From Candidatus Scalindua japonica (GTDB lineage Bacteria; Planctomycetota; Brocadiia; Brocadiales; Scalinduaceae): DNA of 64,000 nt. Location of the stretch: assembly GCF_002443295.1 (NCBI RefSeq), contig NZ_BAOS01000028.1:62001-126000 (forward strand), written 5' to 3'. Positions 1-64,000 of this stretch are shown piece by piece; the first letter of the stretch is position 1; the number at the start of each line of letters is the position of its first letter. Below the pieces are notes generated by a model. It was not told the DNA's origin. It did not search any database and saw only the letters and a program-made list of their open reading frames with translations. The translations under genes were made by a program, and so were the position numbers.

Positions 1-32
1 TGTATAGTGTTTTCGTTACCTTATCAAGATAT

Positions 33-563
33 ATGCAATATTCTGAAACAGATGCAATCGCGATCATTGAACGATTTAAAAAAAGACCAATCATTGATCT
101 TGATACGTTATTTAATAGAGGAATAGTGCCCGTGTATAAAGATGTTGCCGGTGAAACCGCAGGTGCGATCCTTGCTTTGAATCCAGAAAACCCCTGGTGG
201 TTAACATGGGTGATTAAAATTACGTTCAAAAGTACGTTGGGGAAATGGACTGGTAAAAAGTTTATTACTCCTTTTTATAAAGAGAAAAAAGGCTATGGTA
301 TTAATCTGTTTAACAGCAGAAATTTTCCTCAATATTTCAAGTTTGATACCTACATTAAAAATGCGTATGTTGACGGCAAACCTTCTCTTGCTTTAGATTA
401 CCGGCCGTATCATCTGTGCACCATAGGTCTGGTAGATGAGGTGAGAAAGATTAAAGATGGACAATGTTTAGGGCGAGCATATTATATATTTCCATGGAGA
501 AGACAAGCGTGGTTTGTCGGGTACTTTGTTCTGTGTAACTTAGGCAAGGATTTCACGAGTTGA
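33..563 (+). CDS. Hypothetical protein, possibly 5'-truncated by window edge
   Basis: I do not recognise this 176-residue protein. It opens with a charged helix-like stretch (SETDAIAIIERFKKRP) and continues into a region rich in aromatic residues and beta-type sequence (NPWWLTWVIK, YYIFPWRRQAWFVGYFV). It has no signal peptide and no obvious membrane segment. The reading frame stays open upstream to base 3 without a stop, and the ATG at 33 has no clear Shine-Dalgarno, so the true start may lie outside the window. It is a lone plus-strand gene, 227 bases upstream of an IS91-type element. I propose no function. Confidence 0.6.
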   Translation: MQYSETDAIAIIERFKKRPIIDLDTLFNRGIVPVYKDVAGETAGAILALNPENPWWLTWVIKITFKSTLGKWTGKKFITPFYKEKKGYGINLFNSRNFPQYFKFDTYIKNAYVDGKPSLALDYRPYHLCTIGLVDEVRKIKDGQCLGRAYYIFPWRRQAWFVGYFVLCNLGKDFTS

Positions 564-901
564 AACGAAAAAACAGACAAATTTGCCACAGATCTTCACA
601 GATAAAGTGAGCATTTTGACATTAAAATTCTTTTGCATTAAATATAAATCATCTCCCAATCCGTTGACAAAATGGTAATTATCACATTTTTTCTTGAGTT
701 TAGTAAGAAAAATTATATTGGAACCTATTCAAAAGAATTATTTGTTTTAATGTAAATAACAAAAACAATTATTATAGTTTAAAAAGCATTGTTGGGCGAG
801 GCCGGTTTCGCGGAGAACAAAATCGGAAATTTATTATATGATGCAACCTCGCTCCCCCGACGGGAGGGTGAATCTAGAATTAAATATGAGGTTAGGGGTC
901 T

Positions 902-1809
902 ATGAAAGCCTTATGTCAATCCGATTTCTTGTAAAATTACCAAACCGGAAGAAGCACCTACGCTTGAAAGGACTCCGGAAAAAAACAAGCCAGGCTTATT
1001 GGCGTGCCATCCTACGGATCGGTGATAATTTTGACAAGCGAATACACCAGCTATCTAAACTGCACCTACTTGAGAATTTGTCCAATCTCCTCAATACCCA
1101 TTCTTGGAGCGCAGTCAAATTAGACCTCTACGGACTAATTTTTTTCTACACTCATGTGCTTCATAAGGTTTGGGAGCAAGTAAATCTTATACAACCACCC
1201 ATTGCGCCACGTTTGCCGGAATTGGGCCCCTAATAATGAAGCCCACCAACTTTTCCAGGTGACGAGAAAACTCAGTTACCGGGCCTTCTACTTTGTTCTT
1301 TACAGTCTTGGTCTCCGCCTGGGTGAAGGACTACGTCTTGAGGTTAGCGATGTCGATTCTCAGCGAATGCGGGTGCATATCCGCGATAGCAAAGGCAATA
1401 AAGACCGTTTCGTACCCCTGCCAAAGGTAACCCTGAATCTCTTACGCCGTTTTTGGCTTGTTCATCGCAATCCTGTCTTTCTATTTCCAGGCCGTCATGG
1501 TGGCTTGAAATCAGCCCACCTGGCAAAAACACCTCTGAATAGAAATGGCGTTCAGGCCACTCTGCGTAAGGTAGCCCGGGAGTGTGGAATTAAAAAAAAA
1601 TTACACCACACAGTCTGCGACACAGCTACGCAACCCATCTGATTGAGGCGGGTGTTGATCTGCTTGAAGTACAAAAAATCCTCGGCCACCACAGTATTTT
1701 AACCACTGCCAAATATACCCACCTGACCTCTCATACAAATCGTAATGCCTTGCAATTAATTAATGATTTGATGAATGGTTTTTCCATAGAATGGGGGAAT
1801 GTTATATGA
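902..1809 (+). pseudogene. Tyrosine recombinase of copy A, inactivated
   Basis: This copy matches the recombinase of copy B but is broken. The ATG at 902 runs into TAA at codon 11. A one-base deletion near 945 and a one-base insertion near 1230 shift the frame out and back. The remaining sequence still encodes the SAM-like N-terminal domain (HLRLKGLR..., [16 protein letters not shown]) and the start of the catalytic domain ([15 protein letters not shown] with the box I arginine). Both copies have the A9 tract (here 1592-1600) after which a -1 shift is needed to reach [15 protein letters not shown] and KYTHLT. The damage is confined to the first 450 bases of the element, where it differs strongly from copy B. 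Confidence 0.8.
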
Positions 1810-2924
1810 TATCTCTCTCCTCTATAATTGAGACCTTCATTGCTGACTTTATCACTCTTTATCATGGTTCGATCCTGCCAAGTCAATTCAAAGCCCTGGC
1901 AGCCATGAAGGATTGTCGCACTACGCAAAGCCGCGTCATGCTGGTCCAATGTAATGACTGTGAAAAACAGGTTTTTGTACCGCACTCCTGCGGTAACCGC
2001 AATTGTCCTCATTGTCAGAGTCATGAGTGTCAGCAGTGGTTGGAGCGTCAACTGAAAAAAGAAGTGCCTGCTGACTATTTTATGCTCACCTTTACTATAC
2101 CCAAAGAGCTTCGATCATTAGCATGGCAGCATCAACGCTTGCTTTACTCGATAATGATACAGTGTTGTTGGGAAACCGTAAAAACCTTTGTCCAAAATGA
2201 CAGCGTATTACAAGGAAACGCTGGAGCCATCACTGTTTTGCACACCCACTCTCGCTCTCTCGATTACCACCCGCATATCCATCTGGTAATGCCAGCCGGG
2301 GCCATCAATCAGAAGAAAAAGCTTTGGAGCTTCAAAAAAAGCGAAGGAAAGACGCGGTACCTTTTCAATCACAAAGCGCTGGCTAAAGTGTTTCGAGCAA
2401 AAATGCTCGATGCCGTGAACAAAGCGGCTCTTACGCTTCCAGTTAATTATCCCAAAACATGGGTCGTCGATTGCAAATTTGTCGGCAACGGTGAAAAGGC
2501 ACTGGTCTATCTTGGTCGTTATCTCTACAAAGGGGTCATTCAAGAGAAAGATATTATTACGTGCAAAGATGGTCAGGTGACCTTTCGTTACCAGGATAGT
2601 AAGAGCAAAAAAATGCTCACAAGAACACTTCCCGGCCCGCAGTTTCTCAGGTTGATTCTCCAGCATGTTCTACCCAAAGGTTTCAGGCGAACACGGAACT
2701 TTGGTTTCCTCCACCCTAATAGCAAACGCTTGATTGCATTGCTTCAGTACCTTACCGGTATCAACCCGAATAAGTCGTCAGCCTGGTTCAGAGAGCGTCC
2801 AAAGCTTACGTGCAAATGCTGTGGAGGAATAATGAAGATCATAAAAACGATGATACCTCCATCACACAAATCCAGGTCTTTCCCCTACAAGTTAACAAAA
2901 GAGGAGGCTGTTCTGGTTATGTAA
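1806..2924 (+). CDS. IS91-family HUH transposase (copy A)
   Basis: Catalyses rolling-circle-type transposition of the element by nicking and joining single strands. An N-terminal zinc-binding region is visible ([16 protein letters not shown], then CPHC), followed by the HUH metal site YHPHIHLVM and a later tyrosine motif [11 protein letters not shown] that should hold the catalytic Tyr. A second cysteine cluster (CKCCGG) lies near the C-terminus. I place the start at ATG 1806 because it overlaps the recombinase stop as ATGA, typical of translational coupling; an upstream in-frame ATG at 1791 would add five residues. The protein is identical to the copy B transposase at 8062-9180 and looks intact. 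Confidence 0.9.
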
Positions 2925-3328
2925 TCGAATCCGCTATGCATCTAAGATTTGCAAAAACGGCATTATCGGGTCGAGATGGCCCCCGTTTGCCCAAATTTGA
3001 GGTAAAATGGCCGAAAAACCATGTTCTGTAGCTCCTAAAGCATGACGACAGCAATTGAAAAATCCACTTCTTTGGCTTCATAGCTTCTGCGGTAAAAAAG
3101 AGAAGTAATCTTCATAAGATATTTTCTTATACAATGTTTAGCACCCAAACAACGGGCTTGTCCAACAAACGGTTCAGATTGTGGTTCGTCCCTCACACAA
3201 TTTAACATTCTTTGTTATGAATGGAGGGTTTAATAATGTATAATAGTAAACAGCAAACAACTGATTCATTAAAGTTTATCTGTTTTTTTAAATTTCAAGG
3301 AGTTATAATTCTTTTAGGGGTATAAAGA

Positions 3329-3703
3329 ATGTCTAATGAAAAAGCACTTTTTTGTAAGCTAAACAAGCCGGAAGATGTAGAGACTGATTCAACGGTAGGG
3401 GAAAAACATGTGCCTGTTATCATGGTACCATCTGTTTTAAAAACTGGCGAGTTTTATGATGTGAAGATTACTGTCGGGGAAATTGAACACCCGAATGAGA
3501 ATGAACATTTTATACAGTGGGTTGAATTTTATGTAGGTAATGTATATCTGGGAAGATTTGATTTTGCTCCGGTAATGACAAAGCCAGAGGTTACCATACC
3601 TATAAAACTGGGACATCAAGGAATTGATACAACATTAAGGGCGATAAGCCGTTGCAATTTACACGGTCTGTGGGAAGGTAAAGTCCAGGTAAAGACGGAA
3701 TAA
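3329..3703 (+). CDS. Superoxide reductase (neelaredoxin / class II desulfoferrodoxin type)
   Basis: Reduces superoxide to hydrogen peroxide without making oxygen, a common oxygen defence of anaerobes; cytoplasmic, electrons usually from rubredoxin. The 124-residue protein has the whole Fe(His)4Cys centre: E25-K26-H27 in EKHVPVI, H54 and H60 in EHPNENEHFIQW, and C109/H112 in CNLHGLWE. It lacks the N-terminal rubredoxin-like Cys4 domain of true desulfoferrodoxins, so it is the one-iron type. AGGGG lies upstream of the ATG. It is the first gene after the right end of the IS91-type element (110 bases), so its promoter region is partly new sequence. A hairpin follows immediately. Confidence 0.92.
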   Translation: MSNEKALFCKLNKPEDVETDSTVGEKHVPVIMVPSVLKTGEFYDVKITVGEIEHPNENEHFIQWVEFYVGNVYLGRFDFAPVMTKPEVTIPIKLGHQGIDTTLRAISRCNLHGLWEGKVQVKTE

Positions 3704-3748
3704 TCAGGTTGCAGTGGTATCAAGTGATACCTTTATCTAACCCTGATT
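3702..3748 (+). terminator. Two-tier hairpin after superoxide reductase gene
   Basis: An inner perfect stem GGTATC-AAGT-GATACC (3716-3731) sits inside an outer stem AATCAGG...CCTGATT (3702-3748). It begins at the stop codon. There is no strong T run, so it may be a weak terminator or an mRNA-stabilising hairpin. Confidence 0.45.
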
Positions 3749-3797
3749 TAAATGAATATTTAAATCTATATTTCTAATAATTATTGGAGGAAAGAAA

Positions 3798-4133
3798 ATG
3801 TTTAGAAGAATATTGGTTATAGTTTTCTTACAAGCTGCTATTGGATATTGTGTTTTGCCGGAAACATTTGCCGGTGATATTGATGGACAGGGTCTGTATA
3901 CACGGTATTGTGTTTTATGTCATGGTGAAGACGGTACCGGTCAAACGGATTTAGGGGCTGGACTCGGCGCACGTGACTTCAATGAAAAAGCGTTCCAGGA
4001 CGGTATAACAGACGAACAGATTGTAGAGCAGATTGCAAAGGGGACTGAAGACAAGATGATGCCATTTGAGGGTAAACTTACTCCAGAAGAGATGCATGCA
4101 TTGGTACCCATCATAAGGGCATTTGGTAAATAG
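3798..4133 (+). CDS. Exported monoheme cytochrome c
   Basis: A small class I cytochrome c for periplasmic (or, in an anammox cell, possibly anammoxosome) electron transfer. Residues 1-25 form a signal peptide (FRRILVIVFLQAAIGYCVL, then FAG). The single heme site is C38-x-x-C41-H42 in YCVLCHGEDGTG, and M87 or M88 in EDKMMPFEGKLT is the probable axial ligand. The 111-residue length and C-terminal helix (TPEEMHALVPIIRAF) are normal for cytochrome c6/c552-like folds. GGAGG lies 9 bases before the ATG. It ends at a strong hairpin, so it may be transcribed separately from the related cytochrome downstream. Confidence 0.9.
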   Translation: MFRRILVIVFLQAAIGYCVLPETFAGDIDGQGLYTRYCVLCHGEDGTGQTDLGAGLGARDFNEKAFQDGITDEQIVEQIAKGTEDKMMPFEGKLTPEEMHALVPIIRAFGK

Positions 4134-4164
4134 ATCAGAGTATTTCTCAGGGAGTATTTTATTA

Positions 4165-4216
4165 CTGCAGAGAGTTCAAGCAGGCTTGCATTTATGTCAC
4201 CTTGTTCTCTCTGCAG
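4165..4216 (+). terminator. Long hairpin between the two cytochrome c genes
   Basis: CTGCAGAGAG (4165-4174) pairs perfectly with CTCTCTGCAG (4207-4216). The stem continues past a TT/TT internal mismatch with CAAG/CTTG. A T-rich tail (TTTAATTTGTTT) follows, which fits an intrinsic terminator. Confidence 0.7.
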
Positions 4217-4288
4217 TTTAATTTGTTTATGGGAATCGGGTATAGAAATGATAGTTACTATTTAATTAATTAATGAAGGTGCACAAAA

Positions 4289-4639
4289 ATGAAAAAAAAA
4301 GTTCTTTATGGTGTTGTAGTCTTATTGTTTTTTTCTGTAATTCAATTTAACGCATCAGATACATTTGCCGGTAAAATAGATTATAAAAAAATATATAATA
4401 ATGATTGTAAAAAATGCCACGAGAGGGATGGTAGAGGGACTAAGAGAGGTAAGAAATTGGGAGTCCCTGATTTTACCGATGGCGAGTGGCAGGATTCTGT
4501 GACAGACAATCAAATGATCGATTCTATAACTAACGGAAAGAAAAAAATGCCGGCACAAAAACATAAACTAAGCCCGGAAGATATTAAGGCTGTAGTGAAA
4601 TATATAAGGTTCTTTGCCCCCAAAAAAAAGAGCTATTAA
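4289..4639 (+). CDS. Exported monoheme cytochrome c, lysine-rich
   Basis: The second small cytochrome c, 116 residues. It has a signal peptide (KKKVLYGVVVLLFFSVIQF, cleavage near FAG), heme site C40-x-x-C43-H44 in NDCKKCHERDGRG, and M87 in KKKMPAQKHKLS as probable axial ligand. It shares the plan of its neighbour (CxxCH, PDF/RDF, SVTDNQM/GITDEQI, KMP) and is probably an old tandem duplicate. The mature protein is unusually basic (KKIYNNDCKKC, TKRGKKLG, KKKMPAQKHK, APKKKS), which suggests an acidic partner. Its redox partner cannot be read from the sequence. Confidence 0.9.
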   Translation: MKKKVLYGVVVLLFFSVIQFNASDTFAGKIDYKKIYNNDCKKCHERDGRGTKRGKKLGVPDFTDGEWQDSVTDNQMIDSITNGKKKMPAQKHKLSPEDIKAVVKYIRFFAPKKKSY

Positions 4640-4768
4640 AAATATCTATATAGATGACTGCAGGTCATTTGGTCATCCACAGATTAACAATTACCTCTTG
4701 CTTGTCGAGTATATTTGTTTGCATAGATTTTAATATGTGTCTTTAATTAACGGCATAGCATTTAGGAA

Positions 4769-5188
4769 CTACTTACCAAGCATTTGTACAACTATGTTAC
4801 GCCTTCTCGGCCGGTTATCAAAATCTATTACTACTATCTGCTGCCATGTCCCCAGCAGGAGCCTGCCGCTATCAAAAGGCACAGTGAAGGAAGCGCCCAG
4901 CATGGCCGCCCGAACGTGGGCATAACCATTGCCATCTCCCCAGGCCGCATCATGATGATACGTAACCCCGGTAGGAGCAATTTTATCGTAAGCTTCAGGT
5001 AAATCTTTCAGCAAGCCGGGTTCGTATTCAATAGACGTAATTCCCGCCGTAGAACCTGAAACAAAAACAGTAAGATTGCCGCATTTGAGTTTTGAGTCCT
5101 TCAGGGCTTGTTCTAATTGAGGTGTAATATCTATTATATCTGTGTGTCCACGTGTAGATATTTCTACAGAATCAGTTATAACATTCAT
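4769..5188 (-). CDS. YjbQ / UPF0047 family protein
   Basis: A 139-residue single-domain protein of the UPF0047 (YjbQ) family, trimeric beta-sandwich proteins. Some members have weak thiamine-phosphate-synthase-like activity; the true role is uncertain. Family hallmarks are present: VSGSTAGITSIEYEPGL near residues 43-59, DAAWGDGNGYAHVRAAMLG with conserved His and Asp near 79-97, and the C-terminal GTWQQIVVIDFDNRPRRR. Full length. It faces away from the cytochrome genes and stands alone on the minus strand. Confidence 0.88.
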   Translation of the reverse strand: MNVITDSVEISTRGHTDIIDITPQLEQALKDSKLKCGNLTVFVSGSTAGITSIEYEPGLLKDLPEAYDKIAPTGVTYHHDAAWGDGNGYAHVRAAMLGASFTVPFDSGRLLLGTWQQIVVIDFDNRPRRRNIVVQMLGK

Positions 5189-5516
5189 ATTAATATCTGA
5201 TATTGGGTAATGTTTTGTATTTGTAAATTAATAAAATTCAAATATTCATGCATATGATCAGCCTTGCTTTTACTGGGAACCCAGTATTGAAATCTTCCTA
5301 AAAAGGAGATAATAAGCTATTTAGTCAACTTTTCAAATCATGCAATTTATTCATTCTATACTAACTCATCAGAGAATACCAGGCTCTAATTCCCAGATCG
5401 AGGCCGATGACAGGTATCATGGATATGACGTAGAGTGACATTGAATTTTCTACACTTTAAACCAGGTAGCTATCGCAACGAAAAGTTTGGTTTCAATTCA
5501 TGTCTGTTGTAAAGAC
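5189..5516. other. Intergenic stretch with no recognised feature
   Basis: These 328 AT-rich bases lie between the start of the YjbQ-family gene and the end of the comEC 3' part. I see no ORF worth calling, no RNA gene and no clear terminator. Confidence 0.5.
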
Positions 5517-7772
5517 CTATAGAAACGTTGAAACACTTATACCTTCTTTGCTTATTGTAAATGACACTGCTCCATTCTTATTCGTCTTATGTAAACATAC
5601 TCCATACTTCTGATAATGCTCAATTGTGGAGGAAGAAATATCCCTCGCAATCCCGTTTATTATTCCATGCACAGGTTTCACTCTCTTGACCAAATCACTT
5701 GTATTCATTATAAAACCACCATGATGAGGGATTTGTATTATATCCGCAGATATATCTACATCAGAGTCGTCACCTCCTGACAAAAGCATTTCAATTCCTA
5801 TTTTGCCGATATCACCACACAAGAGTACCTTGTTGCCCATATATTCAATTAGCAGTACATTTGAGGAATCATTTGCCGGTATGTTATCTACAAGAATGCC
5901 TCTCTTTCTTAATATATCCTTATCAGGGGGGTTGAGTACCTCAATATTTACAGGTTCGTATCCCTTAATTTCCAACTCATCCGCCAATAAGCCTGTCTTT
6001 ATTCTCTTTTCTGTAAAAAGCTTTAACAACTCAACTTTATTCCCGGATTCCAGAAAAAATTTATTTACAAAAATATTGTCAACATTGAACCGGTTGATTA
6101 TGGAGGGTATGCCATTGCAATGATCATCATCCTTATGAGATATAATAACTGTATCTATCTTTTTAATCCCCTCTTGCCAGAGAAAAGGCGCAACTACAAA
6201 TTTACCGACATCATAATTTCCCCGTGTACCCGAGTCAAAAAGCATGTTTTTACCATTAGGAAATTGTAGAAAAAAAGATGCCCCATGCCTCACATCAAAA
6301 CATGTTAGCTTCAAACAATCCTGACTCCGTCCGGGTAGACCCGAAAACACATAAATAGTTAAAATTGCCATGGTTGCAATTATCAAATGACTCAGCTTAC
6401 TCTTGATCCTCTCTCTCAGTACAAAAAGCATGACTATCAGATAGTAGATTACAATCCATGACCACAAAGGTGTTGATGTATAGAAAAAGGGTTTAAAATT
6501 TATTGAAAAAAGGAGGACCAGATTCCGCAGTGCTAACTCAGAATATGAAACCAGATATGCAAATGGTATGGCAAGTACAGGAAATACCAACCCCATTATT
6601 AATACGATAAAACCACCTACCAGTATAATCCATACCATTGGAAAAATTATGATATTCAAGAAAATGTTTAGAGGGGTTACGATGTTGAAATAATATGCGA
6701 TGAGTGGCATCACTGCAATCCAGGCTCCCAGGGATACGCAAAATGCTTTTCTACAATAGGCGGTTAATTGAAACCATAACTCGTTTCTTTCTTCCTTTGC
6801 CTGCAGCTTCTGTACAAGAAGGGTTGATTTCCAGAAAAATTTTTCTAACCGGTTTGACGTAAATATTATTCCAAGTACGGCGAGCACCGAAAGTTGAAAG
6901 CCGACGTTAAACAAGTCGGAAGGATTAATCAAAAGAATAATGAACACTGCCGCTGCAATACTATTTGGAAGGTCCCAACGCCTGTTAATAATAAAGGCGC
7001 CATAATACATAGCTACCATAATACCTGCTCGAACAATAGGAGGTTTCATTCCTGTAATGGCAGCATATAAAAAAACGATTAGTATGACAGTTATTGCCAC
7101 GTATCTCGTATTAAACCTGAGAAACCTTAATAAAAAATGTAAAGAGATAACCAGAATACCCACATGTAATCCGCTGATTGCCAGGAAATGTATTGTTCCT
7201 GTCTTTAAGAAACCGTCCATAAGTTGTTCCGGTATTTTTTCACGATCACCCAGTAAAATACTACGGATGAGATGGACACTCTCTTTTTTCACCTGTGTTT
7301 CAATAACCGTTCTTAATCTCTTCTTCAGGCCATAGACAAATGTGTAGAACAAATTACCATGGCCACCTGATATAAACTCTATATTATTTAAACTGATAAC
7401 ATTCGCTATGGCCTCAATACGTGGGTTTTGCCTTCTAAGGTAATATTTATAGTTAAACTGGGCGGGGTTTCTAGATGTTGATGGTGTTGATATATTACCG
7501 ATAAGTTCTATCTTGTCTCCATATTGTAAAACTTCCGAAAGATAACGCCTCTTGTTTACAGGAGTGCTTTCTTCTCGTTGAGTCAGATAGGTATTTATTT
7601 TGATTGTACCTGAGATTTTTCTCCACTTTCGTAACAATGTGTTGCTTTCAACATTGTCTGACGTACTCTCTATAGCCTCAGTTTTCAGCAGAAAAGTATA
7701 CATCGTTTGACGTGGTTTCTTTGAAGGCAAAAGAGGATCTGGAAGAAATTTGTTAAGCGGTGGTGAGATAAC
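5517..7772 (-). pseudogene. comEC: comEC 3' part (channel and beta-lactamase-like domains), split by IS element
   Basis: This is the C-terminal 751 residues of a ComEC/Rec2 DNA-uptake channel protein. It holds the OB-like region, the polytopic Competence domain (FLAISGLHVGILV and about ten hydrophobic segments), and a C-terminal metallo-beta-lactamase-like domain with SHKDDDHCNG and IPHHGG. In natural transformation ComEC carries single-stranded DNA across the inner membrane. The missing 110 residues are at 10196-10525 on the same strand. Deleting 7773-10195 joins ATA to GTT-ATC and reads HLRGI-V-ISPPL, giving an intact 861-residue gene. A GTG at 7805 opens the present frame but lies inside the element. 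Apart from the insertion I see no other damage, so the split may be recent. Confidence 0.85.
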
Positions 7773-8061
7773 GAATAAGGTTAGATTGTGTGAGGGACGA
7801 ACCACAATCTGAACCGTTTGTTGGACAAGCCCGTTGTTTGGGTGCTAAACATTGTATAAGAAAATATCTTATGAAGATTGCTTCTCTTTTTTACCGCAGA
7901 AGCTATGAAGCCAAAGAAGTGGATTTTTCAATTGCTGTCGTCATGCTTTAGGAGCTACAGAACATGGTTTTTCGGCCATTTTACCTCAAATTTGGGCAAA
8001 CGGGGGCCATCTCGACCCGATAATGCCGTTTTTGCAAATCTTAGATGCATAGCGGATTCGA

Positions 8062-9180
8062 TTACATAACCAGAACAGCCTCCTCTTTTGTTAACTTGTA
8101 GGGGAAAGACCTGGATTTGTGTGATGGAGGTATCATCGTTTTTATGATCTTCATTATTCCTCCACAGCATTTGCACGTAAGCTTTGGACGCTCTCTGAAC
8201 CAGGCTGACGACTTATTCGGGTTGATACCGGTAAGGTACTGAAGCAATGCAATCAAGCGTTTGCTATTAGGGTGGAGGAAACCAAAGTTCCGTGTTCGCC
8301 TGAAACCTTTGGGTAGAACATGCTGGAGAATCAACCTGAGAAACTGCGGGCCGGGAAGTGTTCTTGTGAGCATTTTTTTGCTCTTACTATCCTGGTAACG
8401 AAAGGTCACCTGACCATCTTTGCACGTAATAATATCTTTCTCTTGAATGACCCCTTTGTAGAGATAACGACCAAGATAGACCAGTGCCTTTTCACCGTTG
8501 CCGACAAATTTGCAATCGACGACCCATGTTTTGGGATAATTAACTGGAAGCGTAAGAGCCGCTTTGTTCACGGCATCGAGCATTTTTGCTCGAAACACTT
8601 TAGCCAGCGCTTTGTGATTGAAAAGGTACCGCGTCTTTCCTTCGCTTTTTTTGAAGCTCCAAAGCTTTTTCTTCTGATTGATGGCCCCGGCTGGCATTAC
8701 CAGATGGATATGCGGGTGGTAATCGAGAGAGCGAGAGTGGGTGTGCAAAACAGTGATGGCTCCAGCGTTTCCTTGTAATACGCTGTCATTTTGGACAAAG
8801 GTTTTTACGGTTTCCCAACAACACTGTATCATTATCGAGTAAAGCAAGCGTTGATGCTGCCATGCTAATGATCGAAGCTCTTTGGGTATAGTAAAGGTGA
8901 GCATAAAATAGTCAGCAGGCACTTCTTTTTTCAGTTGACGCTCCAACCACTGCTGACACTCATGACTCTGACAATGAGGACAATTGCGGTTACCGCAGGA
9001 GTGCGGTACAAAAACCTGTTTTTCACAGTCATTACATTGGACCAGCATGACGCGGCTTTGCGTAGTGCGACAATCCTTCATGGCTGCCAGGGCTTTGAAT
9101 TGACTTGGCAGGATCGAACCATGATAAAGAGTGATAAAGTCAGCAATGAAGGTCTCAATTATAGAGGAGAGAGATATCAT
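8062..9180 (-). CDS. IS91-family HUH transposase (copy B)
   Basis: Identical in protein sequence to the transposase at 1806-2924: zinc-binding cysteines (CNDC, CPHC), HUH site YHPHIHLVM and tyrosine motif [11 protein letters not shown]. The start at ATG 9180 overlaps the recombinase stop as ATGA; an in-frame ATG lies five codons upstream at 9195. The reading frame is complete, so it could mobilise either copy. Confidence 0.9.
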
Positions 9181-10084
9181 ATAACATTCCCCCATTCTAT
9201 GGAAAAACCATTCATCAAATCATTAATTAATTGCAAGGCATTACGATTTGTATGAGAGGTCAGGTGGGTATATTTGGCAGTGGTTAAAATACTGTGGTGG
9301 CCGAGGATTTTTTGTACTTCAAGCAGATCAACACCCGCCTCAATCAGATGGGTTGCGTAGCTGTGTCGCAGACTGTGTGGTGTAATTTTTTTTTAATTCC
9401 ACACTCCCGGGCTACCTTACGCAGAGTGGCCTGAACGCCATTTCTATTCAGAGGTGTTTTTGCCAGGTGGGCTGATTTCAAGCCACCATGACGGCCTGGA
9501 AATAGAAAGACAGGATTGCGATGAACAAGCCAAAAACGGCGTAAGAGATTCACGGTTACCTTTGGCAGGGGTACGAAACGGTCTTTATTGCCTTTGCTAT
9601 CGCGGATATGCACCCGCATTCGCTGAGAATCGACATCGCTAACCTCAAGACGTAGTCCTTCACCCAGGCGGAGACCAAGACTGTAAAGAACAAAGTAGAA
9701 GGCCCGGTAACTGAGTTTTCTCGTCACCTGGAAAAGTTGGTGGGCTTCATTAATGGTGACAATATCGGGCAAACGTTGCGTTTTGGGTGGTTTAATAAGA
9801 TTTACTTGCTCCCAACGCTTATGAAGCACATGAGTGTAGAAAAACTTTAGTCCGTAGAGGTCTAATTTGACTGCGCTCCATGAATGGGTATTGAGGAGAT
9901 TGGAAAAATAGTCAAGTAGTTGCTGTTCAGATAGATCGTGTATCTGATTGTCAAAATAATCACCGATCCGTCGGATGGCACGTGAATAAGCCTCGATTGT
10001 TTTTGGCCGGAGTCCTTTCAAGCGTAGGTGCTTTAGATGCGTTTGGTAATTTTTGTTGAAATCGGATTGAGATAATGTTTTCAT
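9177..10084 (-). CDS. Tyrosine recombinase (copy B), full product needs -1 frameshift
   Basis: An integrase-like recombinase. The zero frame gives 246 residues: the SAM-like N-terminal domain (about residues 15-95) and the first part of the catalytic domain ([15 protein letters not shown] with the box I Arg), ending shortly after GIKKK. A -1 shift at the A9 tract 9386-9394 continues as [18 protein letters not shown]...ILGHHSI...TAKYTHLT, supplying the HxxR, the second His and the nucleophilic Tyr, for a 302-residue protein ending at the TGA that overlaps the transposase start. The ATG at 10084 is preceded by AGGAGGTTACAGGTCT, an unusually strong Shine-Dalgarno at longer than usual spacing. 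The frameshift may be programmed (ribosomal or transcriptional slippage) or an inherited lesion. Confidence 0.8.
9386..9394 (-). other. A9 slippery tract in recombinase gene
   Basis: Nine adenines on the coding strand, in zero frame ATT-AAA-AAA-AAA-TTA. A -1 slip or one added A during transcription moves reading into the frame encoding [10 protein letters not shown]. The same nine A's occur at 1592-1600 in copy A. Confidence 0.6.
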
Positions 10085-10195
10085 AGACCTGTAACCTCCT
10101 ATTTGTTAATAGATTCACCCTCCCGTTGAGGGTGTGAGGTTACATTATATAATAAATTTCCGATTTTGTTCTCCGCGATAGCGGCTTCGTCCAAC

Positions 10196-10525
10196 TATAC
10201 CTCTCAGGTGTATGGGGATTTTTTCAGATTTAGTGAAATTTGATATATTGTTGACTGGATGAGAATAATATCTAATATGATGATATGCAATACCTGTCAA
10301 AAATATAAGAATAAGAAGAGCTAAAACTCTCCAATTTCTCAGTGTTAAAATTCCGGTTGGATAAGTGTCATTTGGAAAAGAGTGAAATATGGAGCAGATA
10401 ACGTACGCACTAATAATAAACGCTGCGGCAGAAAAAACAAGAATAAACGGAATATTTGTTAGATTATTTGTGTATATGCCGATAGCGAATACTATTACGA
10501 TTCCGACAAGAGGACGATGTGTCAT
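10196..10525 (-). pseudogene. comEC: comEC 5' part (N-terminal membrane domain)
   Basis: The first 110 residues of ComEC: three hydrophobic segments (LVGIVIVFAIGIYT, IPFILVFSAAAFIISAYVI, VLALLILIFLTGIAYHH) followed by the start of the soluble region (KIPIHLRGI). Read-through into the element adds VGRSRYRGEQNRKFII and a stop at 10145, so the present product is a 126-residue N-terminal fragment. It rejoins the fragment at 5517-7772 in frame once the element is removed. Nothing suggests either piece works alone. Confidence 0.85.
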
Positions 10526-10602
10526 TCTGTGCTGAAATTTGATAAAAGTTATGTAAGCTCTTATTTAAAGAGGGATCAGGACTATTTCCAGAAAAGAATC
10601 AC

Positions 10603-10630
10603 TTGTAAAATAATTTACAAATAGTATAAT
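10603..10630 (+). promoter_or_regulatory. Sigma70-like promoter candidate
   Basis: TTGTAA (10603-10608), a 16-base spacer and a perfect TATAAT (10625-10630) point toward the small basic protein gene at 10795, leaving a leader of about 160 bases. Such matches also arise by chance in AT-rich DNA. Confidence 0.35.
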
Positions 10631-10794
10631 GCTAAGGACTTAAAAGGATTTGATAAAAAGAGTGGGACATACTTAAGGTTTAGATGACAGGGCGCAGAAT
10701 TCAACTTGTCAAGTCCTAACGGGTAAAATAGTATCATAATATCAGGGTACATACAAACATGTAATTTTATTATTAAATTTCGGGGAAGATTTTT

Positions 10795-10884
10795 ATGGCA
10801 AATGGTTTTGAAGGAAAGAAGAAACACAGGCTTAATAGAAAAAAATATATCTTAAAAAGACGTGCTAGAAGAAGAAAGAAATAG
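10795..10884 (+). CDS. 29-residue, extremely basic protein
   Basis: The gene encodes MANGFEGKKKHRLNRKKYIL followed by KRRARRRKK: 16 of 29 residues are Lys, Arg or His. GGGGA precedes the ATG at a suitable distance and a good TTGTAA/TATAAT promoter lies 165 bases upstream. Size and charge resemble ribosome-associated mini-proteins such as the bacterial relatives of COX24/mS38 (bS22-like). The resemblance is in composition and the KHR...KK...RRK pattern only, and I would not assign that identity without a search. It stands alone between comEC and the aminotransferase gene. Confidence 0.6.
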   Translation: MANGFEGKKKHRLNRKKYILKRRARRRKK

Positions 10885-11033
10885 AAGCTTTACTATAAGT
10901 TTTATATCGTAGCTCTTCAACCTATACATGTGTTCGTCTGTTGAACAGATGTGGCTATGGTTGCTTTCGTTTATTGAATGTAATCAGCAAGGGATGAGAG
11001 CAGCTATAAGTATTTATTATATAAAAGGATAAT

Positions 11034-12173
11034 ATGAGTTCTGCTGTAAGTATGAAAACAAAAACAAAAGTTCCCTTGATTGACTTAAAACGCCAATATA
11101 ATGGTATAAAAGAGGAAATTAACATTGCAATACAGGATGTCCTTGAAAGTCAGGCATTCATATTAGGCCCTCAGGTTACAGAGTTTGAGGGTCTTTTTGC
11201 TTCACACTGTAATACGAAACATGCTGTAGGTGTCTCTTCCGGAACAGATGCGTTGATTCTTGCGCTCAAATCGTTAGGAGTTGGTGATGGTGACGAAGTC
11301 ATTACAACACCTTTTACGTTTTTTGCTACTGTTGAATCTATTTGTAATGTTGGCGCTAAACCTGTTTTTGCTGATATTGATCATGAGACATTCAACATTA
11401 GGCCGGATTTAATAGAAAAAAGTATAAGTAATAAAACTAAAGCCATTATCCCCGTCCATCTGTACGGACAATGCTCAGATATGGACCAGATTCTTGAAAT
11501 AGCAAAGAAACATGATTTAAGGGTCATAGAGGATTCAGCTCAATCAGTTGGAGCAGAATATAAAGGCAGGAAAGCAGGCTCAATGGGAGATCTGGGATGT
11601 TTTTCTTTTTTTCCAAGTAAAAATCTCGGTGGGATGGGTGACGGCGGGATGGTGACATGTAACAGTAAAAAACTTGAAGAATTAATTCAGATGTTGAGGA
11701 TTCATGGCGGTAAACCAAAGAATTATCATGCTGCCTTAGGAATTAATGGGAGGCTAGACACATTACAAGCGTCCATTCTCATCAAGAAACTGGGACATCT
11801 GGATCATTGGTGTGAAGAACGGAGGCAAAAAGCGTCGTATTACACCGAAAAGATGAAAGGGCTTGATTTGGTAACTCCAAAGGTAATGGACTTCAACAAG
11901 CATGTTTTTCATCTATATGTTATCAGAGTAAAAGAGCGGGACAGACTTATGGCGCATTTAAAAACAAATAATATAGATTGTGCAGTGTATTATCCGGTCC
12001 CTCAACATTTACAAAAATGCCTGGCAGACCTGGGCTACAAACCGGGTGACATGCCTGAAACAGAAATGGCGGCGAAGGAGACTTTGGCGCTTCCAATTTT
12101 TCCGGAATTAACACAGAAAGAACAGGATTACGTTATAGAGACGGTCGAAGATTTTTTTTGCACATCTAAATAA
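11034..12173 (+). CDS. DegT/DnrJ/EryC1 sugar aminotransferase (WbpE-like)
   Basis: A PLP-dependent aminotransferase that adds an amino group to a nucleotide keto-sugar during surface polysaccharide synthesis. The 379 residues cover the whole family fold: PLIDLKRQY at the N-terminus, ILGPQVTEFE, VGVSSGTDALILAL, the PLP aspartate in VIEDSAQSVGA (near residue 165), the Schiff-base lysine in FFPSKNLGGMGDGGM (near residue 190), and the C-terminal YYPVPQHLQKC. It closely resembles the aminotransferase half of the fusion at 35056-36663, suggesting UDP-3-keto-GlcNAcA or a similar 3-keto sugar as substrate (inference). AAAGGATAAT precedes the ATG. It stands apart from the main polysaccharide island. 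Confidence 0.9.
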   Translation: MSSAVSMKTKTKVPLIDLKRQYNGIKEEINIAIQDVLESQAFILGPQVTEFEGLFASHCNTKHAVGVSSGTDALILALKSLGVGDGDEVITTPFTFFATVESICNVGAKPVFADIDHETFNIRPDLIEKSISNKTKAIIPVHLYGQCSDMDQILEIAKKHDLRVIEDSAQSVGAEYKGRKAGSMGDLGCFSFFPSKNLGGMGDGGMVTCNSKKLEELIQMLRIHGGKPKNYHAALGINGRLDTLQASILIKKLGHLDHWCEERRQKASYYTEKMKGLDLVTPKVMDFNKHVFHLYVIRVKERDRLMAHLKTNNIDCAVYYPVPQHLQKCLADLGYKPGDMPETEMAAKETLALPIFPELTQKEQDYVIETVEDFFCTSK

Positions 12174-12282
12174 TTCTATTTTTTTTCTATTATTTCTTCT
12201 TTTTACTCCTTCATGTGCATTGGCCTTTACCATGGTAATAGTAGAAAGCTATTTTAAATAAAAATTATTCGTTAGGTCTTGT

Positions 12283-14535
12283 ATGAGATTATCGTTATCA
12301 ACCATATTCGTTGTATTACTAATTGTACTCTGCAACAGAAATATAACGCAGGGAGCACGAATTAAAAAAAACATTTCTCACTATCCCATACATATATCTG
12401 CTGACAGTATTTCAACTTGGCAAAATAATGAAATTAGAGTCTTCCAGGCAGGTGGGAATGCAGAAATCGAGCAAGGAGAAGCCCGTATTATTGCGGATAA
12501 TGTAATAATCTGGTTTAAAGAGATCAAAACAGGACAACTTGTAGAAGGGAATATCGAGATTTATTGTAGTGGTAATGTAACACTCTTTCAGGAAGAGAAT
12601 ATTCAAGATTTTAAAGAAACATATCTGGAGCTAGTTACTACTGCCGGAATATCGGTCAAACCTATACTTGCACGTAATCAAGTAAAAAGCTTTGAGGATG
12701 AACAAAGATCCGAATTATATGTACAAGCGGAAAAGTTCAGGGCTAAAGAAAATGGCGAACCATATAAAGATGAAACTGCTACAGGCACTACAGAGGCAGG
12801 TGAGTTGGTAGATATATTAGCAGACGATATTGATACATGGTTGGAAAATGATGTTCGCGTAATCGTCGCAGTAGGGAACGTTAGAATTAAAAAAGGAGAA
12901 GAAACATTAAATGCTGATAACGTAATCTTATACTTTGATCAGGAAAAGAGTGAACAAGATAAGCCGGCAAAGCAGGTATATAAAGAAGTATATGCTGAGG
13001 GTAATGTGACCCTGAGACGTAAAGATGATTTAATCGTAGCAGAAAAAATCTTTGAGAATATCAAGGAAGAAAAAGGCCTTTTTGTCAATAGCACAATCAG
13101 TAGTGTTCTAAAACCTCCTACCGTCAGAATACAGAAACCTGTTTTTATGAGTGGTGAAGAGATAAAGAACACAAAAGGAAATTATGAGATAAATAATGGA
13201 GATTTTTCTCTTTGTGGTTTCGGGCATCCTCACTATCGATTTAAATATTCAAAGTTAAGAATAATTAAAACGGGTGAAAAGTCAGTTCTGACCGCCAAAA
13301 ATAACGTATTTAAGATTGGAAAGGTCCCAATTCTTTATTTCCCTTATTTGAACTTTAATTTAAAAAGGAGTCCAAAGAGACTCCAGGAATGGAACACTGG
13401 AAAAACGACAAGATTTGGGAGGTTCTTTACAACCGATTGGGATCTATACGGTTTTGGTTTTGGTGAAAAACTGAGCGAATGGAGTGATTTAACATTAAGC
13501 GCAGATTTTCTGGAACTGAGAGGACCGGCGGCTGGTTTGGATTTTCAGTACAAAAAGCCCAATTATTATGGATACGCCAACACATATTACATAAATGATG
13601 ATGAAGAACTTGACATCAATGATGTCCCTGTCGATTCCAAGAACAGAGGGCATTTTTTATGGAGGCACAGACAAAAGTTATTAAATAATTGGGTAGCAGA
13701 TATAGAAATATCACATGTTGGTGACAGAAGCTACTTTAGAGAATATTTCCAACCGGAATTCAAAATACAAAAGGACAGGACTACTTTATTATATTTGAAG
13801 AATATTTCAGGTAATAGAGGAACTACATTCCTGGCAGAACATCAATTACGGACATACGACACTCTGGTAGACTCAGTAAGACTTAGCAGGAAAAACGAAT
13901 CATTTCCCGAATTAAAATACAGAATTATTGGAGAGCCTTTCAGGGACGGCAGACTAAACTTCACTTCTGAAACTGAGTTGGTATATCAAAACAGGGTGTT
14001 TGATAGAATTACACCTTTGAAAGCTGAAACTAATTTTCTGGGTCGTGGAGAATGGTTGACAGCGGAAAGAGTTTTTGACAGATCACCAGCGCGACTTGAT
14101 CCGGAAGAAACTGTCAGGTTTGATACCTTCAATATGCTAAATGCTCCTTTTGGATTTATGGGTCAAAGATTTAATCCATTCATAGGGTTCCGACTCACCG
14201 GTTATAGTGAAAGTGTGAAGGTGAATCCTGTTACCCTTAGTAATGAAGGCAGCGGTTCACCGCGAGGAAGAGTAGCAATTCCTATTGGCTTTAATACCAG
14301 CACAACACTCTCGCGGACATATAGTGTATATAATAAATTATTAAATATAAACAGGTTGAGACATATCATGGTACCGGAATTAATGTTTAATTTCATGCCG
14401 ATAGTAACTCAGGATCCGGAAGACTTAAATCAGTTTGATGGAATAGATGCGCTTGATACATATCAATCAGTCAAATTTGGCTTACGTAATAGACTCCAGA
14501 CAAAACGAGGAGAACCGGGAAAAAGAAAACGGTAG
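12283..14535 (+). CDS. lptD: LptD / OstA outer-membrane LPS assembly protein, 5' part (frameshifted)
   Basis: LptD is the outer-membrane beta-barrel that inserts lipopolysaccharide into the outer leaflet. A signal peptide is followed by two OstA/LptA-like repeats (ADSISTWQNNEIRVFQAGGN... and ADDIDTWLENDVRVIVAVGN..., each ending ADNVI-W/L-F), then the barrel domain from about residue 300 (VFKIGKVPILYFPYLNF). The frame ends early at 14535 as GEPGKRKR. The -1 frame continues without a gap as GKKKTVDIIDLDTELNLFPG to 15095, so the restored protein has 937 residues, a normal size. The break lies at CCG-GGA-AAA-AGA, which contains the slippery heptamer G-GGA-AAA. It may be a mutation, a sequencing error in the A5 run, or real frameshifting. 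Confidence 0.85.
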   Translation: MRLSLSTIFVVLLIVLCNRNITQGARIKKNISHYPIHISADSISTWQNNEIRVFQAGGNAEIEQGEARIIADNVIIWFKEIKTGQLVEGNIEIYCSGNVTLFQEENIQDFKETYLELVTTAGISVKPILARNQVKSFEDEQRSELYVQAEKFRAKENGEPYKDETATGTTEAGELVDILADDIDTWLENDVRVIVAVGNVRIKKGEETLNADNVILYFDQEKSEQDKPAKQVYKEVYAEGNVTLRRKDDLIVAEKIFENIKEEKGLFVNSTISSVLKPPTVRIQKPVFMSGEEIKNTKGNYEINNGDFSLCGFGHPHYRFKYSKLRIIKTGEKSVLTAKNNVFKIGKVPILYFPYLNFNLKRSPKRLQEWNTGKTTRFGRFFTTDWDLYGFGFGEKLSEWSDLTLSADFLELRGPAAGLDFQYKKPNYYGYANTYYINDDEELDINDVPVDSKNRGHFLWRHRQKLLNNWVADIEISHVGDRSYFREYFQPEFKIQKDRTTLLYLKNISGNRGTTFLAEHQLRTYDTLVDSVRLSRKNESFPELKYRIIGEPFRDGRLNFTSETELVYQNRVFDRITPLKAETNFLGRGEWLTAERVFDRSPARLDPEETVRFDTFNMLNAPFGFMGQRFNPFIGFRLTGYSESVKVNPVTLSNEGSGSPRGRVAIPIGFNTSTTLSRTYSVYNKLLNINRLRHIMVPELMFNFMPIVTQDPEDLNQFDGIDALDTYQSVKFGLRNRLQTKRGEPGKRKR

Positions 14536-15095
14536 ATATTATTGACTTAGACACAGAATTAAATCTTTTCCCCGGTAGTGCAGGTCTTAACAGGCAACGG
14601 GATGATTACATAGGATGGAATTATAAGATAAGATTGACCGACAAAATCTCTATCCTTTCAGACGGAAATGAATTCAACTTGAGAAAAGGAGGAGTGGATA
14701 TTTTTAATTTTAACCTTCTATACACAAATTCTCCAAGATGGCATTTCTCAATTGGGAACAGGTTTATTGATAATATCAGCTCAACAGTCCTCTTCTCATC
14801 AACATTGTCATTAAGTGAAAAATGGAGCGTAAACTTTACCGAGCAATTTGCTTTCAGGACTGAAGAAAAAGACGCTATAGGCAGAGGTAATGATTTTGAT
14901 CAAGAAAGCTTATACAGCTCCGCTTCAATCACAAGATATTTTCATGATTGGATAGCGACGATGAGTCTTAATCAGATTGGTACCAGAGATGATGATAATA
15001 TTGTCAGGTTTAGTATTCTACCTCGCGGATTAGGCGCCACAACATCCCGTTTGAGGTCCCTGGGTACTTTGGTGCCACAACAGCAGCAGCAATAG
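14536..15095 (+). CDS. lptD: LptD 3' part (C-terminal barrel strands, -1 frame)
   Basis: This continues lptD in the -1 frame: TVDIIDLDTELNLFPGSAGL, then alternating beta-strand sequence (FNFNLLYTNSPRWHFSIGNR, LSEKWSVNFTEQFAFRTEE) typical of the last barrel strands. It has no proper start codon of its own; the first candidate is a TTG at 14634 in mid-domain. The protein ends in a glutamine run (VPQQQQQ). It is only useful if joined to the 5' part. Confidence 0.8.
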
Positions 15096-15117
15096 TTAAC
15101 CCTTTTTAATTCATATC

Positions 15118-15600
15118 ATGAAAAAAGCAGTTTATCCTGGCACTTTCGACCCTGTTACTTATGGTCATATCGATGTAATCAAACGTGGCAGTAAAATCTT
15201 TGATGAACTTATCGTCGCGGTTGGTCACAACCCATTTAAGAATCCCATATTCTCAGTTCAAGAACGAATGGATATGCTTTCAAATAATACCAAAGAAATG
15301 CAAAATACCAGAATAGATTATTTTGATGGAATGCTGACTGACTACATGAAGGAAGTGGAAACGAATATAATATTAAGGGGTGTCAGGACAGTATCGGACT
15401 TTGAGCATGAATTCCAAAGAGCCCTTACAAATCGTGTATTAAGTGCGGATATGGAAACAGTGTTCATAATGACGAGCCAGGAATATTCATTTTTAAATTC
15501 CAGTCTCATAAAAGAAGTCGTAAGCCTGGGAGGTGATATTTCTAAGTTTGTACCTTCTGATGTAGAGAAGCTACTCCGTCAAAACTTTATTTCTTCATAG
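15118..15600 (+). CDS. coaD: Phosphopantetheine adenylyltransferase
   Basis: Transfers AMP from ATP to 4'-phosphopantetheine to give dephospho-CoA, the penultimate step of coenzyme A synthesis, in the cytoplasm. The 160-residue length is exact for the family. Visible motifs are AVYPGTFDPVTYGHIDVI with the nucleotide-binding T/HxGH-type site (residues 4-21), RGVRTVSDFEHEFQRALTNR (about 90-109) and the C-terminal SSLIKEVVSLGGDISKFVP. It starts 22 bases after lptD and is probably co-transcribed with it. Confidence 0.97.
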   Translation: MKKAVYPGTFDPVTYGHIDVIKRGSKIFDELIVAVGHNPFKNPIFSVQERMDMLSNNTKEMQNTRIDYFDGMLTDYMKEVETNIILRGVRTVSDFEHEFQRALTNRVLSADMETVFIMTSQEYSFLNSSLIKEVVSLGGDISKFVPSDVEKLLRQNFISS

Positions 15601-15623
15601 AATACTATATTAATGGGAAGTAT

Positions 15624-16385
15624 TTATTTACGGACTACAAAAACATAGTTTTGACACAAAATAGAAAAAAGAAAAGAGAGAAAGATATCCATTGTATTCC
15701 AGGATAATGCCATAATTTTAGAATTACTTAGAAAAGTTGGAACTCTACCCCAAAAGTTACGTGGCAAAAACCCGTAACGTTTTATATATATCAGATTAAG
15801 CTGAGCATTATTTAGCAATTTAGATATCTTACTTGAAGTGTAACGGTATCGATGGTGATGCTTTTTAGGCAAAAACCTTGATACCATTTCTACTAAACTA
15901 TAACGGTTAGGAAGGTGGTAACAAATAAAAACACCACCAGGTTTCAATACTCTTAATATCTCATTCAAACTCTTTTCTTCATCTCCTCCAATTTCTCTTA
16001 CGTGTTCTAAGACACCAATAGAGGCTACTGCATCAAAAGAGCAATCCTTAAAGGGTAAGTTCGTAGGATCACCGGTGCTTCCTTGTACAAAACGGTATTG
16101 TTCATCAGCAAGTTCCACCCCTTTAGGAAACATGTTCAGCGAGTAACCAAAGGTTTTATAGCCAGCCTTCACTAAAAAAAATGAAAAGTGTCCATTTCCG
16201 ACACCCCAATCAAGCACTTTAACACCAGTCGGAACATATTTGTGGAACACGCGGTACAATAATCTATATTGATATGCTCCAACTAAACTTAGAAACTGTA
16301 GGAGCGTACCTTCCGGATACTTTGTTGCAAACCATACAAGTTTATTCAGGATAGAAATTTCTTTTTTGTTATTAGAAGTAATCAT
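15624..16385 (-). CDS. Class I SAM-dependent methyltransferase
   Basis: A 253-residue Rossmann-fold methyltransferase. The SAM site is KVLDWGVGNGHFSFFLVKAG (motif I, about residues 57-76), with motif II/III regions FKDCSFDAVASIGVLEHV and LRVLKPGGVFICYHLP (UbiE/Methyltransf_11 type). The C-terminal 80 residues are hydrophobic-aromatic and may form a substrate lid or membrane-associated helix (MDIFLSFLFSILC). It is the last gene of the long minus-strand polysaccharide island, 20 bases after a glycosyltransferase, so a sugar or lipid-linked glycan substrate is likely (inference from context). Confidence 0.85.
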   Translation of the reverse strand: MITSNNKKEISILNKLVWFATKYPEGTLLQFLSLVGAYQYRLLYRVFHKYVPTGVKVLDWGVGNGHFSFFLVKAGYKTFGYSLNMFPKGVELADEQYRFVQGSTGDPTNLPFKDCSFDAVASIGVLEHVREIGGDEEKSLNEILRVLKPGGVFICYHLPNRYSLVEMVSRFLPKKHHHRYRYTSSKISKLLNNAQLNLIYIKRYGFLPRNFWGRVPTFLSNSKIMALSWNTMDIFLSFLFSILCQNYVFVVRK

Positions 16386-16404
16386 ATGAGGAAAACATAA
16401 TGTC

Positions 16405-17733
16405 TTAATTAAATGCTTCTTCTATTACGTCAACCAGTTTTTTTGTCAACACCCTCATCTCGTACTTTTCAAATACATTATTATTTTCTTCAAATTTTAA
16501 TTTATTGTCTTTCCATTTCTCATAAAAATCGAGGATACTGTCTTTGATCCCATCTATATCCCTGGGATCAACAGTTATTCCCAGCCTATCTTTGACTATC
16601 AAGTCTTTCGCTTCTCCTTCAGGAACTAACGCTAGAATGGGTTTTCTTGCACCTATGTATTCAAATAATTTGCCGGTAAGTACAGATTTTGAACGCTCAC
16701 ACGTATAGATTACGAGTAGTAACAAATCTGCTTCGGCCTGATATTGAAGGCTTTTGTCGTGAGAAACATGACCCTTCAGCTCAACAACATTCTCCAGGCC
16801 CATCTCTTTTACAAATGTTTCATTGTTTTTTCCAAAATCACCAACAAAGTATACTCTTATAATGCTAGAAACGTTCTTTTCTTTAAACAATTTGGACAAC
16901 CCCTGCAAAAAATAATATGGGCTTTGGTCTATATCTGATGGTGGAACATTATCATTAAAGGTACCGGTAAAAGTTATTAATAATTTATCATCTACTCTTT
17001 TTTTTAATCTGGAATGATTGAAGTCGTCATGATCATAACCGTTAGTAATGGTAATAAATTTCTCTTTTTCTATCCACGGATATCTATCTATATAGTCTTT
17101 TCGCATAGTGTTAGTTGCAAATATAGCCTTACTGGCCTGTCTTAAGACTACGCCTTCCCATAACCGATGGAGCCAATTATCCCAAAGCTTTCTTGGATTT
17201 AATGTCCATGCGTCTCTGAAGTCGAGTATTAAAGGAACTCCTCCTAACATACTCAAAAAATTACCAACCAAAAAGGCAGACCAGGGATAACCGGATACAT
17301 ATATGATAGATATATCCTCTTTTGCTAAAAGACGTAAACCTTTAATAAATGTACTTGGCGCCCAGGAATTCTTTTCATCCGGAAACCAGAGAGTATTGTA
17401 AAGTAGTTTTCTCAGCTTTAATATTTTTTTTGTAAATAGTGCTTTTTTACTTGTTTTGTTGGTACCTTTTTTGGTTTTACGATTCAAGAATTTTACAACT
17501 CTGGCAATCGTACCTATTTCCCTGGTCCTGATAACTTCAACTTCGTCCGGAATCTTATTTATTAAGGAAGGATCATTTGGGTGAAAATGATCGTATCCAT
17601 CTCGAACTGTCAGCACTAATGGATGCCATCCATATTTCGGAAGATATTTAACAAACTTTATCGTTCTTTGTACAGGCACTCCTCCAAATGGTGGAAAGTA
17701 GTAAGCGATCATCAGTATTTTCTTTTGTTTCAT
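16405..17733 (-). CDS. GT4-type glycosyltransferase
   Basis: A 442-residue GT-B glycosyltransferase that should add a sugar to the growing polysaccharide on the cytoplasmic side. The N-terminal acceptor domain starts KILMIAYYFPPFGGVPVQRT, typical of GT4 members of capsule clusters. The C-terminal donor domain contains LLITFTGTF, the helix after YQAEADLLLLVI, and the nucleotide-sugar binding loop TGKLFEYIGARKPILALVP with the conserved E-x7-E-like pattern (FEYIGARKP). No signal peptide. Full length, 20 bases upstream of the methyltransferase. Confidence 0.85.
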   Translation of the reverse strand: MKQKKILMIAYYFPPFGGVPVQRTIKFVKYLPKYGWHPLVLTVRDGYDHFHPNDPSLINKIPDEVEVIRTREIGTIARVVKFLNRKTKKGTNKTSKKALFTKKILKLRKLLYNTLWFPDEKNSWAPSTFIKGLRLLAKEDISIIYVSGYPWSAFLVGNFLSMLGGVPLILDFRDAWTLNPRKLWDNWLHRLWEGVVLRQASKAIFATNTMRKDYIDRYPWIEKEKFITITNGYDHDDFNHSRLKKRVDDKLLITFTGTFNDNVPPSDIDQSPYYFLQGLSKLFKEKNVSSIIRVYFVGDFGKNNETFVKEMGLENVVELKGHVSHDKSLQYQAEADLLLLVIYTCERSKSVLTGKLFEYIGARKPILALVPEGEAKDLIVKDRLGITVDPRDIDGIKDSILDFYEKWKDNKLKFEENNNVFEKYEMRVLTKKLVDVIEEAFN

Positions 17734-18009
17734 AATTATTTATTAATACTAATCACAAAAGGTAAGACGGCCATCAACATTTTCTAATAAACAGGCCCGA
17801 ATGCCAGTTGAAAATATATTGATATTTCTTATTTTGGTTTAAGCATTTATTACATGTTTAGCATTCCACGTCGGCAACGACTCATCGAACACAATTGCAA
17901 TACCAATTAAATATTGGATTTCTAGCTGTTAATTCTTGTATACGGTTATTCTAATTCTTCCATGTTTTATTATTAAAATCCGAAATTTGCAACCTGAAAC
18001 CCACATTAA

Positions 18010-19986
18010 TCATAGTCCGAACACCTTCTTCCAAACAGCAAAATTTATAAGTCTCCAAATAATGGTTATGCCACATTTTACCTGACTATTTATAAGTAAA
18101 TCCCAGTCCTTTAATAGTTTCTTAGTATTAATAAACTCTTCCAACTCAGGCGTGAAATAATCTTTCAATTCATCTTTCATTTCATTAAGCCATCTAAATT
18201 CAGGTGTAGCAAAACCTACTTTATCTTTCCTTAATCTAATTTCTTCCGGTATTACCCCTCTTATAGACTCTCTTAAAATATACTTACTCCAACCATTATG
18301 TATCTTATAAACAGAAGGTATCTGAAAAACATATTCAATGAGTTCTATATCATCCGCAAAAGGTGTTCTTGCCTCTATTGAGAATCTCATAGAATTTCTA
18401 TCTTCATACCTCAGCAGAGATTTAAGACTTTGCCTATTTATGTGCTTATATAACATATGGTTCAATGACGTATCTGCTTTATCTTTTAGCAATTCTAATC
18501 TTTCACTGTTTTCATCCCAAAAACCAGCATTCAAATAGTTAAACTCCTTGATATTAGCCTTAAAAAGATATTTTTTAATGGGAGAAGGAAAATACCTTGC
18601 GCTATACAACTTTACAAGGGATGTAAGTAAAAATCTCATATTTATTGGAGAATTATCAAGATTTTTCAATTCTTTTACAAACGTACCAATATTTACATTT
18701 TTCAATATCTCCGCAAAAAATGTTCTATAATACGCCTGGTACCCCGCAAAAAGCTCGTCTGCTCCCTGTCCATCCAACAATACCTTTATATTAGATTCCT
18801 TTGCAAGCTTCATGACTCTATATTGAGCATATATACTTGTAGAACCAAACGGTATATCCTGTGTGTAAACCAGATCTTCTAAATCTTCAAGGAAATCCTT
18901 AGAATCAGGGAATGTCCGATACCAGGAAGTTTTTGTACTTTCAGCTACTAACTGCGCCCATTTACTTTCGTCTACTGATTTGTCATTCTCATAACAGGCG
19001 GTAAACACGCTTTGCCTTTCACCTATTTGAGCAATACTCTCCTTTCCAAGAATTTCGTTTACTATACATACTATCGCAGAACTATCAATACCACCACTCA
19101 AACATGAGCCTACAGGTACATCCGAACGAAGTCTTAATGATACGGCGTTTAATATACGTTCTTTGATTTTTTCTGTAAAATGTTTCAAATTACTTTTATC
19201 AAATCGTTGCCAACTTTCTGAATATTCTAAGCTATAGTATTGCCATTTTTTAAAAGCGTTTGTTGATAAACAATAATGAAATGCATGAGAAGGCTGAAGC
19301 TCATAAATATTCTTAAAAAATCCTTCCTCATCATTTTCCTGCCAGTTAAACACAAAATAATCAAATACCGCATTTGAATTAATACCTGTTTTAAACATAG
19401 GTATACTTTTTAATGATTTTATTTCTGAAGCAAAAGCAAAGAAATTTGAATCTAAATAATAATATAGAGGCTTTACACCTGTCCTGTCTCTTGCACCAAA
19501 TAACCCATTCTTTCTTTTGTCATAAATAACAAATGACCACATCCCATTTAATTTACTCAGACAGTTTTCTCCCCACTCTTCATATGCAGCTAAAAGAACC
19601 TCCGTATCTGTATTTGTGAAGAAGTCATATCCTAAAGCCTTTAATTCTTCTCTTAATTCTACATAATTATAAATTTCACCGTTATGAATTATCCAGAGAT
19701 TTTTATCCCTGTTGCTCATCGGTTGATGTCCAAGCGAAGAGAGATCAAGTATGGACAGCCTTCTATGTCCAAGAAACATGTTTACCTCCTTGTCAAAAAC
19801 TTCAATCCTTGAATGATCCACTTTACTATCAGGTCCAGCTAGAGCATAACCTTCTTTTGCATTAGTATTTATCGCCAAAAAACCCTCATCATCCGGACCT
19901 CTATGCTTGAGTGCATTGTTCATCCTTACTATCCACTCAGGTTTAACCCTCTGTTTACTACAATATATTCCAGTTATTCCACACAT
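18010..19986 (-). CDS. asnB: Glutamine-hydrolysing asparagine synthase (AsnB-like), first copy
   Basis: A two-domain amidotransferase: an N-terminal Ntn glutaminase with nucleophile Cys2 (MCGITGIY; RGPDDEG; HRRLSILDLS; HNGEIYNY) and a C-terminal synthetase with PP-loop SGGIDSSA near residue 295, GQGADELFAGY, and RYEDRNSMRFSIEARTPF. It makes asparagine from aspartate or, in polysaccharide clusters, amidates sugar uronic acids or other carboxylates (WbpS-like); context favours the latter. The length of 658 is normal. Its ATG overlaps the stop of the TumE-like toxin gene upstream by one base. A second AsnB lies at 30660-32558. Confidence 0.92.
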   Translation of the reverse strand: MCGITGIYCSKQRVKPEWIVRMNNALKHRGPDDEGFLAINTNAKEGYALAGPDSKVDHSRIEVFDKEVNMFLGHRRLSILDLSSLGHQPMSNRDKNLWIIHNGEIYNYVELREELKALGYDFFTNTDTEVLLAAYEEWGENCLSKLNGMWSFVIYDKRKNGLFGARDRTGVKPLYYYLDSNFFAFASEIKSLKSIPMFKTGINSNAVFDYFVFNWQENDEEGFFKNIYELQPSHAFHYCLSTNAFKKWQYYSLEYSESWQRFDKSNLKHFTEKIKERILNAVSLRLRSDVPVGSCLSGGIDSSAIVCIVNEILGKESIAQIGERQSVFTACYENDKSVDESKWAQLVAESTKTSWYRTFPDSKDFLEDLEDLVYTQDIPFGSTSIYAQYRVMKLAKESNIKVLLDGQGADELFAGYQAYYRTFFAEILKNVNIGTFVKELKNLDNSPINMRFLLTSLVKLYSARYFPSPIKKYLFKANIKEFNYLNAGFWDENSERLELLKDKADTSLNHMLYKHINRQSLKSLLRYEDRNSMRFSIEARTPFADDIELIEYVFQIPSVYKIHNGWSKYILRESIRGVIPEEIRLRKDKVGFATPEFRWLNEMKDELKDYFTPELEEFINTKKLLKDWDLLINSQVKCGITIIWRLINFAVWKKVFGL

Positions 19987-20390
19987 TAAGGTATTATCCC
20001 TCTAATTATATGTCGATGGATTTCAGTTATAAGATTTTTAATACTTGGCATTTCGGATTCTTTCATTCCTGAAAGAATGTGTTTGTGATGAGGAAATGTG
20101 CTAATATTTGGATAATGAGGCGCATTATCATACCGAAATATCAAGTTGTTTTTGGAATCCATATAATGGTATCGGTAGTTAATAATAGGGTTACTTTCTC
20201 TGAAGTGAATATGCTGAAAAAAATTCAAAAGAGAATTATCTATAAACTTAACTTTCGCTTTAATATAGGCAGAATTGGGACTTGTATGAACCCTTTGGAT
20301 ATCAGAAAAAAATACTAAAGAATTATCTTTTATTACTCTATCTATTTCATCCAAATGTGTCTCTATCATTTTATCAACTCTTTTAAGCAC
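19986..20390 (-). CDS. TumE-like toxin (DUF6516 family)
   Basis: A 134-residue protein with the signature of the TumE/DUF6516 toxin family: paired aromatic-basic motifs INYRYHYMD, FRYDNAPHYPNISTFPHHKH and a C-terminal helix TEIHRHIIRGIIP. The histidines in APHYP and FPHHKH are the likely active or nucleic-acid-binding residues; the molecular target is not known to me. It overlaps the smaller upstream gene by 25 bases, the usual arrangement of a type II antitoxin-toxin pair, and is followed directly by asnB (one-base overlap). Family assignment is from memory of the motif pattern. Confidence 0.65.
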   Translation of the reverse strand: MLKRVDKMIETHLDEIDRVIKDNSLVFFSDIQRVHTSPNSAYIKAKVKFIDNSLLNFFQHIHFRESNPIINYRYHYMDSKNNLIFRYDNAPHYPNISTFPHHKHILSGMKESEMPSIKNLITEIHRHIIRGIIP

Positions 20391-20617
20391 TCCTTAGTTT
20401 TTTTCCATTCCCTAATTCCATCAATTAAGGCTTTCCACTCAAAAAAGTCTTCTTCATCACCCATTTCCCCTTTCTGGAATAGATTATGAAATTCATTTGA
20501 AGATAAATTGTATTTTTCTTCAAAAAACTTACATTTGTTTTTTAATTCATGATCAGCTAAATCACAGATTTTCTCTTCTCTTTTAATCGAAGAAATTAAG
20601 CTTCCTTTTGTAGCCAT
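20366..20617 (-). CDS. Probable antitoxin partner of TumE-like toxin
   Basis: An 83-residue, charged, helical protein (KREEKICDLADHELKNKCKF, then DEEDFFEWKALIDGIREWKK) that resembles the small partner genes found before TumE-type toxins. It has no clear DNA-binding motif, though the N-terminal KGSLISSIKREE could contact DNA. AAGGAG lies about 8 bases before the ATG. It overlaps the toxin gene by 25 bases, so the two are translationally coupled. Function is inferred from the pairing. Confidence 0.6.
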   Translation of the reverse strand: MATKGSLISSIKREEKICDLADHELKNKCKFFEEKYNLSSNEFHNLFQKGEMGDEEDFFEWKALIDGIREWKKTKECLKELIK

Positions 20618-20651
20618 AATATAATCTCCTTTTTTGAAAAATCGTTACTAT

Positions 20652-21018
20652 TTATTCCCAAATGAACATGGGTTTGTATGAATAAAAAAATCCTTCTTCA
20701 CCCACGATGTGCAGGTAGGTTTTCTCTTTTTCATCACACGCTCTAGTAGTATACCACCTATATTCGACTGATTCACCATTTAACTTAATGTGCATCAGTA
20801 ACATAAACTACAGGATCATTCTCTGTAAAATGAACCTCTCTTCTTATTGCTTCTACAAGCTCATACCTGCATCCTTGACTGAAGTACCATTTGTCCAAAT
20901 TTCTTCAAAATTGGAAATTTCAAAATACAATTTACCATCATTTATTTTGGTTCTCCTCCCGGTCAGTTTGCATTGCAAAAACTTGCTTATTATTTATTGT
21001 AAGTTGTGTATTAAACAT
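20652..21018 (-). pseudogene. Decayed small gene of unknown function
   Basis: Reading the minus strand with several frame changes recovers one protein of about 120 residues: MFNTQLTINNKQVFAM..., KLYFEISNFEEIWTNG, ELVEAIRREVHFTENDPVVY, then ESVEYRWYTTRACDEKEKTY and a final YKPMFIWE. At least three frameshifts separate these pieces, so it is a relic. I do not recognise the family. It lies between the TA pair and a broken glycosyltransferase, in the most decayed part of the island. The plus-strand ORF at 20788-21024 is a shadow of it. Confidence 0.55.
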
Positions 21019-21050
21019 AAATAGTATGAGTACAAAGACCCAATTTTGCA

Positions 21051-21960
21051 TTAATCTTTAATTGTTCTATAAAGATTTATTAATTTCTTAGAGTCATTCT
21101 TCCAACATAACTCATTTTTAGCATTTTTTATGTTGTCTTTTAAGGAAAGATAGTAATCCCGGTCTTCGAGCAAGGCCCTTATTGCTTTTACAGATTCCCT
21201 TTCATTGTCTGAGTCTACTGCATACCCACTTTATATTTTTCTACAATTTTTCTCATTTCTACAAATCCTTTATCTATTACTATCGATAATCCGGCCGCCA
21301 TCGCCTCAAATAATTTATTGGGCATAGAATACTTATAAGAAAGCGGCTTAGGTTTAACTAAATAGATTTCAATGTCTGCACCGCTTAGATACTCCAAGAT
21401 CTCATTGTATTTTACCTAACCCGAACAAAATACAATTCTGTTTCTCTCCCCAAGTTTATCGCTCAAGTTAATCAGATAAATTTGATAGTCTTTATCAATC
21501 TTACCCATCAAGACCAACATAACATTTAAATCTCCTGGGATTGATAAAATATTTATTATCCTCTTAATTTTGCGATCTTCAGATATTGCACCGTGAAATA
21601 TACTAAAATCGATTTGGTTTTTGACTTCTTAAAAAACCAGATCTTAGTTGCAGTTATGCTCGGGCAAAATTGTTTTTGGATTATTGCCGAAAACAATTTT
21701 GAGATGAGTCTATCATCAGTTTTTTGCCATCTTTTATTGTCAGAAGCTCTTGAAGCTTTTCTGAATACGGAACGTTTTCAAATGAAATTGTATTCCTTAA
21801 GACCAAAGGGCGATTAGCAAGTTTATAGTCATTTTTGAGCAGATCAGCTATACATTCAGAAACCGTAATTACTGACTTGCATTTTGATATAAAGAGTCTC
21901 TCAAAAAATATCCTAGCGCTATTGGTAACATAACATTTCAATATTTTCAGGAAATAATTC
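21051..21960 (-). pseudogene. Broken GT4-type glycosyltransferase
   Basis: Fragments in several minus-strand frames together resemble a GT4 enzyme: CKSVITVSECIADLLKN with PLVLRNTISF (acceptor-to-donor transition), SGADIEIYLVKPKPLSYKYS, the donor-binding loop NKLFEAMAAGLSIVI, and a C-terminal tail VDSDNERESVKAIRALLEDR...INLYRTIKD ending at 21051. Frameshifts and stops separate them, for example near 21230, 21420 and 21680. Degraded coding sequence may extend upstream to about 22090. Confidence 0.75.
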
Positions 21961-22136
21961 TTAGAGGGGCTGTAGGTTAAAAATAATTCCCCTCAACCTT
22001 TTTATTTACTCCAGAAGGGAAAATTGCAGGAACGAATCCTATGAAGTTTCGTTTAATTATTAGTAATCTAATGATATCCTCTGCCATATTGTCAATTAAA
22101 GTTGTTCAATTTTCTATTATACTATTGCCAATTTTT

Positions 22137-23228
22137 TTAACACAATGGATCATCCTCATAAACATCCTTCATCCTACTTGCGATCTTTATGGGATCATGC
22201 CACTTTTCAACGTAAGCTCTACTTTTTTCTCCAATCATTGGTAAAGAATTTCTATCTTCTATAGTTTCTTTAAGTACTTCGTAAAGATTATCAGGATTAG
22301 CTTTAATTATTGGCATCTCTTCCTTCATCTCTTTTGGTATAAATTTTAAATCTTCCTCTCTAATGTAACAAATAACAGGTTTACCCATAGCCATTACCTC
22401 AACTGAAAAACCTCCATACCAACCAATTAGCAACTGATCAACAACCAAATCTGCTTCCTTATAAATCTCAAGTGCTTTATTATTTGGGATTCTTTCTATA
22501 AGTATAACTTCAACATCATTATGTTCAGATTCTATACGTTTGAGAACAGGCAGTATATATTTTGTACCCTTAGCGCCTCTATCTGAAGGTGCATGTAATA
22601 TTTTTATTCTATTGCCCTTGTTTTTTTTAGTCGGTGACAAAAGTAGATTGTGAAAATCTATAATCGTATATGGAATAAACTCGGCATTTGGCAATACATG
22701 CAACAAGTCGGGATTTACAGAAAAAACCTTATCAGCATACTTGGAAATTTTTTCTATCCTTTTTCTCTTAATAAAGTCAGATTTGTCATTACAGAAACCA
22801 CCGTAACAAGTGCTTTCAGCACAGGCATTAATATTGAAATTATATTTACTGTAACTCTTCTGCCTGGCATCACAACCATTAAAAGTAACTACAACCTTCT
22901 TCCCAATTTTCCTATAAATTGGAAGATCAACATCATATAATCCTAATCTATCGAATTGTAAAAATGAGCGACCAAAGTTAAAATGAAAAATATCATAAGT
23001 ACATAAAGCTTTAAAAAAAAATGATGCAACCCTGTAGTACTGTGTTAGTAATTTGTACTGTTCGATGTGTAGGTTAATGTCATAAGGATAATTAGGCCAT
23101 GAATCTTTAAAATAAACTACTGTGCTATCTAAACCAATTGCCCGTTCTCCCTGAGCCAGACCATATGGATTCCCTCCTACGCTCGTCGGGGCGTGTAATA
23201 TTTTATATTTTTTTTTGCTGTTTGCCAT
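22137..23228 (-). CDS. Glycosyltransferase, GT4-like
   Basis: A 363-residue GT-B fold enzyme. The N-terminal half has KILHAPTSVGGNPYGLAQGE and a cysteine-containing insert (CDARQ..., CAESTCYGGFC) that looks like a small structural metal or disulfide site. The donor half has RIKILHAPSDRGAKGTKYIL, ADLVVDQLLIGWYGGFSVEV and MAMGKPVICYI, matching the nucleotide-sugar loop. The second half strongly parallels the glycosyltransferase at 26039-27340 (MHAPNHRGVKGTEFL, DQFICTGYGLAAIEGMASG), so the two are paralogues. Cytosolic; donor and acceptor sugars unknown. Confidence 0.8.
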   Translation of the reverse strand: MANSKKKYKILHAPTSVGGNPYGLAQGERAIGLDSTVVYFKDSWPNYPYDINLHIEQYKLLTQYYRVASFFFKALCTYDIFHFNFGRSFLQFDRLGLYDVDLPIYRKIGKKVVVTFNGCDARQKSYSKYNFNINACAESTCYGGFCNDKSDFIKRKRIEKISKYADKVFSVNPDLLHVLPNAEFIPYTIIDFHNLLLSPTKKNKGNRIKILHAPSDRGAKGTKYILPVLKRIESEHNDVEVILIERIPNNKALEIYKEADLVVDQLLIGWYGGFSVEVMAMGKPVICYIREEDLKFIPKEMKEEMPIIKANPDNLYEVLKETIEDRNSLPMIGEKSRAYVEKWHDPIKIASRMKDVYEDDPLC

Positions 23229-23239
23229 TGTAAACTGTC

Positions 23240-23392
23240 CTAAATATATTTTTTTATACCATCTTCAAATGTAATCTTTGAATTGCCCAGAAGGTTGCAT
23301 ATTGTATTTATATCACCAATATGTCGGGGTTCTCCATTATTTTGATCCTCAGTACAGATTTGTTCAATTGCTTCTTGAATATAAAATGCTCC
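23240..23392 (-). pseudogene. C-terminal remnant of a sugar epimerase/dehydratase
   Basis: A minus-strand open stretch encodes about 50 residues, AFYIQEAIEQICTEDQNNGE followed by PRHIGDI...LLGNSKITFEDGIKKYI and a stop. This looks like the last helix-strand unit of an extended SDR sugar epimerase (R..DI...LLG..P..SFEDG). It has no start codon and no N-terminal Rossmann part. The complete epimerase at 23437-24306 is a separate gene. Confidence 0.5.
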
Positions 23393-23436
23393 TTTTCTCT
23401 TTTGGTGTGAGACAATGTAAAATCTTTAGTGTTTTA

Positions 23437-24306
23437 TTATGCTTCATGAATTATCATCCTTGATATTCCTTCTTCTAAGCTTACTTTGGGATAAATTTCT
23501 AATTTCTGCTTCATTTTGGCATTATCTCCTAAAATATCCCCAGAGCTTCCATTTTTAGTATGTTTTAAACGAACCCTTTTTCCAACCAATCTACCCATCA
23601 TAAGAACCAGATCCTTAATACTTATTACTTCATCACCGGCTATATTGTAGATGTCAGATGGCAAAGATAGCGCGGGTTCGAATACTTTAATTGCATCCCC
23701 CACATAGATTGGATTCATATTGATACCATCTTGTCCTTCAATGATGATAGACTCACCTCTCTTTGCCCTTTCCAGCAATCGTGAAAACAGCATGCCCCTT
23801 TGGCCTTCTCCATAGACAAAGAAGAAGCGCAAGGCTACTGTATTGAAAAATTTATTGTAATTGGCAATCAATAGCTCGGCAGTATACTTAGAACTAAGAT
23901 AGAAATTTAGTGGAGTAACAGGGTCTGTTTCAACGAACTTCTCATAGCTATAGCCATAAACTCCACCAGATGAGGCAAAAACAAAACATTTTGCACCAAC
24001 CTGTCTTGCATATTCAAGCAGTTGAAACGTGCTATGAATGTTTATATCAAAGATGTCCTTGGATTTGTCAGGAAACTGCTTGTAAAACCTGGATTGAGCG
24101 AGATGAATAAATATGTCAACATTGTTTGGAAGACGTGAATAATCCAGCGGTTGAGCCAAATCTTGCTCAATCCAATGTACTCCTGTAAAAAGATTTTTGC
24201 CGGTCAGTTTCCTAACCAGTCCATAAATTTGGTGCCTGTCTTGAATAGCACGAACCAAGTGACTACCAATGAAACCAGTCGCACCAGTAATCAATATACT
24301 GGACAT
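23437..24306 (-). CDS. NAD-dependent nucleotide-sugar epimerase/dehydratase
   Basis: An extended short-chain dehydrogenase of 289 residues that should convert a nucleotide sugar (epimerisation or reduction) for polysaccharide synthesis. The N-terminal Rossmann motif is SILITGATGFIGSHLVRAI; the catalytic Ser/Tyr/Lys are in FASSGGVYGYS and LSSKYTAELL (YxxxK-like, with S-S-K-Y order typical of divergent family members). FVYGEGQRGMLFSRLLERAK and NMNPIYVGDAIKV are the substrate-side motifs. Full length. The exact reaction cannot be read from sequence. Confidence 0.87.
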   Translation of the reverse strand: MSSILITGATGFIGSHLVRAIQDRHQIYGLVRKLTGKNLFTGVHWIEQDLAQPLDYSRLPNNVDIFIHLAQSRFYKQFPDKSKDIFDINIHSTFQLLEYARQVGAKCFVFASSGGVYGYSYEKFVETDPVTPLNFYLSSKYTAELLIANYNKFFNTVALRFFFVYGEGQRGMLFSRLLERAKRGESIIIEGQDGINMNPIYVGDAIKVFEPALSLPSDIYNIAGDEVISIKDLVLMMGRLVGKRVRLKHTKNGSSGDILGDNAKMKQKLEIYPKVSLEEGISRMIIHEA

Positions 24307-24445
24307 ATTTATTCTCCCAACCTTTTTTTCTCAGAATCCTTAAGGGTTTGCGGTGTAAATCTAAGCAAATCTCAATCGCTTAGTCTACTAGGCATAAAGG
24401 TTTGTCTGCCCAAAAATAGTTATATAGTAACATACAACTTCATAA

Positions 24446-25969
24446 CTAGGAAATCCTTGTAGTAAAACTATTTTGCGTTTCAGAGCACACTTGCTTATCA
24501 CCTTCATCACTTACAGCATTTCTTTTAGATAAGAGCGAGGTTAACATTTGCCACTCCCGTTTATCCAGAATTCTCAGGACAAACAAGAAACTAACATAAA
24601 TCAAGCAATACATGATCTTGACTACCAAGCAAGTAATAAGTGTCATCTCTGGCAAGAATGGTACTAATAGAACGAAACCAAATGTAAGACCAACTACAGC
24701 GAGTACCCGCCATTTTTCATAAACAACAGGAAATAAACGCTGTGATGTCATAAAGTAGGCAATCGTAAGGAATGTATATGATGCTGCGGTTGTCCAGCTC
24801 GCTGCGATCATACCCCACTTCGGAACCAACAAGATATTTAGAATGAGGTTCATAACTGCCGCCATCCAAGAGAAACTAGCGAAGTAATTTGTCTTCTTAG
24901 TGATAGAGATCCCGATAGCCGTAACCTGTGTTGAGGCGTAAGCCATAAATCCCAGAGTTAGAGGCCCCATAGCAATGGCTGCTGGATAAAAAGTTGGTGT
25001 TGACAAAACCATCAATACCTCATGTGCAAAGGTAGTTATAAAAACACACAAAAGCCCGAAACCAACCATGATATACGTCAATACCATACCAAATAATGCA
25101 GGCGATTCATTAGGTTGTTCCTCATATATTTTAATGGCATAAGGTGACCAAGCCTGCCCCAGTGCACCGTTAACGAGCCCGAGTAAACTGGATGCGGTAA
25201 TTGCAACGGTATAGAGTCCAAGCTCGTCAAGCGTAGACAACTTTCCAATTACAAGTCGATCAGAACTGGCAAAAATCCAATAGGCTAATGTTGTTGGCAC
25301 AAGTGGTACACCAAACGCTAACATATTTCGAAGCACTCTGAATGAAAACATCAGATTTAACATAGTGCGCGCTGTCCATATACGTATCGGAAGTATGATA
25401 ACTGTCCCTATTAAGGTACCCCCTAGAACTCCAACAAGACCAAGATCTAAAATAACAGCAGCAAACAGACTCAGTCCAACACTTAAAAGTGTCGAGAAGA
25501 AATTTAGCGTAATGAACAGTTTTGAACGAAATTGATTACGTAAGACCTGACCACACATGGTGTTTATGAGACTAACTGGAGCCGTAACTAACGCTAGTAT
25601 GAATAACTGTCCATATTTGTTTGTTCCAAACGACCACTGAGAGAAAAACATCGAGAATGGTAAACACAACAAAATCATGCCACCACTCCATAAGGTTAAG
25701 AATCCAAACCATGTAGTAGTAAGGAGTTGCTTCTCACGCAAGGACTTGGCCTCAAAGAAGAAACGTGCATAAGCCGAATCACCTCCAAGTATCAAAATCC
25801 CATTTAATAATCCAATTACAGTGATAACAAGACTCCAAATGCCGTATTCCTGCGATGTAAAGATTCTGGTATAAATTGGCATGGTGATCAATGCGGTAGA
25901 CCTTAGTAAGATATCACCAGTACCGTATACAACAATGTCTTTAAAGAGATCGCGAATCCGTAGTTTCAT
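24446..25969 (-). CDS. Wzx-type polysaccharide flippase (MOP superfamily)
   Basis: A polytopic inner-membrane protein of about 507 residues with roughly 12-14 hydrophobic segments, which flips lipid-linked oligosaccharide units to the periplasm. The N-terminal KDIVVYGTGDILLRSTALIT MPIYTR-type pattern and LNGILILGGDSAYARFFFE are typical of Wzx/RfbX. I prefer the ATG at 25969 (MKLRIRDLFKDIV), which gives the standard amphipathic start; a GTG at 26014 would add 15 residues. It sits between a glycosyltransferase and the epimerase. Its presence suggests Wzy-type assembly, but I see no obvious Wzy polymerase in the window. Confidence 0.88.
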   Translation of the reverse strand: MKLRIRDLFKDIVVYGTGDILLRSTALITMPIYTRIFTSQEYGIWSLVITVIGLLNGILILGGDSAYARFFFEAKSLREKQLLTTTWFGFLTLWSGGMILLCLPFSMFFSQWSFGTNKYGQLFILALVTAPVSLINTMCGQVLRNQFRSKLFITLNFFSTLLSVGLSLFAAVILDLGLVGVLGGTLIGTVIILPIRIWTARTMLNLMFSFRVLRNMLAFGVPLVPTTLAYWIFASSDRLVIGKLSTLDELGLYTVAITASSLLGLVNGALGQAWSPYAIKIYEEQPNESPALFGMVLTYIMVGFGLLCVFITTFAHEVLMVLSTPTFYPAAIAMGPLTLGFMAYASTQVTAIGISITKKTNYFASFSWMAAVMNLILNILLVPKWGMIAASWTTAASYTFLTIAYFMTSQRLFPVVYEKWRVLAVVGLTFGFVLLVPFLPEMTLITCLVVKIMYCLIYVSFLFVLRILDKREWQMLTSLLSKRNAVSDEGDKQVCSETQNSFTTRIS

Positions 25970-26038
25970 AAGAGATAATATTGGGAGAACTGGAAGGAAA
26001 AAGGACTGCTTCACTGATAATACGACACATAACTAATT

Positions 26039-27340
26039 CTATGTTAAACGGTTTTCTACTAGGGGATGTTTTACTAGAGGTTTTTGTTTATTGTATTCCG
26101 ATTTTAATGGATGGAACAGGTTCATTAGATCAACATCTTTCCCATGTAAAATTTTATCATAAATAGAACCGAATATATATTTACCGGTTTCATATGAATG
26201 ATATTTTTCCACATATGTTCTACCAGCCATACCTAACTGCTCACGTAGTTCAGGGTTTGTGATTAATACTTTTAGGTTTTGTTTAATCGTTTCAGGTGAC
26301 GTTGAGACAATAGGGCATTCATTGAGATAGGAATATCTGCGGAACATACGAGTGTAAGCTTCGTGTTCCAAGTTGCACATTACTGGCAAACCAGATGCCA
26401 TTCCTTCGATAGCAGCCAGTCCATACCCTGTACATATAAATTGGTCTGCCAGAATATCCATCTCCTGCATTAGCTCTAAAACCTTGTCGTTAGGCACCTT
26501 TTCCAGTAAAACTAAATCAATTTTTAAACCCTCTTTCTTTAGTTCTTCGACTGCGTGAATCAGAAACTCTGTCCCTTTCACACCTCGATGATTTGGAGCA
26601 TGCATCACTTTTACAATTCCAACCGTTCCATCACATGTAGAGTATTTTGTTTTGTAATCACATAGGTCTGTATTTATACAACCATAATTAAATGCTAGAG
26701 CATCCCATCTTCCCAGAGAGTCAACCATAAATGCATTTAATATGATATCTGCATGATAAGACCAATATTGGATACGCCTTACAATTCTTTTTTCATTTCG
26801 TGCTGCCTCCGGATAAGATAATAGCAAGCCATTCCTTAAAGATGGATCAATTATTTGTGAATAAACATACATGTCTGCACCATAAGGCATCAACACCGTC
26901 CGAATTCCAGCCAACCGGAATAGATAAGCTTCTAATCTCCATAGTGGTGTTTCACCCAAAGGTCCTCCAGAAAAAGGCAAATGAACAACACTCGCATTTC
27001 GAATAATATACAAAAGTGCAAAATACGATGACACTTCAAGTCTCAAGCGCGGCGGCCAGATCCACTTTAATACCAGATCCTCGAAATATAAATCATAATC
27101 CTCCCTCTTGTTGATAGACGGATAAAAGCACTTCATCAAAGTTTTAGAACTCCAACCAGCGTTGTTCATCATGGAAGACCAATACTTATTGTTTATGATA
27201 GGAACGGGTCCCCATACCAATTCCTTCCTTTGTTTTTTTAGAAATATGCATAATACAAGTACGACTGGGAAAACAAAGATGGCAATAAGCACCCTAAGCA
27301 ATATCAGTAATTTTCTGGTTAATACAATCTTTCTGTTCAT
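26039..27340 (-). CDS. Membrane-anchored glycosyltransferase, GT4-like
   Basis: A 433-residue protein with an N-terminal transmembrane helix (LLILLRVLIAIFVFPVVLVL, residues 10-29) that should tether the GT-B enzyme to the inner membrane. The donor domain has VKVMHAPNHRGVKGTEFLIH, LELMQEMDILADQFICTGYG, and AIEGMASGLPVMCNLE with the E-x7-E-type loop. It is a paralogue of the enzyme at 22137-23228, which lacks the anchor. Next to the flippase, it probably adds a sugar to the lipid-linked repeat unit. Confidence 0.8.
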   Translation of the reverse strand: MNRKIVLTRKLLILLRVLIAIFVFPVVLVLCIFLKKQRKELVWGPVPIINNKYWSSMMNNAGWSSKTLMKCFYPSINKREDYDLYFEDLVLKWIWPPRLRLEVSSYFALLYIIRNASVVHLPFSGGPLGETPLWRLEAYLFRLAGIRTVLMPYGADMYVYSQIIDPSLRNGLLLSYPEAARNEKRIVRRIQYWSYHADIILNAFMVDSLGRWDALAFNYGCINTDLCDYKTKYSTCDGTVGIVKVMHAPNHRGVKGTEFLIHAVEELKKEGLKIDLVLLEKVPNDKVLELMQEMDILADQFICTGYGLAAIEGMASGLPVMCNLEHEAYTRMFRRYSYLNECPIVSTSPETIKQNLKVLITNPELREQLGMAGRTYVEKYHSYETGKYIFGSIYDKILHGKDVDLMNLFHPLKSEYNKQKPLVKHPLVENRLT

Positions 27341-27447
27341 TTAGAATCCTCAAAAATAGACATACTCTCGTTAACATTTTAGTTCACCGCCAGAATAGTT
27401 TGTATTATTTCTTTAATTTAAAAAGTTTTTTTCAAGGGAAATCATAT

Positions 27448-28629
27448 TTATTCTATACCGCCTTTATATTCATTTAATCCGCCATAACTGATCGCCATAA
27501 GCTTTCCTTGATAACGTTCTTCATTGATAAGTCTTTGATAGACAGCATTATGATACTGTTGCCCAAGTACGAGAATTATAAGAGAGTGTGTATGCAATTC
27601 TATCTCTTTAGGCGACATAATTTGGACACTTGTGTTTGGCATATATTTTCCCCAAAGAAATCGGTTATCATCTACAACCACAATCTTTTGCAGTAATTCA
27701 GGGCTAAATGTATTAGAATACAACAACCCGGTAAGAGAAAGCCCTGCTCCATAAAGAACAACCTTCTCACAGGCATTTTGAATAACTCGTTGAAGTTCAA
27801 CAAGGGTGTGTAATGATACATTTAAGTACTGGAGTGGGTTGTATTTTTGATTTCTCTTAGAAAAAACACAAATTAAACTAGGATCTATGTCACCGTTGAT
27901 AAACTCAACCTCAAAGCCATAACGCCTCACTAGTATCAATAATGATGTCTTACAAAAATAATGTGGGTGTTCATGGGCAAATACGTTAAGCATGCCTGCT
28001 TTTAGGAAATATTCAACATTTGGTACTTGAGCAATAGCTACTCCAGTGGGCATTAGGTTATCAGACAAGGCGTTGAAAAAATCATCAAATTTGATTATAT
28101 GCTCTAGATTAAATCTAGAAATCACATAGTCAAATTTCTTATCCAGCTTAGTAACGCCGTAGAAACCATCTATAAACTCTACAAGATTATGTTGTGTTGC
28201 ACCTGGATTAATTGCCGTACAGTCGTAACCTCGTTTTAGAAACTGCTCAAGTTGCTCTACGTTATCACATCCAATTTCTAACAAAGCAGCACTCTTTTTT
28301 CTTAGATACAAATCTACAACCCTATCAAAGGGCTCCCTATAAGGCTGCTGCATCGACTCAAGATTCTTGAAGGGATAGAGATAGTAATAATCTTCATATA
28401 TACTTTTCGTAAACTTCTGTTCTATTTCATTTAAAAATATATGTTCACACTCATTACAACAATATGAAACCAAGGGGTGTTTTCTGACTGTATCGCACTT
28501 ATTTGCATTAATAGGGAAAAGAATTGCCGGAAGTTCCAGATAGTTATAAAAAGCGAAAATATCACTTGCGCCACATGCTGGACATTGTTTATATCTAAGT
28601 ATATTCATTTTTGTACCATCATTAATCAT
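27448..28629 (-). CDS. Three-domain methyltransferase (zinc-binding, SAM, C-terminal Rossmann)
   Basis: A 393-residue protein arranged like sugar C-methyltransferases of the TylC3/EvaC class. An N-terminal zinc site (CPACGASD near residues 18-25, and CCNECEHIF near 56) leads to a central SAM domain (SAALLEIGCDNVEQLEQFL; FDYVISRFNLEHI) and a C-terminal Rossmann-like domain (VVLYGAGLSLTGLLYSNTF, VDDNRFLWGKYMPN). The GxGxG of motif I is weak (IGCDN). Its ATG overlaps the stop of the ATP-grasp gene (ATGA), so the two are coupled. The substrate may be a keto-sugar or a glycan-linked amino acid. Confidence 0.75.
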   Translation of the reverse strand: MINDGTKMNILRYKQCPACGASDIFAFYNYLELPAILFPINANKCDTVRKHPLVSYCCNECEHIFLNEIEQKFTKSIYEDYYYLYPFKNLESMQQPYREPFDRVVDLYLRKKSAALLEIGCDNVEQLEQFLKRGYDCTAINPGATQHNLVEFIDGFYGVTKLDKKFDYVISRFNLEHIIKFDDFFNALSDNLMPTGVAIAQVPNVEYFLKAGMLNVFAHEHPHYFCKTSLLILVRRYGFEVEFINGDIDPSLICVFSKRNQKYNPLQYLNVSLHTLVELQRVIQNACEKVVLYGAGLSLTGLLYSNTFSPELLQKIVVVDDNRFLWGKYMPNTSVQIMSPKEIELHTHSLIILVLGQQYHNAVYQRLINEERYQGKLMAISYGGLNEYKGGIE

Positions 28630-29687
28630 AAAATCTGTTCATGAAGACTACGAAGAATCAATACTTCATTGTAATCAAAATCTTGCTCTATGGTTTCACC
28701 ATATATGTGTTTTCTAATCAACACTTCAGGTTCGTTATAGCCAGCCATTGCACGCAAAGAGGTTGTACCAGAAAACCTGGGATTTATCTCGAAAACTTTT
28801 ACCTTGCCATTAATCAAACGGCATTGTATATTTATTGGGCCTTTTGCTCCAATTGCTTTTGCTATCTCTTTACACTGTTCTGTCACTTCAGGGAACCGCC
28901 CTACATACCCATGACTTACACCAGTACTGACCACTAGCTTTGCACCCAAATCAGTTCTCTTGGTACGATTTGGCACAGATGTTTTGGTATGAAGTTGCCC
29001 GGACAACAATCTTCTGACGGCAATCGAATTGATGTAATTACCATCCATATCATGAAGAACACCAACAGTGTACTCGTCTTCTGGATTACCTACATATTCC
29101 TGTATAATGAAGCTATCAGCAATTAATTCAAGCCCAAGATAATCTGCCAATCCCAGTAATTCAGTAGTATTCTGGGCAATAAAGACATTTGTAGAACCAC
29201 CACCACCAACTGAAGGTTTAACTACAACGGGATACCAATCGATCTGCTTGAGACTGTCTCTTGTTTTTACACTCAGGTAACGTGGTGCTTCAAAACCAAG
29301 GCCAGAAAGCAATTGGTTCGTTGCTTCCTTATTCATGCAGACATTAATAAGCCGTGTTGGATTGATCGGCAATAAAATACCACGTTCCTCAATACGATCT
29401 CTCTCTGCAGAGAACCGTTTTAACTCTGGTTCACAACCATGAAACAATGCTCTGATACCAAATCGACCGCACACTAATAATAGTTCATTCATATAACATG
29501 GATGATTAGCAAGCGGTAGTGTAACAAACCTATCGACAAGTTTAGATTGAGAACATTCTGCATCTGCATCTGCACCTACAATAAAATATTGATATTTACT
29601 AGAAAGGCGAATGGCCTTAAGAATTTGTTCGCCATGGCCTCCACCACCTATTGCCGTAATCAAAACTGGCAACCGTTTATCAACCAT
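28626..29687 (-). CDS. ATP-grasp ligase
   Basis: An ATP-grasp enzyme that activates a carboxylate as acyl-phosphate and joins it to an amine. It has the pre-ATP-grasp domain (LITAIGGGGHGEQILKAI), the grasp core (PVVVKPSVGGGGSTNVFIAQ, IIQEYVGNPEDEYTVGVL) and Mg-ligand motif VKVFEINPRFSGTTSLRAMA. It resembles carbamoyl-phosphate-synthase-like proteins of polysaccharide clusters. I chose ATG 29687 (MVDKRLPVL) because GGAG lies 7 bases upstream; it overlaps the phosphoesterase stop by 8 bases. An ATG or GTG-type start at 29723 would add 12 residues without a ribosome site. Next to an AsnB amidotransferase and a methyltransferase, it could make an amide-modified sugar. Confidence 0.82.
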   Translation of the reverse strand: MVDKRLPVLITAIGGGGHGEQILKAIRLSSKYQYFIVGADADAECSQSKLVDRFVTLPLANHPCYMNELLLVCGRFGIRALFHGCEPELKRFSAERDRIEERGILLPINPTRLINVCMNKEATNQLLSGLGFEAPRYLSVKTRDSLKQIDWYPVVVKPSVGGGGSTNVFIAQNTTELLGLADYLGLELIADSFIIQEYVGNPEDEYTVGVLHDMDGNYINSIAVRRLLSGQLHTKTSVPNRTKRTDLGAKLVVSTGVSHGYVGRFPEVTEQCKEIAKAIGAKGPINIQCRLINGKVKVFEINPRFSGTTSLRAMAGYNEPEVLIRKHIYGETIEQDFDYNEVLILRSLHEQIL

Positions 29688-30381
29688 AGAATTCTCCAAA
29701 CAACTTTGTCTCCTTTCTATCAAAGAGAGCTGTTACCGTTTCGTGAACATCAGGTACTTCTGCAAGAGTTTTGGCTGAGGAACTACGAATATCAAATCGT
29801 ATAATTCTAGCCACAGCAGTATCAGTATCAAATAATGCTATTGATCCGTACCTCCCATCATCCCTTGGCAATCCACAACTACCTACATTAATGTAGGTCA
29901 CACCTTGATGTTTTCTTATAAATGGGTAATGACTGTTACCCATAAAAACAAAATCTGCATCTATATCAAAAACGGACAAATCACTATCTGGGTAAACATA
30001 ACCACTCGTTGGATCCTTTGGACTTCCATGCACAAAAAGTAATTTCCCCGCCAGAGTATACATTGTGTAAACTTTATCCCAGCTTGTGATAAAATCGATA
30101 CAAGCCTGATTCATCAATGATTTTGTCTTGTATAATTGGTAAATTTGATCACGTTTTTTATCAAATTTACCATCAAGAAGCATATCCTCATGATTCCCAC
30201 GTACACAGATCTCTTGACCTGACATGCCCATTAGATATTCTACAACTTTAATCGATGGTATATAACCAATGGCATCACCGAGAAACACCATTTTATTAAC
30301 GCCTCTCTTCCTTAATATATTTAACGCGAGCTCAAACGCATAATAATTACCATGGGCATCTGATATAAAACCTAATATCAT
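29680..30381 (-). CDS. Calcineurin-like metallophosphoesterase (YfcE/MJ0936 type)
   Basis: A 233-residue dinuclear-metal phosphoesterase with the family motifs in order: DAHGN (residues 8-12), GDAIGY (about 35-40), GNHED (about 60-64), VHGSP (about 115-119) and GNSHYP (about 135-140), all with intact metal ligands. These enzymes hydrolyse small phosphodiesters or phosphomonoesters in the cytoplasm. It overlaps the ATP-grasp gene by 8 bases. A phosphatase within such a cluster may remove phosphate from a sugar or activated intermediate (inference). Confidence 0.87.
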   Translation of the reverse strand: MILGFISDAHGNYYAFELALNILRKRGVNKMVFLGDAIGYIPSIKVVEYLMGMSGQEICVRGNHEDMLLDGKFDKKRDQIYQLYKTKSLMNQACIDFITSWDKVYTMYTLAGKLLFVHGSPKDPTSGYVYPDSDLSVFDIDADFVFMGNSHYPFIRKHQGVTYINVGSCGLPRDDGRYGSIALFDTDTAVARIIRFDIRSSSAKTLAEVPDVHETVTALFDRKETKLFGEFYG

Positions 30382-30405
30382 TTTAATTTATCACTCTTTA
30401 TAAAT

Positions 30406-30545
30406 TCAACTCAATGCTTTTTCTCCCATAAACACTTTTGGAAGAGTTACTGTACAGTGTACAATTACACCGGGTTTGATATTTACAAATTCTCCGTTAC
30501 TGCAAGAATCTAATAAACCCGATATTACAACATTCCATTTCTTTT
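30406..30545 (-). pseudogene. Fragment resembling a hexapeptide-repeat acyltransferase
   Basis: About 45 residues are open on the minus strand: VVISGLLDSCSNGEFVNIKP, then GVIVHCTVTLPKVFMGEKA and a stop. GEFVNIKPGVIV...VTL recalls the C-terminal coils of NeuD-like left-handed beta-helix acyltransferases. It has no start codon and no remaining N-terminal domain. The rest of the 30382-30659 gap holds nothing else I can name. Confidence 0.3.
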
Positions 30546-30659
30546 TATTCTAAAGAGTTGTTCTGTTAAGGCCAAAAAACCTCAAAACATCTTGAATAGA
30601 GGTTTTCAACCACAGACCAACCTATTAAACATCCTATGCCGGAATTTACTATTTTGTTA

Positions 30660-32558
30660 TTAAATTCCCCCACCTTTACTTGACAAAAATTGTTTGCACC
30701 ATTCTTCTAAATTTAACAGAGACCATATGAAAAGCCTCCTATTCTGTTTACCTTCAATATGTACATCTACTAATTGTTGGACTGCAGTTTTGTCCATAAA
30801 CTTATAAATCATGGCATCACTGTTGTAAATTATTTGGCGAACATAATTTATACTTTCACCTCTAAACCATGATGCATCTGGCGCAGAAAACCCTAGTTTT
30901 TCTCTATTCGCAACCTTTGCGGGAATGTATCGTTCCATTACTTTTCTCAAGAGCAACTTGCCATCACTTGTTTTTTGAAAATACTTTGAGGTTTTTGGGC
31001 CAGGTTCGTTTTCATTCAATTTTACAACTTCTCCCAGATTACCAAGTTTAAATCGAACAGGCACTTTCATTGCAAAATCAACTAAATCATTGTCAAGAAA
31101 AGGGACCCTCGTTTCAAGACCGTGAGCCATACTAAGCTTATCTTCCACCACCAGCAATCCATGGAGGAATGTTTTGGCCTCAAAGTACAATGAATGATTT
31201 ATATAGTTTTCCGGTTTACTCAATCGGTCAGCATGATCATGAAATACATCCCTGAAAATGTCATGAGTCCATACATGTTTGACATCGTTCCATATAGGAC
31301 TAAATACTTTATGTATAACTTTGTTTGGAATAAGTCTCTGCCAGAATTTATAATACTTGTCAATATAATGTTCAAAGTCATCATTTACCACAGCCCTGTA
31401 ATAACGCCAGGGATATCCGCCAAATAGTTCATCCCCCCCAGCACCGGAAAGCACAACCTTGACAAACTTTGAAGCTAATTGAGCAACATAGTAATTTGGG
31501 TAACTCTGGCCTACTCGTGGTTCTTCGAGGTGCCAGGCAAGTTTGGGAAGCACTCTCTCCATGTCCCCTGCTTTCAGGACCATTTCATAGTGTTCAGTCT
31601 TGAAAAGATAAGACATGTATTCAGCTTTCTCGCGTTCATCAAATACTAATTCTAACCCTGAAGCAGAATTAAGATCAAAGCCACAGGTAAATGTCTTAAT
31701 GTATGGTAGCTGGGTTGCTGAAATAGCAGTAATAGAGCCAGAATCCATTCCACCACTAAGGTAAGAACCAACATCGACATCACTTACAAGTTGTCTGTTG
31801 ACCGCTTGACAGAAAAGGCGATCAAGCTCTTCAAGGTATTCCTCCTCCCTGGCAGGTTGCTCAGGCTCAATAAACTTGAAATCCCAATAACGGACCGTTT
31901 CAAGTTTATTGGTAATTGATCCTAGCCGCAACTTTGTCCAATGACCGGCAGGAAGCATACGGATACCCTTAAGAAGAGTTTTATCAGTAAAGATATTTTG
32001 AAAGGTAAAATATTCAATCAGAGCTTCCATATTTACCTCCCTGTTTACCCTTGGATGAGTCAAAATTGCTTTCTGTTCTGAAGCGAAAAGGAAGATTGTT
32101 CCAACAAATGTATAATACAGCGGTTTTATCCCATAACGATCTCTGGCAAGAAACAATTCTTGTCGAGATTTATTCCATATGGCAAAAGCAAACATGCCAT
32201 TGAAACGGTTCAGGCATTCCTCTCCCCACTGCACATATGCATGTAGCACAACTTCAGAATCAGTTTTTGATCTGAATCTGTGGCCGCGGCTTTCCAACTC
32301 CAATCTGATTTCCTGGAAATTATACACCTCGCCATTATAAGTTATGGCATAATTCCCATCCACAGTAATCATTGGCTGATGCCCGGCAGGTGAAAGATCT
32401 ATAATTGCAAGACGTCGGTGCCCGAACCCAATAAAACTATCTGTATAAAATCCCTCCCCATCCGGGCCTCTATGTGCTATTGCATCCGTCATATTGCGAA
32501 GTAAAACGGGTGAGACCGGTGCACCATTTAGATTAAAAATTCCAGCTATTCCACACAT
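30660..32558 (-). CDS. asnB: Glutamine-hydrolysing asparagine synthase (AsnB-like), second copy
   Basis: The second AsnB of the island, 632 residues. Cys2 starts the glutaminase domain (MCGIAGIFN, RGPDGEG, HRRLAIIDLSPAGHQPM, YNGEVYNF); the synthetase domain has PP-loop SGGMDSGS near residue 267, LSGAGGDELFGGYPWRYY and ETRVPFLDND. It differs clearly from the first copy in sequence and is closer to the exosortase/XrtA-type or peptidoglycan-type amidotransferases seen in EPS clusters. The next gene downstream, after a 278-base gap with an acyltransferase relic, is the phosphoesterase-ATP-grasp-methyltransferase trio; together they may build an amidated sugar. Confidence 0.92.
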   Translation of the reverse strand: MCGIAGIFNLNGAPVSPVLLRNMTDAIAHRGPDGEGFYTDSFIGFGHRRLAIIDLSPAGHQPMITVDGNYAITYNGEVYNFQEIRLELESRGHRFRSKTDSEVVLHAYVQWGEECLNRFNGMFAFAIWNKSRQELFLARDRYGIKPLYYTFVGTIFLFASEQKAILTHPRVNREVNMEALIEYFTFQNIFTDKTLLKGIRMLPAGHWTKLRLGSITNKLETVRYWDFKFIEPEQPAREEEYLEELDRLFCQAVNRQLVSDVDVGSYLSGGMDSGSITAISATQLPYIKTFTCGFDLNSASGLELVFDEREKAEYMSYLFKTEHYEMVLKAGDMERVLPKLAWHLEEPRVGQSYPNYYVAQLASKFVKVVLSGAGGDELFGGYPWRYYRAVVNDDFEHYIDKYYKFWQRLIPNKVIHKVFSPIWNDVKHVWTHDIFRDVFHDHADRLSKPENYINHSLYFEAKTFLHGLLVVEDKLSMAHGLETRVPFLDNDLVDFAMKVPVRFKLGNLGEVVKLNENEPGPKTSKYFQKTSDGKLLLRKVMERYIPAKVANREKLGFSAPDASWFRGESINYVRQIIYNSDAMIYKFMDKTAVQQLVDVHIEGKQNRRLFIWSLLNLEEWCKQFLSSKGGGI

Positions 32559-32564
32559 AATTTC

Positions 32565-32595
32565 AATCCGCAGATTTCACGGATTTACGCAGATT
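32565..32595. repeat. Inverted repeat, left copy, beside GxxExxY relic
   Basis: AATCCGCAGATT (32565-32576) and ACGCAGATT (32587-32595) match, in opposite orientation and with a 10-base insert, the 20 bases at 32976-32995. Together they bracket the GxxExxY pseudogene. Confidence 0.6.
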
Positions 32596-32968
32596 AGTAA
32601 CTATTAACAAATCTTCTATATTCTAAGGTTTTTGTGGCAAAGTTAATTATCAGACCTACTTTTAGAGTTGTCGCTTTAAGAAAGTTTATAATTTGAGCTT
32701 CTTCTATACCCGCTAGCTACCTTAATGCTTTAATCTCAACGATTACTTTATCAAAGCAAATGAAATCAGGCTGATATTTCTTTTCCAAAAGTTTGCTTTT
32801 ATAAAATCTATCAATAACCGGTTGCGATTTGAAAGGGATTCCCTTGTTCTTAAACTCAATCCCTAACGATTCTTGATATACACCCTCTAAGAAACCATAG
32901 CCTAATTCTTTATGCACTTCCATGGCGGGGCCAATAATTTCATATGTTCTAGGATCTTTCTTTGAAAT
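32594..32968 (-). pseudogene. GxxExxY-family protein, in-frame stop
   Basis: The pattern EIIGPAMEVHKELGYGFLEG VYQESL is typical of GxxExxY proteins, small proteins of unknown function with a PD-(D/E)XK-nuclease-like fold (here YQPDFICFDKVIVEIKAL). Translation stops at TAG after KALR, but the same frame continues as LAGIEEAQIINFLKATTLKV...YRRFVNSY to 32594, the normal C-terminus. Upstream, the frame reads KKDPRTYEII with no ATG before an in-frame stop. Both the start and the middle therefore appear damaged. ATG 32923 gives a 68-residue fragment. Confidence 0.75.
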
Positions 32969-32975
32969 CTACAAC

Positions 32976-32995
32976 ATCTGCGTAATCTGCGGATT
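32976..32995. repeat. Inverted repeat, right copy, beside GxxExxY relic
   Basis: ATCTGCGTAATCTGCGGATT is the reverse complement of AATCCGCAGATTACGCAGAT; the left copy at 32565 has the same two blocks separated by ten bases. Confidence 0.6.
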
Positions 32996-33008
32996 AATGT
33001 TTTAAACT

Positions 33009-34202
33009 TTATACTTTAATCTCATTGACTACATATTCAAACTCTTCGTCTGTCATCTCCGCATAAAGTGGTAAGGTAATACTCAATCTATCTGCCGCAT
33101 ATGAATATATATAATCTTCATCACTGAAATTATAATTCTTTTTATAATATCCCAGGGTATGCACTGCATGTGTGCCCTGTCTTGTAGAAATACCTCTTTC
33201 TTCCAATCTTTCCATAAGTGTATTTCTTTTTATGTTTAATCTATCAATTTTTTCTATACTAAGACTGGATATATCTTCGTCATTCGTGAATGTACAAACG
33301 TATGACTGATACCCGTGTACAAATCCTTCGGGAACATAGGGTGTGATTAAACATTCAACATCTTTCAACGATTCGTCATACCTTTTTGCTATTTCTCTCC
33401 GCTTATTCAAGATGTAATTAGCCTTTTTCATCTGACTGACACCAAGAGCCCCCTGGAAGTCTGTCATTCTGTAATTGTATCCTTTTGTATTAAATTCAGG
33501 GAGCAATGAACCCCCTTTTTCCTTATCTCTCTGTAAATCTGTTTTGCTGGCGCCATGGTCTCTCAATGAAGTAACTTTATAGGAGTTCTCTTCGTTATCT
33601 GTTATAATCATTCCACCTTCACCTGTGGTAATACTCTTTCTTGGATGAAACGAAAAACATCCTGCATTGCCGAAAGTTCCGGAGTGTTGATTTCCTATCC
33701 ACGCACCCAAACCACATGCAGAGTCCTCTATTACTTTCAGTCTATACGTTTTAGCCAATTCCATAATTTTTGACATATCCGCGCATAGACCAAAAAGATG
33801 AACCGGCATAATTGCATTTATTTCTCTATTCACATCATTTTCTAAAAGTTCTTTTGCCTTGTTAACGTCAATATTAAATGTCTTAATGTCTATATCACAC
33901 AGAACAACCTTGGCCCCTGTATATTCTACAGCATTAGCTGAAGCAACGTAGGTAAAGGAGGGAACAATAACTTTATCGCCAGCTTTTATTCCTGATACAT
34001 CCAAGGCTAAATGTAAAGCGGTTGTACAGTTTGACACAGCCTTCGCAAATCCAGCGCCCGTAAATTCGGCAAATGACTTCTCAAACTCTGCAACAAATGG
34101 CCCCTGAACTATCCAACCCGTCTCAAATGGTTTTACTATAGCCTCTTTTTCCGATTCATCAAAAACAGGTTTTGTAATAGGTATTTTTCTGTACTCAATC
34201 AT
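33009..34202 (-). CDS. DegT/DnrJ/EryC1 aminotransferase
   Basis: A PLP-dependent sugar aminotransferase of 397 residues. ITKPVFDESEKEAIVKPFET starts the fold; VIEDSACGLGAWIG holds the PLP Asp, and CFSFHPRKSITTGEGGMI the Schiff-base lysine (near residue 187, HPRKS rather than FPSKN). This pattern matches the ArnB/perosamine-synthase (4-amino sugar) branch, unlike the WbpE-like enzymes at 11034 and 35056. The ATG overlaps the radical SAM stop by 4 bases. It probably makes a 4-amino-4-deoxy sugar for the surface glycan (inference). Confidence 0.9.
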   Translation of the reverse strand: MIEYRKIPITKPVFDESEKEAIVKPFETGWIVQGPFVAEFEKSFAEFTGAGFAKAVSNCTTALHLALDVSGIKAGDKVIVPSFTYVASANAVEYTGAKVVLCDIDIKTFNIDVNKAKELLENDVNREINAIMPVHLFGLCADMSKIMELAKTYRLKVIEDSACGLGAWIGNQHSGTFGNAGCFSFHPRKSITTGEGGMIITDNEENSYKVTSLRDHGASKTDLQRDKEKGGSLLPEFNTKGYNYRMTDFQGALGVSQMKKANYILNKRREIAKRYDESLKDVECLITPYVPEGFVHGYQSYVCTFTNDEDISSLSIEKIDRLNIKRNTLMERLEERGISTRQGTHAVHTLGYYKKNYNFSDEDYIYSYAADRLSITLPLYAEMTDEEFEYVVNEIKV

Positions 34203-35059
34203 TCTGCATCTACCCTATTTATTTCTCCGTATATTTTATGCTCTATTTCACCATCTACCAGACACCAGGATTCACCGCACGTATGACCGGTCCATTGATC
34301 ACATGGTCCGCAGTCTTCGTCGGGATAGTTTTCACGAATTTCTCGAATACGTTCTGAGTTCCAAATATCCTTAATACTCATATCATGGAAATTCATTTTT
34401 TTCTCTGTTTCCCAAATATGATTACAACGGGATATGGATCCATCGTAGGCAATTACTAAGGTATCATTCAGCTTTGGACAAAAAGTACGTGGAATTTCAT
34501 ATGAACTTCCGGATTTCCCAAATATTCCATCTTTTGTATGTTCCTCATAGAGTCTTACACTGTCAAATCCATCTAAGTCTGAGCTGTTTATTACCGTTTG
34601 AAGCATTGTTTCGGAATCCTCACCTTTAACAAAGGAGACTTGTACAATCGGCTTATCATTCTCTTTTAATAAAAGAAAATTTTTTGCGTTTTTATATCCT
34701 ATCCGGGTGTGTATGCTAAATGTCACAAATTCACAGCAGGCTAATGTTTCGGCAAATTCCCCGGTAACGAGGTTGCCATTAGTAGAAATATGTATTCTCA
34801 ATGATTTATTTAATGCATACTGTATTAGCTCTATAAAATCCGGGTGAAGTAGTGACTCCCCTCGCCAAAATGGCAAAATTATCGTGTCCGGCTCAGCCTT
34901 CGCAATATCGTCAATTAGACGTTTCCACAAACTCTTGCTCATATAACCGTCAGTAGTCTCAATATAATTCCGTGGACACATGGAGCAGGATAAATTGCAT
35001 TGTGGAGTCAGCTCTATAACTATTCTATGTGGGTAATCTAATATTTTGGGACTTTTCAT
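34199..35059 (-). CDS. Radical SAM protein with SPASM-like C-terminus
   Basis: A 286-residue radical SAM enzyme. The [4Fe-4S]-SAM cluster cysteines are C21, C25 and C28 in CNLSCSMC. The barrel follows (PFWRGESLLHPDFIELIQYA, HISTNGNLV), then a C-terminal cysteine-rich region (TFCPKLNDTL, SISRCNHIW, DEDCGPCDQWTGHTCGESWC) that should bind one or two extra Fe-S clusters as in SPASM/twitch enzymes. It is coupled to its neighbours on both sides by 4-base overlaps. Its substrate is unknown; the setting between two sugar aminotransferases suggests a sugar or amino-sugar dehydrogenation, epimerisation or dehydration. Confidence 0.87.
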   Translation of the reverse strand: MKSPKILDYPHRIVIELTPQCNLSCSMCPRNYIETTDGYMSKSLWKRLIDDIAKAEPDTIILPFWRGESLLHPDFIELIQYALNKSLRIHISTNGNLVTGEFAETLACCEFVTFSIHTRIGYKNAKNFLLLKENDKPIVQVSFVKGEDSETMLQTVINSSDLDGFDSVRLYEEHTKDGIFGKSGSSYEIPRTFCPKLNDTLVIAYDGSISRCNHIWETEKKMNFHDMSIKDIWNSERIREIRENYPDEDCGPCDQWTGHTCGESWCLVDGEIEHKIYGEINRVDAE

Positions 35060-36663
35060 CGTCCTTGCTTAGTAAAGAAATCCTTAATTTTAGCGGTTAT
35101 AAACATCGTATCTTTTTCTTCTTGTAACGGTTCAATTGGCAAACTCATTACATCATTCACCACTTGATCGGATACTCCTAATTCCCCTATTTCTCTACTT
35201 CTATTCCCAAATACCTTCATTTTGTGAAGTGGAACAGGATAATAGATCATTGTACAAATACCCTCTTCTTTCAGATATTTTTGGAGTTCATCCCTCTTCC
35301 CATTTTTAACATTAATAGTATATTGATGGTAAACATGACCGTTTGGAATAGTTGATGTCGAGTCGTTTAGATGTCGTACATTATTTACGGGAATAGTTAT
35401 TTCTTCAATACCTGAAAGTTCTTGATTGTATATCTCCGCAATTTTCTGCCTTCGTTCGTTGAATTCGTCAATATTTTTAAATTTTGCCAGAAGGATCGCA
35501 GCATGAAGGGTGTCTAGCCTCGCGTTGTATCCAATATGGTCGACATTATATTTATCCTTCCCGCCATGCTTAAGCAGCATTCGAATGAGACCTGATGTTT
35601 GATCGTCATTGGTTGAAATCATTCCACCGTCTCCAAATCCACCAAGGTTCTTGGAAGGGAAAAAACTGAATGTCCCTGCGTCACCTATTGAGCCAAGCTT
35701 TTTGCCATTCCACGTCCCGCCAAAAGCCTGCGCCACATCTTCAACAACAAACAGATTATGTTCTTTGGCGATGTTCATAATCTCATCCATTTCACAAGAT
35801 TGTCCGTAAAGGTGGACTGGTAGAATACCGACTATTTTAGATTTCTGATCCTGGCTTTTCGATTTAAAAAGTTTCCTGACCTTTTTTTCGTCAAGATTAT
35901 AAGTTGTGGGAGAAATGTCGACAAAGACGGGAGTCGCGCCAGAACGCAAAATGGCATCGCCAGTAGCAGTAAAGGTGAAAGGTGTTGTGATAATTCTGTC
36001 CGATCTGTCGAAATATTCCTCTCCTTTTAGTTTTATGGCAAGCGCCCTTAATGATAGCACCAAAGCGTCTGTGCCGGAGGAAACACCAATGCAATGTTTT
36101 ACTCCAATGTATGCAGCAACTTTTTGTTCGAGTTCTTTTACCTGCGGGCCAAGGATATATTTTGTTTCGGCAACGGTGTTCAATATTGCATGGTCAATAT
36201 CTTCAAGCATGTAACGATATTCTGCCTGAAGGTCGAGCATGGGGATTTGTAAATTCTTTTTGGAAGTACGATCTTCTAGAAATGGTAGTAATTTGTCAGG
36301 TGTATAAACAGAAAGTCCAAACGATTCAAAGCTACTATCCTTGGTTACTATTACTCCACGGGGACAAATTCTTTTGAAAGAAAGGGCTATAAGGGCATCT
36401 TCCCCATCCGTAAATCCTATTGCATCCCCCCCTTCTTTTCCTGTTGATGTAATAACTTTAAAACTACCAAGAAAAATCTCTTTAAATTTATCCTTATTGG
36501 TTTTATGTTTTTTGAGAAAATAATCGAGTGTTGGTATCATTGACGCAGTAATATAAAGCTCTTTGCCAAGATCAATAAGTTTTTCTATAACAACTATACT
36601 TTTAATGTCTCGCTTAAAAATTGCATCCAGCAGGATATTTACATCTATCAAAAAGCTATCCAT
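35056..36663 (-). CDS. PIN nuclease domain fused to WbpE-type aminotransferase
   Basis: A 535-residue chimera. Residues 1-130 form a PIN domain, the fold of VapC ribonuclease toxins, with acidic residues D7 (FLIDVN), D86/E88/D89 (TDGEDALIAL) and D109 (IVTKDSSF) placed as in active enzymes. After an 8-residue linker, residues 139-535 form a full DegT/WbpE aminotransferase: IPMLDLQAEYR, ILGPQVKELEQK, VSSGTDALVL, D308 in VVEDVAQAFG and Schiff-base K337 in FFPSKNLGGFGDGG. There is no stop or frameshift between them. M142 has only a weak AAAGAA upstream, so separate synthesis of the second half is possible but not favoured. It overlaps the antitoxin-like gene by 8 bases and the radical SAM gene by 4. 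The aminotransferase probably makes UDP-GlcNAc3NA. Confidence 0.85.
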   Translation of the reverse strand: MDSFLIDVNILLDAIFKRDIKSIVVIEKLIDLGKELYITASMIPTLDYFLKKHKTNKDKFKEIFLGSFKVITSTGKEGGDAIGFTDGEDALIALSFKRICPRGVIVTKDSSFESFGLSVYTPDKLLPFLEDRTSKKNLQIPMLDLQAEYRYMLEDIDHAILNTVAETKYILGPQVKELEQKVAAYIGVKHCIGVSSGTDALVLSLRALAIKLKGEEYFDRSDRIITTPFTFTATGDAILRSGATPVFVDISPTTYNLDEKKVRKLFKSKSQDQKSKIVGILPVHLYGQSCEMDEIMNIAKEHNLFVVEDVAQAFGGTWNGKKLGSIGDAGTFSFFPSKNLGGFGDGGMISTNDDQTSGLIRMLLKHGGKDKYNVDHIGYNARLDTLHAAILLAKFKNIDEFNERRQKIAEIYNQELSGIEEITIPVNNVRHLNDSTSTIPNGHVYHQYTINVKNGKRDELQKYLKEEGICTMIYYPVPLHKMKVFGNRSREIGELGVSDQVVNDVMSLPIEPLQEEKDTMFITAKIKDFFTKQGR

Positions 36664-36886
36664 GCTTATCCTCCAAGTACTTTTGCCATTCCTCTTTCCA
36701 ATTCATATTTCCCTCTGGAAAATCTCCTATTGTTTCCCAGATAGAATCAAGAAATTCAATTCCCGCCATTTTCTCTTCTCTCTGTAAATATTCGTCTGCA
36801 ATATTTATCTCAAACTCATTGGTTTTAAATTTTATCGGTGTATTTAGTTTCAAAGTGCTTCCTTCAACGATAGCTTTAATTTTCAT
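36656..36886 (-). CDS. Antitoxin-like protein paired with the PIN fusion
   Basis: A 76-residue protein. The N-terminus MKIKAIVEGSTLKLNTPIKF matches the beta-strand start of DUF104/AF2212-like and AbrB-like antitoxins; the C-terminal half is acidic and tryptophan-rich (FLDSIWETIGDFPEGNMNW, WQKYLEDKHG), the part that usually wraps the toxin. The ATG directly follows the TAA of the WbpB-WbpD gene, and its GGAGG ribosome site lies inside the last codons of that gene. It overlaps the PIN fusion by 8 bases. This order is typical of VapBC-type modules, but here it is inside a sugar operon. Confidence 0.7.
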   Translation of the reverse strand: MKIKAIVEGSTLKLNTPIKFKTNEFEINIADEYLQREEKMAGIEFLDSIWETIGDFPEGNMNWKEEWQKYLEDKHG

Positions 36887-38467
36887 TTAATTGACCTCCA
36901 ACTTGTTCCCTTTTAATGAATATTTATCTCCACAATACCCACAAACTGTGCGTTCATCATTAAACTTCAGGGTTGTTCCGCATTTACACACCCACCCAAT
37001 TTGTTTTGCGGGAACACCTGCAACTACAGCATAATCTGCCACATCGCATTTTACCACAGAACCTGCACCTATAAGAGAGTATTTGCCTATTGTTACTCCA
37101 CATACAATTGTCGCATTGGCTCCAATAGTGGCCCCTCTCTTAACAAGTGTTTCCATGAATTCATGTTTTCTTTCTACAAAGGCTCTTGGGTTATATACAT
37201 TTGTAAACACACAGGATGGGCCACAAAAAACCCCATCTTCCAGTGTCACCCCTTTATATATTGAAACATTATTCTGTACTTTACACTTATCACCGATGGT
37301 TACTTCGGGGCCGATTAATACATTTTGTCCAATTGTACACTTCTCTCCTATCTTAGAATCTCTTAAAATATGAGAGAAGTGCCAAATCTGTGTGTTCGCA
37401 CCTATATCACACCCGTTGTCAACATAAGACGACTCATGTATGAAATGTTTTTCTGTTGCCGGTTTTCGTAATTTACCATCTTTATCCAGAATAATTTTTT
37501 CACCATTCTTACTTAAAGATTTTTGAGATATCTGAAGAACCCGAAGAACTCTCAGGCCTTCATTTCCATCTGTTTTAGGGATCTGGTTTTCTTCAATGCA
37601 CTTAAGAAAATGTTTACACTCGGTTTTTAGAGGCTCATCGCTTCCGATAGACACAACTTCTGCCTCTGCTTTGCATGCCACTGGCAAACGGTCTACCCAG
37701 TCAATTCTATGGGGAAATAGAGACAATTTTTCTGTGCTTACATCATCAAAGACCGCCATTTTCTTATCACCTACAACCACCAGCTTTTGCTCTTTAAAAG
37801 GGTGCAGCCAGCTTACAAATATATGCGCTTTTACTCCACTTCTGAAATCCATTGTGGTCATAGTTACATCAGAGATTTGCTTTTGTAAGTAGTTGCCGCC
37901 TGTAGAATATACGGTTTCCGGAAGCTCATTTTGAAGAAGAAGAAGGATTACCGATATGTCGTGGGGAGCAAAACTCCAGAGTATATTTTCTTCAGAACGG
38001 ATTTTACCCATGTTCAATCTGTTAGAATAGATATATTGGATTTTCCCCAGTTCACCCCTATCAATAAGTTCCTTCAGTTTTTGAATAGCAGGGTGATAAT
38101 GGAGAATATGGCCTACCATTAAGATAAGCCCTTGTTGATTTGCAAGGCTAATCAACTCCTCTCCCTGCTCAAGTTGAAGAGCAAGAGGTTTCTCTACAAA
38201 GACGTGTTTTTTATGACGTATAGCCTTTTTGGCCATTTGGTAATGATATTCAGCTGGAGTGGCAATGACTATGGCCTCAATTGATGGATCGCTTAGTAAA
38301 GCATCAAATGAATTAGTAAATTTTATACCGGGAAACTGTGATTCGTAACTATTGACCAAATCTATATCAGCATCACATATTGTGCGAAGGGCATTTAGTT
38401 CATAAAAATTTCTCACCAGATTCTTGCCCCAATATCCAGCACCTACAACTGCAATATTTTTTTTCAT
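36887..38467 (-). CDS. WbpB-like dehydrogenase fused to WbpD-like N-acetyltransferase
   Basis: A 526-residue fusion. Residues 1-320 are a Gfo/Idh/MocA NAD(P) oxidoreductase (VVGAGYWGKNLVRNF; HVFVEKPLAL). Residues about 340-490 are a left-handed beta-helix acetyltransferase with hexapeptide repeats (IGANTQIWHF, IGEKCTIGQNVLIGPEVTIG, IGKYSLIGAGSVV). The last 35 residues have CKCGTTLKF...CGYCGDKY, a zinc-ribbon-like end. WbpB oxidises C3 of UDP-GlcNAcA and WbpD acetylates the 3-amino group after WbpE has acted; the WbpE step is the fusion gene two positions downstream. Together they give UDP-2,3-diacetamido-glucuronate. The gene follows the regulator and precedes the antitoxin-like gene without a gap. 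Confidence 0.9.
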   Translation of the reverse strand: MKKNIAVVGAGYWGKNLVRNFYELNALRTICDADIDLVNSYESQFPGIKFTNSFDALLSDPSIEAIVIATPAEYHYQMAKKAIRHKKHVFVEKPLALQLEQGEELISLANQQGLILMVGHILHYHPAIQKLKELIDRGELGKIQYIYSNRLNMGKIRSEENILWSFAPHDISVILLLLQNELPETVYSTGGNYLQKQISDVTMTTMDFRSGVKAHIFVSWLHPFKEQKLVVVGDKKMAVFDDVSTEKLSLFPHRIDWVDRLPVACKAEAEVVSIGSDEPLKTECKHFLKCIEENQIPKTDGNEGLRVLRVLQISQKSLSKNGEKIILDKDGKLRKPATEKHFIHESSYVDNGCDIGANTQIWHFSHILRDSKIGEKCTIGQNVLIGPEVTIGDKCKVQNNVSIYKGVTLEDGVFCGPSCVFTNVYNPRAFVERKHEFMETLVKRGATIGANATIVCGVTIGKYSLIGAGSVVKCDVADYAVVAGVPAKQIGWVCKCGTTLKFNDERTVCGYCGDKYSLKGNKLEVN

Positions 38468-38651
38468 TTTAGTAGATCTCTGTTTTTATATTCTTGTATT
38501 CTACTGGTTTCAACAATAAGATATAAGTAAGAGACGTGCTGGCAAAAAACCAATAGCCTTCCTTCAGTACATACCAACGCCCCTTCAGTTACATATAAAA
38601 ATACACATAACATATCTCTGTACAGCAACTTACATTGGCGTCGGCTACTAT

Positions 38652-39233
38652 TTATTCTCTAAGTGCAACAATCTTTATATTTTTTTGTTCTTGGTAAAAA
38701 TTGTCAATTTCTTTCTTATCAAAAGAAGCAAGGATTAATACGCTCGTATTGGATTTTATATACTCGTCCATACCAATTACCTTATAACCAAACCACTCTT
38801 CTTCTTTTCTCTTTTCATCAACTACGAAAACGATTTCCAAGTCCAGTTCTTTTAACACAATGAACAGAACTTCTGCAATATGGTTTATTCCGTATATTGA
38901 AAGATCTTTTACACCTTCATTTTTTAAGTGTATAACTTTATCTCTAATTACCTTTTTAGCTTCCAGATAGAAGTGAATCGTACTTTCTACTCTATTGTAT
39001 AATAAGGACGACTTCTCTCTGGCACCTTCCGGAGTAATTAAATATCTGATTTTCTTAGCATCAATATTTTTTATTTTTATCCACCCTTTTTTGACCATCT
39101 TTTTTAAGAGATGATTCACCAGTCCCAGGGCAATACCAACTTCTTTGGATAGCTCCCGTTGCGTTAGATGAGCGTTATTTTCCAGCCTTTCCAGGATATC
39201 CAACTCTCTTGTACCTTCTCTCATTATTATCAC
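38652..39233 (-). CDS. Winged-helix regulator of the polysaccharide island (EPS-associated MarR-like)
   Basis: A 193-residue DNA-binding protein. The winged helix-turn-helix is at residues 8-75 (LERLENNAHLTQRELSKEVG, LGLVNHLLKKMVKKGWIKI), matching EPS-associated MarR-type regulators. Residues about 105-193 add a Rossmann-like half-domain (VKDLSIYGINHIAEVLFIVL, EIVFVVDEKR, VLILASFDKKEIDNF), similar to the nucleotide-sugar-sensing end of sugar acyltransferases; it may bind a ligand. It is the first gene of the minus-strand island. Palindromes upstream of its start are likely autoregulatory operators. Confidence 0.8.
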   Translation of the reverse strand: MIIMREGTRELDILERLENNAHLTQRELSKEVGIALGLVNHLLKKMVKKGWIKIKNIDAKKIRYLITPEGAREKSSLLYNRVESTIHFYLEAKKVIRDKVIHLKNEGVKDLSIYGINHIAEVLFIVLKELDLEIVFVVDEKRKEEEWFGYKVIGMDEYIKSNTSVLILASFDKKEIDNFYQEQKNIKIVALRE

Positions 39234-39270
39234 CTTAGTTGATGCGGATCAGATATGGCTTCGCTGAAAG

Positions 39271-39333
39271 GAACAGCGATGGGCTGTTCATAGAATGAAC
39301 AAGATTGTTAAAAAAACGTTCATCAAGTGAACG
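39271..39333 (-). promoter_or_regulatory. Array of GTTC/GAAC palindromes upstream of the regulator
   Basis: Three overlapping or adjacent inverted repeats share the GTTC/GAAC half-site: GAACAGC-GATGG-GCTGTTC (39271-39289), GTTCAT-AGA-ATGAAC (39286-39300) and CGTTCA-TCAAG-TGAACG (39317-39333). They start 38 bases upstream of the regulator ATG, where its promoter should be. Dimeric winged-helix proteins bind such sites, so autoregulation is likely (inference). Confidence 0.6.
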
Positions 39334-39343
39334 ATTATTCAAT

Positions 39344-39371
39344 AAAAAAGTTATTTGTCAATAACTTTTTT
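39344..39371 (-). terminator. Intrinsic terminator of the ArnT-like gene
   Basis: AAAAAAGTTATT-TGTC-AATAACTTTTTT is a perfect 12-bp stem with a 4-base loop and a U-run on either strand. It separates the ArnT-like gene (minus, ending 39413) from the regulator of the polysaccharide island. Confidence 0.75.
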
Positions 39372-39412
39372 ACTCAACATACTATATATTGTAGTTTTTA
39401 TCAAAGATACTA

Positions 39413-41146
39413 TCAATATAGCACTTTGTATAAAAATATACTATGCCTGTTTAAATGTTTTTCCTCTGGATATTTGTATGCTAACTCAATTTTATTATTC
39501 TTTATAGATTGCTTCAACTCTGTTTCTATTGCATTGTATTCTCTTTGCGTAAGCAATATATAATCTACTTTCTTCTCTTTTGCCAATGAAAGTGTGTTAT
39601 TAATATTTCCTATCTGAATGTGCCCGCCTCCGGCATAATAAGCATTTCTTACAGAAGTACTGACAATCAGAGGAGATGGTTTATGGGAATTCCCCTTTAC
39701 CCATTGACCAGCATTTTTAATCCCTAATTTATCAAAGCGTTGAGGTTTTAATGTTTTTGGCAGTAAGACACTGATAACAATCATCAATACAATTAGCTGC
39801 ATTATCCATACGCTCTTAAGTAACTCTTTGAAGCCAGCTATCATACTGTTACTCTGATATTTTTTTTGCACCCAGATTCCAGTAGCATACACTCCTATTC
39901 CCACACAAATGATAGCTGGAATAACTATTGGCATTAAATGTCTTCTGCTGGGATACTGATAAATATTATTATACACTGCAATATTAACGATATTTAACCT
40001 GTACAATACAACCAAATAGAATGCAATTACTGATGCCAGGTAAAGCCCAAAGAATTGTGCCTTCTTAATTCTGGACCAATTAATTACACCGATTATAAAG
40101 AAAATAAATAAAAATGGATGAAACGTACTTATGTATTTTGTTAATACATATGATAAGCTTTCAAGATAGGTTTTAAGAGAAAGTCTTTTAGATGGTTTTT
40201 TTACGAGTTTAACATTTGCAAGTGTTTTTTTTTCAGTACCGGGCTTCTTATATTCAACATCCTTTGATATCTTGTTTGTGTTCATTTTGTTGACAGCAGT
40301 TTGTTTTTTTTTAGTATCTACACCAGATGTTGAATTGCCTGTGTTTTTGTTGATCAATACGTCTCCGTTTGGATTTTCCGTAATTGTTACAATATTTTTT
40401 TGAGACAAATTCCTTTTCTTGGTAAGTAGCCACATACCTGTTTCATTTTTAATGTAAATAAGATAGGGTGATGAAAAGACGAGAAATGAAACGGCCAGTA
40501 TTGAGATTGAGGCAAGTTTGTCTTTCCATATTGACCGGACACAATTGATGTCTTTAATGCAACACCAGCCAGCAACAATGATAATAATCCCTATTCCTTC
40601 AGGACGAGTAAGATAGGCAAACGCAGAACATATTCCTGATAGTGCAAATAAATGAAGCTTTTTCTTTGATATCGCAAAATAACCGGAACCAAGTGCAGAT
40701 ATGAAGAAAAAGAAATAAGTAGACTCTGAAATTATGTCTGCGGAAAACCTGACAGCATAAGGATGGAAGGCTAAAATAATAGCAGAAACGAATGATATCT
40801 TGTGGTCAAAAACGCTTTTACCTATAAAATAGAATATAATTACCGTTAATGTGCCAAAAAAAACAGATACAATAGTACCGGACGATTCCATATTTGGAAT
40901 CACCTTGTGTACTGCAGCTATAAAGAGGGAATAGAGTGGGTGGTAATCATGCCTTAGTCCGTTCAGGAAATCACCGTTTGCAAAATATTTTGCAATTTGC
41001 ATAAAAGCGACACTGTCATTTTTAATCACACAGGTAAAAAAGCTCAGATAAATTCTTACCGAAAGTGAAATTGCCAGAAGTGTCCAAAGGTACTTATCAT
41101 TAAAAAAACTTACTTTCCTGTCACTCTCTAAAGTCATGGTTTTCAT
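39413..41146 (-). CDS. ArnT/PMT-like lipid-linked sugar transferase
   Basis: A large inner-membrane protein of the GT-C fold (PMT_2/ArnT-like) with about 11 hydrophobic segments. Such enzymes move a sugar from undecaprenyl phosphate onto lipid A, protein or glycan on the periplasmic side. The first loop has the acidic motif VIKNDSVAFMQIAKYFANGD, and LRHDYHPLYSLFIAAV is the typical second motif. A soluble lysine/threonine-rich insert (KKKQTAVNKMNTNKISKDVE) lies between hydrophobic segments in mid-protein. I chose ATG 41146, which starts two bases after the isomerase stop; an ATG at 41191 would overlap that gene by 43 bases. Confidence 0.85.
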   Translation of the reverse strand: MKTMTLESDRKVSFFNDKYLWTLLAISLSVRIYLSFFTCVIKNDSVAFMQIAKYFANGDFLNGLRHDYHPLYSLFIAAVHKVIPNMESSGTIVSVFFGTLTVIIFYFIGKSVFDHKISFVSAIILAFHPYAVRFSADIISESTYFFFFISALGSGYFAISKKKLHLFALSGICSAFAYLTRPEGIGIIIIVAGWCCIKDINCVRSIWKDKLASISILAVSFLVFSSPYLIYIKNETGMWLLTKKRNLSQKNIVTITENPNGDVLINKNTGNSTSGVDTKKKQTAVNKMNTNKISKDVEYKKPGTEKKTLANVKLVKKPSKRLSLKTYLESLSYVLTKYISTFHPFLFIFFIIGVINWSRIKKAQFFGLYLASVIAFYLVVLYRLNIVNIAVYNNIYQYPSRRHLMPIVIPAIICVGIGVYATGIWVQKKYQSNSMIAGFKELLKSVWIMQLIVLMIVISVLLPKTLKPQRFDKLGIKNAGQWVKGNSHKPSPLIVSTSVRNAYYAGGGHIQIGNINNTLSLAKEKKVDYILLTQREYNAIETELKQSIKNNKIELAYKYPEEKHLNRHSIFLYKVLY

Positions 41147-41148
41147 AA

Positions 41149-41754
41149 TTACACCTGTTTGTCTGATGAAGGAGTGCTGCGTAATATACAATTCAGTATA
41201 GAGTGACAGATAGAGAGGTGGGTTGTTTCAACAGGTTCATATTCTTGTGAAGGGACATAAAAATTATAATAGCCCAAAACGTTTAACGGGTTGTTTTTCT
41301 TAAATCCTGATAATGTTATCACGTTACACTCTCTTGATCTTGCAGCGCAAACACTTTTTAAAATATTTTCTGATTTGCCGGAACTACTAATTGCAATTAG
41401 TATATCACCGTTATCAGCAAACATTTCAATTGGTTTTTCAAAAACATATTTATAACCAAAATCATTGCTGATACATGAAAGAAGTGGCCCCTCGTTGAAA
41501 GTCATCGATCTAATGCCACCATTTTTCCAGTAATCGGTTGTCATATGGCTTGCAATTGCGGCACTCGCACCATTTCCTATAAACATCAATTTGCGATCGG
41601 AATCAGCTTTAAGCCTTATCAAATAACTTACATTTTCAACCACATGGAAAAATTCTATCTCGTTTCCTTCTTTAACGGTAACTTTAATAGAATTGAATAA
41701 TAAAGAGAGTGTCTTATAATAGCTTTGTATAAGTATATATTCTGTTGATACCAT
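41149..41754 (-). CDS. SIS-domain sugar isomerase (GmhA-like)
   Basis: A 201-residue SIS-domain protein like phosphoheptose isomerase GmhA, which converts sedoheptulose 7-phosphate to D-glycero-D-manno-heptose 7-phosphate. The sugar-phosphate loops are present: LMFIGNGASAAIASHMTTDYWKN-type motif (residues 56-78), SCISNDFGYKYVF, and AISSSGKSENILKSV (about 121-135). The C-terminal VETTHLSICHSILNCI has the active-site His. Two bases separate its stop from the ArnT-like start. Other SIS substrates are possible, since no heptose kinase/adenylyltransferase is nearby. Confidence 0.85.
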   Translation of the reverse strand: MVSTEYILIQSYYKTLSLLFNSIKVTVKEGNEIEFFHVVENVSYLIRLKADSDRKLMFIGNGASAAIASHMTTDYWKNGGIRSMTFNEGPLLSCISNDFGYKYVFEKPIEMFADNGDILIAISSSGKSENILKSVCAARSRECNVITLSGFKKNNPLNVLGYYNFYVPSQEYEPVETTHLSICHSILNCILRSTPSSDKQV

Positions 41755-42095
41755 CTATTTCTATAGCATGTAAAATTGTTTCAATAAATTACACGAAAAA
41801 ACCTTATAAGGAACTTTTAAACAGGTAATATTTTCTTTTCTTGAGATCCAAGATTTCATTGAAAGGATGATAGGAAGAGGTTATAATGTGCGAATAAGAG
41901 AAGAGGCGGCCCTTTTGCCTATCTAATTGCTTCAGTATAAACCTGAATCATTCAAAAGCAACTGAAAAATAAATCGAAATTTGGTTGTGAATAACTTGAG
42001 AAGTATTCTTTAACATGTGTAACTGAAAGAGTGACGACTCAATAAAAACGTGTTTCGTACACCATTTATTTAATTCAAATATAAAAAATTGCTAA
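41755..42095. other. Divergent intergenic region without a named feature
   Basis: These 341 bases separate the minus-strand isomerase from plus-strand ymdB, so both promoters should lie here. A 40-codon plus-strand open stretch (FIERMIGRGYNVRIREEAAL, ending near 41925) has no ATG at its beginning and may be a gene remnant. I see no structured RNA. Confidence 0.4.
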
Positions 42096-42893
42096 ATGCT
42101 ATTTAATATCCTCGCGATAGGAGATATTGTTGGACAACCGGGAAGAAAGGTTCTAGAAAAGAAACTTGAAAATTTCATCAAAGAACAAAATATAGATTTC
42201 TGCATGGCAAATGCGGAAAATGCAGCAGGAGGTTCCGGAATAACCGTTGATATTGCCAAGAAACTGTTCTCTTACGGTGTTAACGCAATAACGATGGGTG
42301 ATCATGTCTGGAAAAGAAAAGAGATTTACGATTCTTTGAAATCTGATCAAAGGATACTCAGACCGGCAAACTACTCACCATTGGCTTATGGCAGAGGCCA
42401 TGTTGCCATTAAATCAAAAGGAGATTGTGTTATTGGCATAATCAATCTTTTGGGACGGACTTTCATGAAACCCATAGACTGTCCTTTCAGGGCGGCAGAT
42501 GCTGCTGTAGAAGAGCTCTCAAAACAGACAAACATTATTATCGTAGACTTGCATGCCGAAGCAACATCTGAGAAAATAGCGATGGGGTGGTATTTAGATG
42601 GCAGAGTAAGCGCTGTTGTTGGGACCCACACACATGTACAGACGTCCGATGAAAGGGTATTGCCTGAAGGGACTGGATATATCACAGATCTGGGCATGAC
42701 AGGTCCGCACGAATCGATATTAGGAAGAAATATTGATCGTGTATTAAAATCAATAGTAACCCAGGTACCAACCCGATATGACATAGCAGAAAAAGATCTC
42801 CATATTGAAGGAGTGGTTATAACCGTAAACAGGGAAACAGGTAAAGCAGAAAGAATAAAAAGAATCAGAGTGACTGAAGACGACAATTACTAA
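42096..42893 (+). CDS. YmdB-family metallophosphoesterase (2',3'-cyclic-nucleotide 2'-phosphodiesterase type)
   Basis: A 265-residue enzyme of the TIGR00282/YmdB family, which hydrolyses 2',3'-cyclic nucleotides and affects biofilm and RNA turnover in Bacillus. Its features include AIGDIVGQPGRKVLEKKL (metal-binding D), NAENAAGGSGIT, TMGDHVWKRKEI, DLHAEATSEKIAMGWYLDG and VVGTHTHVQTSDERVLPEGT, all with intact His/Asp/Glu ligands. Full length. It starts the plus-strand run but is separated by a hairpin and 165 bases from xseA. Confidence 0.93.
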   Translation: MLFNILAIGDIVGQPGRKVLEKKLENFIKEQNIDFCMANAENAAGGSGITVDIAKKLFSYGVNAITMGDHVWKRKEIYDSLKSDQRILRPANYSPLAYGRGHVAIKSKGDCVIGIINLLGRTFMKPIDCPFRAADAAVEELSKQTNIIIVDLHAEATSEKIAMGWYLDGRVSAVVGTHTHVQTSDERVLPEGTGYITDLGMTGPHESILGRNIDRVLKSIVTQVPTRYDIAEKDLHIEGVVITVNRETGKAERIKRIRVTEDDNY

Positions 42894-42907
42894 ATCCTCT
42901 ATTATCG

Positions 42908-42930
42908 TTGGGTAATTCTGAATTACCCAA
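42908..42930 (+). terminator. Hairpin after ymdB-family gene
   Basis: TTGGGTAAT-TCTGA-ATTACCCAA, a perfect 9-bp stem, lies 15 bases after the stop. There is no U-run, so it may be a pause or processing site. Confidence 0.4.
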
Positions 42931-43058
42931 TGGTAGTTAAAGGTCTTTATTGTAGCGGTTTGATTTATCAAATTGAGTATTTGGAGCATGATAAAACTGT
43001 ATAGCTACATAAGTAAGAATGAAAGTTTTTATATATACAAACAATTTAATATGTAAAT

Positions 43059-44324
43059 ATGCTTGATAGTTTTCTGGATTTTAAGACAAATCAAGAATCA
43101 TTGGAACGCTTTCCTGACGAAATAGGCAAGAAATTTTTTACCGTTTCAGAAATCAGCAGGAAAATCAAAACCTCCCTGGAATACAAATTTGCTAATATAA
43201 GTGTTTTGGGTGAAATATCCAATGTGAGAAAGCCGGGTTCCGGGCATGTTTATTTGACACTTAAAGACAAAAATTCTCAATTGCAGGCGGTCGTATTCAG
43301 GAATGCTGCAAGCAAAATCAAATTTGAACTGAAAGATGGTATGGAAGTAGTCTCTTCTGGTTCGGTAACCGTTTATGAACCACGAGGGCAATACCAGCTC
43401 ATTATTAATAAAATAGAACCGAAGGGGATAGGCGCACTGCAACTTGCTTTCCTACAACTGAAGGAGAAACTGGAAAAAGAGGGGCTGTTTGACAATGCTC
43501 ATAAAAAAACTATCCCGTTCTTACCTAAGAAAATTGGAATAGTAACGTCACCTACCGGAGCAGCAATCAAAGATATTCTAAATATCATTGATCGTCGTTT
43601 TGCCAATGTTGAAATACTCATTAACCCGGTAAAGGTCCAGGGAGATGGTGCTGCGCAGGAAATTGCTGAAGCGATTAAAGAACTTAATAATTACTCTGAT
43701 ATAGACGTAATTATAACAGGAAGAGGTGGCGGCAGCCTGGAAGACCTGTGGGCATTTAATGAAGAAATTATTGCCAGGAGCATATATAATTCCAGAATAC
43801 CCATTATCTCCGCAGTTGGGCATGAAATTGATATAACAATAGCGGACTTGGTCGCTGATAAGAGGGCCCTTACCCCCTCCGAAGCGGGAGAACTGGTAGT
43901 TCCCCGAAGAGATTTACTGATTGAGAAAGTAGAAAAATATAAAGCGAGACTTTTACAATCCCTAACTGCCAAGTTAAGACTATCAAGGGAAAAACTTGCT
44001 GGAATTGCGAACAGCTACGCGATGAGGCAACCATTTGACAGGCTGAACAGGTGGCAACAGAGGCTGGACGAATATGCGCAGAGGCTTAATTTAAATATAA
44101 CACACGCGTTAAATACTGAACGTGAAAAGCTCTCAGGTATTGCGGGCAAACTGGAAAGCTTGAGTCCTTTGAACGTTTTGAAAAGAGGCTATACCATTAC
44201 CACCAGACGGGAAGACAATAAATCTCTTCGAAATATAAAAGGTTTAAGTGAAGGGGACAAAATTAAAACTAATCTATCCAGAGGAGGTATTATCTCTGAA
44301 ATCCTTTCAATTGAAAGGATCTGA
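43059..44324 (+). CDS. xseA: Exodeoxyribonuclease VII large subunit
   Basis: The catalytic subunit of ExoVII, which degrades single-stranded DNA from both ends. An N-terminal OB-fold (ANISVLGEISNVRKPGSGHVYLTLKD) is followed by the catalytic domain (KKIGIVTSPTGAAIKDILNI, IDVIITGRGGGSLEDLWAFN, PIISAVGHEIDITIADLVAD), a coiled-coil region and the C-terminal LKRGYTITTR. The 421 residues are typical. The first 20 residues (MLDSFLDFKTNQESLERFPD) extend slightly beyond the usual start. xseB begins three bases after the stop. Confidence 0.97.
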   Translation: MLDSFLDFKTNQESLERFPDEIGKKFFTVSEISRKIKTSLEYKFANISVLGEISNVRKPGSGHVYLTLKDKNSQLQAVVFRNAASKIKFELKDGMEVVSSGSVTVYEPRGQYQLIINKIEPKGIGALQLAFLQLKEKLEKEGLFDNAHKKTIPFLPKKIGIVTSPTGAAIKDILNIIDRRFANVEILINPVKVQGDGAAQEIAEAIKELNNYSDIDVIITGRGGGSLEDLWAFNEEIIARSIYNSRIPIISAVGHEIDITIADLVADKRALTPSEAGELVVPRRDLLIEKVEKYKARLLQSLTAKLRLSREKLAGIANSYAMRQPFDRLNRWQQRLDEYAQRLNLNITHALNTEREKLSGIAGKLESLSPLNVLKRGYTITTRREDNKSLRNIKGLSEGDKIKTNLSRGGIISEILSIERI

Positions 44325-44327
44325 TTT

Positions 44328-44585
44328 ATGAAGAAACCGGACTTTGAAACATCATTAAAAGAGCTTGAAGAGATAGTAGAACAACTTGAAACAAACGAGT
44401 TGACCTTAGATGAAACACTTGCAAAATACGAAAGTGGCATTAAAATATACAAACAGTGCTATCAAGTTTTAGAAAAAGCAGAAAAAAAGATTAATATCTT
44501 ATTAAAAAATTCAATTGGAGAAACTCGTACAGAAGAATTTAATATGAAAAATGCTACTGATGCAGACACATCCACTACTGAATAG
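44328..44585 (+). CDS. xseB: Exodeoxyribonuclease VII small subunit
   Basis: The small coiled-coil subunit that wraps the XseA helices. The 85 residues hold the diagnostic FETSLKELEEIVEQLETNEL TLDETLAKYESGI pattern and KCYQ-like CYQVLEKAEKKI. It is directly downstream of xseA, so the two are co-translated. Confidence 0.95.
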   Translation: MKKPDFETSLKELEEIVEQLETNELTLDETLAKYESGIKIYKQCYQVLEKAEKKINILLKNSIGETRTEEFNMKNATDADTSTTE

Positions 44586-44648
44586 TACATAAGTAAGCAA
44601 TATACATTAACTGTTAAGATTCTAATATAAGTTTTAAGAAAGATAAAA

Positions 44649-46595
44649 TTGTCACAAAAAATATTGGAAAAAATAGACTCACCAAAGGACCTGCAAAAAC
44701 TGGATAATGAAGAGTTAGCAGTTTTAGCGCAGGAAATACGAGATGTAATAATTGACGTTGTCTCCACAAATCCCGGTCATCTGGCATCAAATCTGGGAGT
44801 AGTTGAGCTTACGATTGCTTTGCACCGTTCGTTCGACTTTCTCAAGGATAAGTTAATCTGGGATGTTGGGCATCAAACATATGTTCATAAGCTTTTAACA
44901 GGGAGGAGAAAGGCATTTCCTACCTTAAGACAATATAAAGGGCTGAGCGGTTTTCCTGATATAAAGGAAAGTAAATATGATCCATTCATTTGTGGTCATA
45001 GTGGACATGCAATATCTGCGGCTCTTGGCATTGCCTGTGCGGATAAAATAAACGGTATTGAAGATAGAAAGGTTATTGCCATTGTCGGAGATGCTGCGAT
45101 TGGTGCGGGAATGTCGCTGGAAGCGCTCAACCATGCCGGTCATTTAAAAAGGAACCTGATTGTAATTCTTAATGATAATAAAATGGCAATCTCCGGTACA
45201 GTAGGGGCGATATCAAAACATTTAAACAAGATTCGCACTTCGCCTCTTTACACCGATTTCAAAAAAGAAGTCCGCCATGTGCTACATTCTTTACCCATCG
45301 TTGGCAAGCGGATGGAACACTCATTCGAGCATATTGTTGAAGCGTTAAAACGTGAAATCACTCCGGGACAGATTTTCGTGGATCTGGGGTTTGACTACTT
45401 TGGTCCAATTGACGGTCACAATATTGAGACTTTAACCGATATCTTTCATAATATTAAAAATGTAGAAGGTCCCATATTACTTCACGTAATTACTGAAAAA
45501 GGTAAAGGCTTTCACCCTGCTTCAGAAAATCCTGCCCGCTACCACAGTGCAGGAAATTTTCAGGTGCAAAACGGGAAAATGAAGGAAAAACCAAAAGACC
45601 CGAAACAAATCAGTTATACAAAAGTATTTGGTGATACTATTATTGAACTCGCTGAGTCTAATCAAGACATAGTGGCAATAACTGCTGCAATGCCTGATGG
45701 GACCGGCCTCGATGCATTTGGCAAAAAATTTCCGGAGAGATATATTGATGTGGGGATTTGCGAACAACATGCCATTGGGCTGGCAAATGGGTTAGTATCA
45801 GCAGGAATTAAACCAGTGGCAGCAATATACTCAACTTTCCTGCAACGTGCGTATGATCAGGTTTTTCATGATGTGTGCTTACAGGAAAATGGTATTGTAC
45901 TTGCGTTAGACAGGGCCGGAATCGTGGGAAATGACGGACCTACTCATAATGGTGTCTTTGATATAGCCTACTTGAGACATTTACCGGAAATCACTTTAAT
46001 GGCTCCAAAAGACGGCGCCGAATTTAAGGCAATGATGCATTCGGCAGTAAAGCTCAACACCCCTGCTGCCATTCGATATCCAAGGGCAAATATACCGGAA
46101 GGCAGTCTTGATAGTAATTGTATACCTATTGAAATCGGAAAAGGTGAAATCCTGAGAGAAGGCCCGGATGGGGCAATAATTGCATATGGTGCGATGGTAT
46201 ATCCATCCATGGAATGCGCGCGTTTGCTTATGGAAAAAGGGATTGAAGTTACCGTCGTGAATGCCCGTTTTGCCAAACCTCTAGATGAAGACCTCATAAT
46301 AAAAGTCGTAGAGGACCACCGAATAGTTATTACCGTAGAAGACCACACGAAAGTTGGAGGTTTTGGTTCGGCAATTCTGGAATTACTGGTAGATAAAAGT
46401 GTTAATACTGAAAATATACTCAAAATGGGTATCCCGGACAGATTTGTTGAACAGGGTTCTCGTGATATTATTTTGAAAACCCTTAATCTTGATGCGGAGG
46501 GTATCTACAATAACTTTATTTCCGCCTGGAATACTACAGATCATGCCGGTATCAAAAAGAAGGAAGAGTATAAAAAAGCCTCTAATTTGATATGA
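44649..46595 (+). CDS. dxs: 1-deoxy-D-xylulose-5-phosphate synthase
   Basis: The first enzyme of the MEP isoprenoid pathway; it condenses pyruvate and glyceraldehyde 3-phosphate with thiamine diphosphate and also feeds thiamine and pyridoxal synthesis. Motifs: FDFLKDKLIWDVGHQTYVHK, FICGHSGHAISAALG, TPP site VGDAAIGAGMSLEAL...NDNKMAISG, transketolase motif TFLQRAYDQVFHD and DRAGIVGNDGPTHNG. The start is TTG 44649, matching the family N-terminus (ILEKIDSPKDLQKL). The 648 residues are normal. Its stop overlaps nadK by 4 bases. Confidence 0.97.
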   Translation: MSQKILEKIDSPKDLQKLDNEELAVLAQEIRDVIIDVVSTNPGHLASNLGVVELTIALHRSFDFLKDKLIWDVGHQTYVHKLLTGRRKAFPTLRQYKGLSGFPDIKESKYDPFICGHSGHAISAALGIACADKINGIEDRKVIAIVGDAAIGAGMSLEALNHAGHLKRNLIVILNDNKMAISGTVGAISKHLNKIRTSPLYTDFKKEVRHVLHSLPIVGKRMEHSFEHIVEALKREITPGQIFVDLGFDYFGPIDGHNIETLTDIFHNIKNVEGPILLHVITEKGKGFHPASENPARYHSAGNFQVQNGKMKEKPKDPKQISYTKVFGDTIIELAESNQDIVAITAAMPDGTGLDAFGKKFPERYIDVGICEQHAIGLANGLVSAGIKPVAAIYSTFLQRAYDQVFHDVCLQENGIVLALDRAGIVGNDGPTHNGVFDIAYLRHLPEITLMAPKDGAEFKAMMHSAVKLNTPAAIRYPRANIPEGSLDSNCIPIEIGKGEILREGPDGAIIAYGAMVYPSMECARLLMEKGIEVTVVNARFAKPLDEDLIIKVVEDHRIVITVEDHTKVGGFGSAILELLVDKSVNTENILKMGIPDRFVEQGSRDIILKTLNLDAEGIYNNFISAWNTTDHAGIKKKEEYKKASNLI

Positions 46596-47434
46596 AAAAA
46601 ATCATAATCCTGGGCGATATAAGTAGAAAAAAAATAAGAGAAACAATTACTAAGCTTGAACCCTTGTTTCGTAACAAATCGCATCTATCAGTAATTGATA
46701 TTTCTGATGAACATGAATTGAAAAACGTTTCTGCCGATATCGCTTTTGTTTTTGGTGGAGACGGCACAATCCTGTCAGCAAGCAGAAAGCTGAATGACAA
46801 GCAAATCCCCTTAATTGGTGTGCATTTAGGAAAATTCGGGTTTCTAGCTGAACTCACTTCACAAGATATTAACGATTCCCTGGAAAGAATTTGTTCAGAT
46901 GAATTTGTTGTATCACAAAGAATGTTATTAACCTGCAGGTTAGTACGTGCCGGGCACGTTATTAACGAAACGGTTGGTTTAAACGATGCCGTAATCTCCA
47001 GAACTTCTTTGTCAAGATTGATTTCAATTAAGCTCTATGTAAATGAAAAAATAGTGACTACTTACAGCTGCGATGGACTGATCGTGTCAACTCCTTCAGG
47101 AACAACCGCACATTCACTCTCCGCCGGTGGCCCTATTGTTACGCCTGAGATGGAGGCATTTGCCATAACTCCAATTTGCCCACACACACTTTCAAACCGA
47201 CCTCTTATCGTTTCCGGATGTTCGAAGATTGAAATGGAACAAATTTCTGAATCCAGAGGAATAGGCTTAACCGTAGATGGACAAGTATACTTTGATGTCA
47301 AAGTTGGAGATAGAGTAGTTATTGAAAAAGCGGAAAATAAGCTGCAGTTAATTGATACACAGACAAGGACTTTTTACGATGTCTTAAGAGAAAAATTGAA
47401 CTGGAGAGGGCAACCCGCTTATGATGCTAACTGA
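46592..47434 (+). CDS. nadK: NAD kinase
   Basis: Phosphorylates NAD to NADP in the cytoplasm. Family motifs are FVFGGDGTILSASRKL (catalytic GGDG), GKFGFLAELT, GLNDAVISR (NE/D-type motif) and CDGLIVSTPSGTTAHSLSAG with GGPIVTPE. The 280 residues are usual. ATG overlaps the dxs stop (ATGA). Confidence 0.96.
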   Translation: MKKIIILGDISRKKIRETITKLEPLFRNKSHLSVIDISDEHELKNVSADIAFVFGGDGTILSASRKLNDKQIPLIGVHLGKFGFLAELTSQDINDSLERICSDEFVVSQRMLLTCRLVRAGHVINETVGLNDAVISRTSLSRLISIKLYVNEKIVTTYSCDGLIVSTPSGTTAHSLSAGGPIVTPEMEAFAITPICPHTLSNRPLIVSGCSKIEMEQISESRGIGLTVDGQVYFDVKVGDRVVIEKAENKLQLIDTQTRTFYDVLREKLNWRGQPAYDAN

Positions 47435-48509
47435 CGAGAACAAAAAATACCTCTTAACCGGTAATGAAGCTTGCGCGGAAGCGGCAATACAGGCCGGTTG
47501 CAGATTTTATTATGGATATCCGATTACACCGCAAAATGAGATTTTGACGCATATGGCCATCAGAATGCCTCAAGTAGGCGGAACGGCTATTCAAGTCGAA
47601 AGTGAACTTGCCGCGATAAACATGGTACATGGAAGTGCTGCTGCAGGTGCAAGGGCAATGACGTCCTCATCAAGCCCCGGTATCAGCCTCAAACAAGAGG
47701 GTATCTCTTATCTGGCCGGAAGCGAACTTCCCAGCGTCATTGTAAATATACAGCGCGGAGGCCCTGGTCTGGGAGATATCTCACCTTCCCAGGCTGACTA
47801 TTTTCAAGCAGTTAAAGGTGGCGGGCATGGGGATTACTACACGATAGTACTTGCTCCTGGTTCAGTACAGGAAACAGCAGACCTTGTTTATGATGCATTT
47901 GATTTGGCTGATCGTTATAGAAATCCTGTAATGATCCTTGGAGATGCCCAACTTGGCCAGATGATGGAAGCTGTTATATTTAACAAAAAATGCGGACCTG
48001 ATTCATACAAAAAAGAGTGGGCCCTGACCGGAGCGAACGGAAGAAAAAGAAACATAATAAAGTCTTTTTATCCGGTACAGGGTGAACTTGAGGAGTTTAA
48101 CGCTAAACTGCAAAAGAAGTATAACCTGATTAAGAGCAAAGAGGTACGCTATGAAGAAATTAATACTGAAGACGCGGATATTGTCATAGTTGCTTACGGA
48201 ACATGCGCAAGGATATGTAAAGAAGTATTAATGAAAAACAAGACCCCAAATATAAAAGTAGGGTTATTAAGACCCATTACGCTCTGGCCATACCCCTCTC
48301 AGATAATACAAGAGATTGCTGGAAAAGTACGTGCTATACTTACTGTAGAAATGAGTGCCGGCCAAATGGTAGAAGATGTAAGATTAAGTGTATTGGGCAG
48401 ATGTCCGGTACATTTTTACGGAAGAACAGGCGGAGGTATTCCTTCTCCAAAAGATATCATCAAAAAGATTACCGAAATAATATCTGTCAACAAGAAAACA
48501 ATAAATTAA
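47421..48509 (+). CDS. korA: 2-oxoacid:ferredoxin oxidoreductase alpha subunit
   Basis: The alpha subunit (domain I/II type) of a 2-oxoacid:ferredoxin oxidoreductase, probably for 2-oxoglutarate: LLTGNEACAEAAIQAGCRFY, YPITPQNEILTHM, VESELAAINMVHGSAAAGAR, SSSPGISLKQEGISYLAGSE and IQRGGPGLGDISPSQADYFQ. These enzymes link reduced ferredoxin to CO2 fixation or TCA flux. The 362 residues match KorA/VorB subunits. ATG 47421 overlaps nadK by 14 bases. No separate ferredoxin-like delta subunit is nearby. Substrate (2-oxoglutarate versus branched-chain acids) is not certain. Confidence 0.9.
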   Translation: MMLTDENKKYLLTGNEACAEAAIQAGCRFYYGYPITPQNEILTHMAIRMPQVGGTAIQVESELAAINMVHGSAAAGARAMTSSSSPGISLKQEGISYLAGSELPSVIVNIQRGGPGLGDISPSQADYFQAVKGGGHGDYYTIVLAPGSVQETADLVYDAFDLADRYRNPVMILGDAQLGQMMEAVIFNKKCGPDSYKKEWALTGANGRKRNIIKSFYPVQGELEEFNAKLQKKYNLIKSKEVRYEEINTEDADIVIVAYGTCARICKEVLMKNKTPNIKVGLLRPITLWPYPSQIIQEIAGKVRAILTVEMSAGQMVEDVRLSVLGRCPVHFYGRTGGGIPSPKDIIKKITEIISVNKKTIN

Positions 48510-48512
48510 ATT

Positions 48513-49259
48513 ATGGAAGCTGTATATAAAACACCGGAAACGTTGATCGACACTCCAACACATTATTGTCCTGGTTGTGGACACGGTATCATTCATAGAT
48601 TGATCGCGGAAATAATTGACGAAAAGGATATTAAGGGACAGACAATCGGGATAGCTCCTGTGGGATGTGCGGTATTGGCTTACAATTATATGGATATAGA
48701 TATGTGTGAAGCGGCCCACGGTCGTCCACCCGCAGTAGCCACTGGAATAAAACGGGTTCACCCTGACAAAATCATCTTCTCTTATCAGGGTGACGGTGAC
48801 CTTGCAGCAATTGGAATTGCAGAAATTATACACACTGCCAACCGAGGTGAAAATATCACCGTGATTTTTGTAAACAATGCGGTCTATGGTATGACTAACG
48901 GACAGATGGCGCCAACAACACTGATCAACCAGAAAACATTAACAACTCCTCAGGGACGCAACGAACAGAGCGATGGTGCGCCCTTACGTATATGTGAGCT
49001 ACTTTCCGTTATAGACGGTAGCAGATTTATTGCCAGGGCGTCCGTGACCTCCCCTCAAAATATAATCCAAACAAAACAGTTAATAGAAAAGGGTTTTAAC
49101 ACTCAAATACAGAAAAAGGGATTTTCTCTGATAGAAGTCCTTTCCCCATGTCCGGTATACTGGCGTATGAGCTCGGTTGAATCCATAAAATTTATAGACG
49201 AGGAGATGATCAAAGCCTTTCCTCTGGGTATTTTCAAAGATTGGGAAGGTCGGAATTAG
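48513..49259 (+). CDS. korB: 2-oxoacid:ferredoxin oxidoreductase beta subunit
   Basis: The thiamine diphosphate-binding subunit. TPTHYCPGCGHGIIHRLIAE starts the TPP domain, with [4Fe-4S] cysteines C-x-x-C near residues 19-22, C near 50 and one further downstream; the TPP motif is YQGDGDLAAIGIAEI...NNAVYGMTNGQMAPTT. The 248 residues are normal for KorB. Three bases separate it from korA. Confidence 0.93.
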   Translation: MEAVYKTPETLIDTPTHYCPGCGHGIIHRLIAEIIDEKDIKGQTIGIAPVGCAVLAYNYMDIDMCEAAHGRPPAVATGIKRVHPDKIIFSYQGDGDLAAIGIAEIIHTANRGENITVIFVNNAVYGMTNGQMAPTTLINQKTLTTPQGRNEQSDGAPLRICELLSVIDGSRFIARASVTSPQNIIQTKQLIEKGFNTQIQKKGFSLIEVLSPCPVYWRMSSVESIKFIDEEMIKAFPLGIFKDWEGRN

Positions 49260-49274
49260 AAAGGTAAAATTAAG

Positions 49275-49817
49275 ATGTCAGAAAAAGTTATTTTAGCGGG
49301 TCTGGGAGGACAGGGGATGATGCTCCTTGGCAGGCTGATAGCGCAAGCCGTTATGCTTGAAGGAAAAAATGTGACTTTTTTCCCCTCGTATGGTACTGAA
49401 GTACGCGGAGGAACGGCTTATTACCATCTAACTGTTTCAGATGAAGAAATTTTTTCTCCTGTTATCGAAGAAGCAGACGCACTTATTATGATGAACTTTC
49501 CATCTTACCTGAAGTTCAAAGACCTTCTCAAACCGAACAGCATGCTCTTTCTAAACTCATCCATGATTGATAAAATAGACAATGAAATGAACATAGACAT
49601 CTTCAGAATTCCCGCGACAAAGATCGCGAATGATATTGGAAACGTCGTAGCATCAAACATGGTTATGTTGGGGGCGTATAACGAGGTAAAAAATCTCGTT
49701 TCCATCCCAATATTCCTCTCATGCCTGAAAAACGTCTTAAAAGGAAGGAAAGAACCCTTCTTTGAGGTAAACAAACTAGCCATAGAACGCGGAGCAGATT
49801 TCATAAAAAATTTCTGA
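49275..49817 (+). CDS. korC: 2-oxoacid:ferredoxin oxidoreductase gamma subunit
   Basis: The gamma subunit, 180 residues, with the hallmark VILAGLGGQGMMLLGRLIAQ and the EVRGGTAYYHLTVSDEEIFSP motif. It completes an alpha-beta-gamma set (about 790 residues in total). Fifteen bases separate it from korB, and it ends the plus-strand run. A ferredoxin or delta subunit must come from elsewhere. Confidence 0.92.
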   Translation: MSEKVILAGLGGQGMMLLGRLIAQAVMLEGKNVTFFPSYGTEVRGGTAYYHLTVSDEEIFSPVIEEADALIMMNFPSYLKFKDLLKPNSMLFLNSSMIDKIDNEMNIDIFRIPATKIANDIGNVVASNMVMLGAYNEVKNLVSIPIFLSCLKNVLKGRKEPFFEVNKLAIERGADFIKNF

Positions 49818-49903
49818 TTTTTTCAAAGCAGTGGGAGGGCAAACCTTCATTTTTCATTTTAACTGCTATTCATGTGGGATAATATGGCTTAAGTTGAGCG
49901 ATT

Positions 49904-50139
49904 CTAGCCCGAGTTTACAAGTTACGGCCTATTTCAAGAGCTTTCCTTGCTTGTAGAATTAGGGAAATATCATGTAACATATTGAACATTAGATAGTTAC
50001 GCATATTTACGTTTTTGTGCTTTTCCATTATCGTGTGTTGGTAGGGTAATACAGACTGGTTGTTTGTAACCTGTTGATATAAATAATGTTACACAACCGT
50101 ATTGGTAGTTTTTCGTCATAACTTGTAAACTCGGGCTAG
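49904..50139. repeat. MITE-like element with 21-bp perfect terminal inverted repeats
   Basis: The left end 49904-49924 (starting CTAGCCCGAG, ending CAAGTTA) is repeated exactly in reverse complement at 50119-50139. The 236-bp unit has no ORF. Terminal inverted repeats on a short noncoding unit suggest a miniature inverted-repeat transposable element; I see no clear target duplication and no parent transposase in the window. Confidence 0.6.
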
Positions 50140-50394
50140 ATCAGAATTGTATGACTTGTTTCTGCCTGAATGACAAATCGGCCAGGCCAAATGAGCCGTG
50201 TGACAAAGACTGACTGCCCACCCCAATCGAATCCGTTCACCAGCGCAACAAGGTTGTTCTGGCGGGGACGTGTGAAACAGCCACAATTTGTGATTCATTG
50301 GATGGATGGTATCACTTTTTGTGTAAACTATTAATTACCTAATGCTATAAAAGAAGCTCTGATTCGAATGGAATTGAAGAAGCAACCTTCAGGT
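50140..50394. other. GC-richer noncoding stretch between MITE-like unit and cooS
   Basis: About 140 bases (50150-50290) are clearly richer in G+C than the surroundings. They hold a possible minus-strand ORF (50116-50298) that has no ribosome site and runs into the inverted repeat. I take it for a remnant of inserted DNA. Confidence 0.35.
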
Positions 50395-52371
50395 TTAAAT
50401 CCCAAGTTCTTTTCTCTTTTTCTGAATATGATTTATCATAGCCTTTGCAGATTCTTTGGGATCGATTTCTATTATTAAGGTGCTTCCGGTAATTCCTTCC
50501 ATCTCTTTTGTGAGTTTATTGATTACGTATGGAGAGCCTCCCAGTTTTGGTGTAACACCGATGTGAGTGGTTATACCAAGAGAGATGACGCCCATGTAGA
50601 TAGCGGCAGCTTTTTCAACAACATGTTCTGCAGCGCTCGCCACCAGGGGGAGTTTGTCTATTGAGGTTTCCAGATAGTCAGCGATTGCAGATGCCAGTAC
50701 CGCACACCTGGAGTTGTCAACACATGAGCCGAAATGCAGAATTGGCGGCATAGACCCATTCAACCCTGCAGACTTTCCAAGTGTTTTAAGTACTCCCCTG
50801 AGTGAATCGCCAACCAGATGCATTGCCTCCCCATTTAACAAACCATGCCTTGCGCAACCAGTTGCTGCACAACCTGTTGCGAGCACAAGGACGTTGTTTT
50901 TGAGCAGTTCCTTTGCCATCGTTACAAAGCTCATATCGGTTTGAATTTTTGAAGACAGACATCCGGCAATTACCGCTACACCCTGAATAGAACCGTCAAT
51001 AATAAAATCAACTAATGGCTTTAACGGTTCATCAGGGTTTATTTTATTAAAAATTTCAATCAAAACTTCTGTAGAAAAGCCACCCATCAATTTGTTCCCT
51101 TTTGTCTTTGGCAGGAATACCCTGTCCACTGAGCGATCTTTGTAAGCTGCAATAGCTTCTTCTACAATCTGAGTGGCAGCTTTGTCAGCGTTGTCCGGTG
51201 TAAATTCTATGTAGGTATCGTTGTCCATTCTCAGTTCCGGCATGGTAGTAATTAATCGAGTGTGAAGCGATTTTGTCATGGCTGAGAGTGATGGATATAC
51301 GCACTGCACGTCTACACATACGGCATCAACCGCTCCCGTACCAACAATAAGTTCCTGCATGATCGTGCTACCTGCCATAGGGATTCCAAGTCGCATCAGC
51401 ACTTCGGTACCAGTACAGCAAGTCCCTACGATGTTTATACCTTTAGCGCCTGCAGCTATCGCTTTTTCCTTAAGTTTGTCCGCATAGTTGATTACCATTT
51501 CTGATAGTACGGGTACGTGACCGTGTACCAGAATATTAACCTTCTCTTTGTCCAGGACATCCATCCCGATTTTGCCTTCCTTTGGTGTGGGGACACCAAG
51601 TAAGATGTCCTGAAGTTGAGTAGAGATGTAAAGCGCCAGTACGTCTATTATTCCAAATTTCAGACACGACATAATCAAGTGATCAGTGCTGCTCATCATT
51701 CCCTGGGCAGTACTGTGGATCCCCTGTACTATTGTTTCGGCAGCTCCTTTTTGTGGGATGAGGTTTGCATCTACGAGTTTATCAATATTTTTCGGAGCAA
51801 GAGCAAGTGCAAAGCTCATTGGACCTTCACCTGGGCCAACAAGGTCTTCCATTGCCTTTTGACCAACCTCTCTGGCAATATCAAGGGTGTTCTTATCGTT
51901 TGTGTCAATACCAAGTTCGCAGGCAACCGCATGGAGTTTTGCTTCTGCCTTTATAGGAAAATTATCAGAACCTTCAGCAGCTTTTACGAATAACTTTGCA
52001 ACATGTATTGCATGACCAATGTGAGAACTTGTACCACGCAGAACAGTCTGCAGGAACATTCCGGCAACCATATTATCGGCTGTTTTACCACAAGAGGAAC
52101 GCTTTAACCTGGGCACTGCAATCTTTGTGTGAAATGATATCTCTTCACCATCCAGTCTGCATGGCCCAAGGTTACAGTTACGGCAGCAGAGGCCATGACT
52201 TCCAAAAGAGCATCTATCCTTAAGCCCAAAGAGACTTGAGTCGTATGCTGCCTGTACATCCCAGACCGTATCGATGCCTTTTTGGCGTAAAAAGGCCACG
52301 GTCTCTTCAATTTGTTTATCAGCAATTCCTTTTCCGCGTAACTCTTTTTCCTTTTTCAACCATTTCTGCAT
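50395..52371 (-). CDS. cooS: Anaerobic (Ni-Fe) carbon monoxide dehydrogenase catalytic subunit
   Basis: CooS interconverts CO and CO2 with ferredoxin-type acceptors; with acetyl-CoA synthase it forms the carbonyl branch of the Wood-Ljungdahl pathway. The N-terminal clusters are in CSFGSHGLCCRNCNLGPC (D and B clusters). C-cluster region motifs are HGHVPVLSEM, VGTCCTGTE, DVQCVYPSL, ATGCAATGCARHG and HFGSCVDNSR, so the Ni-Fe site seems complete. I chose ATG 52371, which has GAGGAAAAG just upstream; a TTG at 52398 would add nine residues. The gene is monocistronic, with no cooC, cooF or acsB nearby. Confidence 0.96.
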   Translation of the reverse strand: MQKWLKKEKELRGKGIADKQIEETVAFLRQKGIDTVWDVQAAYDSSLFGLKDRCSFGSHGLCCRNCNLGPCRLDGEEISFHTKIAVPRLKRSSCGKTADNMVAGMFLQTVLRGTSSHIGHAIHVAKLFVKAAEGSDNFPIKAEAKLHAVACELGIDTNDKNTLDIAREVGQKAMEDLVGPGEGPMSFALALAPKNIDKLVDANLIPQKGAAETIVQGIHSTAQGMMSSTDHLIMSCLKFGIIDVLALYISTQLQDILLGVPTPKEGKIGMDVLDKEKVNILVHGHVPVLSEMVINYADKLKEKAIAAGAKGINIVGTCCTGTEVLMRLGIPMAGSTIMQELIVGTGAVDAVCVDVQCVYPSLSAMTKSLHTRLITTMPELRMDNDTYIEFTPDNADKAATQIVEEAIAAYKDRSVDRVFLPKTKGNKLMGGFSTEVLIEIFNKINPDEPLKPLVDFIIDGSIQGVAVIAGCLSSKIQTDMSFVTMAKELLKNNVLVLATGCAATGCARHGLLNGEAMHLVGDSLRGVLKTLGKSAGLNGSMPPILHFGSCVDNSRCAVLASAIADYLETSIDKLPLVASAAEHVVEKAAAIYMGVISLGITTHIGVTPKLGGSPYVINKLTKEMEGITGSTLIIEIDPKESAKAMINHIQKKRKELGI

Positions 52372-52442
52372 TTTCTTTTCCTCTAATTGAAACCTCAAAA
52401 AGACCCATTTATTAATTAAGTTGCTAGCAATAAAAGGCTATC

Positions 52443-52537
52443 CTTCGACTCCGCGTCCAATCCGGTACGGGCAGGTGTTCAGGATTGCGTCGCACTGAGC
52501 GCCTGCCCGACTTCTTCATTCAGGCGGGGAGTCGAAG
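52443..52537. repeat. REP-like nested inverted repeat upstream of cooS
   Basis: The outer arms CTTCGACTCCGC (52443-52454) and GCGGGGAGTCGAAG (52524-52537) enclose inner arms CGGGCAGGTG (52468-52477) and CGCCTGCCCG (52500-52509). The GC-rich stem-loop contrasts with its AT-rich surroundings and resembles REP/palindromic repeats that are dispersed in genomes. The rest of 52399-52847 holds nothing else clear. Confidence 0.55.
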
Positions 52538-52847
52538 TGTTGTCATCGTTGGGCCTCTCATTAAATTGTATGATTATTTTATATACATGATATGTGATTT
52601 ATAGAATACTTTCAGTACAGTCAAAAATTCTAGCAAAACTCTTTTTGAAAGTCAATTTCTCGTCTTGTTCCTGAAAATATGTAAAAACTTTAAAATTGGT
52701 GCTTTTAATTTGCAATCTTTTTTTACTGTTGATATAAATAACTTAGTGCTGAATAATGCTCGTAGAAGTGACTATTAGAGAAGAAACAACACCTGAAATA
52801 ATTCATAAGTATAATCAGGTTTATCGTTTTTTAAGCAAAGACAAGAC

Positions 52848-55505
52848 ATGAGTGATATTATTAAAGAAGAACCGGTGGGAAATAATTCCACATTCATAAA
52901 AGACAATAGTATTGACTTCAAAAAAATAGATGACCCTCTTATTAAAGATGCCCATATTCCGGAACATTTTGATTTGAAGGTTTCTTCTGAAAATGGCCTT
53001 CAATTATCTAAAAGAAATGAATTGAGACATGCTGTCGGGATCGTTGCCGCAAGGACTTTAAGGTATTTCAGCACTAACGGAGAAGAATTCAATGTATTTC
53101 GTGCAAGACGTATGGCGGTCTGGTGGTTCAGGCATATTTATAATAGCTTCAACTGGTGGAAGGCTTATGTGGTAAACGCGGAGGGAGAGCGGAAAGAGAT
53201 GCCAATGTTGTATATAGGCGAAAGATTGGGTTCTGAAACGGTACAAAAAGATTGTGAGGCAGATATTGTGCTTAGTGCCTTCGAGAATGATCGTTGTTTA
53301 GTTGATCCGGAATCTGAGGGAGGCGTAGTTGTTGCTGTTGGCTATAGCGAAAGACAGAAGTTGTTTAATTCACCCGATATGTATTGTGTAAAGGCTATAG
53401 TTGGAAACAAATACAAAGACGCCGGGGTAAATATAACGCATGGTATTACAAAAAACATGAAGCTTATGGCTGAAAAGGTACTTAAAGATAAAAATAAGGA
53501 GATCAATCCGCAAAATATTGATGATGAAATACAAAAAATGAAGATTGTTGTCCTGGACAGGTTGAGACACAAAAAACTAATAGAAACCATCGAGAAATTA
53601 GGCGCAGAAGTAATCCGTGTAAAAGAAGATGATCTCACACCCACATTTGCAGTAACAAAGGGCGAGATTGATATGATCATAGGAGTGGGAGGTGTTCCCG
53701 AAGCGGTTTTGAGTGGAATAATAGTCGCGCAACTGGGAGGAGAAATGACATTAAGGATATTGCCACTTGAGGTGGCTCGTGAAGAACGGCTATTGGGAAA
53801 ATTAAAGAATTGGGGTCTTTTCAGAAAAAATGAAGTAGATATTTTAAAAAATTTTAAGATTGTTAGGCCCGGCACAGAGAAAGAGGGAGAAATACCATGG
53901 GACAGGATATTGACATTAAATGATCTGGTTAAAAGAAATGATAATGTCTTTACTGCAAGCATTATTAAGGAGACACCATGGATAAAGTTTACTGATGGTA
54001 AAGTGGTCCCTGGTATGAAAATAAATCCGGAATCCGGAGATATTAATGTCTACGTTGTTCGAGTTGCGGAAAATAGAGTTGAAATTGTTCCTATTTTGTA
54101 TAAGACGCATATTGGTACACTTTTGTCCAAATATAAAGATATTAAAGAGGTAAATGGCGATGCTGAAGTAAGCTTGCTCGTCCAATTAGGAAAAACATAC
54201 ATCGAGTTTGGTCTGTTTCAAGAGGCAAGAGATTGTATTCAAAAGGCCAAAATATGCAAAGGTATTAGCAACGACATGCTACAGAGATGTAATTCCGTGT
54301 ATGAATACATTTCAGGATTAGACTTTCTTACAAAAAAATCCTTACAGACGCCAAAGGAGATAATAGAACATTTCGAAAAATCTGGCCATTTAGATGAAGA
54401 AGATAAAGAGCAGCTGAGGCCAAGGAGAATGGTCAAAAGATTTTATGAATATCATGGAGACAAAGACTACCGCAACAAATTATATGAAGACGCTCTTGAA
54501 CACTATAACAAAGCATTAGAATATAGCCCGCACGAATTGAAATTGCATCGGAAGGTGCACACAATACAGATGAGAGACATAATCGAAGAATATTTTGATC
54601 GAATTGATAAAATATATCAAGGACTCAATTATAAAGATCCAAAGACTCTGGAAAAATGCAAGCTTGGAGTAGCGCTGGAAATCTTTTATGACTATAAAAG
54701 ACAACTCAATTTTTCCTGCAGAAATCCGTGGCTTATTTTTTACAGGAGGACGGTCTTACACGGAGAAACACCTTCCTATAAGCTGGCAGTATTAATCAAA
54801 TTACTGAAATTACATAAAAAATTGAACCGGGCAAGCGATGAAGAATTATCACTGTTTTTGAATGCGGAATTCGGCATCAGCAAAGAAGAGATAGGTATAG
54901 TTACTGCTTACAGGAAGAAACATGAAACATTTCATTCTGTCAGTGAGCTCTATTTTGTTAAAGGATTGAGCCTGGAAGGCCTGTCGAATTTGCTATTCCC
55001 ATCTGTAAGGATAGAGAGTCAGAATGAGCTGGAAGATTCTGAGATCCCTCTAAGTATCAGTCTTGTTGAGGCGGTTGAAAGAAGATACAGAAATATCCTT
55101 GAGGAACTTAAAGACGGGGTTAAGAAAGAGGCGCAGGAACATTCATATGCAGTTGCAGAGGCTTATCATTATGTGGGCCTGGCGCTTTATGATGTAGGCG
55201 ATGATGAAGGGACGAAAATCAACTATGAAAGGGCAACAATAAAATTTCAGGAAATAATAGATAAGTTTACGGGAATAACACCTTTTAACGCGCAATGTCG
55301 AATTGGTAATCTTTACGAAGAGTTAGCTCTCTTATATGAGAATGAAAAGGTCAATTATTACAACAAGGCGATGGACGCTTACACCTATATCATTGAAGAA
55401 CGGAGATCAAATATTATGTTTGGCTACATCCGAGACTTGATGGCAATCAGAATATGGCAGACTAAAGAGAGAGTAAATTGTATAGAAAAAGAGTTGCAGT
55501 TGTGA
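52848..55505 (+). CDS. GlpX-like (class II FBPase) domain fused to TPR-type helical region; likely pseudoenzyme
   Basis: An 885-residue protein. Residues about 60-420 align by eye with class II fructose-1,6-bisphosphatase GlpX: PMLYIGERLGSE (119-130), LFNSPDMYCVKAIVG, VVLDRLRHKKLIETIEKLGA, DMIIGVGGVPEAVLSG and VKRNDNVFTASII. Residues about 430-885 are helical with TPR-like pairs (ALEHYNKALEYSPHELKLHR, AEAYHYVGLALYDVGDD). The catalytic metal loop seems lost: DIAVDPIEGT of GlpX corresponds to DIVLSAFEND here (S143 for Asp; only E146 kept), and the GRGDKN-type loop reads STNGEEFN. AEGE (111-114) retains the GEGE glutamates. It may be a regulatory or scaffold protein. It is a lone gene, ending 51 bases before the permease end. 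Confidence 0.7.
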   Translation: MSDIIKEEPVGNNSTFIKDNSIDFKKIDDPLIKDAHIPEHFDLKVSSENGLQLSKRNELRHAVGIVAARTLRYFSTNGEEFNVFRARRMAVWWFRHIYNSFNWWKAYVVNAEGERKEMPMLYIGERLGSETVQKDCEADIVLSAFENDRCLVDPESEGGVVVAVGYSERQKLFNSPDMYCVKAIVGNKYKDAGVNITHGITKNMKLMAEKVLKDKNKEINPQNIDDEIQKMKIVVLDRLRHKKLIETIEKLGAEVIRVKEDDLTPTFAVTKGEIDMIIGVGGVPEAVLSGIIVAQLGGEMTLRILPLEVAREERLLGKLKNWGLFRKNEVDILKNFKIVRPGTEKEGEIPWDRILTLNDLVKRNDNVFTASIIKETPWIKFTDGKVVPGMKINPESGDINVYVVRVAENRVEIVPILYKTHIGTLLSKYKDIKEVNGDAEVSLLVQLGKTYIEFGLFQEARDCIQKAKICKGISNDMLQRCNSVYEYISGLDFLTKKSLQTPKEIIEHFEKSGHLDEEDKEQLRPRRMVKRFYEYHGDKDYRNKLYEDALEHYNKALEYSPHELKLHRKVHTIQMRDIIEEYFDRIDKIYQGLNYKDPKTLEKCKLGVALEIFYDYKRQLNFSCRNPWLIFYRRTVLHGETPSYKLAVLIKLLKLHKKLNRASDEELSLFLNAEFGISKEEIGIVTAYRKKHETFHSVSELYFVKGLSLEGLSNLLFPSVRIESQNELEDSEIPLSISLVEAVERRYRNILEELKDGVKKEAQEHSYAVAEAYHYVGLALYDVGDDEGTKINYERATIKFQEIIDKFTGITPFNAQCRIGNLYEELALLYENEKVNYYNKAMDAYTYIIEERRSNIMFGYIRDLMAIRIWQTKERVNCIEKELQL

Positions 55506-55556
55506 GATTTTTAAAGTAGGTAAGTAGTATTCATTTCAATATTATCTTCTCGTTGT

Positions 55557-56831
55557 TTACTTTCTGAAAAAGTAGATAGGCAGAGATAACGCAACCCCTA
55601 CAAGTGTAGCGAGAATTATTACAGGTTTTACCTGTAATAAAATCCAGAAGCAAGTTAAAAGTGCAAGGCTGGGAACTATGTATCCACCCGGTACTCTAAA
55701 GCTTTTCGATACATCTGGGCGCTTTCTCCTTAAAACAATAACAGCCAGACATGTCGGAATATACTGTAGAATACTCACCAGCACACTGGCAAAAATTAAA
55801 TATTCAAAAGTGCCTGTCAGTGATAATATTAAGGTCAAAACGGTGTTAACACCTATTGCCACATAAGGTGTGTGATATTTCGGATGTATCTTTGTGAAAA
55901 TTTCCGGCAGAAAACCATCCGCTGACAGGGCAAAAAGGTTTCTCGGTCCAGTCAAAGCAATACCCGAATTAACACCCGCTATCGCGAGGAGTGCACCAAT
56001 AGCAATTAAAACCCCACCTGTTGAACCCATAAAGCTTACGGCTGCATCTGCCAGTGGCTTTTCCGATTGTGCAAGACCGGGAAAAGTGCCTGTTGCTACT
56101 GTTTGAATAAGAATGTAGATAAGTGTGGTAACAAGGATTGCAATAGCAAAAGCAACTGGTATATCCCTTCCGGGTTTTTTCATTTCACCTGCCGGTACTG
56201 CCAGATATTCGAATCCTGTATAAGCAAATAATCCAATAACGATTGCAGATCCAACACTGTTGATTTCCAAAGAGAATATTTGGCCCAGATGAGATGTGTC
56301 TATATGAAAGAATCCAAATGCGATAAAGGCAAAGATTGGTATTAGTTTGCTTATAGTAAAAAAGTTTATAACTCTCGCACCGATTTTTACCCCAAACAAA
56401 TTGAGAACTCCCATAGCCAGAATAAGACTGATTACTATGAATTCACCAATCCTCCCTTCAGAAAGAGATGGAGAAAAGAATTTTACATATAGGAGAAGAC
56501 CCTTTGCCATTGCTGCCCAGCCGATTATGGATGAGAGCCACATCATCCAGCCGACCATAAAACCAATCATAGGGCCAAAGGTATTTCTTGCATAAATATA
56601 TGCGCCTCCTGTTTCATTGTAAATCCCTCCCATCTCAGCGAAACAGAGTGCTATTGCAAGGCATAAAAGACCACAAATGGCAAATATTATGATTGAAAAT
56701 TGGCCTGTAACTGCCGCTAGTTTGCCAGGTAAAAGAAATATCCCTGCCCCGATAATGCCGTTTATGCCAAGGCAGACAATATCAAACAGATTCATAGAAC
56801 GAGAAAGTTTTTGCCCTTGATTATTTTTCAT
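55557..56831 (-). CDS. APC-family amino acid permease
   Basis: A 424-residue inner-membrane transporter of the amino acid-polyamine-organocation superfamily with about 12 hydrophobic segments. FDIVCLGINGIIGAGIFLLPG is the family N-terminal motif with the G-(I/S)-G substrate loop in segment 1; GAYIYARNTFGPMIGFMVGW and GFEYLAVPAGEMKKPGRDIP are the other hallmarks. The substrate cannot be told from sequence. It stands alone on the minus strand, convergent with the GlpX-like gene. Confidence 0.93.
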   Translation of the reverse strand: MKNNQGQKLSRSMNLFDIVCLGINGIIGAGIFLLPGKLAAVTGQFSIIIFAICGLLCLAIALCFAEMGGIYNETGGAYIYARNTFGPMIGFMVGWMMWLSSIIGWAAMAKGLLLYVKFFSPSLSEGRIGEFIVISLILAMGVLNLFGVKIGARVINFFTISKLIPIFAFIAFGFFHIDTSHLGQIFSLEINSVGSAIVIGLFAYTGFEYLAVPAGEMKKPGRDIPVAFAIAILVTTLIYILIQTVATGTFPGLAQSEKPLADAAVSFMGSTGGVLIAIGALLAIAGVNSGIALTGPRNLFALSADGFLPEIFTKIHPKYHTPYVAIGVNTVLTLILSLTGTFEYLIFASVLVSILQYIPTCLAVIVLRRKRPDVSKSFRVPGGYIVPSLALLTCFWILLQVKPVIILATLVGVALSLPIYFFRK

Positions 56832-57028
56832 GATTGGGAGAATCTAATATTTTATTTGTGTGCGCTACTGGATAGTATAATAATTCCATTTTCATCTGTG
56901 TATACTATTTTTTCAAGGCGAAATTTTGATGAAAACTTTATTGAAAAACCGATAAGGTTCTTATATTATCATTAGCATCTTTTACACGACTTTTATGATT
57001 TGATTGTTCAGGCTTTAAGGAGTTAGCT

Positions 57029-57216
57029 ATGTTCCGCCTGACCCAGCGCGTTTTTTTGCTGTCCTTCATCCTGGTCCTTTTCCCGGTGATGGCCTATGGA
57101 ATTACCATTGAGCCAGGTAGTTTTTTGTTGAGCTTGAGCAGAGTATCCACTTTAATGCAGATAACCGGGACATCGAGGCCGATGTGATTAACCAGGCCAT
57201 GGAGATGGTTTTTTGA
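57029..57216 (+). pseudogene. Signal-peptide gene remnant
   Basis: An ATG at 57029 with perfect AAGGAG upstream begins MFRLTQRVFLLSFILVLFPV, MAYGITIEPGSF, a clear signal peptide, and stops after 52 codons. One base shifted, coding-like sequence continues as ELEQSIHFNADNRDIEADVI NQAMEMVF to 57216, so a frameshift near 57120 probably broke a longer exported protein. The piece is GC-richer than its neighbours. The rest of 56832-57310 shows nothing recognisable. Confidence 0.45.
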
Positions 57217-57310
57217 ACACGGCACCCAGGTTATCTTAGTGAACGGCTGTACGGGAATCTGTTTTTTTTGTATTAAAAGGATGGTCAATGGTTTACTTAT
57301 TTAAAACAGC

Positions 57311-58513
57311 ATGTCGATTGAGAATTTAATCCGTTTAAGAGAAAAAGAGAGCCGTAAAGTTATTGGCCTTATGTCCGGTACATCATGTGACGGTATTGAT
57401 GCATGTCTGGTTAAGATAACCGGAAATGGTATGTCAACCGAAGTAGACATTATAGGATTTGAGACATTCCCTTATAATGATGAGATAAGGAAGTTAATAT
57501 TTAAAACTTCCTGTAAAGAGACAGGAACCGTTGACAAAATCTGCCAACTGAACTTCACACTAGGAAAGCTATTTGCCGATGCGGTCACACAGATTGCCGA
57601 AAAAATGTCAATTCCTCTTTCAGAGATAGATATTATCGGTTCCCACGGACAGACAATTTATCATATCTCTTCTCTGAAAGAACAAAATGATAAGGAGGTG
57701 AGGTCAACGTTGCAGATTGGCGAAGCTTCCGTAATAGCTCAGGAGACCGGAGTAACCACTGTTGCCGATTTCAGGACAAGAGATATCGCTGCAGATGGGG
57801 GGGGAGCACCTCTGGTACCATATAGTGATTTTATTTTATTCGGAAGAGACGGGATAGGGCGGGTAATACAAAACATTGGCGGTATTTCTAATGTTACAAT
57901 TTTGTATGCTGGCGGAAATATAGAAGAGATAATCGCCTTTGATAATGGACCGGGCAATATGATAATAGACAGGTTTGCAGAGATCATAACAGATGGAAGA
58001 CTAAAGTATGATAAAAATGGTGAGTTGGCATCAAAAGGCAGATTGAATCAAGATTTGTTAGACAGGCTGTGTACACACCCATATTTATCGAAACCTCCAC
58101 CGAAAACAACGGGAAGAGAGGATTTTGGTATTCAGTTTTCTGATGATTTATTTAAGAGATTAAAACAGGACAACATGGATATCCATAATGCGATTGCTAC
58201 AGTTACCGCCTTTACTGCTAAAACAATATCAGACAGCTATAGAAAATTCATTCACCCATCACATAAAATTTCTGAGATTATAATAAGTGGTGGTGGAGTG
58301 CATAATCCTGTCTTATTACAATTCCTGGAAAATTATCTTGGAAACGTAAGTATAAAAAAGATTGATGACCTTGGTATCCCTTCAGATGCAAAGGAGGCTG
58401 TCGCGTTTGCTATCCTTGCTAACGAAACAATATGTGGTAATCCTGGAAACGTCCCTTCCGTCACAGGCGCAAAGGAGAGTGTAGTCCTGGGAAAGATAAT
58501 TCCTGGAAAATGA
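57311..58513 (+). CDS. anmK: Anhydro-N-acetylmuramic acid kinase
   Basis: Phosphorylates and opens 1,6-anhydro-MurNAc during peptidoglycan recycling, giving MurNAc 6-phosphate. The 400 residues contain the ATP motif VIGLMSGTSCDGIDACLVKI, IGSHGQTIYHI, TVVADFRTRDIAADGGGAPL, NIGGISNVTIL, FDNGPGNMIIDRF and the late phosphate/sugar motif IIISGGGVHNPVLL. Full length. Peptidoglycan recycling implies the cell makes murein. Confidence 0.96.
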   Translation: MSIENLIRLREKESRKVIGLMSGTSCDGIDACLVKITGNGMSTEVDIIGFETFPYNDEIRKLIFKTSCKETGTVDKICQLNFTLGKLFADAVTQIAEKMSIPLSEIDIIGSHGQTIYHISSLKEQNDKEVRSTLQIGEASVIAQETGVTTVADFRTRDIAADGGGAPLVPYSDFILFGRDGIGRVIQNIGGISNVTILYAGGNIEEIIAFDNGPGNMIIDRFAEIITDGRLKYDKNGELASKGRLNQDLLDRLCTHPYLSKPPPKTTGREDFGIQFSDDLFKRLKQDNMDIHNAIATVTAFTAKTISDSYRKFIHPSHKISEIIISGGGVHNPVLLQFLENYLGNVSIKKIDDLGIPSDAKEAVAFAILANETICGNPGNVPSVTGAKESVVLGKIIPGK

Positions 58514-58598
58514 AATTGAATGTGTATTCATAACGAATTACACTCTTATCAATCACTAATTATACTTTAAATAACATAAACATCGAGGACAAAGCCTA

Positions 58599-60284
58599 AT
58601 GAGTAATACATCTGAAAAAATTATCTATTCAATGATGAAGGTCAATAAATCGTACCAGAACAAAACCGTGATTAAGGACATATCCCTTTCATATTTCTAT
58701 GGAGCCAAGATTGGTGTGCTGGGTCTGAACGGATCAGGGAAGAGTTCGCTTCTGCGTATTATGGCAGGTGTTGATAAAGAGTATAACGGAGAGGCCGGAC
58801 TCTCTGCCGGATATAGAATAGGGCATCTTGAACAGGAACCATTAGTTGATTCGGACAAAACCGTTAAAGCTGTTGTGGAAGAAGGTCTGCAGGAGATTGT
58901 TGACATTGTCAAGGAGTATAACGAAATCAGTGAAAAATTCGCCGAACCCATGTCCGATGATGAGATGAATAAGCTTCTGGAGCGCCAGGGAAAACTTCAG
59001 GAGGAGATCGAGAAGCAGAACGCGTGGGATATCGAGTCGCGACTGGAAATGGCAATGGACGCTCTACGTTGTCCTCCCGGAGATACACCGGTTAATGTTA
59101 TCTCAGGCGGTGAAAAAAGACGTGTGGCGCTGTGCAGGCTTTTACTACAGAAGCCGGATATATTACTCCTGGACGAACCGACCAATCATCTGGATGCCGA
59201 AACAGTTGCCTGGCTTGAACAACATCTTCAACAGTTTGAAGGAACCGTGATTGCAATAACACACGACCGCTATTTTCTTGATAATGTTGCCGGCTGGATT
59301 CTTGAGCTTGACCGGGGGATGGGTGTCCCGTGGAGGGGCAACTACTCTTCCTGGCTTGAACAGAAACAGAACCGCCTTAAACAGGAAGAAAAAAGCGAAT
59401 CAGAACGCCAGAAAACGTTACAGAGGGAATTGGAATGGATCCATATGTCCACCAAGGGCCGTCACGCAAAAGCAAAGTCACGTATTAATGCCTACGAATC
59501 GCTCCTCAAACAGGACGCCGCAAAACAGGAAAAGGACCTTGAGCTGTTTATTCCACCTGGACCACGACTTGGCAATATTGTTCTTGAAGCGGAAAATGTA
59601 AGTAAGGCATTTGGAGAACGAATCCTATTTGAGGAGATGTCATTCTCCCTGCCAGCTGGAGGTATTGTTGGAATTATAGGCCCAAACGGTGCTGGTAAAA
59701 CTACGCTCTTTAAGATGATTACAGGCAAGGAACAACCCGATTCCGGAACCCTTAAGATTGGTGATACCGTTAAACTTGCTTACGTTGATCAGGAGCGTGA
59801 TACCCTTGATCCGGGAAAAACAATATGGGAGATTGTATCAGGGGGCAGAAATACGATTGAACTTGGAAATAACGAAGTAAACTCCCGTGCCTATGTTGCG
59901 CGCTTTAATTTCTCTGGTGCGGACCAGCAGAAAAAAGTAGACGTGCTTTCAGGTGGTGAGCGCAATAGAGTTCATCTTGCATGCATGTTAAAAGAGGGTG
60001 CTAATGTAATCCTTCTGGACGAACCAACAAATGATCTGGACGTAAATACCATGCGTGCTCTTGAAGAGGCCCTGGACAACTTTGGAGGCTGCGCAGTCAT
60101 TATATCTCACGACCGATGGTTTCTTGACCGTATTGCAACGCATATACTTGCTTTTGAGGGAGACAGTTCCGTCAAGTGGTTTGAAGGGAATTACTCAGAA
60201 TATGAAGCAGATAGAAAAAAGAGACTCGGAAAAGCAGCCGATCAGCCGCATCGAATGAAATACCGGCATTTGACAAGAGAGTAA
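58599..60284 (+). CDS. ettA: Energy-dependent translational throttle protein (ABC-F)
   Basis: A soluble ABC-F ATPase that binds the ribosomal E site and couples translation to energy charge. The 561 residues have two ATP cassettes: Walker A LGLNGSGKSSLLRIMAGV with signature SGGEKRRVALCRLL and IILLLDEPTNHLD; then IGPNGAGKTTLFKMI, SGGERNRVHLACML and LDEPTNDLD. The arm/linker between them (LEWIHMSTKGRHAKAKSRI) matches EttA. Full length. It begins 85 bases after anmK on the same strand. Confidence 0.96.
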   Translation: MSNTSEKIIYSMMKVNKSYQNKTVIKDISLSYFYGAKIGVLGLNGSGKSSLLRIMAGVDKEYNGEAGLSAGYRIGHLEQEPLVDSDKTVKAVVEEGLQEIVDIVKEYNEISEKFAEPMSDDEMNKLLERQGKLQEEIEKQNAWDIESRLEMAMDALRCPPGDTPVNVISGGEKRRVALCRLLLQKPDILLLDEPTNHLDAETVAWLEQHLQQFEGTVIAITHDRYFLDNVAGWILELDRGMGVPWRGNYSSWLEQKQNRLKQEEKSESERQKTLQRELEWIHMSTKGRHAKAKSRINAYESLLKQDAAKQEKDLELFIPPGPRLGNIVLEAENVSKAFGERILFEEMSFSLPAGGIVGIIGPNGAGKTTLFKMITGKEQPDSGTLKIGDTVKLAYVDQERDTLDPGKTIWEIVSGGRNTIELGNNEVNSRAYVARFNFSGADQQKKVDVLSGGERNRVHLACMLKEGANVILLDEPTNDLDVNTMRALEEALDNFGGCAVIISHDRWFLDRIATHILAFEGDSSVKWFEGNYSEYEADRKKRLGKAADQPHRMKYRHLTRE

Positions 60285-60529
60285 TTTTTAATTTACGAAT
60301 AACGATTTTAGATTTATGATTAAAAGGAAATTTATAGTGATGATTTGATATCAAACAAATAAATAATAATGATAAATCTATAACAATGGACAGTATTAGA
60401 GGCCGAGATCCCTTTAATTCACAGCTCCCTTGCTCAAGAGTTTTAATAGCATTAGGTGTGTATGAGAATTTTTATCGAAATTTAAAGAAATATTTAAAAT
60501 AGTAATTATTCAATTTTTACTGTGCCGTA

Positions 60530-61663
60530 CTATGGAGTTCTTGCAAGACGGAAGCCTATATCGCTGAATTTTTTGCTGGTTGGAATAAAGTCATTACGAT
60601 CAGTCGTACGTAAACCCTTATCTTTGCTGCGCCAACCCCCACCACGTAAAACCCGGTTTTTGCCTTCTGAGGGGCCTTGAGCATCTTTGCTTGAACTGTG
60701 CTCGTAATATTTATTGTCATACCAGTCTGAGCACCATTCCCATACGTTTCCCATCATATCATAGAGGCCTAGTTCATTTGGCGTTTTTTCTGCAACGCCA
60801 TGAGTTCGTCCATCGGCAGTAAAACCGTACCAGGTATACTCTCCAATTTTCTCTTTGTCATTTGTCCCCGCCCACTGCTCCTTCCAGCCACCACTCCTTG
60901 CCGCGTATTCCCATTCAGCTTCGGTTGGAAGACGGTAATTCATCCCTGTCTTCTCATTCAACTTTTTGATAAATTCCTGTACATTATTCCAACTTACTCT
61001 CTCTACCGGACAATCTCCACATTGGAATTTAGATGGATTGTGGCCAATTATTTCTACCCACAGTTTTTGGGTCACTTCTGTTTTCCCCAGATAAAAATCA
61101 CCCACACATACTGTATGCACAGGTTTTTCATCATTTTCTCCTGTGTCAAAGATATCTCCCATATCAAAACATCCCCCTTTAACAAACACCATTCCATCTT
61201 CAGTTTCTTTAGCGGCTTTTGTCTGATGATGATGCGATTCTGTAGTCCGGCGTTTTTCTTCATCTTGTTTGTTTTTGGCATCTACAATTAAAGTAATTGT
61301 TTCTTCATAATGTTTCCCTTCCTGACCTTCTAATGTCAGATAATTAGTAAGGCTTGACAACGCAAAGGTATAGCTTCCCGTTTTTAAAAGAGCTTTTCCA
61401 TAGAGAAAATGAAATTCTCCCGGAAGATCAATACCCAGTTTCATTGATTTCTCAAAATTTTGTACCGCACTTTCCCATCTTTCAGCTTCCATATCCTTTG
61501 TTGCAGATCTAATCAATAAATCCAATTGTATTTCCGGTGATAACTCCTTGTCCTTTGCAAACACCATTGGTATACTTGTACCTTGCGCCACCATCATTAA
61601 TGACATAAAAAAAATAGAGCTAACTATGACTTGCCTGATATATCCAATTCGAATTGTCTGCAT
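60530..61663 (-). CDS. Exported formylglycine-generating-enzyme (SUMF1)-like protein
   Basis: A 377-residue protein with a signal peptide or N-terminal anchor (IRQVIVSSIFFMSLMMVAQG), a TPR-like helical stretch (about 45-135) and a C-terminal FGE-sulfatase domain (about 155-377). Domain motifs are FVKGGCFDMGDIFDTGENDE KP, YLGKTEVTQKLWVEI, VERVSWNNVQEFI, YRLPTEAEWEYAAR, LGLYDMMGNVWEWCSDWYD and VLRGGGW. Two extra cysteines (QCGDCPVERV) lie in a loop. Many such bacterial proteins do not modify sulfatases, so the substrate is unknown. It stands alone on the minus strand. Confidence 0.87.
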   Translation of the reverse strand: MQTIRIGYIRQVIVSSIFFMSLMMVAQGTSIPMVFAKDKELSPEIQLDLLIRSATKDMEAERWESAVQNFEKSMKLGIDLPGEFHFLYGKALLKTGSYTFALSSLTNYLTLEGQEGKHYEETITLIVDAKNKQDEEKRRTTESHHHQTKAAKETEDGMVFVKGGCFDMGDIFDTGENDEKPVHTVCVGDFYLGKTEVTQKLWVEIIGHNPSKFQCGDCPVERVSWNNVQEFIKKLNEKTGMNYRLPTEAEWEYAARSGGWKEQWAGTNDKEKIGEYTWYGFTADGRTHGVAEKTPNELGLYDMMGNVWEWCSDWYDNKYYEHSSSKDAQGPSEGKNRVLRGGGWRSKDKGLRTTDRNDFIPTSKKFSDIGFRLARTP

Positions 61664-61839
61664 TACACCTGACTCCTCTTTATAGAAATTTCAACATGAG
61701 AGAAAACTATCTTTAACAGTTGTTGTATTATTGGAAAAATATCCTGTTTGATCGTTATAAACAGAGATATTCTGAAATAATATTAGTTCCTATAGCCCCG
61801 TTTGTCAAATAAATAGAAAAAGAGTAATCTCTGCCAGCC

Positions 61840-61980
61840 ATGGTTGAAAAATTACAACACGAAAGCCAATCTTCACCGTTTATTGAGCTTGAGGTGAAAA
61901 AGGAGGATGAGATGGGGCTGAAAGATAATCAGGGAATAGCTATGGCGAATAGATTTGTCCAAATTGGTATTGTCAATTGA
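61840..61980 (+). CDS. Possible 46-residue protein (weak)
   Basis: An ATG at 61840 begins MVEKLQHESQSSPFIELEVK KEDEMGLKDNQGIAM and ends at TGA 61980. There is no clear ribosome site and no recognised domain. It is the only coding-like signal in the 61664-62073 gap; no terminator or RNA is seen there. Confidence 0.25.
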   Translation: MVEKLQHESQSSPFIELEVKKEDEMGLKDNQGIAMANRFVQIGIVN

Positions 61981-62073
61981 ATCGACAATATGCACAATCC
62001 AATAACAATAAAAGGGGGATGAACGCCTCAAGCATTAACAGATTTTTTTCTATTTTACCGGTGATAATTCTTT

Positions 62074-62760
62074 TTAATCACTCTTCTTTTTGAAAACTTT
62101 GCCGTAGAGAAATCCAGCTGCAAGCGCACCGGATACTGGCCCCAGCCACCAGATATAGTGGTTGTCGAAATGACCGGATACTACCGCAGGCCCAAAAACA
62201 CGCGCCGGGTTCAGTGCTCCCCCACTGAATGTTGAACTGATCGATACGCCGAACATATAGACTAAACCAATTGCAACTCCGGACAGGATTTTTGATAGCC
62301 TTTTGTCAACAGTAGTTGAAAAAATGGTAAATACAAACAGGAAAGTAACGACACATTCTATTAATGCTGCTTTCCATAACTCGACTCCATTACCTAAAAG
62401 ACATGTGCCTAAATGAACTTTAAGAATTGCAGTGGGAAATAGTATTCTCAAGAAGTACGCCGCTAATACAGCACCTGCCAGTTGAGATAAGATATAGTAA
62501 AGCGCAGTACCCGCGTACATCCTCCCGGTAGCCCAATGAGAAATCGTCACCGCAGGATTAATTTGAGAACCCGCGATATAGCTTGTCGCATAAACAATAG
62601 CAGCTATCACTATGCCAAACAGGGTTATTACCCACACAGGAACTATACTCTGCCCGCCTGTCAAATTTACGGAGTGTTCCGCACAAATTGCACCAGCGCT
62701 TATAAAAACGACGAGAAGTGTACCTAAAAATTCAGCTATATATTTATTATACTTGTTCAT
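62074..62760 (-). CDS. Aquaporin / glycerol-facilitator (MIP) family channel
   Basis: A 228-residue, six-segment channel with both half-helix NPA motifs: GSQINPAVTISHWATG (near residue 70) and GGALNPARVFGPAV (near 185). The spacing between them and the length fit orthodox aquaporins (AqpZ-like) more than longer glycerol channels. FTIFSTTVDKRL is the loop between halves. It begins 13 bases after ribBA on the same strand and is probably co-transcribed with it. Confidence 0.93.
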   Translation of the reverse strand: MNKYNKYIAEFLGTLLVVFISAGAICAEHSVNLTGGQSIVPVWVITLFGIVIAAIVYATSYIAGSQINPAVTISHWATGRMYAGTALYYILSQLAGAVLAAYFLRILFPTAILKVHLGTCLLGNGVELWKAALIECVVTFLFVFTIFSTTVDKRLSKILSGVAIGLVYMFGVSISSTFSGGALNPARVFGPAVVSGHFDNHYIWWLGPVSGALAAGFLYGKVFKKKSD

Positions 62761-62773
62761 TTTTTTGCGAACC

Positions 62774-63991
62774 TTATAGAATATGTCCTAGTTTCTCTTT
62801 CTTGGTACGCAAATACTGTTCGTTCTCTTCTTGTGGCGCTACAACGATAGGGACGCGGTCTATAATTTCCAATCCATAACCTGCCAGGGCCGCAAATTTT
62901 TTAGGATTATTTGATAGAAGTTTCATCTTCGTTATTCCCAGGTCCCTGAGTATCTGAGCGCCTATTCCGTAATCACGTTTGTCCGCGCTAAAACCGAGCT
63001 CTTTATTTGCCTCTACAGTATCCAGCCCACTCTCCTGTAGTGCATAAGCGTGCAGCTTGTTTTCAAGCCCAATTCCTCTGCCTTCCTGTCGCATGTAGAG
63101 CAAAACACCCTTACCCTCTTTTTGAATCATCTTTAATGCGCTGTGAAGTTGTTCTCCGCAATCACATCTAACAGAACCAAAAATATCACCGGTTAAACAC
63201 TCGTCGTGCACACGTATTAAGACCGGATCTGTCTGTATCGAAGAAGGTGAATTATCCATACTGCCAATATTCCCGAGACACAAAGCCAGATGCAGGTATT
63301 CATCAGTAAACGAACGATAAAGATGTAAAACAAATTTTCCATATTTTGTAGGCAAATTAACGGAAACACGTTTTTCTATCAAACGCTCCTGTTCATGGCG
63401 ATATTTGATGATATCCGCAATGGTGCACATTTTCATCTCGTGTTTTTCCGCGAACTTTATAAGTTCCGGAAGTTTTGACATTGTCCCATCTTCATTCATG
63501 AGTTCGCATATTACCGCTGAAGGATGTAGGCCTGACAGGCGGGCTAAATCAACAGCACCTTCAGTATGACCTGCGCGCACCAGAACCCCTCCATTTTTTG
63601 CCATGAGTGGGAAAACGTGTCCAGGCCTGTCAAGATCACCGGGAAGACACTCATCACTTATGGCTTTTAATATCGTCGTTGCTCTGTCCTTTGTAGATAC
63701 ACCTGTTGTTATACCCTCTTTCGCGTCTATCGTTACCGTAAACGGAGTCTGAAAACTTGATGTATTTTCTGTTACCATATGTGTTAATCCTATCTGCTTT
63801 GAATGTTCTTCTGTTATCGTCAGACAGATTATACCCCTCGCGTGCGATAACATGAAGTTAATGATATCAGGTGTAATTTTCTCCGCAATGATCGTCAGAT
63901 CTCCCTCATTTTCACGACTCTCATCATCAACAACGATAACCATCTTACCCTGTTTCAGATCTTCAATAACCTCTGTAATTGTATTAAACAT
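62774..63991 (-). CDS. ribBA: Bifunctional DHBP synthase / GTP cyclohydrolase II
   Basis: Catalyses the two entry steps of riboflavin synthesis: ribulose 5-phosphate to DHBP (N-terminal, residues 1-200) and GTP ring opening (C-terminal). DHBP motifs are [30 protein letters not shown] and [15 protein letters not shown] motifs are [20 protein letters not shown] (zinc cysteines) and [20 protein letters not shown]. The 405 residues are standard. The start at 63991 lies nine bases from the window end, so any FMN riboswitch upstream is out of view. Confidence 0.97.
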
Positions 63992-64000
63992 AACTTATAA

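Follow-up and report, generated by a model that had tools for sequence, protein, structure and literature searches.

What do the inverted repeats in front of a small regulator gene of Candidatus Scalindua japonica do, and which protein is expected to read them? The question was raised by an earlier note on a 64 kb stretch of this genome (4.8 Mb in total), which was analysed as a whole and is called here the window, with positions counted from its first nucleotide. The note described three overlapping, perfect GTTC/GAAC palindromes upstream of a MarR-like regulator and took them for an autoregulated operator with cooperative binding, possibly responsive to a nucleotide sugar.

Palindromes and genes at the locus

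The regulator gene (38652..39224, minus strand) encodes a protein of 190 aa with a winged helix (HTH_24/MarR, residues ~7-60) and a C-terminal Rossmann-like domain (~104-190). ATG 39222-39224 was accepted as the better start because the Shine-Dalgarno-like sequence AAGGTG (39231..39236, minus strand) lies 6 nt before it and an ortholog (L009) starts at the same place. The distance of 38 bases to the ATG given in the earlier note actually runs to a GTG at 39233, and the nearer conserved site ends 62 bp before ATG 39222-39224. The next gene downstream, 185 bp from the regulator, encodes a Gfo/Idh/MocA oxidoreductase fused to a hexapeptide transferase (36887..38467) and opens a glycan gene set containing a DegT/DnrJ/EryC1 aminotransferase with an N-terminal extension of ~150 aa (35056..36663), a radical SAM/SPASM protein (34199..35059) and one more DegT/DnrJ/EryC1 aminotransferase (33009..34202), all on the minus strand. 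Co-transcription of this next gene with the regulator is presumed, and it would then belong to the target operon. The extension of the first aminotransferase gave no Pfam match at 1e-5 and looks PIN-like by eye. On the other side of the regulator lies a PMT_2 glycosyltransferase-like gene (39413..41191, minus strand); 5 of the 8 listed ortholog loci have a comparable ORF ahead of the regulator. As judged by eye, the upstream order (shikimate gene, nitroreductase, PMT-like gene) is kept in L009, L010, L011, L014 and L015; the downstream content varies over L009-L017, comprising sugar and radical SAM genes, a glycosyltransferase, or small nucleotidyltransferase-like pairs.

All three palindromes are present with the letters described, but only two of them are operator candidates. 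The proximal one, GTTCATAGAATGAAC at 39286..39300, reads GTTCAT-AGA-ATGAAC, is an inverted repeat with arms of 6 bp, makes an exact YGTTCA-N5-TGAACR dyad and has a counterpart in 12 of 13 orthologs. The distal one, GTTCATCAAGTGAAC at 39318..39332, is likewise an exact dyad and has a promoter placement, but it reads GTTCAT-CAA-GTGAAC, so that the perfection ascribed to it holds over 5 bp only (GTTCA/TGAAC). Exact GTTCA-N5-TGAAC occurs in the window at these two positions only, with 0.019 exact GTTCAYNNNRTGAAC sites expected from base composition, while the pattern with two mismatches allowed is at chance level (10 found, 9.26 expected). The third palindrome, GAACAGC-N5-GCTGTTC at 39271..39289, does share the half-site GTTC (39286-39289) with the middle one, as had been noticed. 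It was nevertheless rejected as an operator: perfect inverted repeats with 7-bp arms and loops of 3-11 nt number 89 in the window, and the upstream sequences of orthologs contain no counterpart of it.

Distribution of the site among orthologs and relatives

A genome scan and a search of relatives yielded 12 further non-duplicate ortholog loci (13 with the window), eleven of them at 70-90% identity (one cut by a contig end) and one, L017, at 50% over 138 residues. Absence of the sites upstream of orthologous regulators had been named in advance as the observation that would speak against an operator; 12 of the 13 upstream regions carry one or two GTTC-N7-GAAC dyads, and all of these are GTTCA-N5-TGAAC. 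In the lone miss (L013) the upstream sequence is cut at 159 bp by a contig end, and its first bases resemble the second half-site. Throughout 13 Scalindua-group genomes GTTCAYNNNRTGAAC was found 18 times against 29 for the control pattern, and 15 of the 18 copies are at the regulator locus; the count is therefore ordinary and only the placement is special. No site was found in the four genomes of the group that have no close ortholog (G001, G004, G007 and G012), and in G005 an ortholog is present with its upstream region cut. One ortholog, L009, with 78% identity, together with its operators, comes from G291, a genome with a record titled Alphaproteobacteria; as this genome lies outside the Scalindua genus group, its contig may have been misbinned. 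Downstream of the last operator and ahead of the start codon, the leaders of L012, L013, L014 and L028 have in common a stretch like TTTTGCGTAGC..AAAACGCATAAATTAGC, which varies among the four (with an insert in L012) and is absent from the window.

The genome of the window itself contains GTTCA-N5-TGAAC 8 times, with 7 occurrences of the control pattern, and a genome-wide regulon is unsupported by these numbers. Among the four of these eight sites whose gene context was analysed, two are at the regulator locus, one precedes a short paralog on contig C45 and one (L001) is inside an ORF. The C45 paralog scores 122.9 bits with MarR_EPS, has GTTCATGTATTGAAC 184 bp upstream and precedes ORFs that by eye resemble a glycan cluster. 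The second paralog, on contig C17, has a different recognition helix, no site and neighbours that are not glycan-type genes. Brocadia-type homologs had GTTC-N7-GAAC in 0 of 19 cases within 350 bp, and no other convincing palindrome emerged when 18 of them were scanned for dyads.

More distant relatives were represented by MarR_EPS-type loci from Planctomycetota and from the phylum of G290, the record of which is titled Deltaproteobacteria. From 65 family loci 54 were retained after exclusion of eight that scored <60 with the profile, of L091, which the profile did not hit, and of L098 and L113, which lacked a usable start; a set of 52 was formed by removing also L096 and L097, which duplicate orthologs L017 and L009. 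Perfect GTTCA-N5-TGAAC is present within 300 bp in 21 of these 52 relatives (shuffle mean 0.007), and a dyad scan without any preset pattern ranked the same dyad first, with 21 loci against a shuffle maximum of 4. If the spacer is allowed to vary, GTTCA-N(4-6)-TGAAC between -400 and +45 is perfect in 27 of the 54 relatives (25/52 without ortholog duplicates) and is found in 35/54 with one mismatch; half of this first family sample thus lacks a perfect site, including some regulators with the same helix type. The later sample, drawn after the pattern had been fixed, came from the phylum of G291 and comprised 29 new loci, from which L210-L212 (weak hits) were unused. Among the 26 that were used, a perfect N4 or N5 site was found in 23 (0.037 in shuffles); upstream sequence is lacking for one of the remaining three, and the 29 sites in 80.8 kb all fall within upstream windows. 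Plasmid records, a set with near-duplicates such as L163/L175, L162/L180 and L130/L181, gave a perfect site in 17 of 22 cases and a single-mismatch site in the remaining 5; Rhodobacterales sites have a spacer of 4 and Chelatococcus sites one of 5. In 19 of the 22 records a glycan gene is listed next downstream, two others being beside tet(H) and one at the record end. The pair beside a predicted tet(H), L162 and L180, are Aliarcobacter butzleri plasmids in which the MarR_EPS gene has a one-mismatch site upstream. In L161, L164, L166 and L170 a GCGGTAGCCGTGG-like stretch (GCGGCAGCCATGG in L170) lies between the operator and the start codon and resembles the ops/JUMPstart element; RfaH/NusG-family genes are annotated near L161, L164, L166 and L178. 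Viral contigs contained no confirmed relatives, and phage records gave no match.

Summed over 30 genomes with relatives, there are 93 occurrences of the pattern and 24 of the control. With one locus taken per genome, regulators account for 11 of the 30 sites, 17 are inside ORFs, one (L156) is before a NeuB-family gene and one was left unjudged. The L156 site (1501-1515) is intergenic and represents the one clear non-regulator target among the 30 loci.

Of the 144 half-sites in 72 distinct sites, 140 have a pyrimidine directly before GTTCA, and the fuller half-site is therefore YGTTCA. This regularity bears on the idea that the palindromes work as RNA hairpins in the leader, as an attenuator or processing signal, and not as DNA sites. 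Some copies do lie within the presumed leader, and inverted repeats can fold. However, the half-site retains its letters at any spacer from 4 to 6, its flank is Y/R in nearly all cases, arms of 5 bp would give weak hairpins, and many sites abut the -10 hexamer and would not be wholly transcribed, which makes an RNA element highly improbable.

Among the 40 regulators with a G..N-type recognition helix (SLGKVN, for example), 27 have a perfect site and 34 have one when a single mismatch is allowed; for the 14 with other helices (NVASVN, AGQLAD and others) the numbers are 0 and 1. The Fisher p values of 1e-5 (perfect) and 3e-7 (one mismatch) refer to helix classes drawn by eye after the result was known, whose members are related and phylogenetically non-independent. 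In the later sample L195 (SVGSAH) is without the site and L196, with a G..H helix (GKTH), has it, so that asparagine is not strictly needed.

The site accompanies regulators of different build: some are short (MarR_EPS), some longer by a Rossmann-like domain and some fused to sulfate-activating enzymes. As the site is also found with the short form, which has no Rossmann-like domain, recognition of DNA is assigned to the winged helix alone. At seven loci (L198, L199, L200, L201, L202, L203 and L205) a MarR_EPS-type winged helix starts an ORF of ~690-705 residues, and GTTCA-N4-TGAAC is upstream of all seven. The domains of L198 are PUA_2, ATP-sulfurylase and APS_kinase; L200 and L205 look the same as L198 by eye, and the other four were assigned by length only. 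It is possible that a sulfate-activating enzyme in fused form represses its own gene. The same site before many relatives in at least two phyla, often heading surface-sugar clusters, probably represents a shared self-control switch.

Position of the site relative to promoter-like sequences

Hexamer scoring predicts for the window a -35-like TTGACA (39356..39361, minus strand) and a -10-like AATAAT (39334..39339, minus strand) with a spacer of 16; in most orthologs TTGACA precedes one operator copy. The two window sites start 1 nt (the distal site, 39318-39332) and 3 nt past weak -10-like hexamers, unlike those of orthologs. Among ortholog sites within 500 bp, 16 of 23 start 4 nt downstream of a -10-like hexamer (14 of 23 by stricter scoring), and TTGACA often stands 16-17 bp before that hexamer. 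Sites so placed would overlap the point where transcription begins, in the manner of a repressor site. A promoter score of at least 9 was obtained for 14 of 23 ortholog sites and for 5.6% of random positions, and the corresponding comparison for other relatives gave 16 of 31 sites and 4.2%. The plasmid set had no promoter-score enrichment, with 0 of 18 at a score of at least 8.

Could the regulator bind these sites and activate transcription? MarR-type proteins can do so in some cases, and the second site of the window lies downstream of a weak promoter. Yet a good -10/-35 pair closely precedes the site in orthologs and in the above 16 of 31 cases from other relatives, that is, in a position which normally blocks polymerase. 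Activation is hence improbable.

The proposed cooperativity may be judged from distances. The two conserved sites of the window are 32 bp apart, approximately three helical turns, which would suit a single operator built of overlapping palindromes. Against it, the third palindrome is unconserved, distances between copies elsewhere include 15, 21, 27, 37, 49, 77, 82, 153 and 263 bp, and several orthologs have a promoter-like sequence for each copy, with two promoter-operator units ~77-82 bp apart. Because the spacing extends from 15 to 263 bp with no constant helical phase, cooperative binding and helical phasing were dropped from the interpretation, and one cooperative operator of three palindromes is improbable.

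Of the functional claims made earlier, the autoregulated operator is supported: from genome to genome the site goes with the regulator gene, in most orthologs it overlies the probable start of transcription, and it recurs in other phyla. We estimate at roughly 0.85 the probability that the two conserved dyads are operators of the regulator which they precede, an estimate made from sequence comparison. Autorepression is well supported in silico, and the glycan genes would presumably be repressed too. Most likely a dimer of winged helices grips two inverted YGTTCA half-sites. Bound at YGTTCA-N5-TGAACR, the regulator would cover the start point and block initiation by polymerase, so shutting down its own gene together, presumably, with the glycan genes that follow it. 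Repression might then be lifted by a ligand or partner that works through the C-terminal domain. The whole MarR_EPS-like group would rely on this half-site, the spacer being 4, 5 or 6.

Protein architecture and the possible sensing module

The designation of the protein as MarR-like agrees with the Pfam profile of its winged helix: PF01047 (MarR) gave 25.8 bits (E 9.8e-6), over the cut-off of 24.6, and the HTH_24 match is stronger, 49.2 bits. It thus resembles MarR autorepressors, having a winged helix above the Pfam MarR cut-off and a palindrome at its own promoter. Classical MarR proteins have dimerisation helices on both sides of the winged helix, while the window protein has a Rossmann-like domain after a long helix, and its half-site is GTTCA. 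With MarR_EPS (TIGR04176) it shares the winged-helix type, the genomic setting and the operator that members carry; the EPS or surface-glycan gene cluster typical of this family is represented downstream by the Gfo/Idh-hexapeptide, DegT and radical SAM genes. It differs from the family in scoring 62.3 bits, under the curated cut-off of 88, and in the extra C-terminal domain of ~85 residues.

This C-terminal half models as a Rossmann-like domain, in accord with the added Rossmann-type half-domain proposed before. The mean pLDDT of the structure model is 69, with residues 1-31 mostly <50 and values of 83-88 over residues 91-150, and only the C-terminal half was therefore interpreted. VIA-align places the domain near the N-terminal Rossmann domains of sugar enzymes, which have a similar fold: UDP-QuiNAc 4-dehydrogenase (3nkl, Z 9.9), WbaP (8t53, Z 9.7) and the PerB/PglD type (4eab, Z 8.7). 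It scores equally high with periplasmic binding proteins (3ukj, Z 10.1), and Foldseek gave nothing for it at E ≤0.001. The top entry of the VIA-align list is an unrelated periplasmic binding protein, and the fold therefore says little about the ligand. A search of solved structures by sequence returned winged-helix matches only (best E 0.0064). TIGR03570 (NeuD/PglD) matched the window protein weakly (E 0.007), far below the family cut-off; PF17836 (PglD_N) was not listed for it and was weak (E 0.027) for a relative, L088. The domain could sense a nucleotide or a nucleotide sugar.

The same architecture brings in another regulator as a possible owner of the sites, for instance one of LexA or Rex type, controlling the regulator gene from outside. 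LexA of some groups has boxes that contain GTTC, and the redox repressor Rex likewise combines a winged helix with a C-terminal Rossmann-like domain, which in Rex binds NAD(H). The modelled domain matches Rex chains, among other structures, with Z from 8 to 9.5 (3wg9, for example, Z 9.5 over 85 residues). Nevertheless, no Rex DNA-binding model is among the 14 Pfam families listed for the window protein at E up to 1, and the half-sites of the Rex box, TTGTGAA-N4-TTCACAA, are turned the other way from those found here. The alphaproteobacterial LexA box is a direct repeat. The site, moreover, tracks the regulator family across phyla, with varying neighbours, and goes with the helix type, so that control by a foreign regulator is very improbable.

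An autoregulated MarR-type operator is a known kind of control. What appears new is a code shared across a named, uncharacterised family. A literature search, with most subscription journals outside its range, found no paper on the motif or on MarR_EPS function; PMC10599003 lists a MarR_EPS gene as up-regulated by salt. We give somewhat better than even odds to the broader reading of autorepression by the adjacent regulator, according to which the YGTTCA code, with half-sites 4-6 bp apart, is shared across phyla by self-repressing regulators heading exchangeable surface-glycan clusters, and the sensing part is swapped, being absent, Rossmann-like and possibly nucleotide-sugar-binding, or a sulfate-activating enzyme. 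DNA recognition, which is common, would in this way be separated from the sensing module, which is variable. The shared operator offers a direct test of what MarR_EPS proteins do, and it lets their targets be predicted in any genome, uncultured anammox bacteria included.

Follow-up and report, generated by a model that had tools for sequence, protein, structure and literature searches.

The gene at positions 52848..55505 (+, ATG start) of the window, the 64,000-nucleotide stretch of Candidatus Scalindua japonica DNA analyzed here, encodes an 885-residue fusion of a domain resembling the class II fructose-bisphosphatase (FBPase) GlpX to a tail of TPR repeats. It represents an undescribed protein family, confined to the anammox order Brocadiales as far as sampled and pattern-based searches go. 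The loss of catalytic residues is fixed across the fusion family, and both halves of the protein are under purifying selection. The residue pattern indicates that the fusion is very likely catalytically inactive and that its pseudo-FBPase domain likely binds a sugar phosphate, and it probably acts as a scaffold or metabolic sensor and not as an enzyme. The reading favored here, by a modest measure, is an anammox-specific GlpX pseudoenzyme that binds fructose 6-phosphate (F6P) or a similar sugar phosphate and passes this on via the TPR tail. In the literature searched, no relevant report was found on anammox GlpX, GlpX-TPR fusions or FBPase pseudoenzymes.

The GlpX fold that the initial annotation placed at residues 60 to 420 is well supported. 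Pfam reports FBPase_glpX (PF03320) at residues 86 to 408 (137.7 bits, E 5.2e-40), and the PDB sequences matched by the N-terminal part are exclusively class II FBPases (E 1.5e-19 with phmmer, 5.7e-29 with a profile). Structurally, an AF2 model of the domain (residues ∼60 to 425, 53025..54122, +) aligns with E. coli GlpX (2r8t) at Z 22.1 over 287 residues (rmsd 4.0; Foldseek E 2.3e-15), compared with Z ≤7 for unrelated folds. The first ∼125 residues of this domain-only model (residues 45 to 169, containing R87, K116 and SAFEND) have a pLDDT below 50, and the model supports the fold but not side-chain geometry there; the full-length AF2 model has a pLDDT of 57 in the GlpX half, and its geometry in that half was left unused. 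The motifs PMLYIGE, SPDMYC, GVGGVPEAVLSG and SAFEND read as originally described. The fusion shares with class II FBPase GlpX (PF03320; TIGR00330; PDB 3d1r, 2r8t, 7txg) the fold, the 6-phosphate triad, most sugar-hydroxyl contacts, residues E57, E88 and E213 (E. coli numbering), and the PMLYIGE and GGxPE motifs. Unlike GlpX, however, it carries the replacements D33R, D61K, D85S, G89N and T90D, scores 108.2 bits on TIGR00330 (under the equivalog cut-off of 259.3), and adds an N-terminal extension and a TPR/helix-hairpin-helix (HhH) tail of ∼460 residues.

The helical-repeat nature of this tail, also proposed initially, is confirmed. TPR repeats occupy residues ∼437 to 592 (54156..54623, +), which are helical in the model, with Pfam TPRs at residues 443 to 467 and 541 to 562. 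The latter matches TPR_2, which is detected in 16 of 17 members of the fusion family (best E 4e-12); taken by itself, the window protein falls just short of the cut-off, at 26.6 bits against 27. An additional element, absent from the initial annotation, is an HhH, ComEA-like stretch at residues 659 to 707 (54822..54968, +; TIGR00426 E 7e-4, below its cut-off; HHH_3 in 5/17 members, best E 0.0045). It is followed by C-terminal, TPR-like helical hairpins at residues ∼738 to 883 (55059..55496, +), assigned from the secondary structure of the model (pLDDT mostly 70 to 88 from residue 771). Helical hairpin repeats of this kind are shared with TPR scaffold proteins such as MamA, consensus TPRs and the OGT TPR domain; unlike these, the C-terminal half of the fusion has no match outside the fusion or outside Brocadiales in 392 planctomycete genomes (E 1e-8).

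Orthologs of the fusion were found in 46 of 62 Brocadiales genomes, and the relatives of the window identified by search are anammox bacteria of this order, the closest named one being Candidatus Scalindua. Scanning the genomes of 84,980 species with patterns derived from two conserved peptides returned 38 loci. Where titles are informative, the loci all belong to anammox bacteria (Scalindua, Brocadia, Jettenia, Loosdrechtia, Anammoxibacter, Brocadiaceae); the remainder are labeled just Planctomycetes, Planctomycetota or Planctomycetia. In a sample of 199 genomes from the phylum, hits outside Brocadiales reached only 37 to 78 bits and were GlpX-type matches; as searches beyond the order were sampled or pattern-based, a rare outsider is possible. 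No viral relatives were found. The family comprises two clades. Clade B is a second, divergent fusion with the same layout, ∼24-28% identical to clade A and present in seven genomes of the window's (Scalindua) family, including a 988-residue paralog in the window's own 4.8-Mb genome (C47:20947-23910; L003:2948-5911). One Candidatus Anammoxibacter genome (G199) carries three fusion copies (L098-L100), which suggests a lineage-specific expansion.

Crystallographic work on class II enzymes assigns roles to the active-site residues. D33 activates T90, and the D33-T90 pair is required for catalysis; a T84A variant (T90 in E. coli) is inactive; one metal has D85 and E213 as ligands, another D33 and E57 (PMC5892879). 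A D61A variant is essentially inactive, and in F. tularensis T89 (T90 in E. coli) is the proposed nucleophile, with a canonical Mn site formed by D84 (E. coli D85), a backbone carbonyl and, via water, E57 (PMC10289334). These positions were compared in 46 distinct clade A and seven clade B proteins, aligned with E. coli GlpX and nine catalytic GlpX proteins from planctomycetes. Not one of the 53 family proteins has kept D33, D61, D85 or T90. Position 33 is Arg in every one (46/46 and 7/7; R87 in the window protein, 53106..53108, +), and position 61 is Lys in 52 (45/46 in clade A, 7/7 in clade B; K116, 53193..53195, +). In the window protein, the DPxEGT motif reads SAFEND (residues 143 to 148, 53274..53291, +): D85 is replaced by S143 (Ser in all 46 clade A proteins, Asn or Thr in clade B), G89 by Asn (Asn or Ser in the family), and the nucleophile T90 by D148 (Asp in 42 of 46 clade A proteins, and never Thr), while E88 is kept as E146. 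E57 corresponds to E112, and the metal ligand E213 to E285 (53700..53702, +), conserved in 45 of 46 clade A proteins and Gly in all of clade B. The initial annotation had described the catalytic residues as lost, naming five acidic positions. This holds for D33 and D85, and so for part of the metal site, but not for E57, E88 and E213, which are retained, and the list lacked D61 and the nucleophile T90, which are also gone. Its call for a conservation check in other genomes of the group is answered by a loss fixed across all 53 family proteins.

The (nearly) invariant new site residues R87 and K116 and the remaining E57/E88/E213 might be taken as signs of an enzyme with altered chemistry, such as another phosphatase, an isomerase or a lyase, acting through these residues and D148. 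There is a small chance that this is so: against it, the residue at position 148 is variable (Asp, Gly, Ala or His in clade A; Glu or Gln in clade B), the metal ligand D85 has become Ser, Asn or Thr, and E213 is lost from clade B. Counting against the pseudoenzyme reading, E57, E88 and E213 could retain weak metal binding.

The opposite half of the site is conserved. In class II FBPases, Y119, K/R164 and R166 hold the 6-phosphate, and the sugar hydroxyls are contacted by E88, D186 and D188 (PMC5892879). In the alignment, Y119, R164, D188, E57 and E88 are kept in all 53 family proteins and R166 in 52. In the window protein, the 6-phosphate ligands are Y179 (Tyr119; 53382..53384, +) and the pair R238 and R240 (Lys164 and Arg166; 53559..53567, +), and E260-D261-D262 (53625..53633, +) covers the positions of Asp186, the 2-OH contact, and Asp188, the invariant 4-OH contact. 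Position 186 is Asp or Glu in clade A (Asn once) and non-acidic in clade B. Apart from E213, clade B shows the same division between lost and kept residues as clade A, in a more degenerate protein. A set of 10 catalytic GlpX proteins has 73 invariant columns, 22 of which (∼30%) are retained in both clades, among them the positions of E57, E88, Y119, R166 and D188; against this background, the retention of ligand positions stands out. Since the part that removes the 1-phosphate is gone and the part that holds F6P is kept, the pattern is a split and not general decay.

The relaxed D186 contact would also fit a sensor of a ligand other than F6P or FBP. Some class II enzymes take sedoheptulose 1,7-bisphosphate, and some GlpX enzymes have interface sites for AMP and citrate (PMC5892879), so that sedoheptulose or another ketose phosphate, or an interface effector like AMP or citrate, might be sensed instead. 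The odds of this are slim, as the FBPase pattern is preserved at the 6-phosphate triad, E88 and D188.

Genome content shows how the order meets its need for FBPase activity. Ordinary, catalytic GlpX is absent from all 62 Brocadiales genomes searched. Class I FBPase is present in 46 of the 62, and in the window's genome its FDPLDGSSNID and LLYEASP motifs are intact. The nine genomes of one family, f3 (G138, G182, G201-G207), encode a class V FBP aldolase/phosphatase (PF01950) instead and have neither class I FBPase nor the fusion; the class I and class V enzymes never occur together in one of the 62 genomes. As an FBPase, the fusion is thus dispensable, and the idea that it is the sole FBPase can be dismissed, since most genomes of the order encode a class I or class V enzyme. 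Several anammox genomes have class I FBPase without the fusion, which is therefore not essential to the pathway. The co-occurrence of fusion and class I FBPase (39/7/7/9, Fisher p 0.0025) is driven mostly by a single clade (f3) and carries no weight as independent evidence.

Selection acts on the two halves alike. Nei-Gojobori dN/dS is ∼0.08-0.18 in most comparisons for both the GlpX and the TPR half, values that are approximate given high synonymous divergence in several comparisons. A dN/dS of ∼0.1 rules out a decaying pseudogene for the family, though isolated broken copies exist: fusion genes with frameshifts or stops occur in Candidatus Brocadia carolinensis (L141) and at G210:C192:27280-29885, either as true pseudogenes or through sequencing error. 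Conserved catalytic loss, retained ligand residues and purifying selection, the combination that marks a metabolite-sensing pseudoenzyme, thus coincide in this family. The initial proposal of a non-catalytic GlpX domain with a protein-interaction tail, perhaps sensing a sugar phosphate, is accordingly sustained in outline, at the level of sequence, by the family-wide fixed loss, the selective retention of 6-phosphate- and sugar-binding residues, the purifying selection, the supply of FBPase by other genes and the TPR tail.

Genomic neighborhood analysis gives no partner. ORF clustering of the 38 loci yielded no neighbor kept beyond close species and no conserved neighbor pointing to sugar metabolism, and no riboswitch or structured RNA was detected near the fusion gene at Rfam thresholds. 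A CO dehydrogenase (Prismane/CODH family) gene lies at 50395-52398 (-) of the window, divergent from the fusion gene; within the 38-locus set, such a gene upstream of the fusion, often divergently oriented, is seen only in Scalindua-type loci. The missing operon partner, the vanished catalytic residues and the TPR tail, together with the tetrameric state of characterized class II FBPases (PMC5892879), would be compatible with a purely structural scaffold in which the GlpX domain is an oligomerization module for the tail and binds no ligand. This is unlikely, because the 6-phosphate triad and D188 are invariant (R166 with a single exception) in two clades ∼25% identical while adjoining active-site positions have changed, which is unexpected for surface-only use.

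In the pseudo-FBPase domain, the 1-phosphate-cleaving half of the site (the nucleophile Thr90, its partner Asp33, the metal ligand Asp85, and Asp61) is lost and the half holding F6P (Tyr119, Arg164, Arg166, Asp188 and Glu88) is kept. Under the favored sugar-phosphate-binding model, F6P, FBP or a similar ketose or sugar phosphate probably sits in the retained half-pocket without hydrolysis. R87 and K116 replace acidic residues by the old metal and 1-phosphate sites and may stand in for metal; alternatively, R87 may pair with D148 in place of the D33-T90 pair, in a segment where the AF2 model is unreliable. More speculatively, an Asp at position 90 would repel the 1-phosphate and favor F6P over FBP. 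Ligand binding, perhaps in a GlpX-like tetramer, would change the presentation of the C-terminal TPR/HhH tail to a partner protein, and the fusion would thereby report how much hexose phosphate is present or the flux through gluconeogenesis. Binding of partner proteins is common for TPR tails, and sensing via this one is plausible. Points that weigh against the model include the relaxed D186 contact, the lack of a conserved gene neighbor and the absence of the fusion from several genomes with class I FBPase. An analogy, and no more than that, is offered by the glucokinase regulatory protein (GKRP), an F6P-responsive regulator thought to derive from a sugar-phosphate enzyme; unlike the fusion, GKRP is eukaryotic, has an unrelated fold (SIS domains) and a known partner.

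A second degenerate GlpX lineage, unrelated to the fusion, single-domain and without TPR repeats, shows a matching division between lost and kept residues in another planctomycete order, with near-full matches in 4 of 148 genomes. Its loci include L024/L167 (G057:C43:187563-188507) and L166 (G435:C24:1419-2366), and the G057 and G435 sequences were examined in full. In G057, the replacements are D33H, D85L and T90V, and DPLEGT reads LPIDGV. In the lineage, GEGERDEAPMLYIGE gives way to a GDG...GE stretch, yet Y119, K122, R164, R166, D186, D188 and E213 are kept. With a PF03320 score of ∼310 bits, it would pass for an active FBPase in annotation. If confirmed, the parallel would point to a path from GlpX to a sugar-phosphate receptor that evolution has taken repeatedly. 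A bolder and rather doubtful extension is that the two lineages form a new GlpX-derived class of F6P/hexose-phosphate receptors that evolved two or more times within Planctomycetota, as a TPR fusion in anammox bacteria and as a single domain in the other order. In each case the 1-phosphate chemistry would have been lost and the grip on the sugar 6-phosphate kept, and in anammox bacteria the receptor would report gluconeogenic flux to a partner.

The fusion is an annotation trap, as PF03320 would label it an FBPase. Anammox bacteria are slow-growing autotrophs of global importance to the nitrogen cycle, and little is known of how they control central carbon flux. The residue pattern predicts binding without turnover, abolished by changes to R238, R240 or Y179, and makes the fusion a concrete candidate for a hexose-phosphate sensor of the anammox order.
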